Source: Pseudomonas oryzihabitans | GTDB lineage: Bacteria; Pseudomonadota; Gammaproteobacteria; Pseudomonadales; Pseudomonadaceae | Direction: 5' to 3' | Assembly (NCBI RefSeq): GCF_001518815.1 | Contig: NZ_CP013987.1 | Location: forward strand, 3,308,501-3,372,500 | DNA: 64,000 nt | Part shown: positions 1 to 64,000 of the stretch, piece after piece | Position numbering within the stretch: position 1 is the stretch's first letter | How the letters are laid out: every line of letters begins with the position of its first letter | Position numbers and translations under genes: made by a program | Notes under the pieces: model-generated | Seen by the model: only the letters and a program-made list of their open reading frames with translations | Told to the model about the DNA's origin: nothing | Databases searched by the model: none

Positions 1-1564
1 TGCGGCAACGCCTTTCATGAGCGCCGAAGACATCCCCTAGCAAACTCAGGAACTCATCGTCATCCTGAAACTCCAGCCCTATATCCCGCCAGGCATTACC
101 AGGCGCCGAAGGATTGTATTCCCAGTGTTCTACCCGCTTTTCACTGGAGTACAACAAAATCGGTCGATCCAGCGCCATGAACTCAAACAGCAGCGAAGAG
201 CGATCGGCAACCAATATATCCGCTTCGGCAAAGCTATCAGCAATACTGGCTTCAGGATCGTCGATCAATTCGACCAGCGAATCGGACGCTGCCTGCATCC
301 GCCATACGGCCATTAAATTGCGGAAGCGTTCCTTCTCGACGACAAAGGCGTGCTCGTATTGAACGATCGCAGGATGAGGCTTGATAATAATTCTTGCAGT
401 CGGAAAGACTTGGCGTATGAGTGGCACAAGTCTTTCACCGAAATAGACTGCAGCACTGAGTTCCGGATTATACGTAGGGGCGAATAGAATAGTCGGACAG
501 TCGCGGACTGGTACTCTTTTCGGCAACCGGAAGACCTGATCTACCCAGGCATTGCCGGTTAGCAAAAATCCTTGGCGTGGGCGGACTCCAGATAGCAGCG
601 TATCCTCTATGTCCCAAGCGCTGCCGCACATGTAATCAGCTAGATTGTATTGCGGTTCGGCGTAGCCATACCGCGTGACAGAACCATGCCGCATGGCGAC
701 AAGCGTTGCTCCATGGGCATCGCAGTAGTCGCGCCAAAATTCCACAGACCAACCATCGGCCACCGCGATGACGTCGGGCCGCCAAGCCATCACCTCAGCG
801 ATATCCAGGCTCAGCAGGCTCTTCTCAAAACATGCTGACAGTGGTCTTAGCGAGCGAAAGTGGAACGGCATGCTGCCATAACAGGCCACCCTCAGGCTGG
901 AATGAGGCTTTTCGACGGGCTTGGGCAGCAGTTGCCTGAACACATAAAGAATGCTCGTCTGCTGATAATTGTCCATTGTCAGCAGGGGGTGACGAGATGA
1001 AAGCTCGAACCCTAAAGAGCGAACCAGCGCCAGGTAGGAAGACTCGGTCCGGTACACAGCCTCGTAGCTATCGGTAACCAGCGTGACTGAGGAGTCAGCG
1101 CCTACCAGCACCGAATCCTTGAGTATCAGGATGCCATCGTCGCTCAGTACTTCAGCAGCCCGTAGCAATACTCGAGCTGCACTCAGATCATCGGTGATGG
1201 TCGTGAGTACCCCCATCAGGCTGACCGCCTCGAATCTTTCCGACCTCCCGAACTCGAAGATGTCTACCGCTTCAAACTGAACGTTCGCCGCTCCGATCTT
1301 GGCTGCCTGATCGCGGGCCTGCCGAATGAGTTCCGACCCAAGGTCAATACCCTTTACCTTTGCTACCTTCTGCGCATAGAGCAAGGAAAACTGGCCATCT
1401 GCACAGCCTATGTCGAGTAGCCGGTCGCTTGGTTCAAGCAACGGTAAAACGGCGCTCGAAATAACTTCTCTTTGCCGCTCGTAGAGCAGCTCCGGCCCTA
1501 TCTGACCCCTTTGGGTCGCTGACCGAAATTGCCGCGCCTTAATCCCCTGGGACGCTTTTTTCAT
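1..1564 (-). CDS. Methyltransferase / CDP-glycerol glycerophosphotransferase-like fusion (partial)
   Basis: The reading frame is open from the ATG at 1564 to the window edge, with 521 codons visible and the C terminus missing. Residues about 49-57 read LLDIGCADG, the SAM-binding motif I of class I methyltransferases, so the first ~200 residues look like a methyltransferase. From about residue 350 the protein resembles the CDP-glycerol:poly(glycerophosphate) glycerophosphotransferase (TagB/TagF) family: FAPTYNP, then KPHP near residue 393, then ADRSSLLFEFMALDRPI near 445-465. In that family the conserved histidine and the serine-rich region take part in nucleotide-diphosphate and glycerol-phosphate chemistry. 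It starts one base after the stop of the upstream NTP-transferase gene, so it is the last visible gene of that operon. The exact donor (CDP-glycerol or another CDP-alcohol) is inference. The sequence is AT-richer than the flagellar genes beside it. Confidence 0.8.
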   Translation of the reverse strand, partial: MKKASQGIKARQFRSATQRGQIGPELLYERQREVISSAVLPLLEPSDRLLDIGCADGQFSLLYAQKVAKVKGIDLGSELIRQARDQAAKIGAANVQFEAVDIFEFGRSERFEAVSLMGVLTTITDDLSAARVLLRAAEVLSDDGILILKDSVLVGADSSVTLVTDSYEAVYRTESSYLALVRSLGFELSSRHPLLTMDNYQQTSILYVFRQLLPKPVEKPHSSLRVACYGSMPFHFRSLRPLSACFEKSLLSLDIAEVMAWRPDVIAVADGWSVEFWRDYCDAHGATLVAMRHGSVTRYGYAEPQYNLADYMCGSAWDIEDTLLSGVRPRQGFLLTGNAWVDQVFRLPKRVPVRDCPTILFAPTYNPELSAAVYFGERLVPLIRQVFPTARIIIKPHPAIVQYEHAFVVEKERFRNLMAVWRMQAASDSLVELIDDPEASIADSFAEADILVADRSSLLFEFMALDRPILLYSSEKRVEHWEYNPSAPGNAWRDIGLEFQDDDEFLSLLGDVFGAHERRCR

Positions 1565-1565
1565 A

Positions 1566-2219
1566 CTATTTCCATCCACCGGTCATGACCCTTCTAGCCA
1601 TGTCTAGATCTGCGACGGTATCTATGTCGAAAGCGTCCAATTCATAGGCAGGTAGCGGCAGATAAGGCTCAAGCGCCTGATACACGTAAATCGGCTGATC
1701 AACGACAGTGCTGGGCTCGAGTATCGCTATGCCCGTCCACTCCCATTCGTGATACGGTTCTCGCGTGAAAGCCTGAACAAGCGTATTTTCCTGATTCAGG
1801 ACTACTCTGACACCATCGCTGGTTGTATAACTAGAAACGCCCACCAGTTGATTATATTGTTCGGCAGCCTTTATAAAATCCCTAAAGCTATCCGGTCTCA
1901 CCACAGTATCGGCATCCACTACCAAGAATCTTTCGTGCAGATGCCGAGCAACTCTGAATATGCTTTGCAGCGTATTGGTTCGCGCAAAGTCGGGATTACG
2001 AACGATAATTATATTTGGCCGGAGCGCCAAGGCATGAGCAATAACGTCTTCTTCCTGAAAGCCTACGACAAGCCATACGAAAGGAACATCGACCAAGCGC
2101 TCGAGATGATAGTCGAGCAGGGTGCGCCCTGCCACCTCTACCAAACACTTCGGCCTATTCAAACCTAAGCGAGACCCTATACCAGCAGCACTGATCACAA
2201 CATGTTCAATAGGCGGCAT
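1566..2219 (-). CDS. NTP transferase (nucleotidyltransferase) family protein
   Basis: 217 residues. The N terminus reads VVISAAGIGSRLGLNRPKCL, a variant of the GxGxRLxxxxPKxL signature that binds NTP in sugar-1-phosphate and phosphocholine nucleotidyltransferases (LicC/GCD1-like). VVDADTVV near residue 100 fits the metal-binding acidic position. At 217 aa it is a short single-domain enzyme without the left-handed helix of hexose-1-P transferases, which favours a small phospho-alcohol or similar substrate (inference). The start overlaps the end of the HAD gene by 25 bases, and the stop lies one base before the fusion gene, so translation is probably coupled. No clear Shine-Dalgarno sequence is visible, consistent with coupling. 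A role in making a CDP- or UDP-activated group for flagellin glycan is inferred from position. Confidence 0.8.
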   Translation of the reverse strand: MPPIEHVVISAAGIGSRLGLNRPKCLVEVAGRTLLDYHLERLVDVPFVWLVVGFQEEDVIAHALALRPNIIIVRNPDFARTNTLQSIFRVARHLHERFLVVDADTVVRPDSFRDFIKAAEQYNQLVGVSSYTTSDGVRVVLNQENTLVQAFTREPYHEWEWTGIAILEPSTVVDQPIYVYQALEPYLPLPAYELDAFDIDTVADLDMARRVMTGGWK

Positions 2220-2800
2220 AGGGCAGTCCGGTCATAAATTACAAAATCACTTAGCTTTACCAGAAGTGCGGTCGGCGGATGAGTTCCACCATAGGCGATT
2301 CGCCAATCCGCCGCCTCGAACATGGGCACATCGTTCATGCCATCGCCTACTGCAATGATGCGGTCGTACTGCCTACGCAGCTCTGCCACTACATCACCCT
2401 TATGCAGAATATGATCTATCCCGACCAGCTTTCCATTGTCATCGAGCTTAGCTCTCGAGGCAAAATTGCGGATACCCAGTCGATCAAGAACCGGTTTGAC
2501 CCAGATATCCAAATTTCCCGTTATCACGTAACAATCTTCAGGACGACTCGCGATAAATGAAAGTATTTCAGCGTCGAAGTCAACACTATGCTCCAGCGTC
2601 TGGTGTATCCATTCGATATTAGCGTCCTTCAGCAAGCGGACCCGCAACTTGAACGATTTGTCAAAAGGCAACACGCCGTCGATTGTGGCCTGCGTTAGCA
2701 GCGAGATCTCATCCTCGAGCCCCACGGTTGCAGCGATGAGAGGGAGAAGCTCCTGGCGGGTCAAGGTGCCGTCGAGATCGAAGCAGTAAGCTGTCCTCAC
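2195..2800 (-). CDS. HAD-superfamily phosphatase (SerB-like)
   Basis: 201 residues. HAD motif I is FDLDGTLT at residues 8-15, with both catalytic aspartates present. VITGNLD near residue 93 acts as motif II, and GDGMNDVPMFEAAD near residues 152-165 is motif III/IV. This arrangement is typical of the phosphoserine phosphatase-like branch of the HAD family, which usually hydrolyses small phospho-alcohols. The gene overlaps the upstream methyltransferase by four bases (ATGA) and the downstream NTP transferase by 25 bases, so it belongs to the same operon. The substrate cannot be read from the sequence. A phosphorylated precursor of the group activated by the next enzyme is plausible. Confidence 0.8.
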   Translation of the reverse strand: MRTAYCFDLDGTLTRQELLPLIAATVGLEDEISLLTQATIDGVLPFDKSFKLRVRLLKDANIEWIHQTLEHSVDFDAEILSFIASRPEDCYVITGNLDIWVKPVLDRLGIRNFASRAKLDDNGKLVGIDHILHKGDVVAELRRQYDRIIAVGDGMNDVPMFEAADWRIAYGGTHPPTALLVKLSDFVIYDRTALCRLLNML

Positions 2801-3567
2801 TGCTGTACATCCTTCATGGAAAGAATCAGGTAGTACTGACGGGTTTCGACTCGTTTCTCCAGACTATCCTCAAACAGGAACCCTTCCTGGTCGACTGCCA
2901 GAGTGCCCGCTGGAAAAGCCTGAGACAACAGCACCTTGAGCTCGTCCAACGTTCGATAAATGGCGGAATAGCGGTCTTGCAGCTCTGAAGAAAAAAAGGC
3001 ATCCAAGGTCAGACGCTTTTCCAGAGCGATTGGCTCGCGAAGATAGAAGCGAGTAGCAGATGAGCAGAGCGACCCGAGATCGGTCAACATTTTTAGACAA
3101 TCGGCGTCGTTCAAATAGATCAGCAGACCCGACACGATAAGCAGATCATAAGGCGGTGTTAGTTCAAGCCGAGTGCTGTCGATGGCGGTCGCCGACATGG
3201 TCTGGAACTTGAGTCGTCGGTATCCGCGTTCCAGGGCTCCCTCATGCGCCTTGGCAATGAGAGAAGACGAGAAGTCGATACCGAGATAGTCGATCTCCGG
3301 ATGGCGGTCTGCCAGGTACCATCCCCACCGGCCTATACCACAACCAATATCCAGCACCGACCTGGGTGCGGGGCTGCAGAGCGCCATACCGATGGCAGCT
3401 TTTTCAGCTTCGTCACGGTAAGCAACCAGTCCGGGATCATTGTCTTGATACATGGTTGCGCTTAGAGCGTTCTGATAATGCTGACGCCCGCGCCGCTCAA
3501 AAAAGGCCTGAGTGGCAGCATAGTCAATTTCAACGATTTCGCCCTGCACCCGCTGCCCATCTCTCAA
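2797..3567 (-). CDS. Class I SAM-dependent methyltransferase
   Basis: 256 residues. VLDIGCGIGRWGWYLAD near residue 90 is SAM motif I, followed by YLGIDFS (motif II acidic position) and YDLLIVSGLLIYL (motif IV region). The start is a TTG at 3567, with GAGG eight bases upstream. An in-frame GTG at 3549 is an alternative. It is the first gene after flgL (74-base gap) and overlaps the HAD gene by four bases. The substrate is unknown. It could methylate a sugar, an amino-alcohol or an amino group of the flagellin glycan. Its place directly downstream of flgL, where Pseudomonas flagellin-glycosylation loci usually sit, is the basis for that idea. Confidence 0.75.
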   Translation of the reverse strand: MRDGQRVQGEIVEIDYAATQAFFERRGRQHYQNALSATMYQDNDPGLVAYRDEAEKAAIGMALCSPAPRSVLDIGCGIGRWGWYLADRHPEIDYLGIDFSSSLIAKAHEGALERGYRRLKFQTMSATAIDSTRLELTPPYDLLIVSGLLIYLNDADCLKMLTDLGSLCSSATRFYLREPIALEKRLTLDAFFSSELQDRYSAIYRTLDELKVLLSQAFPAGTLAVDQEGFLFEDSLEKRVETRQYYLILSMKDVQQ

Positions 3568-3641
3568 CGTCTTGGCCTCACCTAATCAGTCTGCAATCCC
3601 AGAAATTAGCCTAGCGCTCCAAAGCATGCGAGGGCCTTTGC

Positions 3642-4940
3642 TCACAGGTAATTGAACAAACTCAACTGCGATACCTTCACAAAGCTCTGCTGCGTCGCCT
3701 GCAGAACCGTATTCTGCAAGGCATAGCGGGACAAAGCCTCAGCATAGTCCAGATCCTGAAGATCCGACTGCACCGACTTATTGACCAGGCTGACGTCGGC
3801 GATGAAGTCGCTGGTGGAGTCGATGACGTTGAGGCGTGCGCCAACTTTGCCGCGGATGCCATCGACCTGGGTATAGGCCGTATCGAGGTTGCTCAGGGCT
3901 ACTGCAGCGCTGTCGCGCATCTTGTACACGCCCTCGGTGCTGCCATCGCCGCTCTCCAGGGCCTTGCGCAAGTCGGACACCACATTGAGCAGGCTGCGCT
4001 TCTCGTTGTCGGTGTCGCGGGTGATCTTGAACTCGTCACCGGCTGCGGGCACACCATCAATCTGCACCTTGACGCCTCCAAAGCGGATGACGTCGCTGGT
4101 AGAGGGATTGCCATCCACGCTGTCCGCCTTGAGCTGGCCAGCTGGCGGATTGGTCGGATCGTAGGCCGCCCATTCGGCCGCCGTAGGTGCCTTGGACAGG
4201 TCATAGATGACGTACTTCTTGTCATCGAGGAAATGGATACCGATACCGTCGGCAGCGACCGGCGGCGTGCTGGCGGGAAAAGTGTCGTCGTAGGCCTTCT
4301 TGTCTTCTACAAGGCCCAGCGAGATCCGCCCGGTACCCGTGTTGCCAGCTGTTGGCGCAGTCTTGACGCGATTGGCGTTGAAGTTGTTCTCGAAGGCGTC
4401 CTTGCCGCTGTCGCTGATGGGCACGAAGGTGGAGCTGGCGATCTGCACGCTGCGCTGGCCTTCGTCGCCGTTGTAGCTGTAGGTGCCGTCGGCATTGCGC
4501 ACATAAGGCTGGGTGTCGCCCATGGAGCCGGAGAACAGGTATTTGCCGCTGGCGTCCTTGCTGTTCATTAGGTTCATCAGCTCGTCTTCGCGCTGACCGA
4601 CCTCCTTGGCCAGGGACGCACGGTCGGTCGGATCCAAAGCGCCGTTGCCCGCCTGGACGGCGATCTCGCGGATGCGCGTCAGCACCGTTTCCACCGAGGT
4701 GAGCATGGCTTCCCCGGTGTTGAGGCTGTTCTTGGCGGCGGTCATGCCGGTGTTGTACTGACCGTTGAGCGCCTCTTCCTGGCTCAGTTGCAACAGCTTG
4801 ATCGACGCTACCGGATCGTCCGCCGGAGTGAGGATCTTCTTGCCGGTGCTGATCTGCTCCTGGGAGCGACTGACATCGCCATAGTTGTTCTGCAGGCCGC
4901 TGATGCCGTTGTTGAACGCCTGGACGGTAGAGATGCGCAT
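3642..4940 (-). CDS. flgL: Flagellar hook-associated protein 3 FlgL (HAP3)
   Basis: 432 residues. FlgL joins the hook to the filament, outside the cell. The N terminus (MRISTVQAFNNGISGLQ, then QISTGKKILTPADDP) and the C-terminal helix (RYALQNTVLQATQQSFVKVSQLSLFNYL in outline) are the flagellin-like coiled coils typical of the family. The middle is the variable surface-exposed domain. AAGGA precedes the ATG at 4940 at a suitable distance, and the gene follows flgK by 11 bases. It is the last flagellar gene of the flgF-flgL transcription unit. No convincing terminator was seen between it and the methyltransferase downstream, so readthrough into the glycan block is possible. Confidence 0.97.
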   Translation of the reverse strand: MRISTVQAFNNGISGLQNNYGDVSRSQEQISTGKKILTPADDPVASIKLLQLSQEEALNGQYNTGMTAAKNSLNTGEAMLTSVETVLTRIREIAVQAGNGALDPTDRASLAKEVGQREDELMNLMNSKDASGKYLFSGSMGDTQPYVRNADGTYSYNGDEGQRSVQIASSTFVPISDSGKDAFENNFNANRVKTAPTAGNTGTGRISLGLVEDKKAYDDTFPASTPPVAADGIGIHFLDDKKYVIYDLSKAPTAAEWAAYDPTNPPAGQLKADSVDGNPSTSDVIRFGGVKVQIDGVPAAGDEFKITRDTDNEKRSLLNVVSDLRKALESGDGSTEGVYKMRDSAAVALSNLDTAYTQVDGIRGKVGARLNVIDSTSDFIADVSLVNKSVQSDLQDLDYAEALSRYALQNTVLQATQQSFVKVSQLSLFNYL

Positions 4941-4951
4941 GGGCGGGTTCC

Positions 4952-6991
4952 TTATCTGAAGGCGCCGATCAGGGTGTCGAACAGCGACTGGGCGATCTTG
5001 ATGACCTGCGCCGAGGCGCCGTAGTACTGCTGGAACTGGACGAGCTTGGCCGCCTCTTCATCCAGGTTCACCGCGGACAGGGAATCGCGATTGTCTTCCG
5101 ACTGCTTGAGCACGGTCTCGCTGGCGGCCGAATCCACCCGCACCTGGGCAGTCAGGGTACCGACCCGCTCCACCAGGCCGCCGTAGGCATTGTTGTAGGT
5201 GGTACCGGTGGTGCCATAGCCGCCCATGGTGGTCTTGGTCTGCAAGGCCACCAGGTTCAGGGCATTGCGGTTGTCCGAGACAGCGCCACTGTTGGCGCCC
5301 AGGGTGAAGCTGTCACCATCCTGCGGGACGCCGCTGACGTTGAAGTCGTAGCTGTAGCTGTTGTTCGTGTTCGGGTCGGTGTATTGCAGCCGTAGCGTAT
5401 TGGTCTGGCCCGAGGTCAGGCCGGTAGTGGACGGCGAGACGTAACTCAGGCTCGCACCGGTAGGCAGGGTCCCGGTCAGGTTGCCGGCGGCAGCACTGAA
5501 ATTCAGCTTGATGCCGCCATTACCAAACAGCCGTCCCAGGTCAGCGGTACTGACCGGCGAAGGCGCATTCTTGAGATCGGGCTGGGTAATGGCCCCCGTA
5601 CCGCGGTTGTTGGTGGTGCTGGCGGCCTTGGCGGTTCCGGCGAAGCCCAGCTGGCTGGATTGGCTCAGATCCACGCTCATCTGCGCCGCGCCGCGGCGAG
5701 TGGGTTGGAGGCTGAAGACGTCGCCCGCCTGGGCCTTGTTCAACTCGGACGCGGTGAACTGCACCTTGAAGCCCTGATCGGTGCCCTTGGCATCGGCGAA
5801 GGTCAGGGTGACCGGATCGGTCCCGCTCCGGGTTACGGAAATGCTGGTGCTGTCGCTGATGCGCAGCGCCTTGAAATTGGTGCCGTCGAAATCCAGCCGG
5901 TAGTCGCTTGGATTGAGCTTGGCGGTATCGGTGATGTTGAGTGTTGCGGTAGCCGAGCCGAAGTTGGTCGACCGCCCCATGACCCGCAGGCCGGTGCTCT
6001 GTCCACCGTTGACGTCGCTGAACAGCGCCGAACCGGCATTGCCGGCCAGGTCCAGACCCTGCCCCAGCTGCTTGTTCAGGGTATCGGTCAGAGTCAGCGC
6101 CAATTGACCCAGGCTGTTGAAGGCATGGTCCAGCGCCGTGTCCCGGTAGGACAGCAGGCCCCCCATCTCACCGCCCCTGACCTGCGAAGTGATGATCTGC
6201 GAGGTACTGCCCGCCGTCAGGGTGACCTGATAGCGCGACGGATCGTCGTTGCCCGGCTGTGCGGCCAGGGTCGAGACGTTGCTGCCGACCACCAGTGGCT
6301 GACCGGTCCCCACGAAGAGATTCAGCGAGCCATCGTCCTGACTGATCACCTGCAGACCGACCATGCCGGACAGCTGCTTGATGGCCTGGTCGCGAGAATC
6401 GATCAGATCGTTGGGCGCCGCGCCCGCCGCCTTGGAGCGGGCAATGGCATCGTTCAGGCTGCCGACGCTCTTTGCCAGGGAATTGATCTGGCCGGTGAGT
6501 GCCGACAGCTGATCGTTGATCTGGCTATTCTGCTTGTCGATCTGGTCGTACAGGGTATTGAAGGATTTGCTCAGGCCCTGCGCCTGGGCGAGCACGGCCT
6601 CCCGCGCCGGGACCGAGGACGGATCCTGGGAGGCGGTCTGCAGGGTGGCGAAGAACTTCTGCATGGCCGGCGTGATACCGGTCGTGTTGTCGGACAGCAG
6701 GCCGTCGAGCTGGGAGATCTGGCTCTTGAAAGCCTGCAGCTCACTGTTCTGGCTGTTGGCCGTGCGCACCTGACTGGTGAGGAAATCGCTGGCGAGACGA
6801 CGTACGTCCACCGTCTGGGAGCCGGAGCCCACATAACCCGAGCCGTTGAACTGGGCGATATTGGTCTGCTGAATGGCCTCCTGCCGCGAATAGCCAGGCG
6901 TGTTGACGTTGGCGATGTTGTGGCCGGTAGTGGTCAGAGCATTCTGCGTGGATCTCAGGCCCGACAGACCAATGGAAAGTAGATCAGCCAT
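4952..6991 (-). CDS. flgK: Flagellar hook-associated protein 1 FlgK (HAP1)
   Basis: 679 residues, normal for Pseudomonas FlgK. The N terminus (MADLLSIGLSGLRSTQNALTTTGHNIANVNTPGYSRQ in outline) carries the rod/hook-family ANVNTPGYSRQ motif. The C terminus (VNLDEEAAKLVQFQQYYGASAQVIKIAQSLFDTL in outline) is the matching amphipathic helix that packs in the D0 domain. The long middle region forms the outer domains at the hook-filament junction. The ATG at 6991 has GAGG upstream. It lies nine bases from flgJ and 11 from flgL in the same operon. Confidence 0.97.
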   Translation of the reverse strand: MADLLSIGLSGLRSTQNALTTTGHNIANVNTPGYSRQEAIQQTNIAQFNGSGYVGSGSQTVDVRRLASDFLTSQVRTANSQNSELQAFKSQISQLDGLLSDNTTGITPAMQKFFATLQTASQDPSSVPAREAVLAQAQGLSKSFNTLYDQIDKQNSQINDQLSALTGQINSLAKSVGSLNDAIARSKAAGAAPNDLIDSRDQAIKQLSGMVGLQVISQDDGSLNLFVGTGQPLVVGSNVSTLAAQPGNDDPSRYQVTLTAGSTSQIITSQVRGGEMGGLLSYRDTALDHAFNSLGQLALTLTDTLNKQLGQGLDLAGNAGSALFSDVNGGQSTGLRVMGRSTNFGSATATLNITDTAKLNPSDYRLDFDGTNFKALRISDSTSISVTRSGTDPVTLTFADAKGTDQGFKVQFTASELNKAQAGDVFSLQPTRRGAAQMSVDLSQSSQLGFAGTAKAASTTNNRGTGAITQPDLKNAPSPVSTADLGRLFGNGGIKLNFSAAAGNLTGTLPTGASLSYVSPSTTGLTSGQTNTLRLQYTDPNTNNSYSYDFNVSGVPQDGDSFTLGANSGAVSDNRNALNLVALQTKTTMGGYGTTGTTYNNAYGGLVERVGTLTAQVRVDSAASETVLKQSEDNRDSLSAVNLDEEAAKLVQFQQYYGASAQVIKIAQSLFDTLIGAFR

Positions 6992-6999
6992 GGCTCACC

Positions 7000-8217
7000 T
7001 CAACCGCGGGACGGACTGGTGCCCAGGGAGGCAACCGTCTGATAGGTGTTCATGTTGCGGGCGATCTGGATCACCTTGCGTGCGTATTGCGGATCGGTGG
7101 CATAACCGGCCTGCTGCAACCCCTGCATGAAGCGCTCGGAATTGCCGTTGGTGGACAGCGCCTTGTCGTAGCGATCATTGCTCTGCAGGAAGTTCACGTA
7201 GTCGTGGAAGCTGTCGGCGAACGAATCGTAGGTGCGAAACTTCGCGGTCTCGGTCACCGCCTTGCCGTTGACGAACTCCTGGGTCACCGCGGGGGCGCTG
7301 CCGCCATCCCAGCCGTGGGACTTGATGCCGAACAGGTTGTTGCTGTTGCTGCCATCGGCCTGCTTGACCATGTGCTTGCCCCAGCCGGTTTCCAGCGCCG
7401 CCTGGGCGACCAGGTACTTGGGATCCACGCCCAGGCGCTTTGCCGCGGCCTCGGCCATGGGCATCATGGTGTCGACGAATTCCTGGCGGGTACGGAAACG
7501 GGTCTTGCCGGTAGCGGCGGTGCTGTCCACGCTGGCGACGGCCTCAGTTGCGGCCGCCGGCTTACTGCCGGGTTGCGTGGCCTGCTGGCGCCAGGCGCTC
7601 TGGGCGGCCGCGACTTCCTGGAAGCTCTGCTTGAGGGCAGCGCCCTGCTCAGCCGCGCCGGAAATGTTGGCGGCGGTACGCTCGGCCAGTCGCCCGGGCA
7701 AGGCAAGCCGGCGCGAATTGAGCGCGCTGGAATCGTCACGCCCGGACGCTACCGCATTGGTCGGCTTGAGGCCGTGGCTCGCCACGTCGTTGAGCTTGGC
7801 GTTGCGGCCAGCGGCCAGCTGGCCGTCGGTGGGCGCAGCCTGGCCAACCTGAGCGAAGGGATTGGGGCGGGTCGACGGCTGGGCGGTCTTGCTCAGCTGA
7901 CGCTCCAGGACATTGGCCAGGCCGATACCGCCGCCATCCCGGGACAGGGAGACGGCCAACTGCTGGTCGTACATGTCCTGGTACTGCTTGGTGGTCTCGC
8001 TGGAAAAGGGGCTGTCCTTGTCCGCCAGCGCCTGGTTGGCGCTGCGCATGGACTTGAGCATCTGGTTCAGGAACAGCGACTCGAATTCGCCCGCGACTTT
8101 CTTGACGTTTTCCGCGCTGTCGCGATCCTTCCCCTTCATCTGGGCCAACCGATTCAGGTCGGTGAAGGCCCCCGAATCCTTGACGTTGCCGTAGTTGCCA
8201 CCCAGACGAGATTCCAT
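7000..8217 (-). CDS. flgJ: Peptidoglycan hydrolase / rod-cap protein FlgJ
   Basis: 405 residues in two domains. The N-terminal ~110 residues are the rod-capping part (FESLFLNQMLKSMRSANQ, then YQDMYDQQLAVSLS). A low-complexity Ala/Gln-rich linker follows. From about residue 245 to the end is a glucosaminidase-type hydrolase domain (FVDTMMPMAEAAAKRLGVDP, AALETGWGKH, FGIKSHGWDGG), whose glutamate in ALETGWG is the expected catalytic acid. FlgJ is exported to the periplasm and opens the peptidoglycan so the rod can pass. The ATG at 8217 is preceded by GGAGA. It is the fifth gene of the flgF operon. Confidence 0.96.
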   Translation of the reverse strand: MESRLGGNYGNVKDSGAFTDLNRLAQMKGKDRDSAENVKKVAGEFESLFLNQMLKSMRSANQALADKDSPFSSETTKQYQDMYDQQLAVSLSRDGGGIGLANVLERQLSKTAQPSTRPNPFAQVGQAAPTDGQLAAGRNAKLNDVASHGLKPTNAVASGRDDSSALNSRRLALPGRLAERTAANISGAAEQGAALKQSFQEVAAAQSAWRQQATQPGSKPAAATEAVASVDSTAATGKTRFRTRQEFVDTMMPMAEAAAKRLGVDPKYLVAQAALETGWGKHMVKQADGSNSNNLFGIKSHGWDGGSAPAVTQEFVNGKAVTETAKFRTYDSFADSFHDYVNFLQSNDRYDKALSTNGNSERFMQGLQQAGYATDPQYARKVIQIARNMNTYQTVASLGTSPSRG

Positions 8218-8229
8218 CGCCCGCTCTCC

Positions 8230-9330
8230 TTAAATTACGATCAGATCGGCCTGCAAGGCGCCGGCCTGTTTCAACGCTTCGAGAATGGCCACCAGGTCGC
8301 TGGGCGCCGCGCCCACCTGATTCACCGCTCTCACGATTTCGTCCAACGTGGTGCCCGGACCGAACTTGAACATCGGCTTGGCCTCTTGCTTGGCCTTGAC
8401 GGTCGACTGGGGCGTCACCACCGTCTGCCCACCCGACAAGGGATTGGGCTGGCTTACCTGCGGGTCCTCGCTGATGGTCACGGTCAAGCTGCCCTGGGTC
8501 ACCGCCGCTGGCGAGACCTTGACGTTCTGGCCGATGACGATGGTCCCGGTGCGGGAATTGACGATGACCTTGGCCACCGCCTGCCCCGGATCCACCTCCA
8601 TGTTCTCCAGGATCGAGATGTAGTCGACGCGCTGGCTGGGATCCACCGGCGCCGTGACGCGAATCGATCCGGCATCGACAGCTGATGCAACACCCGCGCC
8701 AAGTGTCTCGTTGATCTTGTCGACGATGCGTTTGGCGGTGGTGAAGTCGCTGCGATTCAGGTCCAGCGTGATGCTGTTGCCCTGGTCGAAGCCACTCGGC
8801 ACTGGTCGCTCGACAGTGGCCCCATTGGGAATGCGCCCGGACGACGGAACGTTGACGGTGATCTTCGAACCGTCGCGGCCTTCGGCGTCAAAACCCCCGA
8901 CCACCAGGTTGCCCTGGGCGATGGCGTAGATCTGGCCATCGATACCCTTGAGCGGCGAGAGCAGCAGGCTGCCGCCTCTCAGGCTCTTGGAGTTGCCGAT
9001 GGAAGACACCGTGATGTCGATGGTCTGGCCGGGCTTGGAAAAGGCCGGCAGATCGGCGTGGATGGATACCGCCGCGACGTTCTTCAGCTGCGCGGTGGTG
9101 CCCGGCGGCACCTTGATGCCGAACTGCGCCAGCATGTTGTTGAAGGTCTGCACGGTGAAGGGCGTCTGGGTGGTCTGGTCACCGGTACCGGGCAGCCCCA
9201 CTACCAGGCCGTAGCCGATCAGCTGGTTGGTCCGCACGCCCTGGATGCTGGCGATGTCCTTCAGGCGATCCGCCTGGGCCAGCGGCATGACCAGGGCCAG
9301 GGCGGCAGCGGCGATGAGGCTCTTGAACAT
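8230..9330 (-). CDS. flgI: Flagellar P-ring protein FlgI
   Basis: 366 residues with an N-terminal Sec signal peptide ([20 protein letters not shown]), which is cut before [13 protein letters not shown]. That mature start is the family signature. FlgI polymerises around the rod in the periplasm at the peptidoglycan layer. The C terminus ([32 protein letters not shown] in outline) is also typical. I place the start at 9330 because GAGGAT lies at the right distance and the signal peptide begins there. An ATG at 9339 is too close to that Shine-Dalgarno sequence. flgH lies immediately upstream. Confidence 0.96.
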
Positions 9331-9341
9331 GGCGCTCATCC

Positions 9342-10037
9342 TCAGAAGGGCATCAGGGGGCTGCCGAAGAGCTGGCTCAGCCAGCCCGGCTGACTGGCAT
9401 CGGCGAAGGCGCCGGTACCCGAATAGGTGATACGTGCATCGGCTACGCGGGTAGAGGACACGGTGTTGTCGGTGGCGATGTCGTCGGCGCGGACCATGCC
9501 CTGGATGCGCATGAGTTCGTTGCCGGTGTTGAGGGTCAACCACTTCTCGCCACGCACTACCAGGATGCCATTGGGCAGCACTTCGGCGATGGTCACGGTC
9601 AGCGAGCCGGACAGGCTGTTGCCCTGGGCCGCCGTGGACTTGCCGGTGTTGGAGCGGTTACCGGAGAAACCGGCGTCCAGACTCAAGTCGCCATCGGCCA
9701 GCGGATTGGGAATCTTCGGCTTGGCGCCGAACAGCGAAGTCAGCCCAAGGGTCGCCTTGGTGTTCTTCGCGATGTCGGAACTGGCGTTCTTGCTGGCCTG
9801 GGTCCGCTCCTGCAGGGTGATGGTGATGATGTCGCCGATGCGGAAAGCCTTGCGGTCGGTATAGAGATTCTGCTCGAACCCCGACTGGAAGATGGCGCCG
9901 TTGTTTTGCGCCGCTGGCACCGGGGTACGCGGTAGCACCGGGGCGTAGTAGGGATCGTCCGGCTTGGCTGCCGGGGCTACGCATCCTGCGAGTACGAGCG
10001 CTCCCAGGAGCGGGGCGACGGCGAATAGAGGTTTCAT
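9342..10037 (-). CDS. flgH: Flagellar L-ring lipoprotein FlgH
   Basis: 231 residues. The signal peptide ends in a lipobox (LVLAGC, cysteine near residue 18), so the mature protein is a lipoprotein forming the outer-membrane L-ring. The region [28 protein letters not shown] (in outline) and the C-terminal [22 protein letters not shown] are conserved in FlgH. The start at 10037 is chosen because GAGGA precedes it by eight bases. A GTG at 10052 overlaps that site and would add five residues in front of the signal peptide. flgG is seven bases further upstream than the longer start. Confidence 0.96.
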
Positions 10038-10058
10038 GGAGCGCGTCCTCACAGGGGA

Positions 10059-10844
10059 TTAGAGCTGCTGGGTAACGAAGCCGAGCATCTGATCGGCGGT
10101 GGAAATGACCTTGGAGTTCATCTCGTAGGCGCGCTGGGTGGTGATCATGTTCACCAGCTCCTCGACCGTGCTCACGTTGGAGTTTTCCAGGGTGCTCTGC
10201 AGCACGGTGCCAAGGCCGTTCAAGCCCGGGGTACCGACCTGAGGCGCGCCGCTGGACGCGGTCTCGCTGAACAGGTTCTGGCCCACGGCCTGGAGGCCGC
10301 CCGGGTTGACGAACTGGGCGATCTGCAGGTTGCCGATGACCTGGGGCGCGGCCTGGCCGGCGGTGGTGACCGACACGGTGCCGTCTTCGCCGACGGTGAA
10401 GGTCTTGGTATCGGCAGGCAGCACGATGGCAGGCTGCAGTGCGAAGCCATTGGCGGTGACCAGCTGGCCATCGGCATTGAGGTGAAAGGTGCCGTCACGG
10501 GTGTAGTTGATGGTCCCGTCGGGCATGGTCACCTGGAAGAAGCCATCGCCGTTGACCGCCATGTCCAGCGGCTGGTCGGTGGTCTGCAGCGAACCCTCGG
10601 TGAAGTTCTTTTGGGTGCCGACGATGCGCACACCGGTACCCAGCTGCAGACCGGAGGGAAGCTGGTTGTCCTGGGTGGACTGGGCACCGGGCTGACGGCG
10701 GATCTGGTACAGCAGGTCCTGGAATTCGGCGCGGTCGCGCTTGAAGCCCGTGGTGGACACGTTGGCCAGGTTGTTGGAGATGGTGGTGAGGTTCATGTCC
10801 TGGGCGGACAGACCGGTCTTGGCGACCCACAGTGACGACATCAT
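10059..10844 (-). CDS. flgG: Distal rod protein FlgG
   Basis: 261 residues, the usual FlgG length. It forms the distal rod. The N terminus carries DMNLTTISNNLANVSTTGFK, the rod-protein motif, followed by FQDLLYQIRRQPGAQ, the FlgG-specific stretch that stiffens the rod compared with the hook. The C-terminal helix (NVSTVEELVNMITTQRAYEMNSKVI in outline) is typical. A GAGGA ribosome-binding site precedes the ATG. It sits 46 bases downstream of flgF and 21 bases upstream of flgH. Confidence 0.97.
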   Translation of the reverse strand: MMSSLWVAKTGLSAQDMNLTTISNNLANVSTTGFKRDRAEFQDLLYQIRRQPGAQSTQDNQLPSGLQLGTGVRIVGTQKNFTEGSLQTTDQPLDMAVNGDGFFQVTMPDGTINYTRDGTFHLNADGQLVTANGFALQPAIVLPADTKTFTVGEDGTVSVTTAGQAAPQVIGNLQIAQFVNPGGLQAVGQNLFSETASSGAPQVGTPGLNGLGTVLQSTLENSNVSTVEELVNMITTQRAYEMNSKVISTADQMLGFVTQQL

Positions 10845-10890
10845 GCTGGTATTCCTCGAAGTGCCGGTTTTACGTCGGCGCTAGCCGTTA

Positions 10891-11634
10891 TCAGGAGAAT
10901 TGCAAAACCTTTGCCATCGCCGCGTCGTTGTCTTCCGCGCTGCGCATCATCTTTACCTGCAGCTCGAACTGGCGGGACAGCGACAGGATCGAGGTCATCT
11001 CCTCCGCCGCATTGACGTTGCTTGACTCGACGAAGCCGGAGACCAGGGAGACGTTGGCATCCATGGGCGGCGCCGCCTGCCCCTGCTTCATGTGCAGCAG
11101 GCCATCGAGCCCCTTTTCCATCTGCTTGGTATCGGGATTGACCAACTTGATGCGGTCGACCTGAGCCAGGGCGTTGGCTGCCTGGCCCGAACCGCGCACG
11201 GTGATGCTGCCGTCCTGACCGATTTCCACCTTGGAGGCAGGCGGCACGGCGATGGGACCGCCATTGCCGAGCACCGGCAAACCGCTGCCGGTCCGCAGCA
11301 TGCCAAGGGGGTCGATCTGCAGGCTGGAGGTGCGCACGTAGGCCTCCTTGCCGGAGGGATCCTGGACCGCGACGAAGCCCGGCCCCTGGATGGCCACGTC
11401 CAGGTCACGGCCCGTCTCCTGCAGCGCGCCAGGGGTGAAGTCCGTCGCCGGCCGCTCACTCATGGAGTAGACGCGCGACGGCATGGTCTCGCCGAACACC
11501 TGCATCGAGCGCGCCTGTTCGAGATCCTTGCGGAATCCCGAAGTCGAGACGTTGGCCAGGTTGTTGGCGTGGGCGCGCTGGGCCATCTCGTTCTGGCTGG
11601 CGCCGGTCATGGCGACGTACAGCAGCTTGTCCAT
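10891..11634 (-). CDS. flgF: Proximal rod protein FlgF
   Basis: 247 residues. The N terminus (MDKLLYVAMTGASQNEMAQRAHANNLANVSTSGF in outline) and C terminus (NVNAAEEMTSILSLSRQFELQVKMM) match FlgF. It is the first gene of its transcription unit: a GGAGGA ribosome-binding site is present, and a sigma-54 promoter lies about 55 bases upstream, after the flgE terminator. It is placed in the rod between the MS-ring side and FlgG. Confidence 0.97.
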   Translation of the reverse strand: MDKLLYVAMTGASQNEMAQRAHANNLANVSTSGFRKDLEQARSMQVFGETMPSRVYSMSERPATDFTPGALQETGRDLDVAIQGPGFVAVQDPSGKEAYVRTSSLQIDPLGMLRTGSGLPVLGNGGPIAVPPASKVEIGQDGSITVRGSGQAANALAQVDRIKLVNPDTKQMEKGLDGLLHMKQGQAAPPMDANVSLVSGFVESSNVNAAEEMTSILSLSRQFELQVKMMRSAEDNDAAMAKVLQFS

Positions 11635-11687
11635 CTGATCCTCCGACGGCGGCAGATTGCCGCCAAGCTTGCGTTCGGAGGTTCTTT

Positions 11688-11703
11688 AGCAAGCCCCGTT
11701 CCA
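11688..11703 (-). promoter_or_regulatory. Sigma-54 promoter of flgFGHIJKL
   Basis: On the minus strand this reads TGGAACGGGGCTTGCT, matching the RpoN consensus TGGMACG-N4-TTGCW with GG and GC ten bases apart. It lies between the flgE terminator and the flgF start, as expected for FleQ/FleR-dependent class III flagellar promoters in Pseudomonas. Confidence 0.88.
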
Positions 11704-11742
11704 GAAACTTAAAACCCTTTAAAATCAGTAGCCTGAAAATAG

Positions 11743-11762
11743 AAAAACCTCCCGAGGGAGGC
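11743..11762 (-). terminator. Intrinsic terminator after flgE
   Basis: On the minus strand the hairpin CCTCCCTCGGGAGG is followed directly by TTTTT. It lies about 40 bases after the flgE stop and ahead of the flgF promoter, separating the flgBCDE and flgFGHIJKL units. Confidence 0.8.
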
Positions 11763-11803
11763 TTTTCCTGACGCCGAAGCGGCAAGCCGTCAGAGAAACG
11801 ACA

Positions 11804-13327
11804 TCAACGCAGGTTGATGATGGTCTGGGTAATGGCGTTCTCGGTCTCGATGGTCTTGGCGTTGGCCTGGTAGTTGCGCTGCGCCACGATCATGTCGACC
11901 AGCTCGGTGGAGATGTCCACGTTGGACGCTTCCAGGGCACCGGACTGCAGCGAACCGAGGGTCCCGGCTCGGGGCGTTCCCACTACCGGCTGACCAGACT
12001 CCGCGGACTCGGTCCAGGAGGTCTTGCCCATGGGCGTCAAACCCTGGACGTTGGCGAAGTTGGCCAGGATCACCTGTCCCTGCACCTTGGACTGACCATT
12101 GGTGTAGCGAGCGAAGATCTGGCCGGTATCGTCGATTTCCAGGCCGGATAGCTGCCCAGTGGTGTAACCGTCCTGATTGACGCTGTTCACCGCGAAGGCA
12201 GTGGAGAATTGCGTCGAGCCCCGCGGATCGAAGGTGAAACCGCCAGTATTGCCCAGGGCACCGTTCCAGCTGTAGTTGGCCGGGTTGCCGCCATCGGAGA
12301 TCGCCGGGATCCAGCCACTGCCGCTCGAGCCGCTAGGATCGGCGGCGAAGGTGATGATGTTGGTCTTCGGATCGACCGAGACTCCCGACGAAGACGAGGT
12401 CACGCTGCTCAGCTTGCCAGCGGCATCGAAGGTCACGCCAAAGCTCTGCGGCTGGGTACCGTAGGCGGCCACGGCCGCAGCTACCGACGCCGGTGTCGCG
12501 CCAGCCGCCGCGGCAGCGTTGCTGGCGATGTTCTTCACCTGGGGCGTTGCCCCGGACATGTTGTTGACCGCATTGGCGACACTGTTGGCAGTGGCACCGG
12601 CAACCCCGGCTGCGGTGTTGGCGGTCTTGGTGGCGATACCGGGATCCAACGGGTTGCGTCCGTCGATCAGCACCTGCATGGACCACTGGTTGGTCGCCGG
12701 CGCCGGCGCCTTGACGAAGTATTGCGACATGACGTGCGAGTTGCCCTGGCTGTCATAGATGTTCAGCGAGGTCGAGGAGTTGTAGGTCTTCGGATCCGAG
12801 GGATCGAAAGGCGTCAGCGTCGGGGGCGTACTGGTCGAGTTCAGGTTGAACTGCTGAGCGATCTGGGTAGTGGACTTGGGTGCCTGGCTGGCAGTCTCGA
12901 CACGCAGGTCGCTGCGCACGCCGGGCTGCAGCAGCCCCTGCGCATTGGTGGTGTAGCCCTGCAGCTTGTAGCCATTGTTATCGACGATGAAACCGTTCTT
13001 GTCGGTACCGAAGTAACCGGCACGGGTGTACTGGACGGCGCCGTTGTTGCTGGTCATGAAGAAGCCGTTGCCATTGATGCCCATGTCCAGGGCATTCTGG
13101 GTGGAGTCGATGGTGCCCTGGTTGAACAGTTGCCCAACGTTGCCCAGCAGCACACCGCTACCTTGAGCATTCTTGCCAGTGCCCAGTACGGAGGCCGCAT
13201 ACAGATCCTGGAACTCCGCCCGTGACTGCTTGAAGCCGACGGTGCTGGCGTTGGCGATGTTGTTGCCGGTGATGTTGAGGTCACTGGACGCGGCCTTGAT
13301 GCCGCTCAAACCGATATTGAAAGACAT
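11804..13327 (-). CDS. flgE: Flagellar hook protein FlgE
   Basis: 507 residues, longer than the roughly 460 I recall for P. aeruginosa FlgE. The N terminus ([33 protein letters not shown] in outline) and C-terminal helix ([25 protein letters not shown]) are the hook D0/D1 pair. Residues about 232-289 are a low-complexity Ala/Asn/Val-rich stretch in the outer domain that probably accounts for the extra length. FlgE polymerises into the curved hook after export. It is the last gene of flgBCDE. A GAGGA site precedes the ATG, and an intrinsic terminator follows the stop. Confidence 0.97.
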
Positions 13328-13353
13328 GCTGGATTCCTCTTGTGTGCCGCGCC

Positions 13354-14064
13354 TTACTGGCCGACCGCCTGGACTTTGGAGATACCGATGCTGCCGACGC
13401 CGGCAAGGTTGAGTGTCATTTCGCCGCCGTTCTGCCCCAGCGTCACGCTGTCGACATTGGCCGGCAAACTGGTTTTCATGGCCTCGGTCTTGCCATCCAC
13501 ACTGGCCTGGGCCTCGAAGCGATACGTACCGGCATCCAGCTTCTTGCCGCTGGCATCGGTACCGTCCCAGGTGAAGTTCACCAGACCACTGGTTTGCTGC
13601 CCCAGATTCAAGCGGTTCACCTGGTTGCCAGTAGTGTCATAGACGTTGACCCAGACGTTCGGGCTGGACGCCGTCAGGTTGAGCGCGCCCTTGAAGTCCT
13701 CGCTGGTATCCACCTTGACCTTGTCGCTATCGACGATCACCTTGCGGCCGACCAGAGTAGACGCCTGCAGTGCCTGGGAGGACTGACTACCGGAGAGGAT
13801 CGAGCCGACGCTGGTGTTGAGGTTGGTGATGCCCTCAACGGTACTGAACTGCGCCAGCTGGGCGATGAATTCGCCGTTACCCTGGGGCTCCAGCGGATTC
13901 TGGTTGTTCATCTGGGCGACCATCAGCTTGAGGAACTCGTCCTTGCCGAGCTTGCCGCCCTTCTTGCCGTCGCTGGCAGTCGTCTCAGCGGTAGTGCCTG
14001 TCTTGTTGATCGAGTACTTGTCGAGTACCGATTGAGCGGTGGAGTTGGTCGTACTGATGGCCAT
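13354..14064 (-). CDS. flgD: Hook-cap / hook assembly protein FlgD
   Basis: 236 residues. The conserved core [20 protein letters not shown] near residues 41-60 is the FlgD signature. The C-terminal part ([22 protein letters not shown] in outline) is the FLgD tudor-like/Ig-like domain. FlgD caps the growing hook and is discarded when HAP proteins arrive. It lies 26 bases upstream of flgE and 12 bases downstream of flgC. Confidence 0.96.
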
Positions 14065-14076
14065 GGCGCCGATTCC

Positions 14077-14514
14077 TTACTGACCGAGGGTCAGTACCTT
14101 CTGCATCATCTGTTTAGCGGTATTCATCATTTCCGCGTTGGTCTGGAAGGCGCGACTGGCCGAAATCATGTCGGCCATCTCCTCCACCACGTTCACATTG
14201 GGGTAATAGACGTAGCCTTCCTTGTCCGCCATGGGATGATTGGGCTCGTAGCGCTTCTGCACCTCGCTCGGATCCTCGACGATACCCTTGACCTCTACCC
14301 CGACACCGGCCTGGCCCTGGTCGTCGAACAGCGAAGCACCGCCCTGGGCCGCGTTGAACTGGGCAGCGAACACCGGATGCCGTGCCTTGTAGGTCTGATC
14401 GACGCTGGAGGAGACGGAATCGGCGTTGGCCATGTTGCTGGCCACGGTGTTGAGGCGAACGTTCTGGGCGCTCATCCCGCTACCGGCGATGTTGAACAGC
14501 GAACTCAGGGACAT
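14077..14514 (-). CDS. flgC: Proximal rod protein FlgC
   Basis: 145 residues. SLFNIAGSGMSAQNVRLNTVASNMANADS at the N terminus and YPNVNVVEEMADMISASRAFQTNAEMM near the C terminus (both in outline) are the FlgC rod motifs. The stop and flgD start are 12 bases apart, and flgB ends two bases upstream of the flgC start. It is exported through the flagellar type III apparatus and placed in the proximal rod. Confidence 0.97.
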   Translation of the reverse strand: MSLSSLFNIAGSGMSAQNVRLNTVASNMANADSVSSSVDQTYKARHPVFAAQFNAAQGGASLFDDQGQAGVGVEVKGIVEDPSEVQKRYEPNHPMADKEGYVYYPNVNVVEEMADMISASRAFQTNAEMMNTAKQMMQKVLTLGQ

Positions 14515-14516
14515 GG

Positions 14517-14939
14517 CTATTCTCCGCGCAGGGCCGACATCAGCCCCTTGAACTTGCTATTGAGCAGGGTGAAGCTGGCCTGGAAATTCATCGCGTTCTC
14601 GGCGTAGTTGGCCTGCTCGACCTGGGCATCCACGGTGTTCTGGTCCACCGACGGCTGGGTGGGGATGCGATATTTCAGCGCCGCATCGCCCATGCCCATG
14701 TCGAAGCCCTCGGCGGCGATATGGCGGCTGTTGGTGGTTTCCAGCTGATAGTGTCCGGAAGCCCCAGGGGCATTCTTGGCCGCCTGCTCCGCCAGCACGG
14801 CGCTGAAGTCCAGATCCCGCGCCTTGTAGCCTGGGGTATCGGCATTGGCGATGTTGTTGCCCAACACCTCGGCGCGCTGCGAACGGAAATTCAGCGCCTG
14901 CTCGTGCAACCCGAGTGCTTTGTCGAAACTGATGCTCAT
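14517..14939 (-). CDS. flgB: Proximal rod protein FlgB
   Basis: 140 residues. It carries the rod motif LGNNIANADTPGYKARDLDF near residues 27-46. It is the first gene of flgBCDE, with a sigma-54 promoter 36-51 bases upstream. FlgB sits at the base of the rod near FliE. Confidence 0.97.
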   Translation of the reverse strand: MSISFDKALGLHEQALNFRSQRAEVLGNNIANADTPGYKARDLDFSAVLAEQAAKNAPGASGHYQLETTNSRHIAAEGFDMGMGDAALKYRIPTQPSVDQNTVDAQVEQANYAENAMNFQASFTLLNSKFKGLMSALRGE

Positions 14940-14974
14940 GTCGAGAGACCTTTGACGTGGCTTGCAATCGATTT

Positions 14975-14990
14975 AGCAAGGCCCGTGCCA
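14975..14990 (-). promoter_or_regulatory. Sigma-54 promoter of flgBCDE
   Basis: The minus strand reads TGGCACGGGCCTTGCT, a full match to the RpoN consensus TGGCACG-N4-TTGCW. The GC element would place transcription start about 23 bases upstream of the flgB ATG. Confidence 0.92.
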
Positions 14991-15112
14991 GTCTCTAAAA
15001 CCCTTCTAAATCAGGGGTTCCACTCAGGGCGGCAGTCAGAATGGCTGCAAGCGGCAAGGTTTTTCCGCCGCCGTTGCCGGCTACGGGAGCCAGGGCGGCA
15101 AAACTTTGGCGC

Positions 15113-15143
15113 AAAAAGAAAGGGCAGACCTAAGTCTGCCCTT
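15113..15143 (-). terminator. Intrinsic terminator after cheR
   Basis: A perfect ten-base inverted repeat (AAGGGCAGAC / GTCTGCCCTT, four-base loop) is followed on the minus strand by a T-rich run (TTCTTTTT). It lies about 20 bases after the cheR stop and ahead of the flgB promoter. Confidence 0.85.
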
Positions 15144-15163
15144 GGGGATGTCCATGCAATGGC

Positions 15164-15991
15164 CTACTTGGCCTTGTAGATGATGCCCGGATTGCACTGC
15201 ACCATCTGATAGAGATCCGGCAAGCCGTTGAGGGCTTCGGACGCACCCAGGAACAGATAGCCGCCCGGCTTGAGGGTCGCATGGATGCGGGTGAGGATGT
15301 CCTTCTTCACGTCAGCGGAGAAGTAGATCAGCACGTTGCGGCAGAACACCATGTCGAACTTGCCGAGGCTGGCGTAGCTGTCCAATAGATTCAGAGCGCG
15401 AAATTCGATCCGACTGCGAATCGCCGGCTTGACCGCCCAACGATTTGGCTGCAACACGTCGAAGTAGCGCTGCAGGCGTTCCTGGGACAGACCGCGACCA
15501 ATCGCCAGCGAATCGTATTCACCGGACTTCGCCGCAGTGAGAATGGCGCCCGAGAGATCGGTCGCCACGATCTGCATGCCGCCACGCCCCTGCCCTGCCG
15601 CGCTACGCTCGAATTCGTCCATGGTCATGGACAGCGAATAGGGCTCCTGCCCCGAGGAACAGGCCGCCGACCAGACCCGCAGGCGCTGGCCGAAGGTATT
15701 CTTCGTCAACTCCGGCAAGAGGCGGTTCTTGAGCACCTCGAAGGGATAGGTGTCGCGAAACCAGAGGGTTTCGTTGGTCGTCATCGCATCGATGACCTTT
15801 TCCCGCAAACCGCCACGGGGCTGCATCTGGATGCGCTGCACCAACTCCGACAACGTCTTGATCCCCTCGGTCTCCATCAGCTTGTTGAGCCGACTGGAGA
15901 CAAGGTACTGCTTGTTGTCACCGAGCAGGATCCCGCTGGATTTCTCGAGGAAATCACGAAAAAGCACAAAATCCGCGTTGACTGCTGACAC
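15164..15991 (-). CDS. cheR: Chemotaxis protein methyltransferase CheR
   Basis: 275 residues from the GTG at 15991. It transfers methyl groups from SAM to glutamates of chemoreceptors. An N-terminal helical domain (FLEKSSGILLGDNKQYLV...) is followed by the SAM-binding domain with WSAACSSGQEPYSLSM and MVFCRNVLIYFS. The frame extends to a GTG at 16033 directly behind the cheV stop. I prefer 15991 because GGAG precedes it and the protein then begins at the conserved SAVNADF, close to the size of the Pseudomonas homologue. It probably forms a unit with cheV. Confidence 0.92.
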   Translation of the reverse strand: MSAVNADFVLFRDFLEKSSGILLGDNKQYLVSSRLNKLMETEGIKTLSELVQRIQMQPRGGLREKVIDAMTTNETLWFRDTYPFEVLKNRLLPELTKNTFGQRLRVWSAACSSGQEPYSLSMTMDEFERSAAGQGRGGMQIVATDLSGAILTAAKSGEYDSLAIGRGLSQERLQRYFDVLQPNRWAVKPAIRSRIEFRALNLLDSYASLGKFDMVFCRNVLIYFSADVKKDILTRIHATLKPGGYLFLGASEALNGLPDLYQMVQCNPGIIYKAK

Positions 15992-16033
15992 TGCCGCTCC
16001 GCCTTCTGGATACCGGGATAGAGACGCCTTCAC

Positions 16034-16966
16034 CTAGTGACTGTCGACCGCATTGATGCGCTCGGCTACCCGGGAGGCAAGATCATCGGGACGGAACTTG
16101 GCCAGGAAGTCGTCCGCGCCGACCTTCTTGACCATCGCCTGGTTGAAGACGCCGGACAAGGAGGTATGCAGCAGTATATGCACTTTCTGCATTCGCGGAT
16201 CATGACGGATTTCCGCTGTGAGGGTGTAGCCATCCATTTCCGGCATCTCGATGTCGGAAATGATCATCAGCAGCTCCTCTTCCGGACGCTTGCCTTCGTC
16301 GACCATACCCTGCAGGTAATTCAGCGCCTGACGACCGTCATTGAGCGAGATCACCTCTACCCCGACGGTTTCCAGGCAGCGGGTCACCTGCTTGCGCGCC
16401 ACCGAGGAGTCGTCGACGATCAATACCCGCTTGGTGACGGCCTTGGCCTGTACCACGTCGCTGATCACGCCGGCCGATACGGTCTCGACGGACGGTGCCA
16501 CCTCGGAAAGGATCTTTTCCACGTCGATGATCTCGACGAGCTGATTGTCGACCCGGGTGACGGCGGTCAGGTAGTGATCACGACCGGTGCCCTTGGGCGG
16601 CGGATTGATGCCTTCCCAGTTCATGTTGACGATCCGCTCCACCGAACGCACCAGGAAGCCCTGCACCTTGGTGTTGTACTCGGTGATGATCACGAAACAG
16701 TTGTTTATGTCTTCCAGGCCACGGCGACCGGTGGCCATGGCCAGGTCGATGATGGGGAAGGTGCCGCCACGGATGCTGGCCACACCGCGCACCACCGGGC
16801 TCGATTTCGGCATCACGGTGAGCTTGGGGCACTGTAGCACCTCCTTCACCTTGAAGACGTTGATACCGTAGAGCTGCGAGCCGTCCAGTCGGAACAGCAG
16901 CAGCTCCAGACGGTTCTGGCCCACCAGTTGGGTACGTTGGTTGACTGCGTCCAATACACCAGCCAT
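16034..16966 (-). CDS. cheV: Chemotaxis coupling protein CheV
   Basis: 310 residues. The N-terminal CheW-like domain (residues ~20-160) contains LLLFRLDGSQLYGINVFKVKEVL (in outline). The C-terminal receiver domain has the acidic pocket at VLIVDDSS, the likely phosphorylated aspartate in IISDIEMPEMDG, and the conserved lysine region in FLAKFRPDDL. It couples receptors to CheA and adapts through phosphorylation. The gene is divergent from flgA and upstream of cheR, the order seen next to flgAMN in Pseudomonas. Confidence 0.95.
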   Translation of the reverse strand: MAGVLDAVNQRTQLVGQNRLELLLFRLDGSQLYGINVFKVKEVLQCPKLTVMPKSSPVVRGVASIRGGTFPIIDLAMATGRRGLEDINNCFVIITEYNTKVQGFLVRSVERIVNMNWEGINPPPKGTGRDHYLTAVTRVDNQLVEIIDVEKILSEVAPSVETVSAGVISDVVQAKAVTKRVLIVDDSSVARKQVTRCLETVGVEVISLNDGRQALNYLQGMVDEGKRPEEELLMIISDIEMPEMDGYTLTAEIRHDPRMQKVHILLHTSLSGVFNQAMVKKVGADDFLAKFRPDDLASRVAERINAVDSH

Positions 16967-17006
16967 TTGGCGACTCCTCTCGTTGCCTCGGACCGGTTGG
17001 AAAACT

Positions 17007-17022
17007 CGGCACAGGGCTTGCT
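17007..17022 (+). promoter_or_regulatory. Sigma-54 promoter of flgA
   Basis: CGGCACAGGGCTTGCT has GG and GC with ten bases between them and the TTGCT box, close to the RpoN consensus but with C for T at the first position and A for G at the seventh. It predicts transcription from about 17033, two bases before the first possible flgA ATG. Confidence 0.7.
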
Positions 17023-17064
17023 TAGATGTGACTCATGAAGATCGAAGCGACGTGTTTCCGACCT

Positions 17065-17793
17065 ATGAAAACCTCTTGCCGCTGGGCTGCGAATCTCATG
17101 TTGATCCTGGCATGCCTGGGCGGAAAGGCCTATGCAGAAGGCGACTACACCTCATCTGACGAACTTATCGGCGCTGTCGAAAGTTTTCTTGAGGAGCGCG
17201 TGCAGGAATATTTACTGGACACCCATTCCGACGCCCGCCATGAAACCCAGATCAACTCCCTTGATCCCCGCCTGCGCCTCGCCGCCTGCGACAAACCTCT
17301 GACGCTGTCGCAACAAGGTACTCCTGCGCCGGTGGGCCGGATCAACGTCAAGGTACGGTGTGAAGGTAGTAGTCCCTGGACGGTGTTCGTGCCAGCCCAG
17401 GTCAAGCTCTATCGCCCCGTGGTCGTCACCTTGCAGCCCCTTCTACGCGGCACGGTGCTGGACACGAGCAACATAGCCCTGGTCGAACGGGATGTCGGGA
17501 CGCTGACACAGGGCTATCTCACCAGCCTGGAACAGGCGATCGGGACCCAGCTGAAACGTCAGGTGGTCAGCGAGCAGGTGCTGGCGCCCTCCTTTATCGA
17601 GCAGGCCGAACTCATTCGCAAGGGCGAACAGGTGGTCATCAATGCCCGCAGCGCCTCCTTCAGTATTCGCATGCAGGGTGAAGCCCTGTCCAATGGCGCC
17701 AAGGACGAGGAGATTCGGGTACGGAATCTGAGCTCCAACCGGGTGATTCGCGGTCGGGTGGTCGATCAGGGACAGGTGGAGGTAGCGCTTTAG
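17065..17793 (+). CDS. flgA: Flagellar P-ring assembly chaperone FlgA
   Basis: 242 residues from the ATG at 17065. A Sec signal peptide (WAANLMLILACLGGKAYA) is followed by the FlgA/SAF domain, with PLLRGTVLDTSNIALVERDVG in the middle and the C-terminal ITARSASFSIRMQGEALSNGAKDEEIRVRN-like region (partly quoted). It helps FlgI assemble into the P-ring in the periplasm. An upstream ATG at 17035 would add ten residues. I prefer 17065 because the sigma-54 promoter would start the mRNA at about 17033, leaving almost no leader for the first ATG. Neither start has a clear Shine-Dalgarno sequence, so the choice is uncertain. Confidence 0.9.
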   Translation: MKTSCRWAANLMLILACLGGKAYAEGDYTSSDELIGAVESFLEERVQEYLLDTHSDARHETQINSLDPRLRLAACDKPLTLSQQGTPAPVGRINVKVRCEGSSPWTVFVPAQVKLYRPVVVTLQPLLRGTVLDTSNIALVERDVGTLTQGYLTSLEQAIGTQLKRQVVSEQVLAPSFIEQAELIRKGEQVVINARSASFSIRMQGEALSNGAKDEEIRVRNLSSNRVIRGRVVDQGQVEVAL

Positions 17794-17887
17794 CGAAGGA
17801 GCCAAAAGAGGTACCTTGAACGTCCGCCTCCTGAACCTCTGCTTTCCATCCTGTCGAAGGATGTGAACCGGCGCACAGGTCTACGGC

Positions 17888-17914
17888 TAAAGTTTCGGCG
17901 GGGTACGCCGATAA
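17888..17914 (+). promoter_or_regulatory. FliA (sigma-28) promoter of flgM
   Basis: TAAAGTTT, an 11-base spacer, then GCCGATAA: an exact match to the FliA consensus. It lies 40 bases upstream of the flgM ATG, giving FlgM the classical feedback on its own sigma factor. Confidence 0.93.
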
Positions 17915-17953
17915 GCCGGGTATGCGAACGAGACGACACGAGGATCTCCACTC

Positions 17954-18262
17954 ATGGCTCTAGATATCAATCGCCTGAATTCGTCCTCTACTGCGGGCAT
18001 AGGCAATACCAAGGCCGCGTCCACCAAGGATGTGTCCACGGCTCAAACCAGCGACGTCAAGGCTACCAAGAGCACCGCCTCCGGCGAGTCGGTCAGCTTG
18101 AGCGCCGAAGCCAAGCAACTGAGCTCCCTGACGGCTGGGCTCAAGGATCTGCCGGTGGTCGACAGTGACAAGGTCAGCCGCCTGAAACAGGCCATCGCCG
18201 ATGGCTCCTACAAGGTCGACAGCCAGAAGGTGGCCGACAAGCTGATGGCGTTCGAGTCCTGA
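17954..18262 (+). CDS. flgM: Anti-sigma-28 factor FlgM
   Basis: 102 residues. A disordered Ser/Thr/Lys-rich N-terminal half is followed by the FlgM core: [15 protein letters not shown] and [32 protein letters not shown] (in outline), the helices that bind FliA. Export through the finished hook releases FliA. It is transcribed from its own FliA promoter, with flgN 60 bases downstream. Confidence 0.96.
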
Positions 18263-18322
18263 CGCCCGGTTCGGCATGGCCTTCCTGACGATCGCAACTA
18301 AGGTTCGAACGGAAAACGCGCC

Positions 18323-18790
18323 ATGCCCAATGCTACCTTGCTCGACATCACTCGCCACGACATCGACCTGAGCGAGCAACTGCTGGCTTTGATCGAGCAG
18401 GAATTCCAGGCCCTGAGCGAGCGTCAGCTCGAACGGCTGGAGTCGCTGCTGGACACCAAGCAGATCCTGCTCAAGCAGCTCGATCAGCATGCCCAGCAGC
18501 GTACCGCCCTGCTCCAGGCCCATGGCCTGCAGGTCGATCTGCAGGGGCTGCAGGCCTATGCGTCCAGACAGCCCGATGGCGAAGAGCTACTGGCGGCTTC
18601 CAACCAGCTCGCGCAGCTCATGGAGCAGTGCAAGATCCGCAACGTGCGTAATGGCCAGATCATCCAGGCCAATCGCTTCGTGGTCGGCAAACTGCTCAAC
18701 GTGCTGCAGGGCACTTCGGCTCCCACTTTGTACAATCGGCGCGGCAGCCAGACCGGTGGCGGTTATCAGCGCCCGCTGAGTTCGGCTTGA
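18323..18790 (+). CDS. flgN: Flagellar export chaperone FlgN
   Basis: 155 residues, mostly helical with a heptad-like pattern. LLALIEQEFQALSERQLERLESLLDTKQ near residues 15-42 is the FlgN family core (in outline). FlgN binds the hook-associated proteins FlgK and FlgL and guides them to the export gate. It follows flgM in the usual flgMN pair. The last ~25 residues are basic and low-complexity. Confidence 0.94.
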   Translation: MPNATLLDITRHDIDLSEQLLALIEQEFQALSERQLERLESLLDTKQILLKQLDQHAQQRTALLQAHGLQVDLQGLQAYASRQPDGEELLAASNQLAQLMEQCKIRNVRNGQIIQANRFVVGKLLNVLQGTSAPTLYNRRGSQTGGGYQRPLSSA

Positions 18791-18881
18791 TCACCGTCGT
18801 TTTTCCCGCACTGGCGTTTTCCGCTGTACAGATGGCCGTTAGCCATTATGCTTGCTGACCGCTGTCTACAGGAGTTCTCAG

Positions 18882-19616
18882 GTGCAAGGTGCCTCTGCTA
18901 GCCAAAACGCCCCCCAGCCACCCCAGGTGTACCGTTCCAAAGGAGAAATCCTGGCGTGCTTGCGGCCTGCGCAACAGCAGCACATCCCGCTGCGGATCAC
19001 GTTCAGCCGACAGGATCAGCAATTTCAGAGTTTCGTCGTCGAGATCGACGAGACCAAGGGCCTGATCGCCCTGGACGAATTCATTCCGCGCGAGGCGGAG
19101 CGACTGCTCGAGCAGGGTAGGCCCTTTCGCGTGGACAGCTTTCATGAAGGCATTCGGGTGACCTGGCAGATCGATCGCCCCGTGCAATTCAGCGAGCTCG
19201 ACGGCAACCGCTGCTACTGGGTCGAGCTGCCCAGCGAACTGACCTACCACCAGCGGCGCAATGCCTATCGGGTCAAGCTGCTCCTGACCCAGCCAGCCAC
19301 GGCAGAACTGAGTCAGATAGACAGCCAAGTACAGCTACGTGGCCAGTTGATCGACCTGTCAGCTACCGGCTGCAAGCTGCGTTTTCATGGCAACGTCACC
19401 CACCTGCTGCAACCGGGGCAACTGGTACAGAGCTTTACCGCCGAGCTGCCCATCGGAGCCATCAACACCCCGATAAACATTCGCCACGTGGCGTGCACGG
19501 AGCGCATGGAACACAGCGAGGTCGGCGTCAGCTTCCACAATCTGGGCGGCGCCGCTCAACGCCAGATCGAACGCCTCGTCTACCAGCTGCAGCGAGAAAA
19601 CCGCCGGTTCGAATGA
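18882..19616 (+). CDS. flgZ: YcgR-family PilZ flagellar brake protein FlgZ
   Basis: 244 residues from the GTG at 18882, chosen because AGGAG lies seven bases upstream. A TTG ten codons earlier is less likely. The N-terminal YcgR domain (about residues 15-115) is followed by a PilZ domain with the c-di-GMP-binding elements RRNAYR (RxxxR) and DLSATG ([D/N]xSxxG). By analogy with YcgR/FlgZ it lowers motility when c-di-GMP is high. It follows flgMN, the same position as in other Pseudomonas. Confidence 0.93.
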   Translation: MQGASASQNAPQPPQVYRSKGEILACLRPAQQQHIPLRITFSRQDQQFQSFVVEIDETKGLIALDEFIPREAERLLEQGRPFRVDSFHEGIRVTWQIDRPVQFSELDGNRCYWVELPSELTYHQRRNAYRVKLLLTQPATAELSQIDSQVQLRGQLIDLSATGCKLRFHGNVTHLLQPGQLVQSFTAELPIGAINTPINIRHVACTERMEHSEVGVSFHNLGGAAQRQIERLVYQLQRENRRFE

Positions 19617-19658
19617 CCAGCCGGGCGCCCACGACTGCTGGACGCCCTCCCCCACCTC

Positions 19659-21014
19659 TCAGGTCGCCTTGGGTTCAGGCGGGTTCTCCGGGAACTCGAT
19701 CTCTTCCTGCAAAGGGGCCCCCTCTTCGGCAGGCTCCTCCTCTACGACCGGCTCAGTGTGCATCTGGTCATGCACCACCTGGCTATCGACCCTTGGATCC
19801 AGCGCAGCCACCAGTGGCGAGCTGGTCGATCCCTCAGGCATGGGCACGTGGCTCAACGGCGCCTCCTCGACCAGATGCTTACCGGTAACTGCATTCGGAC
19901 GGATCCGCCAGATCAAAATTCCGCCGCAGAGGACGACGAAGGCATAGAGCATGTTGGGTCCGACCAGATTCATCAGGCCGCCCACCAACAGTGGCCCGAT
20001 ACAGGCACCGACGCCGAAGGTCACCAGCAGCATGGCGCTCAGGGAAACCCGCCGCTCACCTTCGATGTGATCGTTGGAGAGCGCTACCGCCAGGGGATAG
20101 AGCACGAATTGCAGCAGACTGACGATAAGGCCCAGAGGTAGCAGCACTATCGGCGGCACCTTAGGCAGTACGGCCAATGGCAAGGCCGCGATGGTCAGGG
20201 CGATAGCGATACCTCGAATCAGCCAGCTGCGATCATGACGATCCGACAGCCAACCGATCGGCCACTGAGCGATCAGACCGGCGAAGATGCAGCACGCCAT
20301 GAACAGACCGATGCGTTCGGTAGGCAGTCCCTGGGCGCTGGCATAGAGCGGGGCCAGGCCATAGAAGGAGCCGATCACCAATCCGGCTACCAGGGTGGTG
20401 GTCAGGGACTGCGGAATTCGCTGGATGAAGAAGGTTGGTTCCAGCGGCGCCGGCTTGAGCGGTGCCGGGTGGATCTTGCCGGTGACCGCCACCGGCACCA
20501 GACAGAGCGCATAGCAGATGGCGACCAGCATCAGCTTGTCGACGCCGAGATCGGGCGAGACCACCAGTACCACCTGCCCCAGCGCCAAGCCGAGATAGGA
20601 AGCTGTCATGTAGCCGGAAAAAACTTTGCCCCGCTCGCCGGGCCCGGCCTGCTCATTGAGCCAGCTCTCCAGCACCATGTACTGGCACATCATGCCCATG
20701 CCGATGAGCACCCTCAGCGCCAGCCACACCGGTAGCCAGGGTAGTAGTCCGATGCCCAGCACCGCGGCGCCGACGACACCGGCGCAGGTCACATAGGCCC
20801 GGATATGGCCGACCTTGGCGATCAGCCGGTGCCCGAGCTTGCCACCTATCACCAGCCCCGCGTAATAGGCGGCGGTCAAAGCGCCTACCCAAAGCCCTTG
20901 GACCTGATCGGCGGCCAGTCGCAGCCCCAGATAGGTACTCAGCAGACCGGTCCCGATCAACATCAACAGCGTCGCGAAATAGAGCCCGCGAAACGCCGAC
21001 AGCACACGCACCAT
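19659..21014 (-). CDS. MFS transporter (YcaD-like)
   Basis: 451 residues with about 12 hydrophobic segments and a long acidic, proline-rich cytoplasmic tail (residues ~395-451). The N-terminal half has GLVIGGKLGHRLIAKVG, a form of the MFS inter-loop 2-3 motif, and ESWLNEQAGPGERGKVFSGY near TM4-5. That latter pattern is frequent in the YcaD subgroup. The substrate is unknown. It faces flgZ convergently with a 42-base gap and lies outside the flagellar units. The acidic tail is unlike most family members and may be lineage-specific. Confidence 0.85.
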   Translation of the reverse strand: MVRVLSAFRGLYFATLLMLIGTGLLSTYLGLRLAADQVQGLWVGALTAAYYAGLVIGGKLGHRLIAKVGHIRAYVTCAGVVGAAVLGIGLLPWLPVWLALRVLIGMGMMCQYMVLESWLNEQAGPGERGKVFSGYMTASYLGLALGQVVLVVSPDLGVDKLMLVAICYALCLVPVAVTGKIHPAPLKPAPLEPTFFIQRIPQSLTTTLVAGLVIGSFYGLAPLYASAQGLPTERIGLFMACCIFAGLIAQWPIGWLSDRHDRSWLIRGIAIALTIAALPLAVLPKVPPIVLLPLGLIVSLLQFVLYPLAVALSNDHIEGERRVSLSAMLLVTFGVGACIGPLLVGGLMNLVGPNMLYAFVVLCGGILIWRIRPNAVTGKHLVEEAPLSHVPMPEGSTSSPLVAALDPRVDSQVVHDQMHTEPVVEEEPAEEGAPLQEEIEFPENPPEPKAT

Positions 21015-21058
21015 TGCCTACTCCATCGTCTCTTGCACATCAGGCAAGCGCGACGGGA

Positions 21059-21907
21059 TCAGCTTCGTCGTTGCGCTGCCAGCTGGGTATCCGCGCCCAG
21101 GCGTGGGTTGTAGTGGCCTGCACAGGCCTTCATCAGTACCTGCAGCACCGACAGATTACCTCTGACGCTGCTGATCTTGGTGGGTACCTCGCCCTTCGGA
21201 TAGCGCCGCACGGTAGGGAGTTCCACGCAGCGATAACCCAATTTGGGTACCCGATAGGAAAGATAGGCCAACAACTCGTAGGTGCTGAACTCATCGCGGA
21301 ACGGCGCGACACGCGGATCCAGCAGCATGGCCCGGCTGTAGGCGCGGAATCCCTGAGTGGTATCGGTCCAGTGGAAGCCGGACGCCAGGCTCAGCATGGG
21401 CGCGTGGATGAAGCGGATGGCGAAGTCGCGGGACTTGGGCGTGTTCTCGGCCACGCCACCGGCCAGAAAGCGCGAAGCCTGGACGAAGTCGTAGCCCTGC
21501 TCGATGGCCTCGATGAAGCGCGGGATGGCATCGGGATCATCCTTGTCGTTGCCGTCGATGGTCACGATGCCGGTATAACCCTCATCGAGCACGAAGGCAT
21601 AGGCGCAGCGCAGCTGGGCGCTGAGCTTGCCTGGCGCGGTCTTGACCAGCAGCCCGCGGACGCCCAGTTCCTGCAACCGTTGCGGCTCCAGCGAGCCATC
21701 GGTGCTGCCACCGTCGACGATGATGACATCGGCGATGTCGGCGATCTTCACCGCCGCCATGCGCCGCAGGAGATTGAGGATCCGCTCGCCTTCGTTGATG
21801 ACCGGAATCACCACGCAATGCGGACGGCTGCGACCATTCCAGAAGGTCGTCGAATAGCTGGGTACCTGCCAGAGGGCACGCTCGGTGGCGGGAATTGCAG
21901 TAGTCAT
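21059..21907 (-). CDS. GT2-family glycosyltransferase
   Basis: 282 residues. The GT-A fold is shown by VVIPVINEGERI near residue 35, VDGGSTDGS, TIDGNDKDDP (DxD-like metal site) and TTQGFRAYSR. There is no obvious C-terminal membrane anchor, so it resembles soluble dolichol-phosphate-mannose synthase-like enzymes. The start at 21907 has GGAGG immediately upstream; a longer reading frame to 21952 lacks this. It is the last gene of the seven-gene cluster and lies 13 bases after the SMR-like gene. A role in loading a sugar onto polyprenyl phosphate is inferred. Confidence 0.85.
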   Translation of the reverse strand: MTTAIPATERALWQVPSYSTTFWNGRSRPHCVVIPVINEGERILNLLRRMAAVKIADIADVIIVDGGSTDGSLEPQRLQELGVRGLLVKTAPGKLSAQLRCAYAFVLDEGYTGIVTIDGNDKDDPDAIPRFIEAIEQGYDFVQASRFLAGGVAENTPKSRDFAIRFIHAPMLSLASGFHWTDTTQGFRAYSRAMLLDPRVAPFRDEFSTYELLAYLSYRVPKLGYRCVELPTVRRYPKGEVPTKISSVRGNLSVLQVLMKACAGHYNPRLGADTQLAAQRRS

Positions 21908-21920
21908 AGGTCCTCCAGAT

Positions 21921-22277
21921 TCAACCGACACGGGCCGTGATGAGGGCGACACCGGCGATGATCAGGACGATGCCTGCCGCCGTGGTCCAGGGAAAGGCTT
22001 CGCGAAAGATCACCACCGACAGCAGGGCGACGCTGGCGATGGCCCCGGCGGTGAGTACCGGGTGCGCCACGTTCAGCGGCAGCTTGGCCAGCGCGGCGGC
22101 GTACAGCAGGAAAGCCAGCCCATACATGAAGAGGCCAAGCCAGAACGGCCAGTTGGCCAGGGCGCCCATGGGATCGCTCAGGCTGGGAAAACGCCGCGGC
22201 GGCAGCATGGCGAGCTTTACCAGCACGCTCGCCGAAGCATTGGAGGCGATGCCCAGGATCAGGATCAGCCACTTCAT
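21921..22277 (-). CDS. Small multidrug resistance (SMR)/EamA-like membrane protein
   Basis: 118 residues with four hydrophobic helices (starting at about residues 2, 45, 70 and 95). The pattern ALAKLPLNVAHPVLTAGAIASVAL and the closing helix (AAGIVLIIAGVALITA) resemble EmrE-type and ArnE/ArnF proteins. The clear multidrug glutamate of EmrE is not in the expected first-helix position. In this setting a flippase or partner for an undecaprenyl-phosphate-linked sugar is more likely than drug export (inference). It overlaps the upstream gene by four bases (ATGA). Confidence 0.8.
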   Translation of the reverse strand: MKWLILILGIASNASASVLVKLAMLPPRRFPSLSDPMGALANWPFWLGLFMYGLAFLLYAAALAKLPLNVAHPVLTAGAIASVALLSVVIFREAFPWTTAAGIVLIIAGVALITARVG

Positions 22278-23107
22278 GCCGCGACCTCCGGCAGATCACG
22301 ATAAGCCCGGATCGCCGTCTGGACACCACGCTCCAGCGCCGCCAGGTTGGAGCCCTGCTTCGCCGGCAGCATCTCGATGCTGACCACCTGCTCCGGCAGA
22401 CGCCGGGTCAGGGCGAAGGCGATACCTTCGTGGTTGGTGCCGCCCTCCCCCAGGGTCACCAGATCCGGCTCGCTCGCGTGGACATGGCCGATCAGCTCGG
22501 CATGCTCTTCGAGCACGCGCGCGGCATCTTCCTCGTTGATGGTCAGGGCACCGGTATCGAGTTGCATGAGGATCGCCGGGTGGTCCACCGCCCGCACAAC
22601 GGCGGCCGTGGAATCACTGTCGATCATGAAATTGGCGCCATAGCGCGGCGGATTCGGCTCCAGGCAGATCTGGACGCTACGGGCCGCAGCCACATCGCCC
22701 AGACGACGGAAGAAGTCACGCGCCTGTGCCAGAGCCTCCTCGTCGCTCAGTCCGGTGCGATCCCGGTTGCGTGGCGAACCGAACACCAGACGCGTCGCCC
22801 CCAGGCCTTCGGCGACCCGGCAGACGCCCTCCAGCTGGGCCAGCAGCGCACGCTGGACGTCGTCGCTACCAAAGACGTTGAGTCCCGTGGTGCCGAACAA
22901 CAGCGCCTGCATGCCGGTGATCTCGATACCCCGGGCCTGCCATTCCTGGCGTACCCGCTGGATGTCCTGGGCGGTCGCCGTCTTGGGATCGGCGAAATAC
23001 TTGCCGGGGGCGATATCGATGGAGTCCACCCGGTGCTGCTGCAGGATCTCGGCGACCATGGCGTCGTCGGCAGGATCCCAGGCGATATTGGAAATGGCGA
23101 TGCGCAT
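22274..23107 (-). CDS. Xylose isomerase-like TIM-barrel sugar epimerase/isomerase
   Basis: 277 residues. The AP-endonuclease-2/xylose isomerase TIM-barrel fold is suggested by ICLEPNPP near residue 145 (metal-binding glutamate), QLDTGALTI near 183, HVHASEPDL near 208 (histidines) and VSIEML near 243 (second glutamate). These spacings fit IolE/DTE-type epimerases. The start is the ATG at 23107, which overlaps the upstream stop by one base (TGATG). Next to sugar-activation and transfer genes, it probably changes the configuration of a sugar or sugar acid; the substrate is unknown. Confidence 0.85.
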   Translation of the reverse strand: MRIAISNIAWDPADDAMVAEILQQHRVDSIDIAPGKYFADPKTATAQDIQRVRQEWQARGIEITGMQALLFGTTGLNVFGSDDVQRALLAQLEGVCRVAEGLGATRLVFGSPRNRDRTGLSDEEALAQARDFFRRLGDVAAARSVQICLEPNPPRYGANFMIDSDSTAAVVRAVDHPAILMQLDTGALTINEEDAARVLEEHAELIGHVHASEPDLVTLGEGGTNHEGIAFALTRRLPEQVVSIEMLPAKQGSNLAALERGVQTAIRAYRDLPEVAA

Positions 23108-23895
23108 CACTGACCCTCCGCCTTGATGACCGGAGGTTCCGATTGCGCATAGGCTCGTACCGCGAGCAAGGTGTCGCGCGCGCTGTACTGATAGCCATCC
23201 CGGCCGCCGAAGACTTCGGCGTGCACACTGCGGAAATCGTAGCGCGCGGGCGTGCCCTCCAGCGTATTGCCGAAGTCGCGGCCGAAGCCCTGGCTGGCGA
23301 TGTCCGCCACGCTGATGGGCTCGGCGGTCAGGTGCACCAGCTCCAGGCCGGCTGCCTGGGCGGTCTGGATGTCATAACCGAGATTGACCATCGGATAGAA
23401 CTGGAAGACCCCACGGCTTTCCACCGCGTGCAGGTTGTTGTCGTTGAGCAGGTCGTAGATCACGTTCTTGCGCAGCCCCGGGCCGACCAGGCCGGGCAGG
23501 CGGACGATCAGCGCCTTGGGAAAATGCTCGCGGACGAATTGCTCCAGGCGATAGCGATTGGCGCCATAGGCGTGGAGTCCTTCTTCGTCCACCACGGTGG
23601 TTTCATCCACCCCGAGCGGCTGCTTGAAGACATCCACGGTGCTGATCAGCACGAAGGAATCGCACTGGATCCGTGACAGATGACCGATCAGCCCCTCGAT
23701 CTTCTGCCGATCCGCCTCAGGATCGCGATTGGCGATCCACTTCTGCGCCGGGGCACCGGCACAGATCACCTGCCCATAGGGCTGATCGCCAATCTGCTCA
23801 ATGTTGGTCGAGCGAAACAGCGCACCGAAGGCCTTCTGCTTGAGCAGTGTCGACCCCACGAAGCCGCTGTACCCTATCAATGCATCGGTCTTCAT
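23107..23895 (-). CDS. Atypical NAD(P)-dependent sugar epimerase/dehydratase (SDR)
   Basis: 262 residues from the ATG at 23895. ALIGYSGFVGSTLL at residues 5-18 is a GxxGxxG dinucleotide-binding loop. ISTVDVF near residue 97 carries the SDR serine. The expected catalytic YxxxK appears as YGANR, with arginine in place of lysine. HLTAEPISVADIA near 195-207 matches extended SDRs. The frame is open to 24231, but the upstream part is antisense-like and lacks this fold. The lysine-to-arginine change suggests either a divergent active site or a non-redox role. Confidence 0.82.
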   Translation of the reverse strand: MKTDALIGYSGFVGSTLLKQKAFGALFRSTNIEQIGDQPYGQVICAGAPAQKWIANRDPEADRQKIEGLIGHLSRIQCDSFVLISTVDVFKQPLGVDETTVVDEEGLHAYGANRYRLEQFVREHFPKALIVRLPGLVGPGLRKNVIYDLLNDNNLHAVESRGVFQFYPMVNLGYDIQTAQAAGLELVHLTAEPISVADIASQGFGRDFGNTLEGTPARYDFRSVHAEVFGGRDGYQYSARDTLLAVRAYAQSEPPVIKAEGQ

Positions 23896-23900
23896 GTTGC

Positions 23901-25532
23901 TCACCCCTTGGTCTTGAATCTCAGGCAATAATCCGGCTGGCACTCCTCGACGGGATAACGCTCGTCCAGGTAGGCCTTGAGCCGTGGAAACTTGTCGTGC
24001 ATGGAAAGGTTGTTCAGGTTGAACGACCAGAAGGTCGTGGAATACACCACGGCTGGCGGATCGGCGTGTTGCAGGTCGCTGATCAGGTCCGCTTCGTAGG
24101 GCGGCGTGGCATAGACGGGATAGATGTACTTGGTGCAGGCCGGCAGGTCGGTGACGCCATTGATGACCCCGTTGTTGGCCAGGTCGAAGACGCAGTGGGC
24201 GCCGCTTTCCAGCAGACGGCGCGAAGCCCATTGCACCCCGGGCGTCGCCAGCGCGGCGTCATCCGGCAAGGCAGCCAGTTCCGGCACCCAGGCGAGTCCC
24301 TGGGCCCACACCCGCTCGACCGGCGACTTGTAGAGGTTGAACCCGGCCAGCAGCACCAGCAGCGCTGCCAGCGCCGGCAGCAGCAGCCGACGGCTGAACG
24401 CCAGCAGCGCACCCGCCAGCAGCACCGCGAAGAACGGCGAGGGATTGAGCCCGACCAGGCCGAGCAATACGGCGGCGGCAACAGCGACCGCTGCTGCCCG
24501 GGGATGCGCTGAGAGATCCCAGCCGCCGTTGCGGGCCAGGCGGTGACGCCGGGCGGCATATAGCAGGCTCAGCAAGGGCACCCAGAAACCCATCTGGATG
24601 TGCTGGAAGTCCGCCCGATTGACCCCGATCTTGAAAAAGATGGCGAGCAGCACGGCCAGGGCCCCGATCAGTGGCAGGTCCTCGCTCCAGCGCCACGGCC
24701 AGGGCAGGCAGCGGATCAGCGCAAAGCCTGCCAGGGCCGTAGGCACCGCCAGCAGCAGACTCAGGGCGAGCGGCCTCGCAGTGAGGCCGTAGCCCCACTG
24801 GGAAGAGGTTTCCAGCAGGAAGGTCAGGTTCTTGACGTAGTCGGTCAGCGCGAAGAAATCGGTACCAAAGCCAAGCCAGGCAACGGTCGCCGCGAACGTC
24901 AGGATCGATAGCAGATGCCGCCGTTGCAGCAACAAGGCGAGTACTACCGCCGAGCCGATCGCCAGGACGCCGGCGATGCCACGGTCATAGGACCAGAACA
25001 CATTGAAGCCTGCCGCCAGCCCCAACAGGACCTCGCAGATCAGGCGCTGCGGTGTGCTCGTCACCTTGCGGTGCAGGCAGAACAGGAACAGCGACAGCAG
25101 CAGGAAGAGATCGCGATAGCCCACGACCTGGGTCGCCAGGGCGCCGACGGCGACCAGCAGGATCAGCCGGGCACGGCCCCTGGGTAGCGGGCACAGCAGC
25201 ACCGCCGTTCCCCATAGCAGCAGCGCCGCTCCGGTATTGCACAGCCCATAGAGGATCTGGGTCACCAGGAAGGTGTGTTGGGCACCGAACCAGCTTTGCG
25301 CCAGCCATACCGGGATGAAGTCCAGGCCACCGTGGATGGTGAAGGCGTGGGCGCCCGGCTGGCTGTGCAGCAGGGTCGGCAGGGTGGCGAAATACTCCCC
25401 CTGGTGGAAGGGATCGAGAATGACGCCCTTGCCGAACAGAAAGAAGTTGATGACGGAAAAGATCAGAACACTGATGAAGCCGGCGACGCCGGACACCCCC
25501 CTGGGTGACGCTTCAGTGGAAGGGTTCAGCAT
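23901..25532 (-). CDS. Multi-pass membrane protein, possible GT-C-type glycosyltransferase
   Basis: 543 residues with roughly ten hydrophobic helices. The N-terminal loop (FLFGKGVILDPFHQGEYF) contains an acidic/histidine pair like the first periplasmic loop of GT-C glycosyltransferases, and the C terminus is a soluble periplasmic-type domain with several cysteines. The start at 25532 has GGAG seven bases upstream and overlaps the DAO gene by 20 bases. A longer frame to 25574 is unlikely. I did not recognise a named family. Together with the GT2 enzymes it may transfer a lipid-linked sugar on the periplasmic side (inference). Confidence 0.75.
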   Translation of the reverse strand: MLNPSTEASPRGVSGVAGFISVLIFSVINFFLFGKGVILDPFHQGEYFATLPTLLHSQPGAHAFTIHGGLDFIPVWLAQSWFGAQHTFLVTQILYGLCNTGAALLLWGTAVLLCPLPRGRARLILLVAVGALATQVVGYRDLFLLLSLFLFCLHRKVTSTPQRLICEVLLGLAAGFNVFWSYDRGIAGVLAIGSAVVLALLLQRRHLLSILTFAATVAWLGFGTDFFALTDYVKNLTFLLETSSQWGYGLTARPLALSLLLAVPTALAGFALIRCLPWPWRWSEDLPLIGALAVLLAIFFKIGVNRADFQHIQMGFWVPLLSLLYAARRHRLARNGGWDLSAHPRAAAVAVAAAVLLGLVGLNPSPFFAVLLAGALLAFSRRLLLPALAALLVLLAGFNLYKSPVERVWAQGLAWVPELAALPDDAALATPGVQWASRRLLESGAHCVFDLANNGVINGVTDLPACTKYIYPVYATPPYEADLISDLQHADPPAVVYSTTFWSFNLNNLSMHDKFPRLKAYLDERYPVEECQPDYCLRFKTKG

Positions 25533-26619
25533 CGAGGCGCTCCAGGGCATCGAAAATATTGTCGATCTTGCCACCCAGCATCGAATAGCAACCGGGCAAC
25601 TGGGAATGTTGCTCGAACAGGATGGGACGGCCGTCGTCTCCTTCGTTCTTCATCAGGATGGTCTTTACCTCGAACAGCGAGTCCCGGTATTCCACCCGCG
25701 CCGCGGCCGACATGTAGCGGGCCACATCACGCACCATCCAGTCCGCGCGCGAGGCACGGTCATAGTCGTCGAGCAGCGCATAGGGATCGGTGCCGTTGGC
25801 GTCTTCCCAGTTCAGGTGCGGCGTATAGCGCACGTGGGACAGGGTATGCAGTCCGCGAGCGGGAAACGGCATCATGGAAAAGAACGGACCGTCCATGACC
25901 GTCACGCCGAGATCGCGCAGCTCGGGCGGCATTTCCACCAGGGCCATCTCGGTGATCTCGTGGCGCAGGCGCGTGGTGGTACCCGGGAAATCGCCGCCGT
26001 ATTGATTGAGGCCACTGTAGGTGCAATTGAAGAGATAGCGGCAGTGCAGGTCTTCCTGCCCGCCAGCGTCGTTCACCACCTCGACGCCTAGACCACCGGT
26101 GTCGGCACGGATCGCCGTCACGCGGCTCTTGAAGCGTAGCTCGACCCCGGCGGCATCGAGTTCACGACTCACTTCGTCCGCCAATATCGCGGAATTGAAG
26201 GCATATTCCTCGGTGAGATACACCGCTTCGATCAACCTGTCGTCGAACAGCCGGGTCAATTCCTTGGGCGCCGGCTCGAGGGAGGCTTCGATGCCCTGAC
26301 AAAAACGCTCGAACTGCTTTGCCGTGACCTTGGAGTTGTTGCGCGCGATGGCATACAACTTGGTGAAATCGCGCACCACCACATCGGGGTAGTCGCGCAG
26401 GAAACGCGGCAGATTGACCCGGCTGCGAAACGCCGTGACGAAACTACGGGGATAGTGGTAACCGTTATGGACACGCGCCTGATTGTTGTAAGAGGCGCGT
26501 TTCAACAGCCCCTCTTCCCGTTCGATCAGGGTGACTTTCGCAAAGCCCCGTGTGCGCATCAGATACAGGGCGGTCATGGCCCCGTAAAAACCACCACCAA
26601 TGACGATCGCATCTCTCAT
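25513..26619 (-). CDS. FAD-dependent oxidoreductase (DAO family)
   Basis: 368 residues. The N terminus AIVIGGGFYGAMTALYL is a GxGxxG FAD-binding loop, followed by an acidic end of the second strand (TLIERE). The C-terminal LPGCYSMLGGKIDNIFDALE is the second FAD contact, as in D-amino-acid oxidase-like proteins. KTILM and HNGYHYPRS near residue 52 may line the active site. It lies five bases after the GT2 gene and overlaps the membrane-protein gene. A flavoenzyme inside a glycosylation cluster could oxidise a sugar, an amino sugar or a lipid-linked intermediate; no substrate can be assigned. Confidence 0.82.
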   Translation of the reverse strand: MRDAIVIGGGFYGAMTALYLMRTRGFAKVTLIEREEGLLKRASYNNQARVHNGYHYPRSFVTAFRSRVNLPRFLRDYPDVVVRDFTKLYAIARNNSKVTAKQFERFCQGIEASLEPAPKELTRLFDDRLIEAVYLTEEYAFNSAILADEVSRELDAAGVELRFKSRVTAIRADTGGLGVEVVNDAGGQEDLHCRYLFNCTYSGLNQYGGDFPGTTTRLRHEITEMALVEMPPELRDLGVTVMDGPFFSMMPFPARGLHTLSHVRYTPHLNWEDANGTDPYALLDDYDRASRADWMVRDVARYMSAAARVEYRDSLFEVKTILMKNEGDDGRPILFEQHSQLPGCYSMLGGKIDNIFDALERLDAEPFH

Positions 26620-26624
26620 GATCG

Positions 26625-27647
26625 TCAGGCCATGCCGGATTGAGTTGCCGGCCTTGCGGCATTGCCGCCCTGCACCACTTCGACATTGAGCTTGTCACGG
26701 CGAGTCATCACCGCACTCGTGAACTCTTGAGCGACGTGATAGAGCGGGCCTTCGTTGACTCGATGGGTCAACTGCAGGACATATTCGCCAAGCACCAGCA
26801 GAACCATCGATATGAGAAAGAACATGCCGGATTGCTGTAATGAAATTGTCACCCAACCGGGTGCCACATCATCCTTGAACAAGCCGATCGCTATCACATA
26901 GAGGGAATAGAGCAAGTTGGACAGGGCGCCCATGATGGACAGGAAACTGACCATGCGCATGGGTTTGCGGGTGGAGGACACCAGCAGCCTTGCACCGCGA
27001 TCGAAACTACCGGACAGTCGCTTGGGCTTGGCACTGCGCGGCGGCATGCTGTATTCGAGATTGATGCGCGAGAAGCCTGCCGTGGCTGGCAGATGGCGAT
27101 AGGTCAGCGCCGGCGCCGGATGCCGCAGGATATAGTTGATGACCTTCTTGCTGAGCATCCGGTATTGGGGAGCGTCCTTGGCCAGGTCGACTCCATTGAA
27201 TTGCTTGTAAAGACTGTTGAAGCCCCGGGAGCAGAGACTGTAGGAGAGTGTCTGCCGAACTTTCTGCTGGTTGTTGGCAAATACCACGTCGACCCCACCC
27301 GCGGCCTGCTGCAACATATCGGGCAGGAAGGCGATGTCGTCGGTCTCCGGATCTATGACGACCGCGAAGTCTCCCAAGGCGTTTTCCAGGCCCACCCAGG
27401 CAGCAGTGTCGGAGTCCACTTCCTTGGTCAGGGCATATACCTGAAGGTTGGGCAGTCCACTGACACTGGTCAGTTGCTTTAATCGAGCTACGCTGTCATC
27501 AGAGGAAGCGTTGTCGACGATGATAAGTTCGTAGTCACTCACCAAAGGACCGATGACAGTGGCAGCGCGCTCCAAGGCGTCCTGCAACTCGGTCGCCTGA
27601 TTACGAACGACGAACACGACTGAAAGTAGGACGGGATAAAAGGCCAT
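26625..27647 (-). CDS. GT2 glycosyltransferase with two C-terminal membrane helices (GtrB-like)
   Basis: 340 residues. The GT-A domain shows SVVFVVRNQATEL, IIVDNASSDDS and VVIDPETDD (DxD-type), then two hydrophobic helices near residues 230-255 and 270-295, the architecture of polyprenyl-phosphate glucosyl/mannosyl transferases (GtrB, ArnC). The ATG at 27647 has GGAGG six bases upstream; a frame to 27698 lacks one. It is the first gene of the seven-gene operon. Its likely product is an undecaprenyl-phosphate-linked sugar on the cytoplasmic face (inference from architecture). Confidence 0.87.
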   Translation of the reverse strand: MAFYPVLLSVVFVVRNQATELQDALERAATVIGPLVSDYELIIVDNASSDDSVARLKQLTSVSGLPNLQVYALTKEVDSDTAAWVGLENALGDFAVVIDPETDDIAFLPDMLQQAAGGVDVVFANNQQKVRQTLSYSLCSRGFNSLYKQFNGVDLAKDAPQYRMLSKKVINYILRHPAPALTYRHLPATAGFSRINLEYSMPPRSAKPKRLSGSFDRGARLLVSSTRKPMRMVSFLSIMGALSNLLYSLYVIAIGLFKDDVAPGWVTISLQQSGMFFLISMVLLVLGEYVLQLTHRVNEGPLYHVAQEFTSAVMTRRDKLNVEVVQGGNAARPATQSGMA

Positions 27648-27742
27648 GACGAACCTCCAGAGGCGTTCCAGATTCTTGCAATGCAGACGGTTAGCCATCG
27701 GAGAGTACAGATAAATTCAGCGGGTTTTGTTCCGCTGCGCTA

Positions 27743-27758
27743 GGCTGTGATCACAGCC
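27743..27758. promoter_or_regulatory. 16-base perfect palindrome upstream of the glycosylation operon
   Basis: GGCTGTGATCACAGCC is a perfect inverted repeat, about 95 bases upstream of the first gene of the cluster and downstream of the tRNA. Its core TGTGATCACA has no spacer, so it is not a CRP/Vfr site (TGTGA-N6-TCACA). A GntR-type or other dimeric regulator is possible. Function is inferred from symmetry and position only. Confidence 0.45.
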
Positions 27759-27888
27759 ACAAATCGCTACCTGGAGAGCCTGGAAGTCGAACAAGGTCGC
27801 TGTTTTTGCCCTATCCTCCGAAACTGCTGTAACGGTTCGGCAAGGGCACTTGGAAAGTCGGACAGCGAGGAAGGACTAGAAAGGAATC

Positions 27889-27965
27889 TGGTGTCCCAGA
27901 GTGGGGTCGAACCACCAACCTTCCCCTTAGGAGGGGGATGCTCTATCCAATTGAGCTACTGGGAC
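27889..27965 (-). tRNA. tRNA-Arg (anticodon CCT)
   Basis: The minus strand folds as a 77-base tRNA including an encoded CCA. The acceptor stem is GTCCCAG/CTGGGAC, the anticodon loop is CTCCTAA with anticodon CCT (reads AGG), and the T arm is GGTTCGACCCC-like. It lies between the glycosylation operon and amrZ. Confidence 0.95.
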
Positions 27966-28100
27966 AGGAAAGGGCGCTCATGGTAACGAGCAGCAGAAGG
28001 TTTGTCATGTTCCGGTTCGCATCGGCCAGAACGATGGATTGGGACCGGCGGGCACAGGAAGTTCTTCAGCGGCTTTGCAATTTAAGTGGTACGTCGGTAA

Positions 28101-28112
28101 ATTGACGTCAAT
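28101..28112. promoter_or_regulatory. Palindrome upstream of amrZ
   Basis: ATTGACGTCAAT is a perfect 12-base inverted repeat 115 bases before the amrZ start, in an AT-rich stretch that otherwise contains no gene (27966-28226). It could be an operator or part of the promoter. No regulator is assigned. Confidence 0.35.
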
Positions 28113-28226
28113 AAAAATTGATACCTAGGGACAGGTCGTTACAGAGTCCAAGGTGCCGTGAGTGCTAGCGGAACGAGACGAGGGCTTATGCCTTCACTGA
28201 TATTTGACTCCAGATGAAGTACCTCA

Positions 28227-28541
28227 ATGACCCAGGCCATTAGATCCTACTCAAGCCGTACCGCTGATAAATTCGTCGTGCGTCTGCCCGAGGGCATGCG
28301 AGAGCGCATTGCAGATGTGGCCCGCAACCATCATCGCAGCATGAACTCCGAAATCATCGCGCGCCTAGAGCAGAGCCTGCAGCAAGAGGGCGCCCTTGGC
28401 GACGAACCCGGTTTACGCCTGGACAGCCCGGAGATCACCGCCAGCGAGCGGGAATTGCTGCAGCGTTTTCGTCAACTGTCAGGCCGACAGCAAAACGCCT
28501 TGATCTCGCTGATCGCCCACGACATCGACGCCGCTTCCTGA
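28227..28541 (+). CDS. amrZ: Ribbon-helix-helix regulator AmrZ
   Basis: 104 residues. [20 protein letters not shown] at residues 8-27 holds the DNA-contacting beta strand of an Arc-type ribbon-helix-helix protein, followed by the helices [22 protein letters not shown] (in outline). The C-terminal tail ([26 protein letters not shown]) matches the AmrZ tetramerisation part. In P. aeruginosa AmrZ controls alginate, twitching, flagellar repression through fleQ, Psl and c-di-GMP genes, and its own gene. In this window it sits near a flagellar and glycan region it would be expected to influence. Confidence 0.93.
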
Positions 28542-28592
28542 CGGCGTCCAGGCTGCCCTGCGTCCGAGCAGCCTGTTGCAGCCCGCCCTGCC

Positions 28593-30038
28593 CTACATCA
28601 GGAACAGGGTGGCAAGCCCCAAGAAGATGAAAAAGCCGCCACTGTCGGTCACGGCGGTGATCAGTACGCTCGACCCCATCGCAGGGTCGCGACCGAAACG
28701 CTGCAAGGTCATGGGAATGAGTACGCCCATGAAAGCAGCCAGCAGTAGATTAAGGGTCATGGCGCCCATCATCACCAGGCCCAGCGACCAGCTGCTGTAG
28801 AGATAGAAGGCTACCAACCCTATCACCCCACCCCAGATGACGCCGTTGCACAGGGCGACGCCCATTTCCTTGCGCAGCAATCGGGTAGTACTGGTGACGC
28901 TGATCTGCCCCAGGGCCATGGCCCTCACGATCATGGTGATGGCCTGATTGCCAGAGTTGCCACCGATGCCTGCCACTATGGGCATGAGCGCGGCCAGTGC
29001 CACCAGCTTTTCGATCGAGTCCTCGAACAGGCCGATGACACGCGAGGCGATGAAGGCAGTGATGAGGTTGGTGGCCAGCCAGGTCCAGCGGTTGCCTACC
29101 GATTTCCACACCGAGGCGAAGACGTCTTCGTCTTCACGCAGACCAGCCATGTTGAGGACTTCGCTTTCGCTTTCCTCACGAATTAGGTCGACCATTTCAT
29201 CGATGGTGAGACGCCCGATCAGCCTGCCACTCTTGTCCACCACGGGCGCGGAAACCAGGTTGTAACGCTCGAACGCCTGGGCGGCGTCATAGGCATCGCC
29301 GTCCGGATGAAAGGCCACCGCCTCCTTGGCCATCACCTCGACCACCAGCTTCTCCGGATCGTTGACCAGCAGCCGCTTGATCGGCAACACGCCCTTGAGG
29401 ATGCTGTCGTTATCGACGACGAACAGCTTGTCGGTATGGTCGGGAAGCTCTTTGAGGCGGCGCAGGTAGCGCAACACCACTTCCAGAGCAACATCATCGC
29501 GGATGGTCACCATCTCGAAGTCCATCAGCGCGCCGACCTGGTCCTCTTCATAGGACAGGGCGGAACGCACCCGCTCGCGCTGCTGGGCGTCGAGGGCGTC
29601 CATGAGCTCGTGAACGACGTCGCGCGGCAGATCCGGTGCGAGATCGGCGAGCTCGTCGGCATCGAGCTGACCGGCGACCGCGAGAATTTCCTGATCATCC
29701 ATGTCGGCGATCAGTGTCTCTCGGACAGCGTCCGAGACCTCGAGCAGGATTTCACCGTCGCGCTCGGTCTTGACCAGACCCCAGACAGTCAGACGATCTT
29801 CTTGCGGCAGGGCTTCCAGGATGAAGGCCACGTCGGCCGGGTGCAGCTCGTCCAGCCGGGCACGCAGCTCTTCGAGGCCTTCCTGAGGGATATCGGCGGG
29901 GGATACGGGGTCGCGGTCCTGGCCTTCGCGGGCCTCGACGGCAAGGTCGTAGCGCTCCAGCAACTCGACGACCTGGGCGAGCCGCTCTTGCAGCGTCTCG
30001 TGGGGCTTTCTGATTTCTGCTTCGTTCACTACGGTCAT
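28593..30038 (-). CDS. mgtE: Magnesium transporter MgtE
   Basis: 481 residues from the ATG at 30038, which has GGAG at a proper distance; the ten upstream codons are not needed. The order is: an N-terminal MgtE-N superhelical domain (residues ~40-150, with repeated acidic turns), two CBS domains (~155-280, including TIRDDVAL and VVDKSGRLIGRLTIDEM), then five membrane helices. PIVAGIGGNSGNQAITMIVRAMALG in the third to fourth helix region is the pore signature (in outline). Intracellular Mg2+ is expected to close the channel through the N and CBS domains. It is convergent with amrZ. Confidence 0.95.
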   Translation of the reverse strand: MTVVNEAEIRKPHETLQERLAQVVELLERYDLAVEAREGQDRDPVSPADIPQEGLEELRARLDELHPADVAFILEALPQEDRLTVWGLVKTERDGEILLEVSDAVRETLIADMDDQEILAVAGQLDADELADLAPDLPRDVVHELMDALDAQQRERVRSALSYEEDQVGALMDFEMVTIRDDVALEVVLRYLRRLKELPDHTDKLFVVDNDSILKGVLPIKRLLVNDPEKLVVEVMAKEAVAFHPDGDAYDAAQAFERYNLVSAPVVDKSGRLIGRLTIDEMVDLIREESESEVLNMAGLREDEDVFASVWKSVGNRWTWLATNLITAFIASRVIGLFEDSIEKLVALAALMPIVAGIGGNSGNQAITMIVRAMALGQISVTSTTRLLRKEMGVALCNGVIWGGVIGLVAFYLYSSWSLGLVMMGAMTLNLLLAAFMGVLIPMTLQRFGRDPAMGSSVLITAVTDSGGFFIFLGLATLFLM

Positions 30039-30326
30039 AGCGCACTCCGGCCCGCCGGCGGAGCGCACCGACGAACCCTATCTCAACAACGGGACGAAAA
30101 AGGCGATTGAGTGTTGACTGGGTAAGTCCATAAGGGGGATGACCACTGCCCCGGCGGGGCTGACGGCGGGGATGATACACCGGACCGGTTGCAGGTGCGA
30201 ACGCAAAAGGTTTTCAAAACAGCTATTTGCAAGGGCTTTGGCAGGGCATCAGGGCAACCCTTTCGGCTCTCGTCCGCCGATCCTTACTCCGCTAAGCTTG
30301 AGTGCTTACGTCAAGGAGGACGTCTC

Positions 30327-30803
30327 ATGAAGAAGCTGCTCGCGCTCGGTTTGTTGCTGGGCTGCAACACCGCGCAATCGGCCACGGTGTATCGCTGCGA
30401 AGATGCCACTGGCCACCTCACCTTTTCCGCCAGCGGGTGCCCCTCGGGCAGCGATAGCAGCCTGCAGCGCGCTGACAATGCTCGTCCGGGCGGCGCCAAA
30501 CCCAAGCTGATGGCGAAGCCGAAAGCCTCCCAACCCAAAGCTGCCGTGCGTGAGCCGACGGTGGTGGCGGCCAAAACGGATGGTTGCGGCGACTTGCTCA
30601 CTAGCAGCGAAAAGCGCCAGGCGATCATCCGGGGGCAGGTGAAGGTCGGCATGAGCCGGGCGGACGTGGAGAACGCCCTGGGGCAGCCGCAGCGAATTTC
30701 CCAACTGGACACCCTGACCCGCTATCACTACGAGGCGCGCCGAGGCAAGGAACGCTCGCGCCTGGTGACCTTTGACCAGCACGGCTGCGTGCGTCGACGC
30801 TGA
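30327..30803 (+). CDS. Small secreted protein with DUF4124-like N terminus
   Basis: 158 residues. The ATG at 30327 has AAGGAGGA just upstream, and a signal peptide (MKKLLALGLLLGCNTAQSA) follows. ATVYRCEDATGHLTFSASGCP near residue 20 resembles the DUF4124 motif of small periplasmic proteins with two cysteines. A low-complexity Lys/Ala/Pro linker follows, then VGMSRADVENALGQPQRI, like the SmpA/OmlA (BamE-type) helix-turn. The upstream in-frame extension to 30189 has no ribosome-binding site. It converges with pheA. Function unknown. Confidence 0.8.
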   Translation: MKKLLALGLLLGCNTAQSATVYRCEDATGHLTFSASGCPSGSDSSLQRADNARPGGAKPKLMAKPKASQPKAAVREPTVVAAKTDGCGDLLTSSEKRQAIIRGQVKVGMSRADVENALGQPQRISQLDTLTRYHYEARRGKERSRLVTFDQHGCVRRR

Positions 30804-30827
30804 CGCACGCAGCCGGCCAGGACCGCG

Positions 30828-31922
30828 TCAGAGCACGGCGCGGGGGTAGGAGCCGAGGACCTTGAGCGCCACGGCGCCCGTGGACAGCCGCTCCAGGACG
30901 TCGCGGATCAGCGGATCGGCCTGGTGACCGAGGAAGTCGATGAAGAAGACGTAGGTCCACTTGCCACTGCGCGACGGCCGCGTCTCGATCCGGCTGAGAT
31001 CGATGTTGTTGGCATGGAACGGCAGCAGCAACTCGTGCAGGGCGCCGGGCTTGTTCTGCATGGAGACGATGATGGAGGTCTTGTCGTCGCCACTGGGCGG
31101 CACGTCCTGGTTGCCGATGATGAGGAAGCGCGTGGAGTTGTCCGGGCGGTCCTCGATCTTCTGCTGCACGGGGGTCAGGCCATAGAGCGAGGCCGCCATG
31201 TCACCGGCGATGGCCGCGCTGTTCCACTCCCCCTTCACCCGCCGCGCCGCCTCGGCATTGCTGGCCACCGCCACCCGCTCGACGCTCGGGTAGTAGGAGT
31301 CCAGCCACTTGCGGCACTGGGCCAGGGATTGGGCGTGGGAATAGATGCGGGTGATGCTGTCAGGCTTGGTGTTCTCGCCAATCAGCAGGTGGTGGTGGAT
31401 GCGCAACTCCACCTCGCCGCAGATGGACAGGTTGTGCTCGAGAAAACTGTCCAGGGTGTGGTTGACCGCACCCTCGGTGGAGTTCTCCACCGGCACCACG
31501 CCGAAATTGGAGGCACCGGCGGCGACCTCGCGGAAGACTTCGTCGATGGCCGCCATGGGCCGTGTCACCACGGCCTTGCCGAAGTGCTTGAGCGCCGCGG
31601 CCTGGGAGAAGGTGCCCTCCGGGCCAAGGTAGGCCACGTGCAGCGGCTCTTCCAGGGCCAGGCAGCAGGACATGATCTCGCGAAACAACCGCGCCATGTC
31701 CTCGTCACGGACCGGACCGCCGTTACGCTCCATCACCCGCTTGAGGACCTGGGCCTCGCGCTCGGGCCGATAGAACACGGGCTTCTCGCCCTCCGCCAGC
31801 GTCTTCATCTTGACCCGCGCCACGTCCTGGGCGCAGCGGGCGCGTTCGCTGATCAGCTCCTGGATGCGTTCGTCCAGACTGTCGATGCGCAGGCGCAGGG
31901 CCTTGAGCTCGTGTTCCGACAT
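30828..31922 (-). CDS. pheA: Bifunctional chorismate mutase / prephenate dehydratase
   Basis: 364 residues. An AroQ-type chorismate mutase (about 1-90, with LRLRIDSLDERIQELISERARCAQDVA in outline) is followed by prephenate dehydratase (about 92-270, YLGPEGTFSQAAALKHFG and NSTEGAVNHTLD) and a C-terminal ACT domain (LSRIETRPSRSGKWTYVFFID), including the ESRP-like RIETRP element that senses phenylalanine. It makes phenylpyruvate for phenylalanine. It lies two bases after serC. The next gene is convergent, so the usual hisC-tyrA/aroA continuation of the Pseudomonas operon is absent here. Confidence 0.97.
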   Translation of the reverse strand: MSEHELKALRLRIDSLDERIQELISERARCAQDVARVKMKTLAEGEKPVFYRPEREAQVLKRVMERNGGPVRDEDMARLFREIMSCCLALEEPLHVAYLGPEGTFSQAAALKHFGKAVVTRPMAAIDEVFREVAAGASNFGVVPVENSTEGAVNHTLDSFLEHNLSICGEVELRIHHHLLIGENTKPDSITRIYSHAQSLAQCRKWLDSYYPSVERVAVASNAEAARRVKGEWNSAAIAGDMAASLYGLTPVQQKIEDRPDNSTRFLIIGNQDVPPSGDDKTSIIVSMQNKPGALHELLLPFHANNIDLSRIETRPSRSGKWTYVFFIDFLGHQADPLIRDVLERLSTGAVALKVLGSYPRAVL

Positions 31923-31924
31923 GA

Positions 31925-33009
31925 TCAGCCGTGCTCCTTCTCGAATTCGGCCAGATAGGTCACCAGCACCTGGACGGCTTCCAGGGTGACGGCATTGTAG
32001 ATGGAGGCGCGCATGCCACCCACCGAACGGTGCCCCTGCAGATACAGCAGGCCGCGTTCTTCGGCGCCCGTGAGGAAGGCCTTGTCCAGACGCTCGTCAG
32101 CCAGGCGGAAGGGCACGTTCATCCAGGAACGGTCGTTCTTGGCGATGGGGTTGCTGTAGAAATCGCTGTTGTCGATGAAGCCGTACAACAGGTCCTTCTT
32201 CTCGCGATTTAGGCGCTCCATGGCGGGCAGGCCGCCCTGCTCCTTGAGCCACTTGAACACCAGCCCGGACAGGTACCAGGAGAAGGTCGCCGGGGTGTTG
32301 TACATGGAGCCGTTGTCGGCCTCGACCTTGTAGTCGAGCAGTGTCGGGCAGGCGGCGCGGGCGCGACCGAGCAGGTCTTCGCGAACGATGACGACCACCA
32401 GGCCGCTGGGCCCGATGTTCTTCTGGGCACCGGCGTAGATCAGGCCGAAGCGTGAGACGTCCAGCGGGCGCGACAGGATATCGGAAGAGGCATCCGCCAC
32501 CAGGGGTACGTCGCCGACCTCCGGAATCCAGTCGAACTCCAGGCCGCCGATGGTCTCGTTGGGCGTGTAGTGGACGTAGGCAGCGTCCTTGGACAGCTGC
32601 CATTCGTTCTGCCCGGGAATGGCGAAGTAGTCGTAGCCCTTGGCACTGGCGGCGACATTGACCGTGCCGTAGTGCTGCGCCTGCTCGATGGCCTTGCGCG
32701 ACCAGATGCCGGTGTCGATGTAGTCGGCGGTGCCGCCTTCGGGCATCAGGTTCATCGCCAGCTGGGCGAATTGCAGACTGGCACCGCCCTGCAGGAACAG
32801 CACCCTGTAGTTGCTGGGCACGCCCAGCAACTCGCGCAGGTCGGCCTCGGCCTGGCTCGAGATGGCAGTGAAGTCCTCACCGCGGTGACTCATCTCCATG
32901 ACCGACAGGCCACGGCCCTGCCAATCCAGCAGATCGGCCTGGGCCTGGCGCAACACAGCTTCAGGCAGGGCCGCCGGGCCGGCGCAGAAGTTGTAGGCAC
33001 GCTTGCTCA

Positions 33010-33010
<1 letters not shown>
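31925..33010 (-). CDS. serC: Phosphoserine aminotransferase SerC
   Basis: 361 residues. It converts 3-phosphohydroxypyruvate to phosphoserine (also used in pyridoxal phosphate synthesis). YNFCAGPAALPEAVL at the N terminus, FLQGGASLQFAQLAMNL near residue 75 and YAGAQKNIGPSG near 195, which carries the PLP-binding lysine, are clear SerC signatures. The start is the ATG at 33010, overlapping the gyrA stop by one base. pheA follows two bases after its stop. The three genes form one operon. Confidence 0.97.
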
Positions 33011-35841
<2,831 letters not shown>

Positions 35842-36074
35842 GAGAAGCCTGGTTCCTTCTGATCTGAAAAGCGCTAGGGCTCGTCCGCACGTCGGCCGAG
35901 CCTGATATAGGAGAGGCGAAAGCCCGTCTGGCGGCGTCTGTCACCGGCGGCGCAAAAGGCGCTCCAACCGGTTTTCAGCACTGCATCACCGCCTGCCGAG
36001 GGCTTTCGAACAAAGCCTGTGCAAAGAGCGAAATTCTAACACATTCAGGGATGTATCCGCCCCTCACGATCGCC

Positions 36075-37148
<1,074 letters not shown>

Positions 37149-37207
37149 GATCTCTCCTCGACCTGAATCTGTAGCCCGCCAGTATACCGGCATCCGCGCG
37201 CGGATTT

Positions 37208-37236
37208 AGCGGTAGCCCCGCAAGGACCGCTATACT
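37208..37236 (+). promoter_or_regulatory. Inverted repeat overlapping a possible mtaD -10 box
   Basis: AGCGGT and ACCGCT form an inverted repeat separated by 12 bases, and its right arm runs into TATACT, a possible -10. On the opposite strand another TATACT (37181-37186) faces mtnA. The two could be divergent promoters sharing one regulator. No good -35 box is seen for either, so this is tentative. Confidence 0.35.
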
Positions 37237-37266
37237 GCCGGCTCGCCCCTCTTGGAACCGCCGCAG

Positions 37267-38592
37267 ATGCCGACCCCCGCGCCCCTGGACCTCTTGTTGC
37301 TCCCCAGCTGGATCGTGCCGGTGGAGCCGGCCGGGGTGGTCCTGCGCGATTACGCCCTGGGCGTGCGCAACGGCTGCATCGCCCTGCTCGCCCCGCGCGC
37401 CGAGGCTCTGCGCCAGCCGGCGAAGGAGACCCTGGAGCTGCCGGGCAAGGTACTGATCCCTGGCCTGATCAATGCCCACGGCCACGCCGCCATGACGCTG
37501 TTTCGCGGCATGGCCGACGACCTGCCGCTGCAGACCTGGCTGCAGGATCACATCTGGCCCGCCGAAGGCCGCTGGGTCGACGAGGACTTCGTCCGCGATG
37601 GCACCACCCTGGCCATTGCCGAGCAGATCCGGGGCGGCATTACCTGTTTCTCGGACATGTACTTCTATCCCCAGGTGGCCTGCGAGGCGATCCATCGCAC
37701 CGGGGTACGCGCCCAGATCTGCCTGCCGATCCTCGATTTCCCGATTCCCGGCGCCCGTACCGCGGACGACATGATCCGCCGCGGCCTGGAGCTGTTCGAC
37801 GACATGAAGCTGCACGAGCGCATCAGCGTGGCCTTCGGTCCCCATGCGCCCTATACCGTCGCCGACGCCAAGCTCGAAGAGATTCTGGTGCTGGCCGAGC
37901 AGTTGCAGGCACCGATCCAGATGCACGTGCACGAGACCGCCCTGGAGGTGGAGCAAGCCCTGGAGCAGACCGGCGAGCGGCCGCTCAGCCGGCTACGGCG
38001 CCTGGGCCTGCTCGGCCCGCGTTTCCAGGCCGTACACATGACCCAGGTGGACGACGAGGATCTGGAAAACCTCGTCGAAACCAATAGTCACGTCATCCAC
38101 AGCCCCGAGTCCAACCTCAAGCTGGCCAGCGGCTTCTGCCCGGTAGAGCGCCTGTGGCAGGCCGGCGTCAACGTCGCCATCGGCACCGACGGCGCGGCCA
38201 GCAACAACGATCTCGACCTGCTTGGCGAGACCCGCACCGCGGCCCTGCTGGCCAAGGCTGTCGCCGGCTCGGCCACGGCCCTGGACGCCCATCGCGCCCT
38301 GCGCATGGCCACCCTGAACGGCGCCCGCGCCCTGGGTCTCGATCGCTGCCTGGGTTCGCTGGAAGTCGGCAAGGCCGCCGACCTGACCGCCGTCGACCTC
38401 AGCGGCCTTGCCCAGCAGCCGCTCTACGACCCCGTTTCCCAACTCATCTATGCCACCGGCCGGGACCGCGTCAGCGACGTCTGGGTCGGCGGCGTGCCGC
38501 TGCTGCGCCAGAGCGAACTCGTGCGCCTGGACGAGGCCGAACTCATAGCCAATGCGCAGCAGTGGGCCACCCGTATCCAGCAGGGCGCCTGA
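37267..38592 (+). CDS. mtaD: 5-methylthioadenosine/S-adenosylhomocysteine deaminase
   Basis: 441 residues. It belongs to the amidohydrolase (TRZ/ATZ) family: [21 protein letters not shown] with the HxH metal site, GPHAPYTV near residue 195, MHVHET near 222, and a late [13 protein letters not shown] with the metal aspartate. It deaminates methylthioadenosine and S-adenosylhomocysteine. In Pseudomonas this activity feeds methylthioinosine phosphorylase rather than a direct MTA phosphorylase. I chose the ATG at 37267 over a TTG five codons earlier, although neither has a good Shine-Dalgarno sequence. ubiG follows after 33 bases. Confidence 0.93.
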
Positions 38593-38625
38593 TGCGCCCC
38601 GCCTCCCTTGCCTCTGGAGAACACC

Positions 38626-39324
38626 ATGTCCAATGTCGATAACGCCGAGATCGCCAAGTTCGAGGCCCTCGCCTACCGCTGGTGGGATCGCGAAAGCGAA
38701 TTCAAGCCGCTGCACGACATCAACCCGCTGCGCGTCAACTGGATCGATCAGCACGCCGGCCTGGCCGGTAAGAAGGTGCTGGACGTGGGTTGCGGTGGCG
38801 GCATCCTCAGCGAGGCCATGGCCCAGCGCGGCGCCCAGGTGACCGGCATCGACATGGCCGAGGCACCCCTGGCGGTGGCGCGCCTGCACCAGCTGGAGTC
38901 CGGCGTGCCGGTGGAATACATCCAGGAGACCACCGAGGACCACGCGCGCAAGCATGCGGGCACCTATGACATCGTGACCTGCCTGGAAATGCTCGAACAC
39001 GTGCCGGATCCCTCCTCGGTGATCAAGGCCTGCCACGACCTGGTCAAGCCGGGTGGCCAGGTGTTCTTCTCCACCATCAACCGCAATCCCAAGGCCTATC
39101 TCTTCGCCATCGTCGGCGCCGAGTACGTGCTGCGCCTGCTGCCGCGCGGTACCCACGATTTCCGCAAGTTCATCCGCCCCTCGGAACTGGGTGCCTGGGC
39201 GCGCGCCGCCGGCCTCAACCTGCGCGACGTCATCGGCCTCACCTACAACCCGCTGACCAAGAGATACAAACTGGAAGGCGACGTGACGGTGAACTACATG
39301 GTGCGCACCCAGCGCGAGGACTAG
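38626..39324 (+). CDS. ubiG: Ubiquinone biosynthesis O-methyltransferase UbiG
   Basis: 232 residues from the ATG at 38626 with GGAGA upstream; an in-frame TTG at 38608 is less likely. [25 protein letters not shown] (in outline) is the UbiG N-terminal signature. [16 protein letters not shown] is SAM motif I. The C-terminal [25 protein letters not shown] is specific to the family. It catalyses both O-methylations of ubiquinone. It precedes mupP by three bases. Confidence 0.97.
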
Positions 39325-39327
39325 GCC

Positions 39328-39999
39328 ATGCGTCTGCAAGCGGTCCTCTTCGACATGGACGGTACCCTGCTGGACACGGCGCCGGACTTCATCGCCATCC
39401 TCCAGGCCATGCGCCAGGACAGAGGCCTTGCGCCCGCTGACGAGCCCCGCCTGCGTGGCGTCATCTCCGGTGGCGCCAAGGCCATGATCCTGGCCGGCTT
39501 CGAGGTCGACCCCCTTGGCGCCGAGCTCGAACCCCTGCGCCTGGAGTTTCTCGAACGCTACCAGGAGCATTGTGCGGACCACACCCGGCTGTTCGACGGC
39601 ATGGACGAGATCCTGCGCGACTTGGACGCCGCCCGGCTGCGCTGGGGCGTGGTGACCAACAAGCCGGTGCGCTTCGCCGAACCCATCATGCGGCGCCTGG
39701 GCCTGGCCGACCGTTCGGCCTGCCTGATCTGCCCCGATCACGTCGCGCGTAGCAAGCCGGACCCGGAGATGGTCCTGCTGGCCTGCCGGCAACTGGATAT
39801 CGATCCCCAGACCGCCCTGTTCATCGGTGACGATCTGCGCGATATCGAGTCCGGTCGTGCGGCCGGCAGCAAGACAGTGGCGGCCCGCTACGGCTACATC
39901 CACCCGGACGACCACCCCGAGCACTGGGGCGCCGACGCCATCATCGACCACCCGCTGGAACTGCGCGCCCTGCTCGACCGCGCGCTGTGCGGCTGCTAG
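39328..39999 (+). CDS. mupP: N-acetylmuramic acid 6-phosphate phosphatase MupP
   Basis: 223 residues of the HAD family. [15 protein letters not shown] holds the nucleophile and acid aspartates, VVTNKP is motif II, SKPDPEM is motif III and [17 protein letters not shown] is motif IV. The protein resembles phosphoglycolate phosphatases, but its position between ubiG and yciK is the Pseudomonas mupP locus, where the enzyme works in recycling of muropeptides together with AmgK and MurU. It overlaps yciK's longer frame; the real yciK start is eight bases beyond its stop. Confidence 0.9.
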
Positions 40000-40007
40000 A
40001 GGTTCAG

Positions 40008-40745
40008 ATGTTCGACTACCAGGCTCCCGCCGAGCTATTGAAAGACCGCGTCATCCTGATCACCGGCGCCAATCGCGGCATAGGCGCCGCCCTGGCCCGC
40101 GGCTGTGCCGCCCTGGGCGCCCGGGTGATTCTCCAAGGCCGCGATACGGCAGCGCTGGATCAGGTACGTGACGAGATCCAGGCCAGTGGTGGCCAGGCGG
40201 CCGAGACGCTGGTGCTGGATCTCGAGCAAGCCGATGCAGCCGCCTATGCCGCGTTGGCAGCACGACTGCAGCAGCGCCATGGGCGCCTGGATGGCCTGGT
40301 CCACAACGCCGGACTGCTGGGCCCGCGAGTCTTGCTGGAAGAGACGCCTGCGCCAGCCCTGGCCCAGGTGCTGCAGGTCAACGTCCAGGCCGGCTTCGCC
40401 CTGACCCAGGCACTGCTACCGCTGCTCAAGGCTGCGGACCAGGCCTCGGTGATCTTCACGTCCAGCAGTGTCGGTCGCAAGGGGCGTGCCGGCTGGGGAG
40501 CCTATTCGGTGTCCAAGTTTGCCACCGAAGGCCTGATGCAGGTCTGGGCCGAGGAGCTCGCGGACGCGGGTATCCGGGTCAACAGCGTCAATCCCGGCGG
40601 TACCCGTACCGCCATGCGCGCGGCGGCCTATCCGGACGAGGACCCTGCCCGGGTGCCCGCGCCGGAAGCCATCCTGCCGGTCTACCTCTATCTGCTCGGC
40701 CCGGCCAGCCAGGGCACCACCGGCCAGGCGCTCAACGCCCAATAG
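40008..40745 (+). CDS. yciK: YciK-family short-chain dehydrogenase
   Basis: 245 residues. ILITGANRGIGAALARG is the TGxxxGxG cofactor loop, VHNAGLLGPR is the NNAG-like stretch, and YSVSKFATEG contains the catalytic YxxxK. The C terminus (VNPGGTRTAMRAAAYPDEDP in outline) matches YciK. I chose the ATG at 40008, which has AGAGG upstream, over a GTG seven codons earlier. It is the last gene of mtaD-ubiG-mupP-yciK. The physiological substrate of YciK is unknown. It faces the chemoreceptor convergently. Confidence 0.92.
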   Translation: MFDYQAPAELLKDRVILITGANRGIGAALARGCAALGARVILQGRDTAALDQVRDEIQASGGQAAETLVLDLEQADAAAYAALAARLQQRHGRLDGLVHNAGLLGPRVLLEETPAPALAQVLQVNVQAGFALTQALLPLLKAADQASVIFTSSSVGRKGRAGWGAYSVSKFATEGLMQVWAEELADAGIRVNSVNPGGTRTAMRAAAYPDEDPARVPAPEAILPVYLYLLGPASQGTTGQALNAQ

Positions 40746-40754
40746 CGGATTCGG

Positions 40755-42707
40755 TCAGACGTGGAAGCGCTGCACCAGCCGTGAGAGTTCGTCGCCCAGC
40801 TCGGCCAGCTCCCGGCTGGCCGAAGCCGTCGCCGCCATCGCCTGACTGGACCGATCGGCGCCGTCGCGAATGCGCGTCACATTGACCGCCACCTCTTCGG
40901 CCACCCCGCTCTGCTGCACCGCTGCCGCGGCGATCTGCTGATTCTTCTGCTGGATGCTGGCCACCGCCGTGGCGATACCGGCAAAGGCGCGCCGGGTCTC
41001 ACCCGCACTGTCCAGCGTCCCGGCCAGCAAGGTCTCGCTCTGCTGCATCCGCTCGACGGCTTCGCCACTGCCCTTCTGCAACACCACGATAAGCTGCTCG
41101 ATCTCGATGCTCGACTGCTGGGTACGGCGCGCCAGCGCCCGGACCTCGTCGGCCACCACGGCGAAACCGCGCCCCTGGTCGCCCGCCCGGGCCGCTTCGA
41201 TGGCGGCGTTGAGCGCCAGGAGGTTGGTCTGCTCGGCCACTGCCTTGATCACGTCGAGCACACTGCTGATCGCCTGGCTGTCACGGGAGACGTTGTGCAG
41301 TCGTTCCGCCGCGGCCTGGACGTCCACCCCGAGGGTCTCGATGCCAGCCAGGCTGCGACCTATCACCGCCTGGCCATCGTTGACCTGGCGCTCGGCCTGG
41401 TCGCCAGCGCCGGCGGCGGCTTCGGCATCCGCGGCGACCCCCTGGGCCGTCGCCGCCAGTTCGGCCATGGCGGCCGCCACCTGGTCGGTTTCCTCCCGCT
41501 GGCGCGTCACCCCCTGCTGAGCGTCGCGAGCCTGCTCGGCCAGAGCCGCAGCGGACTGTCCCAGACGACCGATGCCGTTCTGCAACTGCAGCACCATGCC
41601 GCGCAACGCCGCCACCATGCTCGCGCTGGAGCGTTGCAACTGGCCGATCTCGTCACCCCGATCCACGATCAATTCGACATCCAGCTGGCCCTGGGCAATG
41701 CGCTCGGCGGCGGCGATCACCTTGCGCAACGGCCGGACGATGGCCAGGGTGATGATCAACGCGGCCAGGGCGCCCACCACCAGCGCCAGCAGGGCGACGC
41801 CGCCAATGGTCAGCAGGCGCTTGGTCATCATCGCCTGCAGTTCGGCTTCCTGTTGCCCATAGAGCGCATCGACCCGCTGCACGGCGGTCTCGGCCAGGCT
41901 GGTCATCCGCGCGCCCGCGGTCTGCTCCTGGGCCAGGGCGGCGGCATAGTCACCCAGGCGACGGATGAATTCCTTGATATTGGTGGAGACGTCCTGGATG
42001 ACCGAGGAATAGGCTGGATCGCTCAGCTGTGGCTCCACCTTGGCCAGCAGGTCAAGCGCGGCGCTGGCCGAGGGCAAGGGCTGATCGTCCACCGTGGTCT
42101 TGCTCGCCCGCGCCTGGGCTTCGTCGAGGCTCTTGAGCATCAGGCGATAGAGTTCGCCCACTTGCTGCGACAGGTTCAGGAGTTCCGCGCCCTGCTTGCC
42201 CTCGGATTCCTTCAGTGCGTAGGCGCCGTCATCCAGCAGGCCGGACTGGAGGATATCCAGGCTGTTGGCCGCGCCCTCCACCAGAAAGGCAGCGCCTTCC
42301 ATGGCCAGACGGCGCGAGGTGTTGAGGCGCTCGAAGTCGGCGAAGGCAGTGCCATAGGCCTTGGTGGCCTCACGGGCAGCATCGAGGTCCGCCGCGTGGG
42401 CAGTGCCCAGCTCAGTAGCGAGCTGACCCAGCCTGTCGAGCACGGCCGGCAAGGCCTGCCGCAGGTGTTCGGCCTGGGCCGCCTCGCCAGTCAGGCGAAA
42501 GCCCTGCTCCAGGGCGCGAACCTGCATGACCTGCCGATTGATCGCGGCCATGTCGCGTAGCGAGCCGAAGCGATGCTCCACATCCTTGAGCGCGAGGCCG
42601 CCCTGGAGGGCCACTACCAAGGTCAGCAGCAGTACCAGGCCGAAACCCACGGCAAGCTTGGTGGCGGTTCGCCAATTGGCCAGGCGGTAGCGCGCAATCC
42701 CTTCCAT
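40755..42707 (-). CDS. Methyl-accepting chemotaxis protein with long periplasmic helical domain
   Basis: 650 residues. A first membrane helix lies near residues 17-36. A ~250-residue helical periplasmic region without a PAS fold, suggestive of an HBM (helical bimodular) sensor domain, ends at a second helix near 300-325. A HAMP domain ([20 protein letters not shown]) follows, then a signalling domain with the conserved hairpin [35 protein letters not shown] (partly quoted). HBM receptors can sense TCA-cycle acids; the ligand here is not known. The ATG at 42707 has GGGG upstream. A poorly matching FliA promoter is listed separately. Confidence 0.9.
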
Positions 42708-42739
42708 ACGGTACCCCAACAAGATGACAGCTACCGACG

Positions 42740-42766
42740 CTGTCGTCCGCAAAAGCCGATTCTTGA
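42740..42766 (-). promoter_or_regulatory. Weak FliA-like promoter of the chemoreceptor gene
   Basis: On the minus strand TCAAGAAT and GACGACAG are separated by 11 bases, 10 of 16 matches to TAAAGTTT-N11-GCCGATAA. Many chemoreceptor genes use FliA, but this match is poor. Confidence 0.3.
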
Positions 42767-42855
42767 GGGGGTGAAAGGCAAAACGCCGCTATTCGTCGTG
42801 CCCGGCTACGTGCACGTCGCTTTGGATCAGGACGCACACCTGGCCGGGTGATCGA

Positions 42856-43146
42856 TCAACGACCGGCGCGGGACTCGCGAATATAGAAGCGCGCCTTTTC
42901 GGCGTTCTTCACACAACCGGTGTAGGCCTCGACCTGCTGCTGGGTCTTGGCGGTGGACAGCAGGGCCAGCGCCTTGGAATAACTCACCGTGCCGGAAAAG
43001 CCTTCGGCCTTGGCCAGGTCGAGCTCCTGCCAGGCAGACCGGGTCTGGGCCGCGCAGCTGTCGCGATTGACTACCTTGCCCGAGCACCCTGCGAGCACCA
43101 CGGCGGCCAGGGTGGCGGCCAGGACGGGAACCAGTTTCGCTTTCAT
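42856..43146 (-). CDS. Small lipoprotein
   Basis: 96 residues. The signal peptide ends in a lipobox (VVLAGC, cysteine near residue 21), so the mature part of ~76 residues is probably anchored to a membrane. Two further cysteines (SCAAQT and YTGCVKN) may form a disulphide. No known domain was recognised. A good AGGAG-like site precedes the ATG. It lies 79 bases after selU and 149 bases before the chemoreceptor start, on the same strand. Confidence 0.75.
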   Translation of the reverse strand: MKAKLVPVLAATLAAVVLAGCSGKVVNRDSCAAQTRSAWQELDLAKAEGFSGTVSYSKALALLSTAKTQQQVEAYTGCVKNAEKARFYIRESRAGR

Positions 43147-43224
43147 CTCTCTTTCTCCTTGCGACCTGCAACCAGCCGAAACGGCCGGATAACCGCAGCG
43201 TAGACCGCCAGCGGCCGGCGCTGT

Positions 43225-44325
43225 TCAGCGCCGAGCGCGTAAAAACTCCACCACCGCGGCCTGGTCGCCGCTGAAGATCACCCGGGACGCCTTGCTCTCG
43301 CGCTGATAGGCGTACATGGGGTCGTAGTATTCCGCCAGCAGCCCCTCGATCCAGCCCCGGTGCGCGGCAACGTCGCCCGAACGCTCCTGTTCGGCCAGAG
43401 CGGCCTCGAGGATAGCCGACAGGCGCTGGAAGCGTTCGCCGCCCAGGCGCTTGGCGATGCCAGAGAGACTCTTGCGCAGCTGCTCGGCGAACAGTGCGAA
43501 GCCTTGCTCCGGCCCGTGCAGGCCAATGAATTCCGCCGCCAGATCGATGACGTAGTCGCGCAGGATACGTTCGATACGGTTGTCTCGGCTGTCTTCCAGC
43601 CAGACCAGCGGAAACTGCTGCATGCCCTGGTGCAACTCCAGCGGTAGCGAGCAGCGGCCGACCAGGCGCGACTCGTCTTCCAGCACGAAGTGCGCCTGCC
43701 CGGCATGGCGACGCCGCAGCAGGTCGATGGCCAGGCGATTCTCGAAATCGATCTGGCCCGGCTGCGGCGTGGCGCGTTTGCCAAAGCTCGACCCCCGGTG
43801 GTTGGCATGGCCTTCGAGATCGACGGCATTGTCGAGCTGAGCCACCACTTCCGTCTTGCCCGTGCCGGTCATGCCACCGACCACCACGAAGCTGCATTCG
43901 GCCAGGGCCTGCTGCAGCGTCTCGATGAGCAAGGTCCGCATGGCCTTGTAGCCACCCACCACGCGGGGATAGGCGATACCGCCTTCGCTGCGCAGCCATT
44001 CCTGACTGATCTGCGAGCGCAGGCCGCCGCGGAAGCAATAGAGGTAGCCTTCCGGATGCGCCTGGGCGAAATCGGCCCAGGCCTGGATGCGTTCCTCCTT
44101 CACCGCACCGGACACCAGCTGATGCCCCAGCTGCAGCGCCGCCTGCTGGCCCTGCTGCTTGTAGCGGGTACCGACGCGCTGGCGTTCCAGGTCATTCATC
44201 AGCGGCAGGTTGATCGCCTGGGGAAAGGCGCCCTTGGCAAATTCCACGGGGGCGCGGACATCGATCAGGGGGACATCGCTCAGGAACAGCGCCCGCAGAT
44301 CGCGGGCATCCTCACGCTGGCTCAT
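43225..44325 (-). CDS. selU: tRNA 2-selenouridine synthase SelU (MnmH)
   Basis: 366 residues from the ATG at 44325. An N-terminal rhodanese-like domain has [10 protein letters not shown] and the active cysteine in CFRGGLRSQ near residue 97. A C-terminal P-loop domain has [14 protein letters not shown]. It replaces sulfur with selenium in 2-thiouridine at the wobble position of some tRNAs, using selenophosphate. A frame to 44547 is open upstream, but that part overlaps selD in another frame. The start overlaps the expected selD stop (TGATG), a sign of translational coupling. Confidence 0.94.
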
Positions 44326-45358
44326 CAGGCCACCTCGACCGCATGGGCACGACGATCCACCAGCCGGCCTATGGGTTGCAGCACCAGGCCCAGCTCCGCG
44401 GCCACGGCGAGAAATTCCGCCTCCCCTTCGGGGCCACGGCCACCAGCAACCCGCCACTGGTCTGGGGATCGCACAGCAGCTGGCGACGCGCCTCGTCCAG
44501 CGGGGCGATGCGGCTGCCGTAGCTGTCGAAGTTGCGCTCCGTTCCACCGGGCACGCAGCCCTGCTGGAGGTAGAAGTCCACCCCGTCGAGACGGGGAATG
44601 GCGGCGAAGTCGAGTTCGGCGGTCAGGCCGCTGCCATCGGCCATCTCCACCAGGTGGCCAAGCAGGCCGAAACCGGTGACGTCGGTCATCGCCGTCACCC
44701 CAGCCAGGCGCCCGAAGCGGCTGCCGGGACGGTTGAGCTGGCACATGGTATCCCGCGCCAGATGGCGATCCTCGGGCCGCAGCAGGGCGCGCTTCTCGGC
44801 CGTGGTGAGGATGCCGATGCCCAGCGGCTTGGTCAGATAGAGGCGACTGCCCAGAGTCGCGGTGTCATTGCGCTTGAGGTGACGCTTTTCCACGATCCCG
44901 GTCACCGCCAGGCCGAAGATCGGCTCGGGCGCATCGATGGAATGGCCACCGGCTAGGGGAATGCCGGCATCGTCGCACACTCGCCGTCCCCCGGCGATGA
45001 CCTCACGCGCCACTTCCGGCGGCAGCACATTGACCGGCCAGCCGAGGATGGCGATGGCCAGCAGCGGATCGCCACCCATGGCATAGATGTCGCTGATGGC
45101 GTTGGTGGCCGCGATCCGGCCGAAATCGAAGGGATCATCGACGATGGGCATGAAGAAGTCGGTGGTGGACACCACCCCGCGCTCTTCATCCAGACCATAG
45201 ACCGCGGCGTCGTCGCGTGAGGCATTGCCCACCCACAGCCGCGGGTCCAAGTGCTGGGCACCACTACCGGCCAGGATGGTTTCCAGGGTCTTGGGGGCGA
45301 TCTTGCAACCACAACCGGCGCCGTGGCTGTATTGGGTGAGGCGAATGGGGTCGGTCAT
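44325..45358 (-). pseudogene. selD: Selenide, water dikinase SelD, frameshifted near the 3' end
   Basis: SelD makes selenophosphate from selenide and ATP. The frame from 45358 starts [19 protein letters not shown], with the catalytic cysteine in GCGCK, and stays SelD-like for about 308 residues through [12 protein letters not shown]. It then reads [13 protein letters not shown] and stops at 44369 (329 aa). In the neighbouring frame the expected ending continues ([19 protein letters not shown]... to AVEVA) and stops at 44325, giving about 344 residues like E. coli SelD and overlapping the selU start. A single missing base in a run of C or G at about 44423-44433 explains this. It may be a real mutation or a sequence error. 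The catalytic core remains. Confidence 0.85.
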
Positions 45359-45701
45359 CGTTACTCCGGTTCAGCGGTGGCGCTCGTTCGACAGGCAGCG
45401 CGAAGGGGCGTAATAGTAGCAAATGCCCGTCCGCTGGCGGGGATGGCCTCGCTTAACAGATCGCCCGCCAAAGCAAAAGGGCTGTTTTTCGAGGGTAATC
45501 CACAGTTGCTGTGGATAACCTCGTGGAAAACCTTCCGCTGACGCCGGACAAGTGAGCGGCGGTGCGGCAATGGACAAACTGGCGATTTTTTAGCCGGTCC
45601 ACCCAACTATTTTTTCCCGGCAGAGGGTAGCCAACAGAAGCGCCATGCGTTATGGCCAGAGTGCGCTAGGATTGCCGGTTTCCCCAGTCATAGCAGCACT
45701 C
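45359..45701. other. Intergenic region selD - MFS gene, with facing DnaA-box pair
   Basis: This stretch between two divergent genes holds no convincing open frame. At 45494-45520 an inverted repeat is present: GGTAATCCACAG, three bases, CTGTGGATAACC. The right arm contains an exact DnaA box (TTATCCACA on the minus strand), and the left arm a one-mismatch version. Poly-T tracts lie at about 45589 and 45611. No promoter was assigned. Confidence 0.5.
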
Positions 45702-46892
45702 ATGTCTTCTCCAGCGATTTCACCCTCTACCGCCTGGCAGCGCGGCTTGTTGCTCGCCAGTCTCATGCTCATCGCCCTCAACTTGCGGCCAGCGCTGTCC
45801 AGCCTGTCGCCCCTGCTGCGGCAGATCGAAAGCAGCACGGGCCTGTCCAGCAGTGCCATCGGCCTGCTCACTACCCTGCCGGTACTCTGCCTGGGGCTGT
45901 TCGCGCCCCTGGCGCCACGCCTGGCCCGTCGCTGGGGCAGCGAGCGCACCCTGGGCGCCATTCTCGCCCTGCTCGCCGTGGGCATCGTCCTGCGCAGTCT
46001 CCTGCCGCCCGCCGGCCTGTTTCTCGGCAGCCTGATCGCCGGCGCCTGCATCGGTATCCTGGGCGTGCTCCTGCCGTCCCTGGTCAAGCGCGACTTCCCG
46101 GCCCAGGCCGGTCAGCTGATGGGGCTCTACACCATGATGCTGTGCATCGGCGCCGCCCTGGCCGCTGGCGCGACCGCGCCTCTGGCGGAGGCTTTCGACG
46201 GCCACTGGCAACCTGCCCTGGCCATTTGGGCACTGGTCGCCGTGGTGGCCCTGCTGGTCTGGCTGCCGCAGCTGCGTCAGCCGCCCCTGGCAGCCGCGCA
46301 TCGAAGCCAGGGCAGCTCCCTGTGGCGCAATCGCCTGGCCTGGCAGATCACCCTCTATATGGGTCTGCAATCGTCGCTGGCCTACATCGTCTTCGGTTGG
46401 CTGCCCACCCTGCTGATGGACCGGGGCCTGGGCATGGTGCAGGCCGGCTTGATGCTGTCCGGCTCGGTGATGACCCAACTGGTCAGCGCCCTCACCGCGC
46501 CCTGGCTGGCAACGCGTGGCAACGACCAGCGCCTGGCCATCGTGGTGGCCATGACCCTGACCCTCGCGGGCCTGCTGGGCTGCCTCTATGCGCCCCTGGG
46601 CAGTCTCTGGCTGTGGGCGGTAGTGCTCGGCCTTGGCCAGGGGGCCACCTTCAGCCTGGCGCTCGCCCTGCTGGTACTGCGCTCCCGCGATGCGGAAACC
46701 GCTGGCCGACTGTCCGGCATGGCTCAGGGCGCAGGATACAGCCTGGCTTCCCTGGGCCCGTTGCTGGTGGGCATCATCCACGACGCTACCCACGGCTGGG
46801 CGCCCATGGGCGTGTTGTTTACCGTGATCGCCGTGCTGGCAACGCTGTTCGGCCTGGGCGCGGGTCGCACCCGCTACGTCAACGACGTCTAG
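45702..46892 (+). CDS. CynX/NimT-family MFS transporter
   Basis: 396 residues with 12 predicted helices. LALNLRPALSSLSPLLRQI near residues 25-43 is the signature opening of the CynX/NimT (cyanate / 2-nitroimidazole) MFS group, and helix 4-5 has the GACIGILGVLLPSLVKRDFP stretch. The substrate is unknown. The frame extends to 45645. I prefer the ATG at 45702, since the extension precedes the first charged/hydrophobic boundary and has no clear Shine-Dalgarno sequence, although 45702 also has only a weak one. It converges with the DUF4892 gene, overlapping by four bases. Confidence 0.85.
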   Translation: MSSPAISPSTAWQRGLLLASLMLIALNLRPALSSLSPLLRQIESSTGLSSSAIGLLTTLPVLCLGLFAPLAPRLARRWGSERTLGAILALLAVGIVLRSLLPPAGLFLGSLIAGACIGILGVLLPSLVKRDFPAQAGQLMGLYTMMLCIGAALAAGATAPLAEAFDGHWQPALAIWALVAVVALLVWLPQLRQPPLAAAHRSQGSSLWRNRLAWQITLYMGLQSSLAYIVFGWLPTLLMDRGLGMVQAGLMLSGSVMTQLVSALTAPWLATRGNDQRLAIVVAMTLTLAGLLGCLYAPLGSLWLWAVVLGLGQGATFSLALALLVLRSRDAETAGRLSGMAQGAGYSLASLGPLLVGIIHDATHGWAPMGVLFTVIAVLATLFGLGAGRTRYVNDV

Positions 46893-47698
46893 CGGCGATA
46901 GAGACCCGCCGCCCGGCCATCATCGGTCTGCAGTCGCGGCGCGCGAATGCCCGCGTCGCGCAAGGCGTTCTGCCAGGTCACGGCCTGGTCGCCGCCGAGG
47001 GTCACGGCCACATCGCCATTGAGTGCCAGGGCCGCGGCGAATCGCGCGATCCAGGGCTGCGCCGGCTCCTTGCCCAGGGCAGGCAACAGCAACTGGCCGT
47101 CGCGCTGCAATTCCTTGAGCAGGGTGGCGGCGGTCGGCAACAGCTCCGGTAATGGCTGGCTCGCCTGCAGTCGCTCTGCGTGCAGATAGCCGCGGCGATT
47201 GCCGCGGGTGATGCCATAGAGGGTGAGCACCGTCTGAGGCTCCGCGAGTTGCAGTACCAGCAGGCCCTGCTGATCGTCAGGTCCATAGAGCATGGCTTCG
47301 CCCAGGAGGCTGTTGGCGATGACGCTGCTGGCGCCGCAATCACGCCCCTCGCACCAGTAGAGCAAGGTCGCGCCTTGCTGCTGCAGGCGCTGGCGTTCGC
47401 TGTCGAGTCGTGCCAGCGGCGGATGCCCACTGGCCAGCTCGAAGGTCTGGGTCTGGAGTTCGCCCTCTACCTGCAGCGAATCTTCCAGCCGCAGGCGGCC
47501 ACCGATGCGGCTGGCCGGCCCCAGCGGATAGAGGCGTTCAGTGGTCGCCGGCCCCGTCTCCCGAACGAGCTGGGCGTGATCCATGGGAGCGATTTCAGGT
47601 AGCACCGCTGCCTGCGCGGCGCCAACGGACAGTAGCAGGCCAATCAGCAGGGATCGCTGGACGAAAGTGGCGCGAGGGTAAAACGGATGGCTAGGCAT
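46889..47698 (-). CDS. DUF4892-like periplasmic protein
   Basis: 269 residues with a Sec-type signal peptide (LLIGLLLSVGAAQAA), mature from about residue 31. LLYWCEGRDCGASSVIANSLLGEAMLYG (in outline) with two cysteines close together and VLTLYGITRGNRRGYLHAERL match the DUF4892 family in Pseudomonas, usually next to an alpha/beta hydrolase gene as here. No enzymatic motif is visible. It lies six bases after the hydrolase stop, so they are probably cotranscribed. Confidence 0.8.
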   Translation of the reverse strand: MPSHPFYPRATFVQRSLLIGLLLSVGAAQAAVLPEIAPMDHAQLVRETGPATTERLYPLGPASRIGGRLRLEDSLQVEGELQTQTFELASGHPPLARLDSERQRLQQQGATLLYWCEGRDCGASSVIANSLLGEAMLYGPDDQQGLLVLQLAEPQTVLTLYGITRGNRRGYLHAERLQASQPLPELLPTAATLLKELQRDGQLLLPALGKEPAQPWIARFAAALALNGDVAVTLGGDQAVTWQNALRDAGIRAPRLQTDDGRAAGLYRR

Positions 47699-47704
47699 CC
47701 CGCA

Positions 47705-48586
47705 TTATTCGCCGGGCCCGATGCTGGCGGCAAAGAAGGCATTGAAACAATCTGCGACGGCCTGGGCGCCCTGGGCGTCATCCAGATGCAGATGGTGCCC
47801 ACCTGGCAGCTCGTGGAGCCGAAAGCACGGCTGCTCGCGTGCCAGCCTCATGGCCTCGGCATGAGGCGCCACGAGACCGCCCGCGGCCACCACCAGCGCC
47901 GCCGGGCAGCGCACGGCGCTCAGGCAGGCCACGGCCTGCTCCGGGGTGAAGCGGATCCGACTGGGCAGCCGCAGCCGGGGATCGGAGCGCCAGGTGTAGC
48001 CACCGGGCACGGCCATCAGCCCGCGCTCGGCGAGGAGTTCGGCGGCTTCGCGACTGACCGTCAGAGCCCCCTTTAAGCGCGCTGCCACGGCCTCTTCCAC
48101 CGTGGCATAGACCGGCTTGCGGCGATTGGGCAGCTCAAGCTCGGCGAGCAATGCCTTGCCCAGCTTCTCCGGCACCTCCGCCGCTGGCGTGGTGTAGGGC
48201 AGCAGGCCATCGATCAGCGCCAACCGTTCGATGTGATCCGGCAGGGCCGCGGCGGCGATGACGCCCACAATGGCACCCATGGAGTGCCCGAGCAGGCCGA
48301 AGCGGGTCCAGCCCAGTTGCCGCGCTGCGGCGAGCACATCCAGCACATAGTCCTGTATCGCGTAACCGACCCCGGCCGGCCGATGCGCCGACAGGCCATG
48401 CCCCGGCAGGTCCAGGGCGACGATACGCAGGCCGTGCAGCCGAGGCGCGAGCTGGGCGAAGGTCATGGCGTTGTCCAGCCAGCCATGCAGCGCCAGCACC
48501 GGATAACCATCTTCCGGACCGAACACCCGCGCGCTCAGCTCCACATGGGCGAGTTCCAGGCGCAATTCCTGTACCTGGGCCGTCAT
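47705..48586 (-). CDS. Alpha/beta hydrolase
   Basis: 293 residues. LALHGWLDNAMTF near residue 32 gives the oxyanion-hole HG motif, LGHSMGAIVG near 102 is the nucleophile elbow (Ser), and GGHHLHLDD near the C terminus carries the catalytic histidine. The fold resembles epoxide hydrolase/haloperoxidase-like esterases. The substrate is unknown. It lies 29 bases downstream of the thioesterase gene on the same strand and six bases before the DUF4892 gene, an order also found in P. aeruginosa. Confidence 0.87.
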   Translation of the reverse strand: MTAQVQELRLELAHVELSARVFGPEDGYPVLALHGWLDNAMTFAQLAPRLHGLRIVALDLPGHGLSAHRPAGVGYAIQDYVLDVLAAARQLGWTRFGLLGHSMGAIVGVIAAAALPDHIERLALIDGLLPYTTPAAEVPEKLGKALLAELELPNRRKPVYATVEEAVAARLKGALTVSREAAELLAERGLMAVPGGYTWRSDPRLRLPSRIRFTPEQAVACLSAVRCPAALVVAAGGLVAPHAEAMRLAREQPCFRLHELPGGHHLHLDDAQGAQAVADCFNAFFAASIGPGE

Positions 48587-48614
48587 GGCCGCACCTCCGC
48601 CGACCGCACGCCGT

Positions 48615-49058
48615 TCATGTCGAAGGGTGGTCCCGCTGCAGCGGGACCACGGCCACGGTCAGCCGCGACACGCATGTCAGACGGCCCTCTTCGTCGTTCA
48701 GGCGGATGTCCCAGACATGGCTACTGCGCCCCAGATGGAGGGGACGAGCGACTGCCGTCACCCGGCCGGCACGTACGCCGCGCAGGTGATTGGCGTTGAT
48801 TTCCTGACCCACGCAGTAATAGCGCGAACGATCCACGCAGAGCATGCTGGCGATGGAGCCCACCGTCTCGGCCAGAGCCACCGAGGCGCCCCCGTGCAAC
48901 AGCCCCATGGGCTGATGGGTACGCTTGTCCACCACCATGCTGGCCGTCAGGCTGCTGTCGTCCCAGGCCTCGATGCGCATGTCCAGGTGTTCGCCGAGGG
49001 TGTTCTCGAGCTGACGCCCGAGGTCCGCAGGATCCGGGAGGGTCTGCCAGATGCTCAT
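48615..49058 (-). CDS. PaaI-type hotdog-fold thioesterase
   Basis: 147 residues from the ATG at 49058 (AAGGA upstream). QPMGLLHGGASVALAETVGSIAS (in outline) is the hotdog helix with the HGG motif, and the aspartate/glutamate in ALAET is the probable catalytic acid. It probably hydrolyses an acyl-CoA. It sits between the hydrolase gene and sixA. The frame to 49142 would add 28 residues without homology. Confidence 0.87.
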   Translation of the reverse strand: MSIWQTLPDPADLGRQLENTLGEHLDMRIEAWDDSSLTASMVVDKRTHQPMGLLHGGASVALAETVGSIASMLCVDRSRYYCVGQEINANHLRGVRAGRVTAVARPLHLGRSSHVWDIRLNDEEGRLTCVSRLTVAVVPLQRDHPST

Positions 49059-49078
49059 GTTCTTTCCTTGAAAGGGCG

Positions 49079-49534
49079 TCAGCCGTCGAAGCGACTGACC
49101 AGATCGAAGCCGCCGGCCAACGGCAGCGGCGCTTCCAGACACAGCAGAGAGGCAGTGCCCATGGGCACCGGCGCCTGCCGGTGACCGTGCAGCAGCCAGC
49201 CGGCCAGCTCACCGACGAAGGGATTGTGCGTGACCAGCAGCAGCTCTTCCACGCCCAGTCGCTCCAGCTCCGCCAGGGCCCGCTCGGGTTCGCCGTCGGG
49301 CGTCGCCCACTGACAGACAGACACATCACCCGCCCAGGCCAGTTGCTGTTGCACCAGGGCGGCCGTCTGCCGCGCCCGCACATAGGGACTGGTAAGAAGG
49401 CGTTGCAGCCCACTGCCCTGCAACTGTTCCGCGCTACGCAGGACCGCCGCGCGGCCTGCAGCCGTCAGCTCGCGCTGTTCATCGCTGGACGCGCGTGCCT
49501 CGGCTTCGCCGTGCCGCAGCAGCCAGAGCTTCAT
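49079..49534 (-). CDS. sixA: Phosphohistidine phosphatase SixA
   Basis: 151 residues. LLRHGEAE at residues 5-12 is the RHG catalytic motif; a second conserved histidine lies in LLVTHNPF near residue 106. SixA removes phosphate from phosphohistidine proteins (PTS-Ntr NPr in E. coli). The ATG at 49534 overlaps the upstream DUF4389 stop by four bases (ATGA). The thioesterase follows 20 bases downstream. Confidence 0.92.
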   Translation of the reverse strand: MKLWLLRHGEAEARASSDEQRELTAAGRAAVLRSAEQLQGSGLQRLLTSPYVRARQTAALVQQQLAWAGDVSVCQWATPDGEPERALAELERLGVEELLLVTHNPFVGELAGWLLHGHRQAPVPMGTASLLCLEAPLPLAGGFDLVSRFDG

Positions 49535-49830
49535 GGTGCGGTGGCGGAGCGGTCGTCGGGCTGCTCCGCGGCCGGCCAATCGGCGAAGGGCCAGGGCTTG
49601 ACCTCGCTGGCGAAGGTGCCGAAGCGCACGATCTGCGCCAGATAGGCGCCCAAGGCGGCCCCGAACGCGGTCAAGCCGGGATTGGCCTCGCCCTTGATCA
49701 GGCGCACCACCAGCTGTACCAGCACCACCACCGCCAGCACGTACTGCGCACCCAGCCAGACGAACAGGAACAGCAGCATCCAGATCAGGCGCAGGCCTAG
49801 CAGCTCGCGGGAATGCACGGGTTGGGACAT
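49531..49830 (-). CDS. DUF4389 membrane protein
   Basis: 99 residues. A hydrophobic segment (LLGLRLIWMLLFLFVWLGAQYVLAVVVLVQLVVRL in outline) spans residues ~10-45, probably two tightly spaced helices, and KPWPFADWP near the C terminus is the DUF4389 pattern. It is translationally coupled to sixA and lies 31 bases after gpsA. Function unknown. Confidence 0.82.
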   Translation of the reverse strand: MSQPVHSRELLGLRLIWMLLFLFVWLGAQYVLAVVVLVQLVVRLIKGEANPGLTAFGAALGAYLAQIVRFGTFASEVKPWPFADWPAAEQPDDRSATAP

Positions 49831-49861
49831 GGAAATTCCTCTTTTCAGACAGTGTAGCGGC

Positions 49862-50896
49862 TCAGAGCCTGCTCGGGATCTCGGCGGCGTCCGCCACATC
49901 GACATCGGTCTTGGGCTCACCGCCCATCAGGGCCTCGATCACTTGCCCCAGGCTGCGGCCCTCGAACAGGATCGCATAGAGGCCATTGACCAGGGGCATG
50001 TAGACGCCCAGCTCGTCCGCTTTTTCCTTGAGCACACGCAGGGTGTTGACGCCCTCGGCGGTCTCGCCGATCTGCGCCACGGCTTCCTCCAGACTGAGCC
50101 CACGACCCAAGGCGTGCCCCACCCGGTAATTGCGGCTCTTCTCCGAGGAGCAGGTCACGATCAGATCCCCTACCCCGGCCAGGCCCAGGTAGGTGATGGG
50201 ATTGGCGCCACGCTGTACGGCGAAGCGGGTCATCTCGGCCAGGGCACGGGTGATCAGCATGCTGCGGGTGTTCTCGCCCATCGCCAGAGCCGCGGCCATG
50301 CCGGCGATGATGGCATAGACGTTCTTCAGGGCGCCGGCCAACTCCACGCCAAGGCGGTCGGCGCTGGCGTAGACGCGGAAGGTGCGCCCGTGCAACGCCG
50401 CCTGGACCCGACGACAGACCTCTTCATCCTCGCTGGCCACCACGGTGGCGGTGAGCTGGTGCTCGGCGATCTCACGGGCCAGATTGGGGCCGGAGATGAT
50501 GCCGATGCGCGCCCGCGGCACGATCTCCGCAAGGATTTCGCTCATCAGCATGAAGGAGTGTGCCTCGATACCCTTGGTGGTGCTGACCAGGAAACGCCCC
50601 TCCAGTTGCTGGGCGATGGGCGCCAGCGCCTGGCGCAGCGCGCTCGACGGCAGCGCTACCAGGATCAGCTCGCAGTCGGCGATGGCGCCCTGCAGGTCGC
50701 TGGTGGCCTCGACCGCAGCATGTACCTTGATACCCTTCAGATAGCGCGGATTCTCGCGTTCGCGGCGGATGGTCTCGGCCTGGTGCGGATCACGCATCCA
50801 CAGGCGTACCGGCAGACCGTTCTCGGCGACCAGGTTGGCCAGGGCGGTACCGAAGCTGCCGCCGCCCAGAACGGCGATGGGGGATTGGACTGTCAT
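49862..50896 (-). CDS. gpsA: Glycerol-3-phosphate dehydrogenase [NAD(P)+]
   Basis: 344 residues. [21 protein letters not shown] near residue 7 is the NAD(P)-binding loop, LVSTTKGIE near 105 carries the substrate lysine region, GPNLAREI near 137, [10 protein letters not shown] with the catalytic lysine near 195, and GRNTRS-like [13 protein letters not shown] near 215. It makes sn-glycerol-3-phosphate for phospholipids. The ATG at 50896 is chosen by homology and GAGAG upstream; an ATG at 50914 would add six residues. Confidence 0.95.
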
Positions 50897-51272
50897 CGAA
50901 ACTCTCGTCTTCACCGCGGTCGTGCGGCCTCGTCGGCAGTATACGGTAGCCGCGCGAACGCCTTAGCGCCTGTTCACGATCTGCTTCGTTTCGGCCGAAC
51001 GGTGTTGAAAACGGCTGAGAAATACCTATTTAGCACCGGTAAACCTCTCTTTCACAGCCCTGCTCGCTTCGCTGGCCCGAGACCCGCGACACCCTGAACG
51101 GCCTCCCAGGATGGAGAATTGACTGCGGAAAGTGCACAATGGCCCGTTAACGAGCGGGGTGCTGGCCTGTGACTTTACCGATGCCCCGACAGTCTATTGC
51201 TACACGAAGCCATACCCAGAGCGACCATTGGAGTCGCCAGAGCCTGGATCTAGGCCAGCTACAGGAGCTTGC
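50897..51272. other. Divergent intergenic region gpsA - fabA
   Basis: No gene is apparent, although a frame reads into fabA from 51132. The region should hold the fabA and gpsA promoters. I could not assign -35/-10 pairs or a DesT/FabR operator with confidence. Confidence 0.5.
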
Positions 51273-51788
51273 ATGACCAAACAACACGCCTTTACCTACG
51301 AAGACTTGCTGCGCTGCAGCCGTGGCGAGCTCTTCGGGCCGGGCAATGCCCAATTGCCCGCACCGAATATGCTGATGATCGATCGGATCACGCATATCAG
51401 TGAGGTAGGCGGGAAATACGGCAAGGGCGAACTGGTGGCGGAACTCGATATCCGTCCCGACCTCTGGTTCTTCGGTTGTCATTTCGAGGGCGATCCGGTG
51501 ATGCCGGGCTGCCTGGGCCTGGATGCCATGTGGCAGCTGGTCGGTTTCTACCTTGGCTGGCAGGGTAATCCGGGTCGCGGTCGCGCCCTGGGCTCGGGTG
51601 AAGTGAAGTTCTTCGGCCAGGTACTGCCGACCGCCAAGAAGGTCACCTACAATATCCATATCAAACGCACCATCAACAGGTCGCTGATTCTGGCCATCGC
51701 CGATGGCACCGTCAGCGTGGACGGGCGCGAGATCTACTCCGCCGAAGGTCTGCGTGTCGGCCTGTTCACTTCCACCGATAGCTTCTAA
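51273..51788 (+). CDS. fabA: 3-hydroxydecanoyl-ACP dehydratase/isomerase FabA
   Basis: 171 residues from the ATG at 51273, preceded by AGGAG. FLGVRPD-type stretch [33 protein letters not shown] (in outline) carries the catalytic histidine and aspartate near residues 70 and 84. FabA dehydrates 3-hydroxydecanoyl-ACP and isomerises trans-2 to cis-3, the branch point of unsaturated fatty-acid synthesis. The 47 codons upstream in the same frame have no homology. fabB starts 11 bases after the stop, the conserved fabAB pair. Confidence 0.97.
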
Positions 51789-51799
51789 GGGCTTTTCGC

Positions 51800-53017
51800 A
51801 TGCGTCGCGTCGTCATTACCGGTCTGGGTATCGTTTCGTGCCTGGGCAATGATAAAGACACCGTTTCCGCCAACCTGCGCGCAGGCCGTGCCGGCATCCG
51901 TCACAATCCGGAATATGCCGAAATGGGTCTGCGCAGTCAGGTTTCCGGTTCCATCGACCTGAACCTCGAAGAACTGATCGACCGCAAGGTCAAGCGCTTC
52001 GTCGGCGATGCCGCCGCCTACGCCTACCTGGCCATGGATCAGGCGATCAAGGATTCCGGCCTGTCCGAAGACCAGGTTTCCAACCCCCGCACCGGCCTGA
52101 TCGCCGGTTCCGGTGGCGCTTCCACCTTCAACCAGATGGAAGCCCTGGACATCCTGCGCGAGAAGGGCGTCAAGCGCGTCGGCCCCTACCGCGTGACCCG
52201 GACCATGAGCAGCACGGTCTCCGCCTGCCTGGCCACCCCCTTCAAGATCAAGGGCCTGAACTACTCCGTGGCCTCGGCTTGCGCCACCAGTGCCCACTGC
52301 ATCGGCCTGGCGATGGAGCAGATCCAGCTCGGCAAGCAGGACGTGGTCTTCGCCGGTGGCGGCGAGGAAGAGCACTGGACCCAGAGCATGCTGTTCGATG
52401 CCATGGGCGCGCTCTCCAGCGACTACAACGAGACCCCGGAAAAGGCGTCCCGTGCCTACGACAGCAAGCGTGACGGTTTCGTCATCGCGGGCGGCGGCGG
52501 CATGGTAGTGGTCGAGGAACTCGAACACGCCCTGGCCCGTGGCGCCAAGATCTATGCCGAGATCGTCGGCTATGGCGCGACCTCCGACGGCTACGACATG
52601 GTCGCCCCGAGCGGCGAAGGCGCGATCCGCTGCATGCAGCAGGCGCTGTCCACCGTCGACGGCGAGATCGACTACCTGAACACCCACGGTACCTCCACTC
52701 CAGTGGGCGACGTGGCCGAGATCAAGGGTGTGCGCGCCGTGTTCGGCGACAAGGCACCGGCCATCAGCTCTACCAAGAGCCTGTCCGGTCACTCCCTGGG
52801 CGCCGCCGGTGTGCACGAGGCCATCTACTGCATGCTGATGATGGAAGGTAATTTCATCGCCGGCTCGGCCAACATCGACGAACTGGATCCGGAGGTCGCT
52901 GACCTGCCGATCCTGCGCGAGACCAAGGAAAACACCAAGCTGGACCTCATCATGAGCAACAGCTTCGGTTTCGGCGGCACCAACGCCACCCTGGTCCTCA
53001 AGCGCTGGCAGGGCTGA
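51800..53017 (+). CDS. fabB: 3-oxoacyl-ACP synthase I FabB
   Basis: 405 residues. The active cysteine is in [15 protein letters not shown] near residue 162. The histidines of the Cys-His-His triad are in [10 protein letters not shown] near 298 and [12 protein letters not shown] near 333, and the C-terminal [13 protein letters not shown] stretch is typical. It extends cis-3-decenoyl-ACP in the unsaturated pathway with FabA. It is followed by an intrinsic terminator. Confidence 0.98.
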
Positions 53018-53038
53018 TAGCCCTCGCTTGTGTGATCC

Positions 53039-53063
53039 AAACGGCGCCTCTGGCGCCGTTTTT
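53039..53063 (+). terminator. Intrinsic terminator after fabB
   Basis: AAACGGCGCC, a TCT loop, GGCGCCGTTT and a T run: a ten-base perfect stem 21 bases after the fabB stop. Confidence 0.9.
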
Positions 53064-53271
53064 CATTTCCGCTCCCTGCCCGGCTGAACCGGTCATGGGC
53101 CCTGCGGTCGAAGGCGCCGGCACTTCGCCTGCGAACCTCCAGGAAGAATGGATTCAGCAGCGCGAATAGCTTAATCTCGCGCCGCTTCGCTGTGTCTGCG
53201 CAGCCGCCATAGACAGCGCTGTCCGAACATCGCGGGCAGAGACAAGAAACTGTTGTACCCATGGAGCCCCA

Positions 53272-54486
53272 ATGCACAATCAAAACCAGAGCTACCGCGG
53301 ACCCTTGATCGTCCTCACTATGCTGTTCTTCATGTGGGGTCTGATCACCTCGCTGAACGACATCCTCATCCCCCACCTCAAGGCGGTCTTTACCCTCAGC
53401 TACCTGCAGGCCTCGCTGATCCAGTTCTGCTTCTTCACCGCCTACTTCATCGTCTCCTTCCCCGCCGGTCGCCTGGTGGAAAGCCTGGGCTACAAGAAGG
53501 GCATCATCGTCGGCCTGCTCACCGCTGGCGTTGGTTGCGTGCTGTTCTACCCGGCAGCCGGTGCCCAGTCCTACGGCTTCTTCCTCACCGCCCTCTTCGT
53601 CCTGGCAGCCGGCATCACCGTGCTGCAGGTAGCGGCCAACCCCTACGTCACCATCCTCGGCAAGCCGGAAACCGCGGCTTCGCGTCTCAACCTGACCCAG
53701 GCCTTCAATTCCCTGGGCACCACCGTCGGCCCGCTGGTGGGCGCCGTGACCATCCTGGCCCTGGTCGGTGAAGACTCCGCCGCTCATTCAGTGCAGCTGC
53801 CCTATCTGATCCTGGCCGGCATGCTGGTCGCCCTGGCGGTGATCATCGGCCTCTTCCGTCTGCCGCAGATCAAGGACACCGAGCAGGACAACGCTACCGA
53901 CGAGAACGCCCTGACCGCTAGCAGCGTCTGGGCCTATCGTCACCTGCTGCTCGGCGTGGTCGGCATCTTCATGTACGTGGGCGCGGAAGTGTCCATCGGC
54001 AGCTACCTGGTGAGCCTGATGGAAAGCCCGGACGTGGCCGGCCTGAACGCCGCCACCGCCGCCAAGTACCTGTCCCTGTACTGGGGCGGCGCCATGGTCG
54101 GTCGCTTCATCGGCGGCGTCATCATGACCAAGGTACGGCCGAACCTGGTGCTGACCTTCAACGCCATCGCCATCGGTGTGCTGCTGGCCATAGCCGTGCT
54201 GCAAGGTGGCAAGGTCGCCATGTGGGCCCTGCTGGCCATCGGCTTCTTCAACTCCATCATGTTCCCGACCATCTTCTCCCTGGCGCTCAAGGGGCTGGGC
54301 AAGTTCACCTCCAAAGGCTCGGGCCTGCTGTGCATGGGTATCGTGGGTGGCGCGCTGGTGCCGGCCATCCAGGGCTTCTTCGCCGACACCATCGGCCTGC
54401 TGCCCTCCTTCGTGGTTCCGCTGGTCTGCTACGTCTACATCCTGTTCTACGGCGTCATGGGCTACCGCCCCACCCTGCGTCGCTGA
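53272..54486 (+). CDS. FucP/glucose-galactose-type MFS sugar permease
   Basis: 404 residues with 12 predicted helices. LTMLFFMWGLITSLNDILIPHLK near residue 15 (in outline) is the FucP/GGT-family signature in the first helix. PYVTILGKPETAASRLNLTQAFNSLGTTVGP near residues 122-152 is also characteristic, including the asparagine/glutamine sugar-contact region. It probably imports a hexose or fucose with protons. The ATG has GGAG five bases upstream. It is a single gene after fabB and its terminator. Confidence 0.87.
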   Translation: MHNQNQSYRGPLIVLTMLFFMWGLITSLNDILIPHLKAVFTLSYLQASLIQFCFFTAYFIVSFPAGRLVESLGYKKGIIVGLLTAGVGCVLFYPAAGAQSYGFFLTALFVLAAGITVLQVAANPYVTILGKPETAASRLNLTQAFNSLGTTVGPLVGAVTILALVGEDSAAHSVQLPYLILAGMLVALAVIIGLFRLPQIKDTEQDNATDENALTASSVWAYRHLLLGVVGIFMYVGAEVSIGSYLVSLMESPDVAGLNAATAAKYLSLYWGGAMVGRFIGGVIMTKVRPNLVLTFNAIAIGVLLAIAVLQGGKVAMWALLAIGFFNSIMFPTIFSLALKGLGKFTSKGSGLLCMGIVGGALVPAIQGFFADTIGLLPSFVVPLVCYVYILFYGVMGYRPTLRR

Positions 54487-54495
54487 TCTACCCTC

Positions 54496-54522
54496 GAAGC
54501 GCTGGCGGCCTGCCAGCGCTTC
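54496..54522 (+). terminator. Hairpin after the sugar permease gene
   Basis: An 11-base perfect stem (GAAGCGCTGGC / GCCAGCGCTTC, five-base loop) lies nine bases after the stop. It has no T run, so it may be a weak or factor-assisted terminator or an mRNA-stabilising structure. Confidence 0.5.
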
Positions 54523-54805
54523 AACCCCTCCCGCCGATACCCCCGCCTCTCCCTCGCGCTCTAACTTTCCCCTGCGACAGGTCTGCGACCACGCTGAATA
54601 GCGCGCTGCGCTCCACTGTCGCGCGTTATCGACCACCTCTTCCCGCACCACCCTATCCTTCACCGAGAAAGAGCCGGAAGGCTCGCTCCTGGCGCCCTGC
54701 GCTTGATTCCAGCCACTAGGCCCGGTAACGCTGTGCGACAGAGGTGCGAACCCGCACGCGCTTGCCCTGGCATAGCTTCCTGCCCTGCCCCGGCCGAATC
54801 GCACA
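54523..54805. other. Intergenic stretch between convergent genes
   Basis: Together with the hairpin before it and the terminator after it, this fills the 400-base gap between the permease and dctA. No gene, repeat or promoter was recognised here. Confidence 0.5.
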
Positions 54806-54842
54806 CAAAAGAAAACGCCCGCATCTCTCGATACGGGCGTTT
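54806..54842 (-). terminator. Intrinsic terminator after dctA
   Basis: On the minus strand, AAACGCCCG / CGGGCGTTT form a nine-base stem with a 12-base loop, followed by TTTTCTTTTG. It lies about 45 bases after the dctA stop. Confidence 0.82.
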
Positions 54843-54886
54843 CGGTAGTGCTGGAGGACCGCTCAAGAGCGGCCCTCACACCAGGA

Positions 54887-56233
54887 TCAGGCGGTCTGAC
54901 GAGCTTCCTCGACCTCAACGGCGTTCGGGCCGCGAGCGAGTTCGGTTTTCAGGGTTTGCTCGTCCAGCTGACCGCACCACTTGGCGACCACGATGGAGGC
55001 CACACCGTTGCCGACCAGGTTGGTCAGGGCGCGGGCTTCGGACATGAAACGGTCGATACCCAGGATCAGCGCCAGGCCAGCAACCGGTACGTGACCGACG
55101 GCGGACAGGGTGGCGGCCAGCACGATGAAGCCGCTACCGGTGACGCCTGCAGCGCCCTTGGAGGAGATCAGCAGCACCAGCAGCAGAGTGATCTGGTGAG
55201 TGATGTCCATCTGGGTATTGGTGGCCTGGGCGATGAACACGGCGGCCATGGTCAGGTAGATGGCAGTACCGTCGAGGTTGAAGGAGTAGCCGGTGGGGAT
55301 CACCAGGCCAACCACCGACTTCTCGGCACCCAGCTTCTGCATCTTGGTCAGCATGCGCGGCAGGGCGGACTCGGAAGACGAGGTACCCAGCACGATCAGC
55401 AGTTCTTCGCGGATGTACTTGATGAACTTAAGGATGCTGAAGCCATGCATACGCGCCACGGTGCCCAGGACCAGCAGCACGAACAACACGCAGGTGATGT
55501 AGAAGCAGGCCATCAGGTAACCCAGCTGCACCAGGGTGCCGACGCCGTACTTGCCGATGGTGAACGCCATCGCACCGAAGGCACCGATGGGGGCCAGCTT
55601 CATGATGACGTTGATGATGTTGAAGAAGACGTGGGAGATACGGTCGATGAAGTTGAACACCAGTTGACCGGTCTCGCCCAGGCGATGCAGGGCGTAGCCG
55701 AACAGCACGGCGAAGAACAGCACCTGCAGGATCTCACCGGTGGCGAAGGCGTTGACGACCGTCGACGGGATGATGTTCAGCAGGAAGTCGATGGTGCTCT
55801 GCTTCTCGGCGGCAGCGGCGTAGGCAGCAATGCCCTTGGTGTCCAGGGTGCTGACGTCGACGTTCATGCCGGCGCCCGGCTGAACGACGTTGACCACGAT
55901 CAGACCGATCAGCAACGCGATGGTGGAGAAGATCTCGAAATACAGCAGCGCCATACCACCGGTCTTGCCCACGGCCTTCATGTTCTGCATGCCGGCGATA
56001 CCGGTCACCACGGTGCAGAAGATGATGGGTGCGATCACCATCTTGATCAGCTTGATGAAGCCGTCACCCAGCGGCTTCATGGCGGCGCCGGTCTGAGGAT
56101 AGAAGTGGCCGAGCAGGATACCCAGGACGATTGCCAGAATCACCTGGAAATAGAGGCTCTTGTAGAGAGGCTGCTTGACGGGTCGCTTGGGCGCGGGAGC
56201 GGTAGTAGTTGTTGTGTCGACGGTTGCTGTCAT
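54887..56233 (-). CDS. dctA: C4-dicarboxylate:cation symporter DctA
   Basis: 448 residues from the ATG at 56233 (AAGGGAAAG upstream). It belongs to the glutamate/dicarboxylate:cation symporter family and imports succinate, malate and fumarate. [23 protein letters not shown]-like helices, the re-entrant loop [18 protein letters not shown] near residue 275, the NLDGTAIY motif near 315 and the [18 protein letters not shown] motif near 358 are the family signatures. It has its own sigma-54 promoter with inverted repeats upstream, the arrangement of DctB/DctD-controlled genes. Confidence 0.96.
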
Positions 56234-56370
56234 GGCTCTTTCCCTTGTGACCACTACCTGACGTCCTGTCCGAGTGGGCACCTGACTGATGTTGGCTCTC
56301 TCATCCTGAGAGCTTTTTGTTGTGGATCTGGCGGCCGCACGACGGTGACACCAGCATCTTGCTAGACATA

Positions 56371-56386
56371 AGCAATCGCCGTTCCA
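56371..56386 (-). promoter_or_regulatory. Sigma-54 promoter of dctA
   Basis: The minus strand reads TGGAACGGCGATTGCT, matching the RpoN consensus, 138 bases upstream of the dctA start. A DctD-type activator would be expected to use it. Confidence 0.87.
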
Positions 56387-56403
56387 CTTTCCGGCGCGCA
56401 ATC

Positions 56404-56438
56404 AAAGCGCCAGCTTTCATGCACCTTTCAGTCGAAAG
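56404..56438. promoter_or_regulatory. Tandem inverted repeats upstream of the dctA promoter
   Basis: AAAGCGCCAGCTTT (56404-56417) and CTTTCAGTCGAAAG (56425-56438) are two 14-base inverted repeats about 20-50 bases upstream of the sigma-54 box. Their centres are 21 bases apart (two helical turns), the arrangement of tandem activator sites such as those for DctD. The protein is inferred. Confidence 0.55.
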
Positions 56439-56483
56439 TCTAGTTGTCGCGTAGCGGCGGAACCCCGCCATCCGATGAAAACG

Positions 56484-56520
56484 GGCGGAAATCCCCCCAC
56501 ATCCGGGGCGGTTTTCCGCC
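56484..56520 (+). other. Stem-loop upstream of the phosphopantetheinyl transferase gene
   Basis: GGCGGAAA and TTTCCGCC form an eight-base stem around an internal CCCC/GGGG pairing. It lies about 100 bases before the downstream start and could belong to its leader; no T run follows. Function unknown. Confidence 0.4.
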
Positions 56521-56619
56521 AGTGCGGCCGGTAGTCGGCTATCCTTTGTGCGCCTTTTTGTCGGAGCCTGCCGTGAATTTTTCGCTGCCTTCCCCCTCTG
56601 GCCCAGATAGCCCACTGTG

Positions 56620-57360
56620 ATGAGCACCTTGCCGCTCGCGCACCTGCCAGGTTGCTGTACGACGCCCGAACCGCTTCCGCCGTTGAGCCCGGAGTTGGCC
56701 TCGCTGAAGCTGATCCATTGCCGTTTCGATCCCGCTCTGGTGAGCTTCGAGCGTGACGCCCTGCGCCTGGGCGCCCTGCCCCCGGACAATATCCGGCGCG
56801 CCGTGGCCAAGCGTCAGGCCGAATACCTGGCTGGTCGCCTCTGCGCCCGGGAGGCTCTGCGACGCCTGAGCGGCACCGACGCCGTTCCGGGGCATCGCGC
56901 CGAGGATCGTGGCCCCGTCTGGCCGGCTGGCCACGTGGGCGCCATCACCCATGGCCATGGCTGGGCCGCGGCCGCGGTGGGAAGTGCCCAGGAGTACCTA
57001 GGCGTTGGCCTGGACGTCGAAACCCTGCTCGAACCGACCAAGGCACTACGCCTGGCCGACCAGATCCTCACCCCGGCCGAACAGGAGCGCCTGCAGCCGC
57101 TGGATGAAGAACGGCAGGCCTTCGCCATCACCCTGGCGTTTTCCGCCAAGGAAAGTCTGTTCAAGGCACTCCATCCACAGGTGCGGCAGATGTTTTTCTT
57201 CCAGGATGCCGAGATCCTCGCCACGGACAGCCGTGGGACCTTCGTCATCCGGCTGTTGATCGAGCTGTCGTCGCGATGGACGGCGGGTACACAGCTGGAG
57301 GGCCGTTTCCGCCTGGACGAAGCGGGCCGCCTGTTGACCCTGCTGGCACCCCGCGCCTGA
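56620..57360 (+). CDS. pcpS: 4'-phosphopantetheinyl transferase (PcpS/EntD type)
   Basis: 246 residues. The motifs are: RQAEYLAGRLCAREAL near residue 70, HVGAITHGHGWAAAAVG near 108, GLDVE near 133 (metal-binding Asp and Glu) and FSAKESLFKALHP near 185. It transfers phosphopantetheine from CoA to carrier proteins. The EntD-like N-terminal length resembles PcpS of P. aeruginosa, which serves both fatty-acid and siderophore carriers. The gene begins GTG-ATG; I use the ATG at 56620. It is alone, between dctA and nrdA. Confidence 0.9.
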   Translation: MSTLPLAHLPGCCTTPEPLPPLSPELASLKLIHCRFDPALVSFERDALRLGALPPDNIRRAVAKRQAEYLAGRLCAREALRRLSGTDAVPGHRAEDRGPVWPAGHVGAITHGHGWAAAAVGSAQEYLGVGLDVETLLEPTKALRLADQILTPAEQERLQPLDEERQAFAITLAFSAKESLFKALHPQVRQMFFFQDAEILATDSRGTFVIRLLIELSSRWTAGTQLEGRFRLDEAGRLLTLLAPRA

Positions 57361-57619
57361 GTGCAGCCTTCTGTATATAAGGAAGCGATGCCGATCACCG
57401 GCGGGTTGTCCGCTCCTTCACCGGGGCAGAACGTCGCAGTGGCTATCGAACGTTTTCTTCTGGTGAAGAAAGTACTCATAGCGAACCGGTATATCCCTTG
57501 CCGCTTTTGGTAAGAGTCGACCGTGAGGTTGTACGTTATTTGACCACCCAGCTCTGATCCCAGCGTCTGCGCGCACTGGCCTGGCACCACCCCCAGGATA
57601 CCCCCTATCCCTGAACAGC

Positions 57620-57639
57620 TTATCCACGCCTTATCCACA
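57620..57639 (+). promoter_or_regulatory. Two direct DnaA boxes upstream of nrdA
   Basis: TTATCCACG at 57620-57628 and TTATCCACA at 57631-57639, in the same direction, 11 bases apart. The second is the exact high-affinity consensus. DnaA is known to regulate nrdAB in E. coli. Confidence 0.7.
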
Positions 57640-57655
57640 GCCGGAAACGTGACAA

Positions 57656-57703
57656 ACGCGACATCTAGTGGCCTTCTCACCCCTACACCACCATATATAG
57701 CAG
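57656..57703 (+). promoter_or_regulatory. NrdR-like box pair upstream of nrdA
   Basis: Two 16-base elements (57656-57671 and 57688-57703) each match 11 of 16 positions of the NrdR consensus ACACWATATATWGTGT. Their centres are 32 bases apart with a 16-base gap, the usual phasing of NrdR sites. The second includes CCATATATAG. Individual matches are moderate; the spacing supports the pair. Confidence 0.6.
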
Positions 57704-57974
57704 TTCGTCGGTCTGGCCTGGGACGGCGAAACACCCCTCTGTCAAGACTGTCTTCCCTAACGAGGAGGGCTTATCCTGTCGCCCGAATTATGAATTTCCA
57801 GGGTCCCTGGACCCCGCCCGCCGCTTCCTTCGGGAATCGGCGCCGGTACGGCTTTTCGTTGGAATCTTCATTGGTACAGGCGCGACCGGCAGTTGTCGCG
57901 CAGCCGTTAGGCCAACACTCTTCCGGATCGCCGGCTCGCCGACGATCCCCTCTTTCCGATCAAGGGAGTTCCGC

Positions 57975-60890
<2,916 letters not shown>

Positions 60891-60897
60891 CACCCCA

Positions 60898-60919
60898 AGC
60901 CCTCTCCTAGCAGAGGGCT
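60898..60919 (+). other. Hairpin directly after nrdA
   Basis: AGCCCTCT and AGAGGGCT form an eight-base stem with a six-base loop, followed by GCTCTTT. Possible partial terminator or attenuator between nrdA and nrdB. Confidence 0.4.
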
Positions 60920-60924
60920 GCTCT

Positions 60925-60963
60925 TTATCCCCTCTCCCCTGGGAGAGGGCTAGGGTGAGGGCC
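60925..60963 (+). repeat. REP-like repeat, copy 1
   Basis: TTATCCCCTCTCCC-CT-GGGAGAGGGCTAGGGTGAGGGCC: an internal inverted repeat (CCTCTCCC/GGGAGAGG) followed by CTAGGGTGAGGG. It is repeated almost exactly 63 bases downstream in the same direction. This type of intergenic repeat is common in Pseudomonas and related genomes. Confidence 0.8.
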
Positions 60964-60987
60964 AAATCCCGCACCCGCGCACCACTC

Positions 60988-61027
60988 TTATCCCCTCTCC
61001 CTCCGGGAGAGGGCTAGGGTGAGGGCC
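60988..61027 (+). repeat. REP-like repeat, copy 2
   Basis: Second copy of the nrdA-nrdB intergenic repeat. It differs from copy 1 only in the loop (one extra base: CTCC versus CCT around the centre of the inverted repeat). It ends 42 bases before nrdB. Confidence 0.8.
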
Positions 61028-61069
61028 CGCCGCCCCGCCCCCACCGCACAGTCACCCAGGAGACACCCC

Positions 61070-62320
61070 ATGCTGAACTGGGAAGAATTCGACAAAGACG
61101 ACGACACCACCACCGCCAAGCCCGCGCAGGCCGCCGGCCAGCAAGCGCCTGCCCAGACCGAGCGCCTGGACTCCGAGGGCGACGCCCTGGTCCACGACGC
61201 CCGTGCCCCATCCGCTGACGACTCCGACGCCGTGGCCCGCGCCAAGGCCGCGTTGAACGAGCTGGACATCCAGGAAGGCCTGGACGACCTGGAAGGCTCT
61301 TCGGCTCGCGTGCACGTCGGCGACAAGCAGATGATCAACGCCCGCGCCGACCTCAACCAGCTCGTACCCTTCAAGTACGACTGGGCCTGGCAGAAGTATC
61401 TGGATGGTTGCGCCAACCACTGGATGCCCCAGGAAGTAAACATGAACGCCGACATCGCGACCTGGAAGAGCGCGGACGGCCTCACCGAGGACGAGCGCCG
61501 CATCGTCAAGCGCAACCTCGGCTTCTTCTCCACCGCCGACTCCCTGGTCGCCAACAACCTGGTCTTGGCCGTCTACCGCCTGATCACCAACCCCGAGTGC
61601 CGCCAGTACATCCTGCGCCAGGCCTTCGAAGAGGCGATCCACACCCACGCCTACCAGTACTGCATCGAGTCGCTGGGCATGGATGAAGGCGAGATCTTCA
61701 ACATGTACCACGAGATCCCGAGCGTCGCGAAAAAGGCGAGCTGGGGCCTGAAGTACACTCGCTCCATCTCCGACCCCGAGTTCAAGACCGGCACCCCGGA
61801 GACTGATCGCCAGTTCCTCAAGAACCTGATCGCCTACTACTGCGTACTCGAAGGCATCTTCTTCTATTGCGGCTTCACCCAGATCCTCTCCATGGGTCGC
61901 CGCAACAAGATGACCGGCACCGCCGAGCAGTTCCAGTACATCCTGCGTGACGAGTCCATGCACCTGAACTTCGGCATCGACATGATCAACCAGATCAAGA
62001 TCGAGAACCCGAGCCTCTGGGATGCCCAGATGAAGGACGAAGCCACCCAGATGATTCTCCAGGGCACCCAGCTGGAGATCGAATACGCCCGCGACACCAT
62101 GCCCCGCGGTGTGCTGGGCATGAACGCGGCGATGATGGAGGACTACCTCAAATTCATCGCCAACCGCCGCCTGACCCAGATCGGCCTCAAGGAAGAATAC
62201 CCGGGCGCCACCAACCCCTTCCCCTGGATGAGCGAGATCATGGACCTCAAGAAGGAGAAGAATTTCTTCGAGACGCGTGTGATCGAGTATCAGACAGGTG
62301 GGGCGTTGAGCTGGGATTGA
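61070..62320 (+). CDS. nrdB: Class Ia ribonucleotide reductase beta subunit
   Basis: 416 residues from the ATG at 61070 (CAGGAGA upstream). A disordered acidic N-terminal stretch of ~90 residues precedes the ferritin-like domain. [18 protein letters not shown] near residue 195 has the iron-binding Glu and His with the radical tyrosine region close by, and [17 protein letters not shown] near 300 has the second EXXH. The C-terminal ends near [18 protein letters not shown], the peptide that docks into NrdA. It houses the tyrosyl radical. A perfect 20-base terminator follows. The frame open upstream to 61019 includes part of the repeat and is not used. Confidence 0.97.
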
Positions 62321-62358
62321 TTACCTAAGCTCTCCATCAAGTTGAGAGCCTGCTCAGA

Positions 62359-62400
62359 AAACAATTAAAAGCCCCGCCTTGGCGGGGCTTTTAATTGTTT
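62359..62400. terminator. Perfect 20-base-pair terminator after nrdB
   Basis: AACAATTAAAAGCCCCGCC (with one more A) pairs fully with its complement at 62381-62400 over 20 bases with a two-base loop. A/T-rich flanks on both sides make it a likely bidirectional intrinsic terminator, 39 bases after the nrdB stop. Confidence 0.9.
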
Positions 62401-62562
62401 AGGGCGGACAGTGCGAAGCTTTTCCATAGACTGTTTCGACAATAGCTTTAATTCGGCTATAAGCGTCAGCTTTTGCTCCTACGCGGAAAAGGCTGCGCCC
62501 TTTTTCACCCTACGTAGGCCTGATACCTCACGACACAGCGCTACTGTACTCAAGGACGGCAC

Positions 62563-63609
62563 ATGCCTCGCTGGACCGACCAACCCGCCACCGACACGGA
62601 TGCCGTCTTCGATTTCATCCTCAAGTTCTCCGGTACCTTCCTGCGGCGTCATGCGTCGCTGCTGGCCAAGGGGCTGCCGCCGACCTTGGGCTTCGGGATG
62701 TTCCTGGCCTATTTCGCACGAAATCACTTCTATCCCAGCTTCGATCTCTTCCAGTTCTCGTCGCTGTTGCTGGCGGCTGCCTGCCTGGGCTTTCTGACCA
62801 TAGGCGCCTTCGTTGCCGCGCTGTTCCTGCCTGGGGCCTGGGTTTATTACCGCTTCATCAATACGGCGGCAATCAAGGAAGACATCACCTACGCCCTGCC
62901 CTATCGCGGCGAGGGGCGCTTTCGCAAGATCATGCTGTTGATGGCGGTGGTGTTCTTCGTGCCCTATCTGCTGGCGGGGTTCAGTGATGCGGCCATTCTC
63001 TTCGTCGATCCTGAGCTGTTCCTCAGCGTTGCCTTGCTTGCGCCCATCCCCATCACGCTACTGGCGGGCATGGCCATACAGGGACTGTTCGACTTGCGCC
63101 GCTTCAGCTTCCTGAAGTTCGTCTGGGAGGCTTACCTGCCGACGATGGCCGTCGGCCTGTTCATCTTCTGGATGTTGGCCCAGGCCTATCCACTGGTGAG
63201 CGATTGGCAGCCGCTGTTCAAGTGGGGCGCCCTGGCCATCGCCCCCTTCATCATTGCCTTCGTCACGACCATGACTTCCATGCTGTTCATCGCCGGCTGG
63301 AAGGCGGCGATGATGTTTTCGCTGTTCTTCGCCCTCTTTCTGGCCGGCTATAGCGGGATGCTCACCACCCTGCCCGAGACCATGGTCAAGACGCTGGGCT
63401 TGGGGAATTACCAGGCCAAGGCCATCGTGCTCGATACCTCTTATTGCGCCAAGGAACAGGCCAGGGTGCTGCCTACCGATGACCAGTGCGTGCTCAAGGA
63501 AGTACAGGTGGTCTGGTCGTTGGGCGAGGCCTTCGTGCTGCACCTGGCGGATGGCAGCACGGCGCGGTTGCCGGCCACGGCGATTCGGGCACTGGTGAAA
63601 CCCCAGTAA
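62563..63609 (+). CDS. Uncharacterised multi-pass membrane protein
   Basis: 348 residues. About seven hydrophobic helices lie between residues 38 and 275, followed by a soluble C-terminal domain of ~75 residues containing two cysteines (TSYCAKEQ and DDQCVLKEV), possibly periplasmic and disulphide-linked. The N-terminal ~30 residues are cytoplasmic-type. AAGGA precedes the ATG. No family was recognised. It is monocistronic, between the nrdB terminator and the next gene. Confidence 0.75.
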   Translation: MPRWTDQPATDTDAVFDFILKFSGTFLRRHASLLAKGLPPTLGFGMFLAYFARNHFYPSFDLFQFSSLLLAAACLGFLTIGAFVAALFLPGAWVYYRFINTAAIKEDITYALPYRGEGRFRKIMLLMAVVFFVPYLLAGFSDAAILFVDPELFLSVALLAPIPITLLAGMAIQGLFDLRRFSFLKFVWEAYLPTMAVGLFIFWMLAQAYPLVSDWQPLFKWGALAIAPFIIAFVTTMTSMLFIAGWKAAMMFSLFFALFLAGYSGMLTTLPETMVKTLGLGNYQAKAIVLDTSYCAKEQARVLPTDDQCVLKEVQVVWSLGEAFVLHLADGSTARLPATAIRALVKPQ

Positions 63610-63742
63610 CGAGTGGGCCACTTGGGCCAGTCAAAGGTCAGGTTTGAATTAGCTTTATCTGCCCGTCATCATGGCGCGCAATCCTCTGCCTCAAGCCCGC
63701 GCTTGCCGTGTCGATAAGACTGCGGTGCGGCTCCGCTTTGGC

Positions 63743-63775
63743 GGGCGCTCGCCCCAAGGCAGGGAGCGCCCTTTT
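63743..63775 (+). terminator. Hairpin with T run in the leader of the last gene
   Basis: GGGCGCTC and GAGCGCCC form an eight-base stem with a 13-base loop, followed by TTTTC. It may end the preceding gene's transcript (134 bases after its stop) or act as an attenuator before 63802. Confidence 0.6.
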
Positions 63776-63801
63776 CGTATCCAGACAGGTCCGATTCGCC
63801 C

Positions 63802-64000
63802 ATGGCACTCGATGCCCCCACCATGTTGATCCTTACCATCGCCCTGGCGGCTGCCGCGGCGGGCTATCTGGCCATCGAGTGGCGGTCGGTGCGCGAGTCG
63901 GCGCTGCTGTACTGGAGCGCGGGTTTCGCCCTGATTTGCGTGGGTAGCACCCTGGCGCTGCTGCGTAGCCAGGGGCTGCTGCTGGTGGGCATCTGGTTCG
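63802..64000 (+). CDS. Membrane-anchored sensor protein, N-terminal fragment
   Basis: 66 codons are visible from the ATG at 63802; the rest lies beyond the window. The fragment has three hydrophobic stretches (LILTIALAAAAAGYLA, LLYWSAGFALICVGSTLALL, LLLVGIW). The pattern WRSVRESALLYWSAGFA is like the N-terminal sensor region of Pseudomonas membrane-bound GGDEF proteins. That identification is from general familiarity with such proteins; no GGDEF domain is visible here. Confidence 0.55.
   Translation, partial: MALDAPTMLILTIALAAAAAGYLAIEWRSVRESALLYWSAGFALICVGSTLALLRSQGLLLVGIWF

What the first reader, a model, noticed from the sequence alone, without database searches (positions are those of the whole stretch)
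1..3567. Four-gene block after flgL with a methyltransferase/glycerophosphotransferase fusion
Seen: two methyltransferase-type domains, a SerB-like HAD phosphatase, a small NTP transferase and a TagB/TagF-like domain fused to a methyltransferase, in one overlapping operon directly downstream of flgL. Known (from memory): Pseudomonas flagellin-glycosylation loci occupy this position, and the PAO1 b-type flagellin glycan is reported to carry phosphate. Inference: the block makes a methylated, phosphodiester-linked (teichoic-acid-like) decoration for flagellin glycan. The fusion itself is unusual for a Gram-negative.
Basis: partly seen in the sequence, partly recalled or inferred. Interest (0 to 1): 0.72.

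Follow-up and report, generated by a model that had tools for sequence, protein, structure and literature searches.

The report
Flagellin phospho-amino-acid sugar gene block
Next to its flagellin gene this Pseudomonas carries the same kind of gene block that makes Pseudomonas aeruginosa b-type flagellin sugar, where a methylated threonine hangs on the sugar through a phosphate, but with a second, apparently working methyl-adding enzyme part that has decayed in P. aeruginosa.

Summary
The block is real and mostly of a known kind. Past the left window edge the "fusion" continues to 1771 aa and ends beside fliC: flgL–MT–HAD–NTP transferase–1771 aa–fliC. This is the order of the P. aeruginosa b-type flagellin glycan cluster; the proteins match a P. 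aeruginosa b-type copy at 56, 69, 68 and 45%. In PAO1 that cluster makes deoxyhexose–phosphate–N,N-dimethylthreonine (PMC11833859).

What differs is the N-terminal methyltransferase of the big protein. Its SAM motif is intact in 8 of 10 orthologous rows, but decayed in P. aeruginosa and, separately, P. juntendi; its sequence is modestly related to the stand-alone methyltransferase. A second GT2 domain shows a similar split. I predict one more methyl (trimethylthreonine, or an O-methylated sugar) and perhaps one more sugar than PAO1. No chemistry was tested. Verdict: new variant of a known kind.

The parts
2797..3567 (-). Stand-alone SAM methyltransferase, 256 aa, PA1088-type; predicted N-methyltransferase of phospho- or CDP-threonine
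   Evidence: 56% to the P. aeruginosa b-type copy; profile's best solved relatives are phosphoethanolamine N-methyltransferases, 1.4e-18; DxGCGxGRW and Y-x-A-x-YR kept in 14 of 14 copies aligned (the more distant L070 and L094 copies were not in that alignment; they keep Y-x-A-x-YR but have other residues in the first motif)
2195..2800 (-). HAD-IB (SerB-like) enzyme, 201 aa, PA1089-type; predicted to make phosphothreonine, by phosphotransfer from phosphoserine in the published model
   Evidence: best solved relative phosphoserine phosphatase 7.9e-19, with the DxDxT nucleophile motif and the columns of its E20 and R56 kept (role of E20/R56 recalled); 69% to P. aeruginosa
1566..2219 (-). NTP (cytidylyl)transferase, 217 aa, PA1090-type; predicted to make CDP-(N-methyl)threonine
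   Evidence: PF12804; nearest solved: 6pd1 nucleotidyltransferase/aminotransferase 2.4e-6 and 1jyk CTP:phosphocholine cytidylyltransferase 2.9e-6; AAGIGSRLGLNRPKCL motif; 68% to P. aeruginosa
2..1579 (-). First 526 codons of the 1771-aa FgtA-type protein, cut by the left window edge; the rest is L003:11264-15001 (minus)
   Evidence: 45% over an alignment of 1723 columns to the P. aeruginosa b-type FgtA
914..1468 (-). Head methyltransferase domain of the 1771-aa protein (residues 38-222), SAM motif intact
2..904 (-). Phosphotransferase domain of the 1771-aa protein (residues 226-526 inside the window; ends near residue 556 outside it)
   Evidence: PF04464 1.2e-12 at 328-554; HG, KPHP and DRSS motifs; the most conserved domain among relatives
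3642..4940 (-). flgL, upstream flank of the block
   Evidence: TIGR02550 1.9e-104

Best explanation
This is the flagellin-glycan operon of a Pseudomonas oryzihabitans-like strain, orthologous to PA1088-PA1091. Proposed route: the HAD enzyme makes phosphothreonine; the NTP transferase activates it to CDP-threonine; the stand-alone methyltransferase N-methylates it; the TagF-like domain of the 1771-aa protein moves the methylated phosphothreonine onto a sugar that the same protein's glycosyltransferase domains place on FliC. The intact head methyltransferase, a relic in P. aeruginosa, adds one methyl that PAO1 lacks, most likely on the amino group. Shown here: gene order, orthology, domain content, intact motifs, relic state in one P. 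aeruginosa b-type copy. Known for PAO1: the glycan. Inferred: every enzyme step in this organism and the target of the head domain.
For: flgL and fliC flank the block. A P. aeruginosa b-type locus has the same order and identities of 56/69/68/45%; its fliC is annotated B-type flagellin and holds the exact 36-residue glycopeptide printed for PAO1. PAO1 glycan = deoxyhexose-phosphate-N,N-dimethylthreonine, and pa1088-pa1090 mutants show only the deoxyhexose. The HAD enzyme matches phosphoserine phosphatase, the NTP transferase matches phosphocholine cytidylyltransferase, and the stand-alone MT's profile matches phosphoethanolamine N-methyltransferases first. Head MT: SAM motif in 8 of 10 orthologous rows (9 species; own and YY7 are one); gone in P. 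aeruginosa and P. juntendi; two losses fit the phosphotransferase tree (fork of P. aeruginosa with P. turukhanskensis 92/92; the other group only 83/89); dN/dS 0.09-0.15 in three moderately diverged pairs with both heads intact. An HMM of 7 stand-alone MTs scores the own, P. straminea and P. reidholzensis heads 66-67 bits against at most 47.7 for 20 unrelated class I MTs. An rmlC-type gene (PF00908, 1.6e-71) is present for dTDP-rhamnose.
Against: No glycan of this organism has been measured, and no enzyme assay appears in the parts of the papers I read. The relation of head to stand-alone MT is modest: three of the six heads tested do not stand out from the controls (L070 47.9, P. juntendi 39.8, L071 37.5 bits), and with the C-terminal part alone five heads score -0.5 to 12.9 bits against at most 0.8 for controls (the sixth was not listed). 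G388, with an intact SAM motif, has lost the first Tyr of Y-x-A-x-YR. Three other cassettes carry a phosphotransferase without the head (L089, L090, L091), so the pathway does not seem to need it. The PAO1-like acceptor stretch in FliC is also in congeners without the cassette. dN/dS does not separate live from dead heads cleanly: 0.21 for Cy-639 versus the degenerate P. juntendi head, 0.33 for own versus YY7 on six changes.
Confidence: 0.8

Rival explanations
1. Same operon, but the head methyltransferase O-methylates the deoxyhexose (or a second sugar) instead of adding a third N-methyl.
For: It is fused to the protein that also builds the sugar; some Pseudomonas flagellin glycans carry methylated sugars (recalled). 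The second GT2 domain also keeps its acidic motif here.
Against: The own head is nearer to the stand-alone N-methyltransferase than 20 unrelated class I MTs are, and its model's nearest folds are alpha-amino N-methyltransferases, though fold similarity shows no function. Head state does not follow the GT2-2 motif: P. reidholzensis, Cy-639 and G325 keep the head but lack that motif, which speaks against a second sugar as target.
Confidence: 0.25
2. The two methyltransferases share the work (one primes with a single methyl, the other completes dimethylation), so the product is the same N,N-dimethylthreonine as in PAO1.
For: [quoted passage not shown] the two MT domains look related.
Against: P. 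aeruginosa reaches dimethylation although the head is decayed in the b-type copy I could read, so a second enzyme is not needed for two methyls.
Confidence: 0.25
3. A true teichoic-acid-like glycerol phosphate decoration.
For: PF04464 is named after CDP-glycerol glycerophosphotransferases.
Against: No match to PF01467, the TagD family by recall, in the four proteins; the orthologous system carries dimethylthreonine; a phosphoserine-phosphatase-like enzyme and N-methyltransferase-like enzymes fit an amino acid, not glycerol.
Confidence: 0.03

Closest known systems
Pseudomonas aeruginosa b-type flagellin glycan cluster PA1088-PA1091 (FgtA)
   Same: Gene order between flgL and fliC, all four proteins orthologous, phosphotransferase plus glycosyltransferase in one large protein.
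   Different: Head methyltransferase intact here, a relic there; second GT2 domain keeps an NNDT motif here, GAG there.
Clostridioides difficile Type A flagellin glycan cluster cd0240-cd0244
   Same: Same predicted activities: HAD, cytidylyltransferase, methyltransferase, TagF-like phosphotransferase, glycosyltransferase (passages).
   Different: Glycosyltransferase and phosphotransferase are separate genes there; core sugar GlcNAc and mostly a single N-methyl. Its sequences were not compared here.
TagF/TagB glycerophosphotransferases (PF04464)
   Same: Domain family; HG and KPHP motifs present (that these are the catalytic ones is recalled).
   Different: Partner enzymes and predicted donor (CDP-methylthreonine, not CDP-glycerol).
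Split relatives: G051 (L071), G015/G031 (L089/L090), G055 (L091)
   Same: MT-HAD-NTP genes at 31-78% identity followed by a PF04464 protein (L071, L089, L091 scanned; L090 not scanned).
   Different: Another phosphotransferase class (19-20% identity to ours for L071, L089, L091), with a head MT in L071, without in L089 and L091; L091 sits in a polysaccharide locus.

Membership tests
P. aeruginosa b-type flagellin glycan cluster | Gene order flgL - MT - HAD - NTP transferase - FgtA - fliC | tested here: met
P. aeruginosa b-type flagellin glycan cluster | Orthology of the four proteins | tested here: met
   56, 69, 68% and 45% over 1723 columns, against a b-type copy of another P. aeruginosa strain, not PAO1 itself
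P. aeruginosa b-type flagellin glycan cluster | Only one working methyltransferase, head of FgtA decayed (my observation, not a published criterion) | tested here: not met
   Head intact in the window protein, relic in P. aeruginosa
P. aeruginosa b-type flagellin glycan cluster | Flagellin carries deoxyhexose-phosphate-N,N-dimethylthreonine | not testable with these tools
   Needs mass spectrometry of this strain's flagellin
C. difficile Type A cluster | Glycosyltransferase and phosphotransferase on separate genes | tested here: not met
   Both in the 1771-aa protein
TagF-type CDP-glycerol glycerophosphotransferase | PF04464 domain | tested here: met
   1.2e-12
TagF-type CDP-glycerol glycerophosphotransferase | TagD-type (PF01467, recalled) partner making CDP-glycerol in the same block | tested here: not met
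   The NTP transferase matches PF12804/IspD models; PF01467 not listed at E up to 0.1 for any of the six proteins scanned. Genes elsewhere in the genome were not searched
TagF-type CDP-glycerol glycerophosphotransferase | CDP-glycerol as donor | not testable with these tools
   No assay
Alpha-N-terminal methyltransferases (NTMT1/NRMT2), for the head domain | Fold and active site of the family | tested here: inconclusive

The most novel reading that the evidence does not exclude
The head methyltransferase adds a third N-methyl, so this flagellin carries a phosphodiester-linked N,N,N-trimethylthreonine, a permanently charged betaine on the filament surface; the methylation grade (mostly 1 in C. 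difficile, 2 in P. aeruginosa, 3 here) would be set by how many methyltransferase domains are alive, and P. aeruginosa would have lost the third step.
Probability: 0.3. Interest if true: 0.6.

Novelty: new variant of a known kind. Interest (0 to 1): 0.4.

Why it matters
A 2014 study found the clustered genes within a flagellar locus only in P. aeruginosa PAO1-type strains besides C. difficile (PMC4441256 section 5). Here they appear beside flagellin or flgL in several more Pseudomonas species and, without flagellar hits, in one polysaccharide locus. Comparing species with live and dead head and GT2 domains gives ready-made pairs for assigning each step of a pathway whose intermediates are still only proposed, and predicts flagellin glycans with different charge.

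Tried and rejected
Acceptor site: the own FliC has a stretch resembling the PAO1 glycopeptide. In one search, of 7 FliC rows from congeners without the cassette one (L008) was cut off; 5 of the 6 readable ones have a similar stretch, L007 only in part. Of the 10 cassette rows only own, YY7 and P. turukhanskensis clearly have it; L035, L036, L037 and L075 have short FliCs without it. So I dropped it as evidence. L006 was given but yielded no FliC; L010 and L013 were not given.

Looking for P. aeruginosa among held genomes: 25 genomes of genus g8, which I guessed to be its genus, gave one weak hit; a plasmid record gave it instead. I had recalled FgtA as about 1200 aa; the record shows 1694 aa.

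Head versus stand-alone MT using the C-terminal part alone: weak. The single control with Y-x-A-x-YR (L050) proved to be the cassette MT of G055, so I took it out after the run and count 0 of 20. The controls were chosen by BLAST similarity to the own head.

Class sample: 2 of 369 genomes match the NTP transferase at 1e-15, the window's own and G417. Middle region 575-894: AlphaFold confidence too low (10-residue blocks of 22-55) to name a fold, and the structure search barely tested it. The phosphotransferase fold was likewise barely tested. Foldseek 'pdb' searches never ran.

Paper searches. In what I read, no paper mentions a methyltransferase relic in FgtA (the word 'domain' occurs 0 times in PMC11833859), but supplementary figures could not be read. 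The five best rows hold 'trimethylthreonine' 0 times; other spellings were not searched. The 2006 paper on b-type flagellin (PMC1482937) is not held.
Full report

Organism. The large protein is 99% identical to that of Pseudomonas oryzihabitans YY7, so the window is from that species or a very near one.

Identity of the system. A P. aeruginosa record (NZ_CP131792.1, an 847-kb plasmid of strain 2014S05-249) carries flgL - MT 253 - HAD 200 - NTP 220 - 1694 aa - fliC 'B-type flagellin'. The proteins match ours at 56, 69, 68 and 45% (the last over 1723 columns), and its fliC contains exactly the PAO1 glycopeptide printed in PMC11833859. I take this record as the PA1088-PA1091 type; PAO1 itself was not among the sequences I could read. 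PMC11833859 (parts 1-3 of 6 read, plus passages) shows that PAO1 flagellin carries deoxyhexose-phosphate-N,N-dimethylthreonine, that pa1088-pa1090 mutants show only the deoxyhexose and that the pa1091 mutant has bare flagellin; it adds that an earlier pa1089 mutant gave a mixture. It proposes CDP-N,N-dimethylthreonine as donor. PMC10714395 (passages) gives the C. difficile version of the model; PMC8861647 (passages) reports a small dimethyl fraction there.

Support from single enzymes. The HAD protein aligns with phosphoserine phosphatase (7.9e-19), keeping the nucleophile motif and the columns of its E20 and R56 (their substrate role is recalled). The NTP transferase's nearest solved relatives are a nucleotidyltransferase/aminotransferase fusion (6pd1; by recall PntC, acting on 2-aminoethylphosphonate) and CTP:phosphocholine cytidylyltransferase. 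The stand-alone methyltransferase family, as a profile of 9 sequences, hits phosphoethanolamine or phosphomethylethanolamine N-methyltransferases in its first four rows (1.4e-18 to 1.5e-12). All three point to small phospho-amino compounds. dTDP-rhamnose synthesis is likely: one rmlC-type hit at 1.6e-71.

What is different. In 10 orthologous large proteins (own; YY7; P. reidholzensis; Cy-639, a record titled Pantoea; P. juntendi; P. straminea; P. turukhanskensis; G388; G325; P. aeruginosa), the SAM motif of the head is intact in 8 and gone in P. juntendi and P. aeruginosa. The P. aeruginosa head has no Pfam methyltransferase match, but an HMM of the 8 intact heads still recognises residues 64-173 of it (domain E 3.5e-9 for a set size of 1000), so I read it as a relic rather than a different domain. 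The motif Y-x-A-x-YR is kept by 7 of the 8 intact heads (G388 has D for the first Y). The stand-alone methyltransferase keeps it in 10 of 10 of these loci, and keeps DxGCGxGRW in the 14 copies aligned; the distant L070 and L094 copies, not in that alignment, keep Y-x-A-x-YR but differ in the first motif. On the phosphotransferase tree P. aeruginosa pairs with P. turukhanskensis, whose head is intact (92/92), and P. juntendi falls in a group with intact-head species (83/89, drawn open), so two losses fit best. dN/dS of the head is 0.09 (P. straminea/G388), 0.09 (P. reidholzensis/Cy-639) and 0.15 (P. reidholzensis/G325). It is 0.19 for own/P. turukhanskensis and 0.21 for Cy-639/P. juntendi (degenerate head), both with dS above 2, and 0.33 for own/YY7 on six changes. 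These values show constraint on intact heads but do not by themselves separate live from dead ones.

A second difference. The second GT-A domain keeps an NNDT motif in own, YY7, P. straminea, P. turukhanskensis and G388, and lacks it in P. aeruginosa, P. reidholzensis, Cy-639, P. juntendi and G325. So this organism may add one more sugar than PAO1. Head state and this motif do not always go together, so they are probably separate steps.

Spread. In a sample of 398 family genomes the NTP transferase query gives 13 matches at 1e-10 or better, ten of them strong (1.8e-38 or better). In nine of those ten, flgL- or fliC-like genes lie in a fetched stretch; the tenth, G055, lies in a locus with a nucleotide-sugar dehydrogenase, an acyltransferase and glycosyltransferases. 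The head-plus-phosphotransferase stretch is found nearly full length in 6 of 398. In the window's own genus, 2 of 13 genomes have the whole protein, 10 have only the glycosyltransferase part (40-51% identity), and 1 has none. L071, L089 and L090 keep the three small genes at 54-78% identity; the phosphotransferases of L071 and L089 are of another class, 19-20% identical to ours, with a head methyltransferase in L071 and without one in L089; the L090 protein, of the same length as L089's, was not scanned or aligned. The donor-making genes are thus conserved while the transfer module is exchanged.

Verdict. It is the b-type/Type A kind of flagellin modification, not a teichoic-acid analogue, in a variant with an extra, apparently live methyltransferase domain. 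All chemistry in this organism is untested.

Noticed in passing
L091 (G055:C3:220000-236000), 8538-12094: The MT-HAD-NTP-PF04464 cassette inside a surface-polysaccharide locus with nucleotide-sugar dehydrogenase, acyltransferase and glycosyltransferases, no hit to the flgL or fliC queries: the same chemistry may decorate another glycan.
   Followed up: partly
L070 (G358:C13:70000-88000), 3729-10293: Between flgL and a large glycosyltransferase: two NTP-transferase-like ORFs, a DUF711 protein, a methyltransferase, an Asp/Glu racemase-family protein and a methyltransferase-phosphotransferase fusion (PF04464 just under its cut-off), with no hit to the HAD query: possibly another amino acid as cargo.
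   Followed up: partly
L094 (G417:C592:28000-44000), 4667-9099: HAD and NTP transferase genes with an Asp/Glu racemase-family gene, a methyltransferase and a PF04464 protein in a distant gammaproteobacterium; no convincing flgL or fliC match.
   Followed up: partly
L095 (NZ_CP131792.1:401509-420264): An 847-kb P. aeruginosa record typed as a conjugative plasmid carries flagellar genes flgE to fliD with the b-type glycosylation genes; either a plasmid with chromosomal DNA or a split chromosome.
   Followed up: no
L035 1468-5040 and 5076-7823; also L036, L037, L075: Species with a 2007-2060 aa version of the large protein also carry one or two further FgtA-like glycosyltransferase genes upstream of the cassette.
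   Followed up: no
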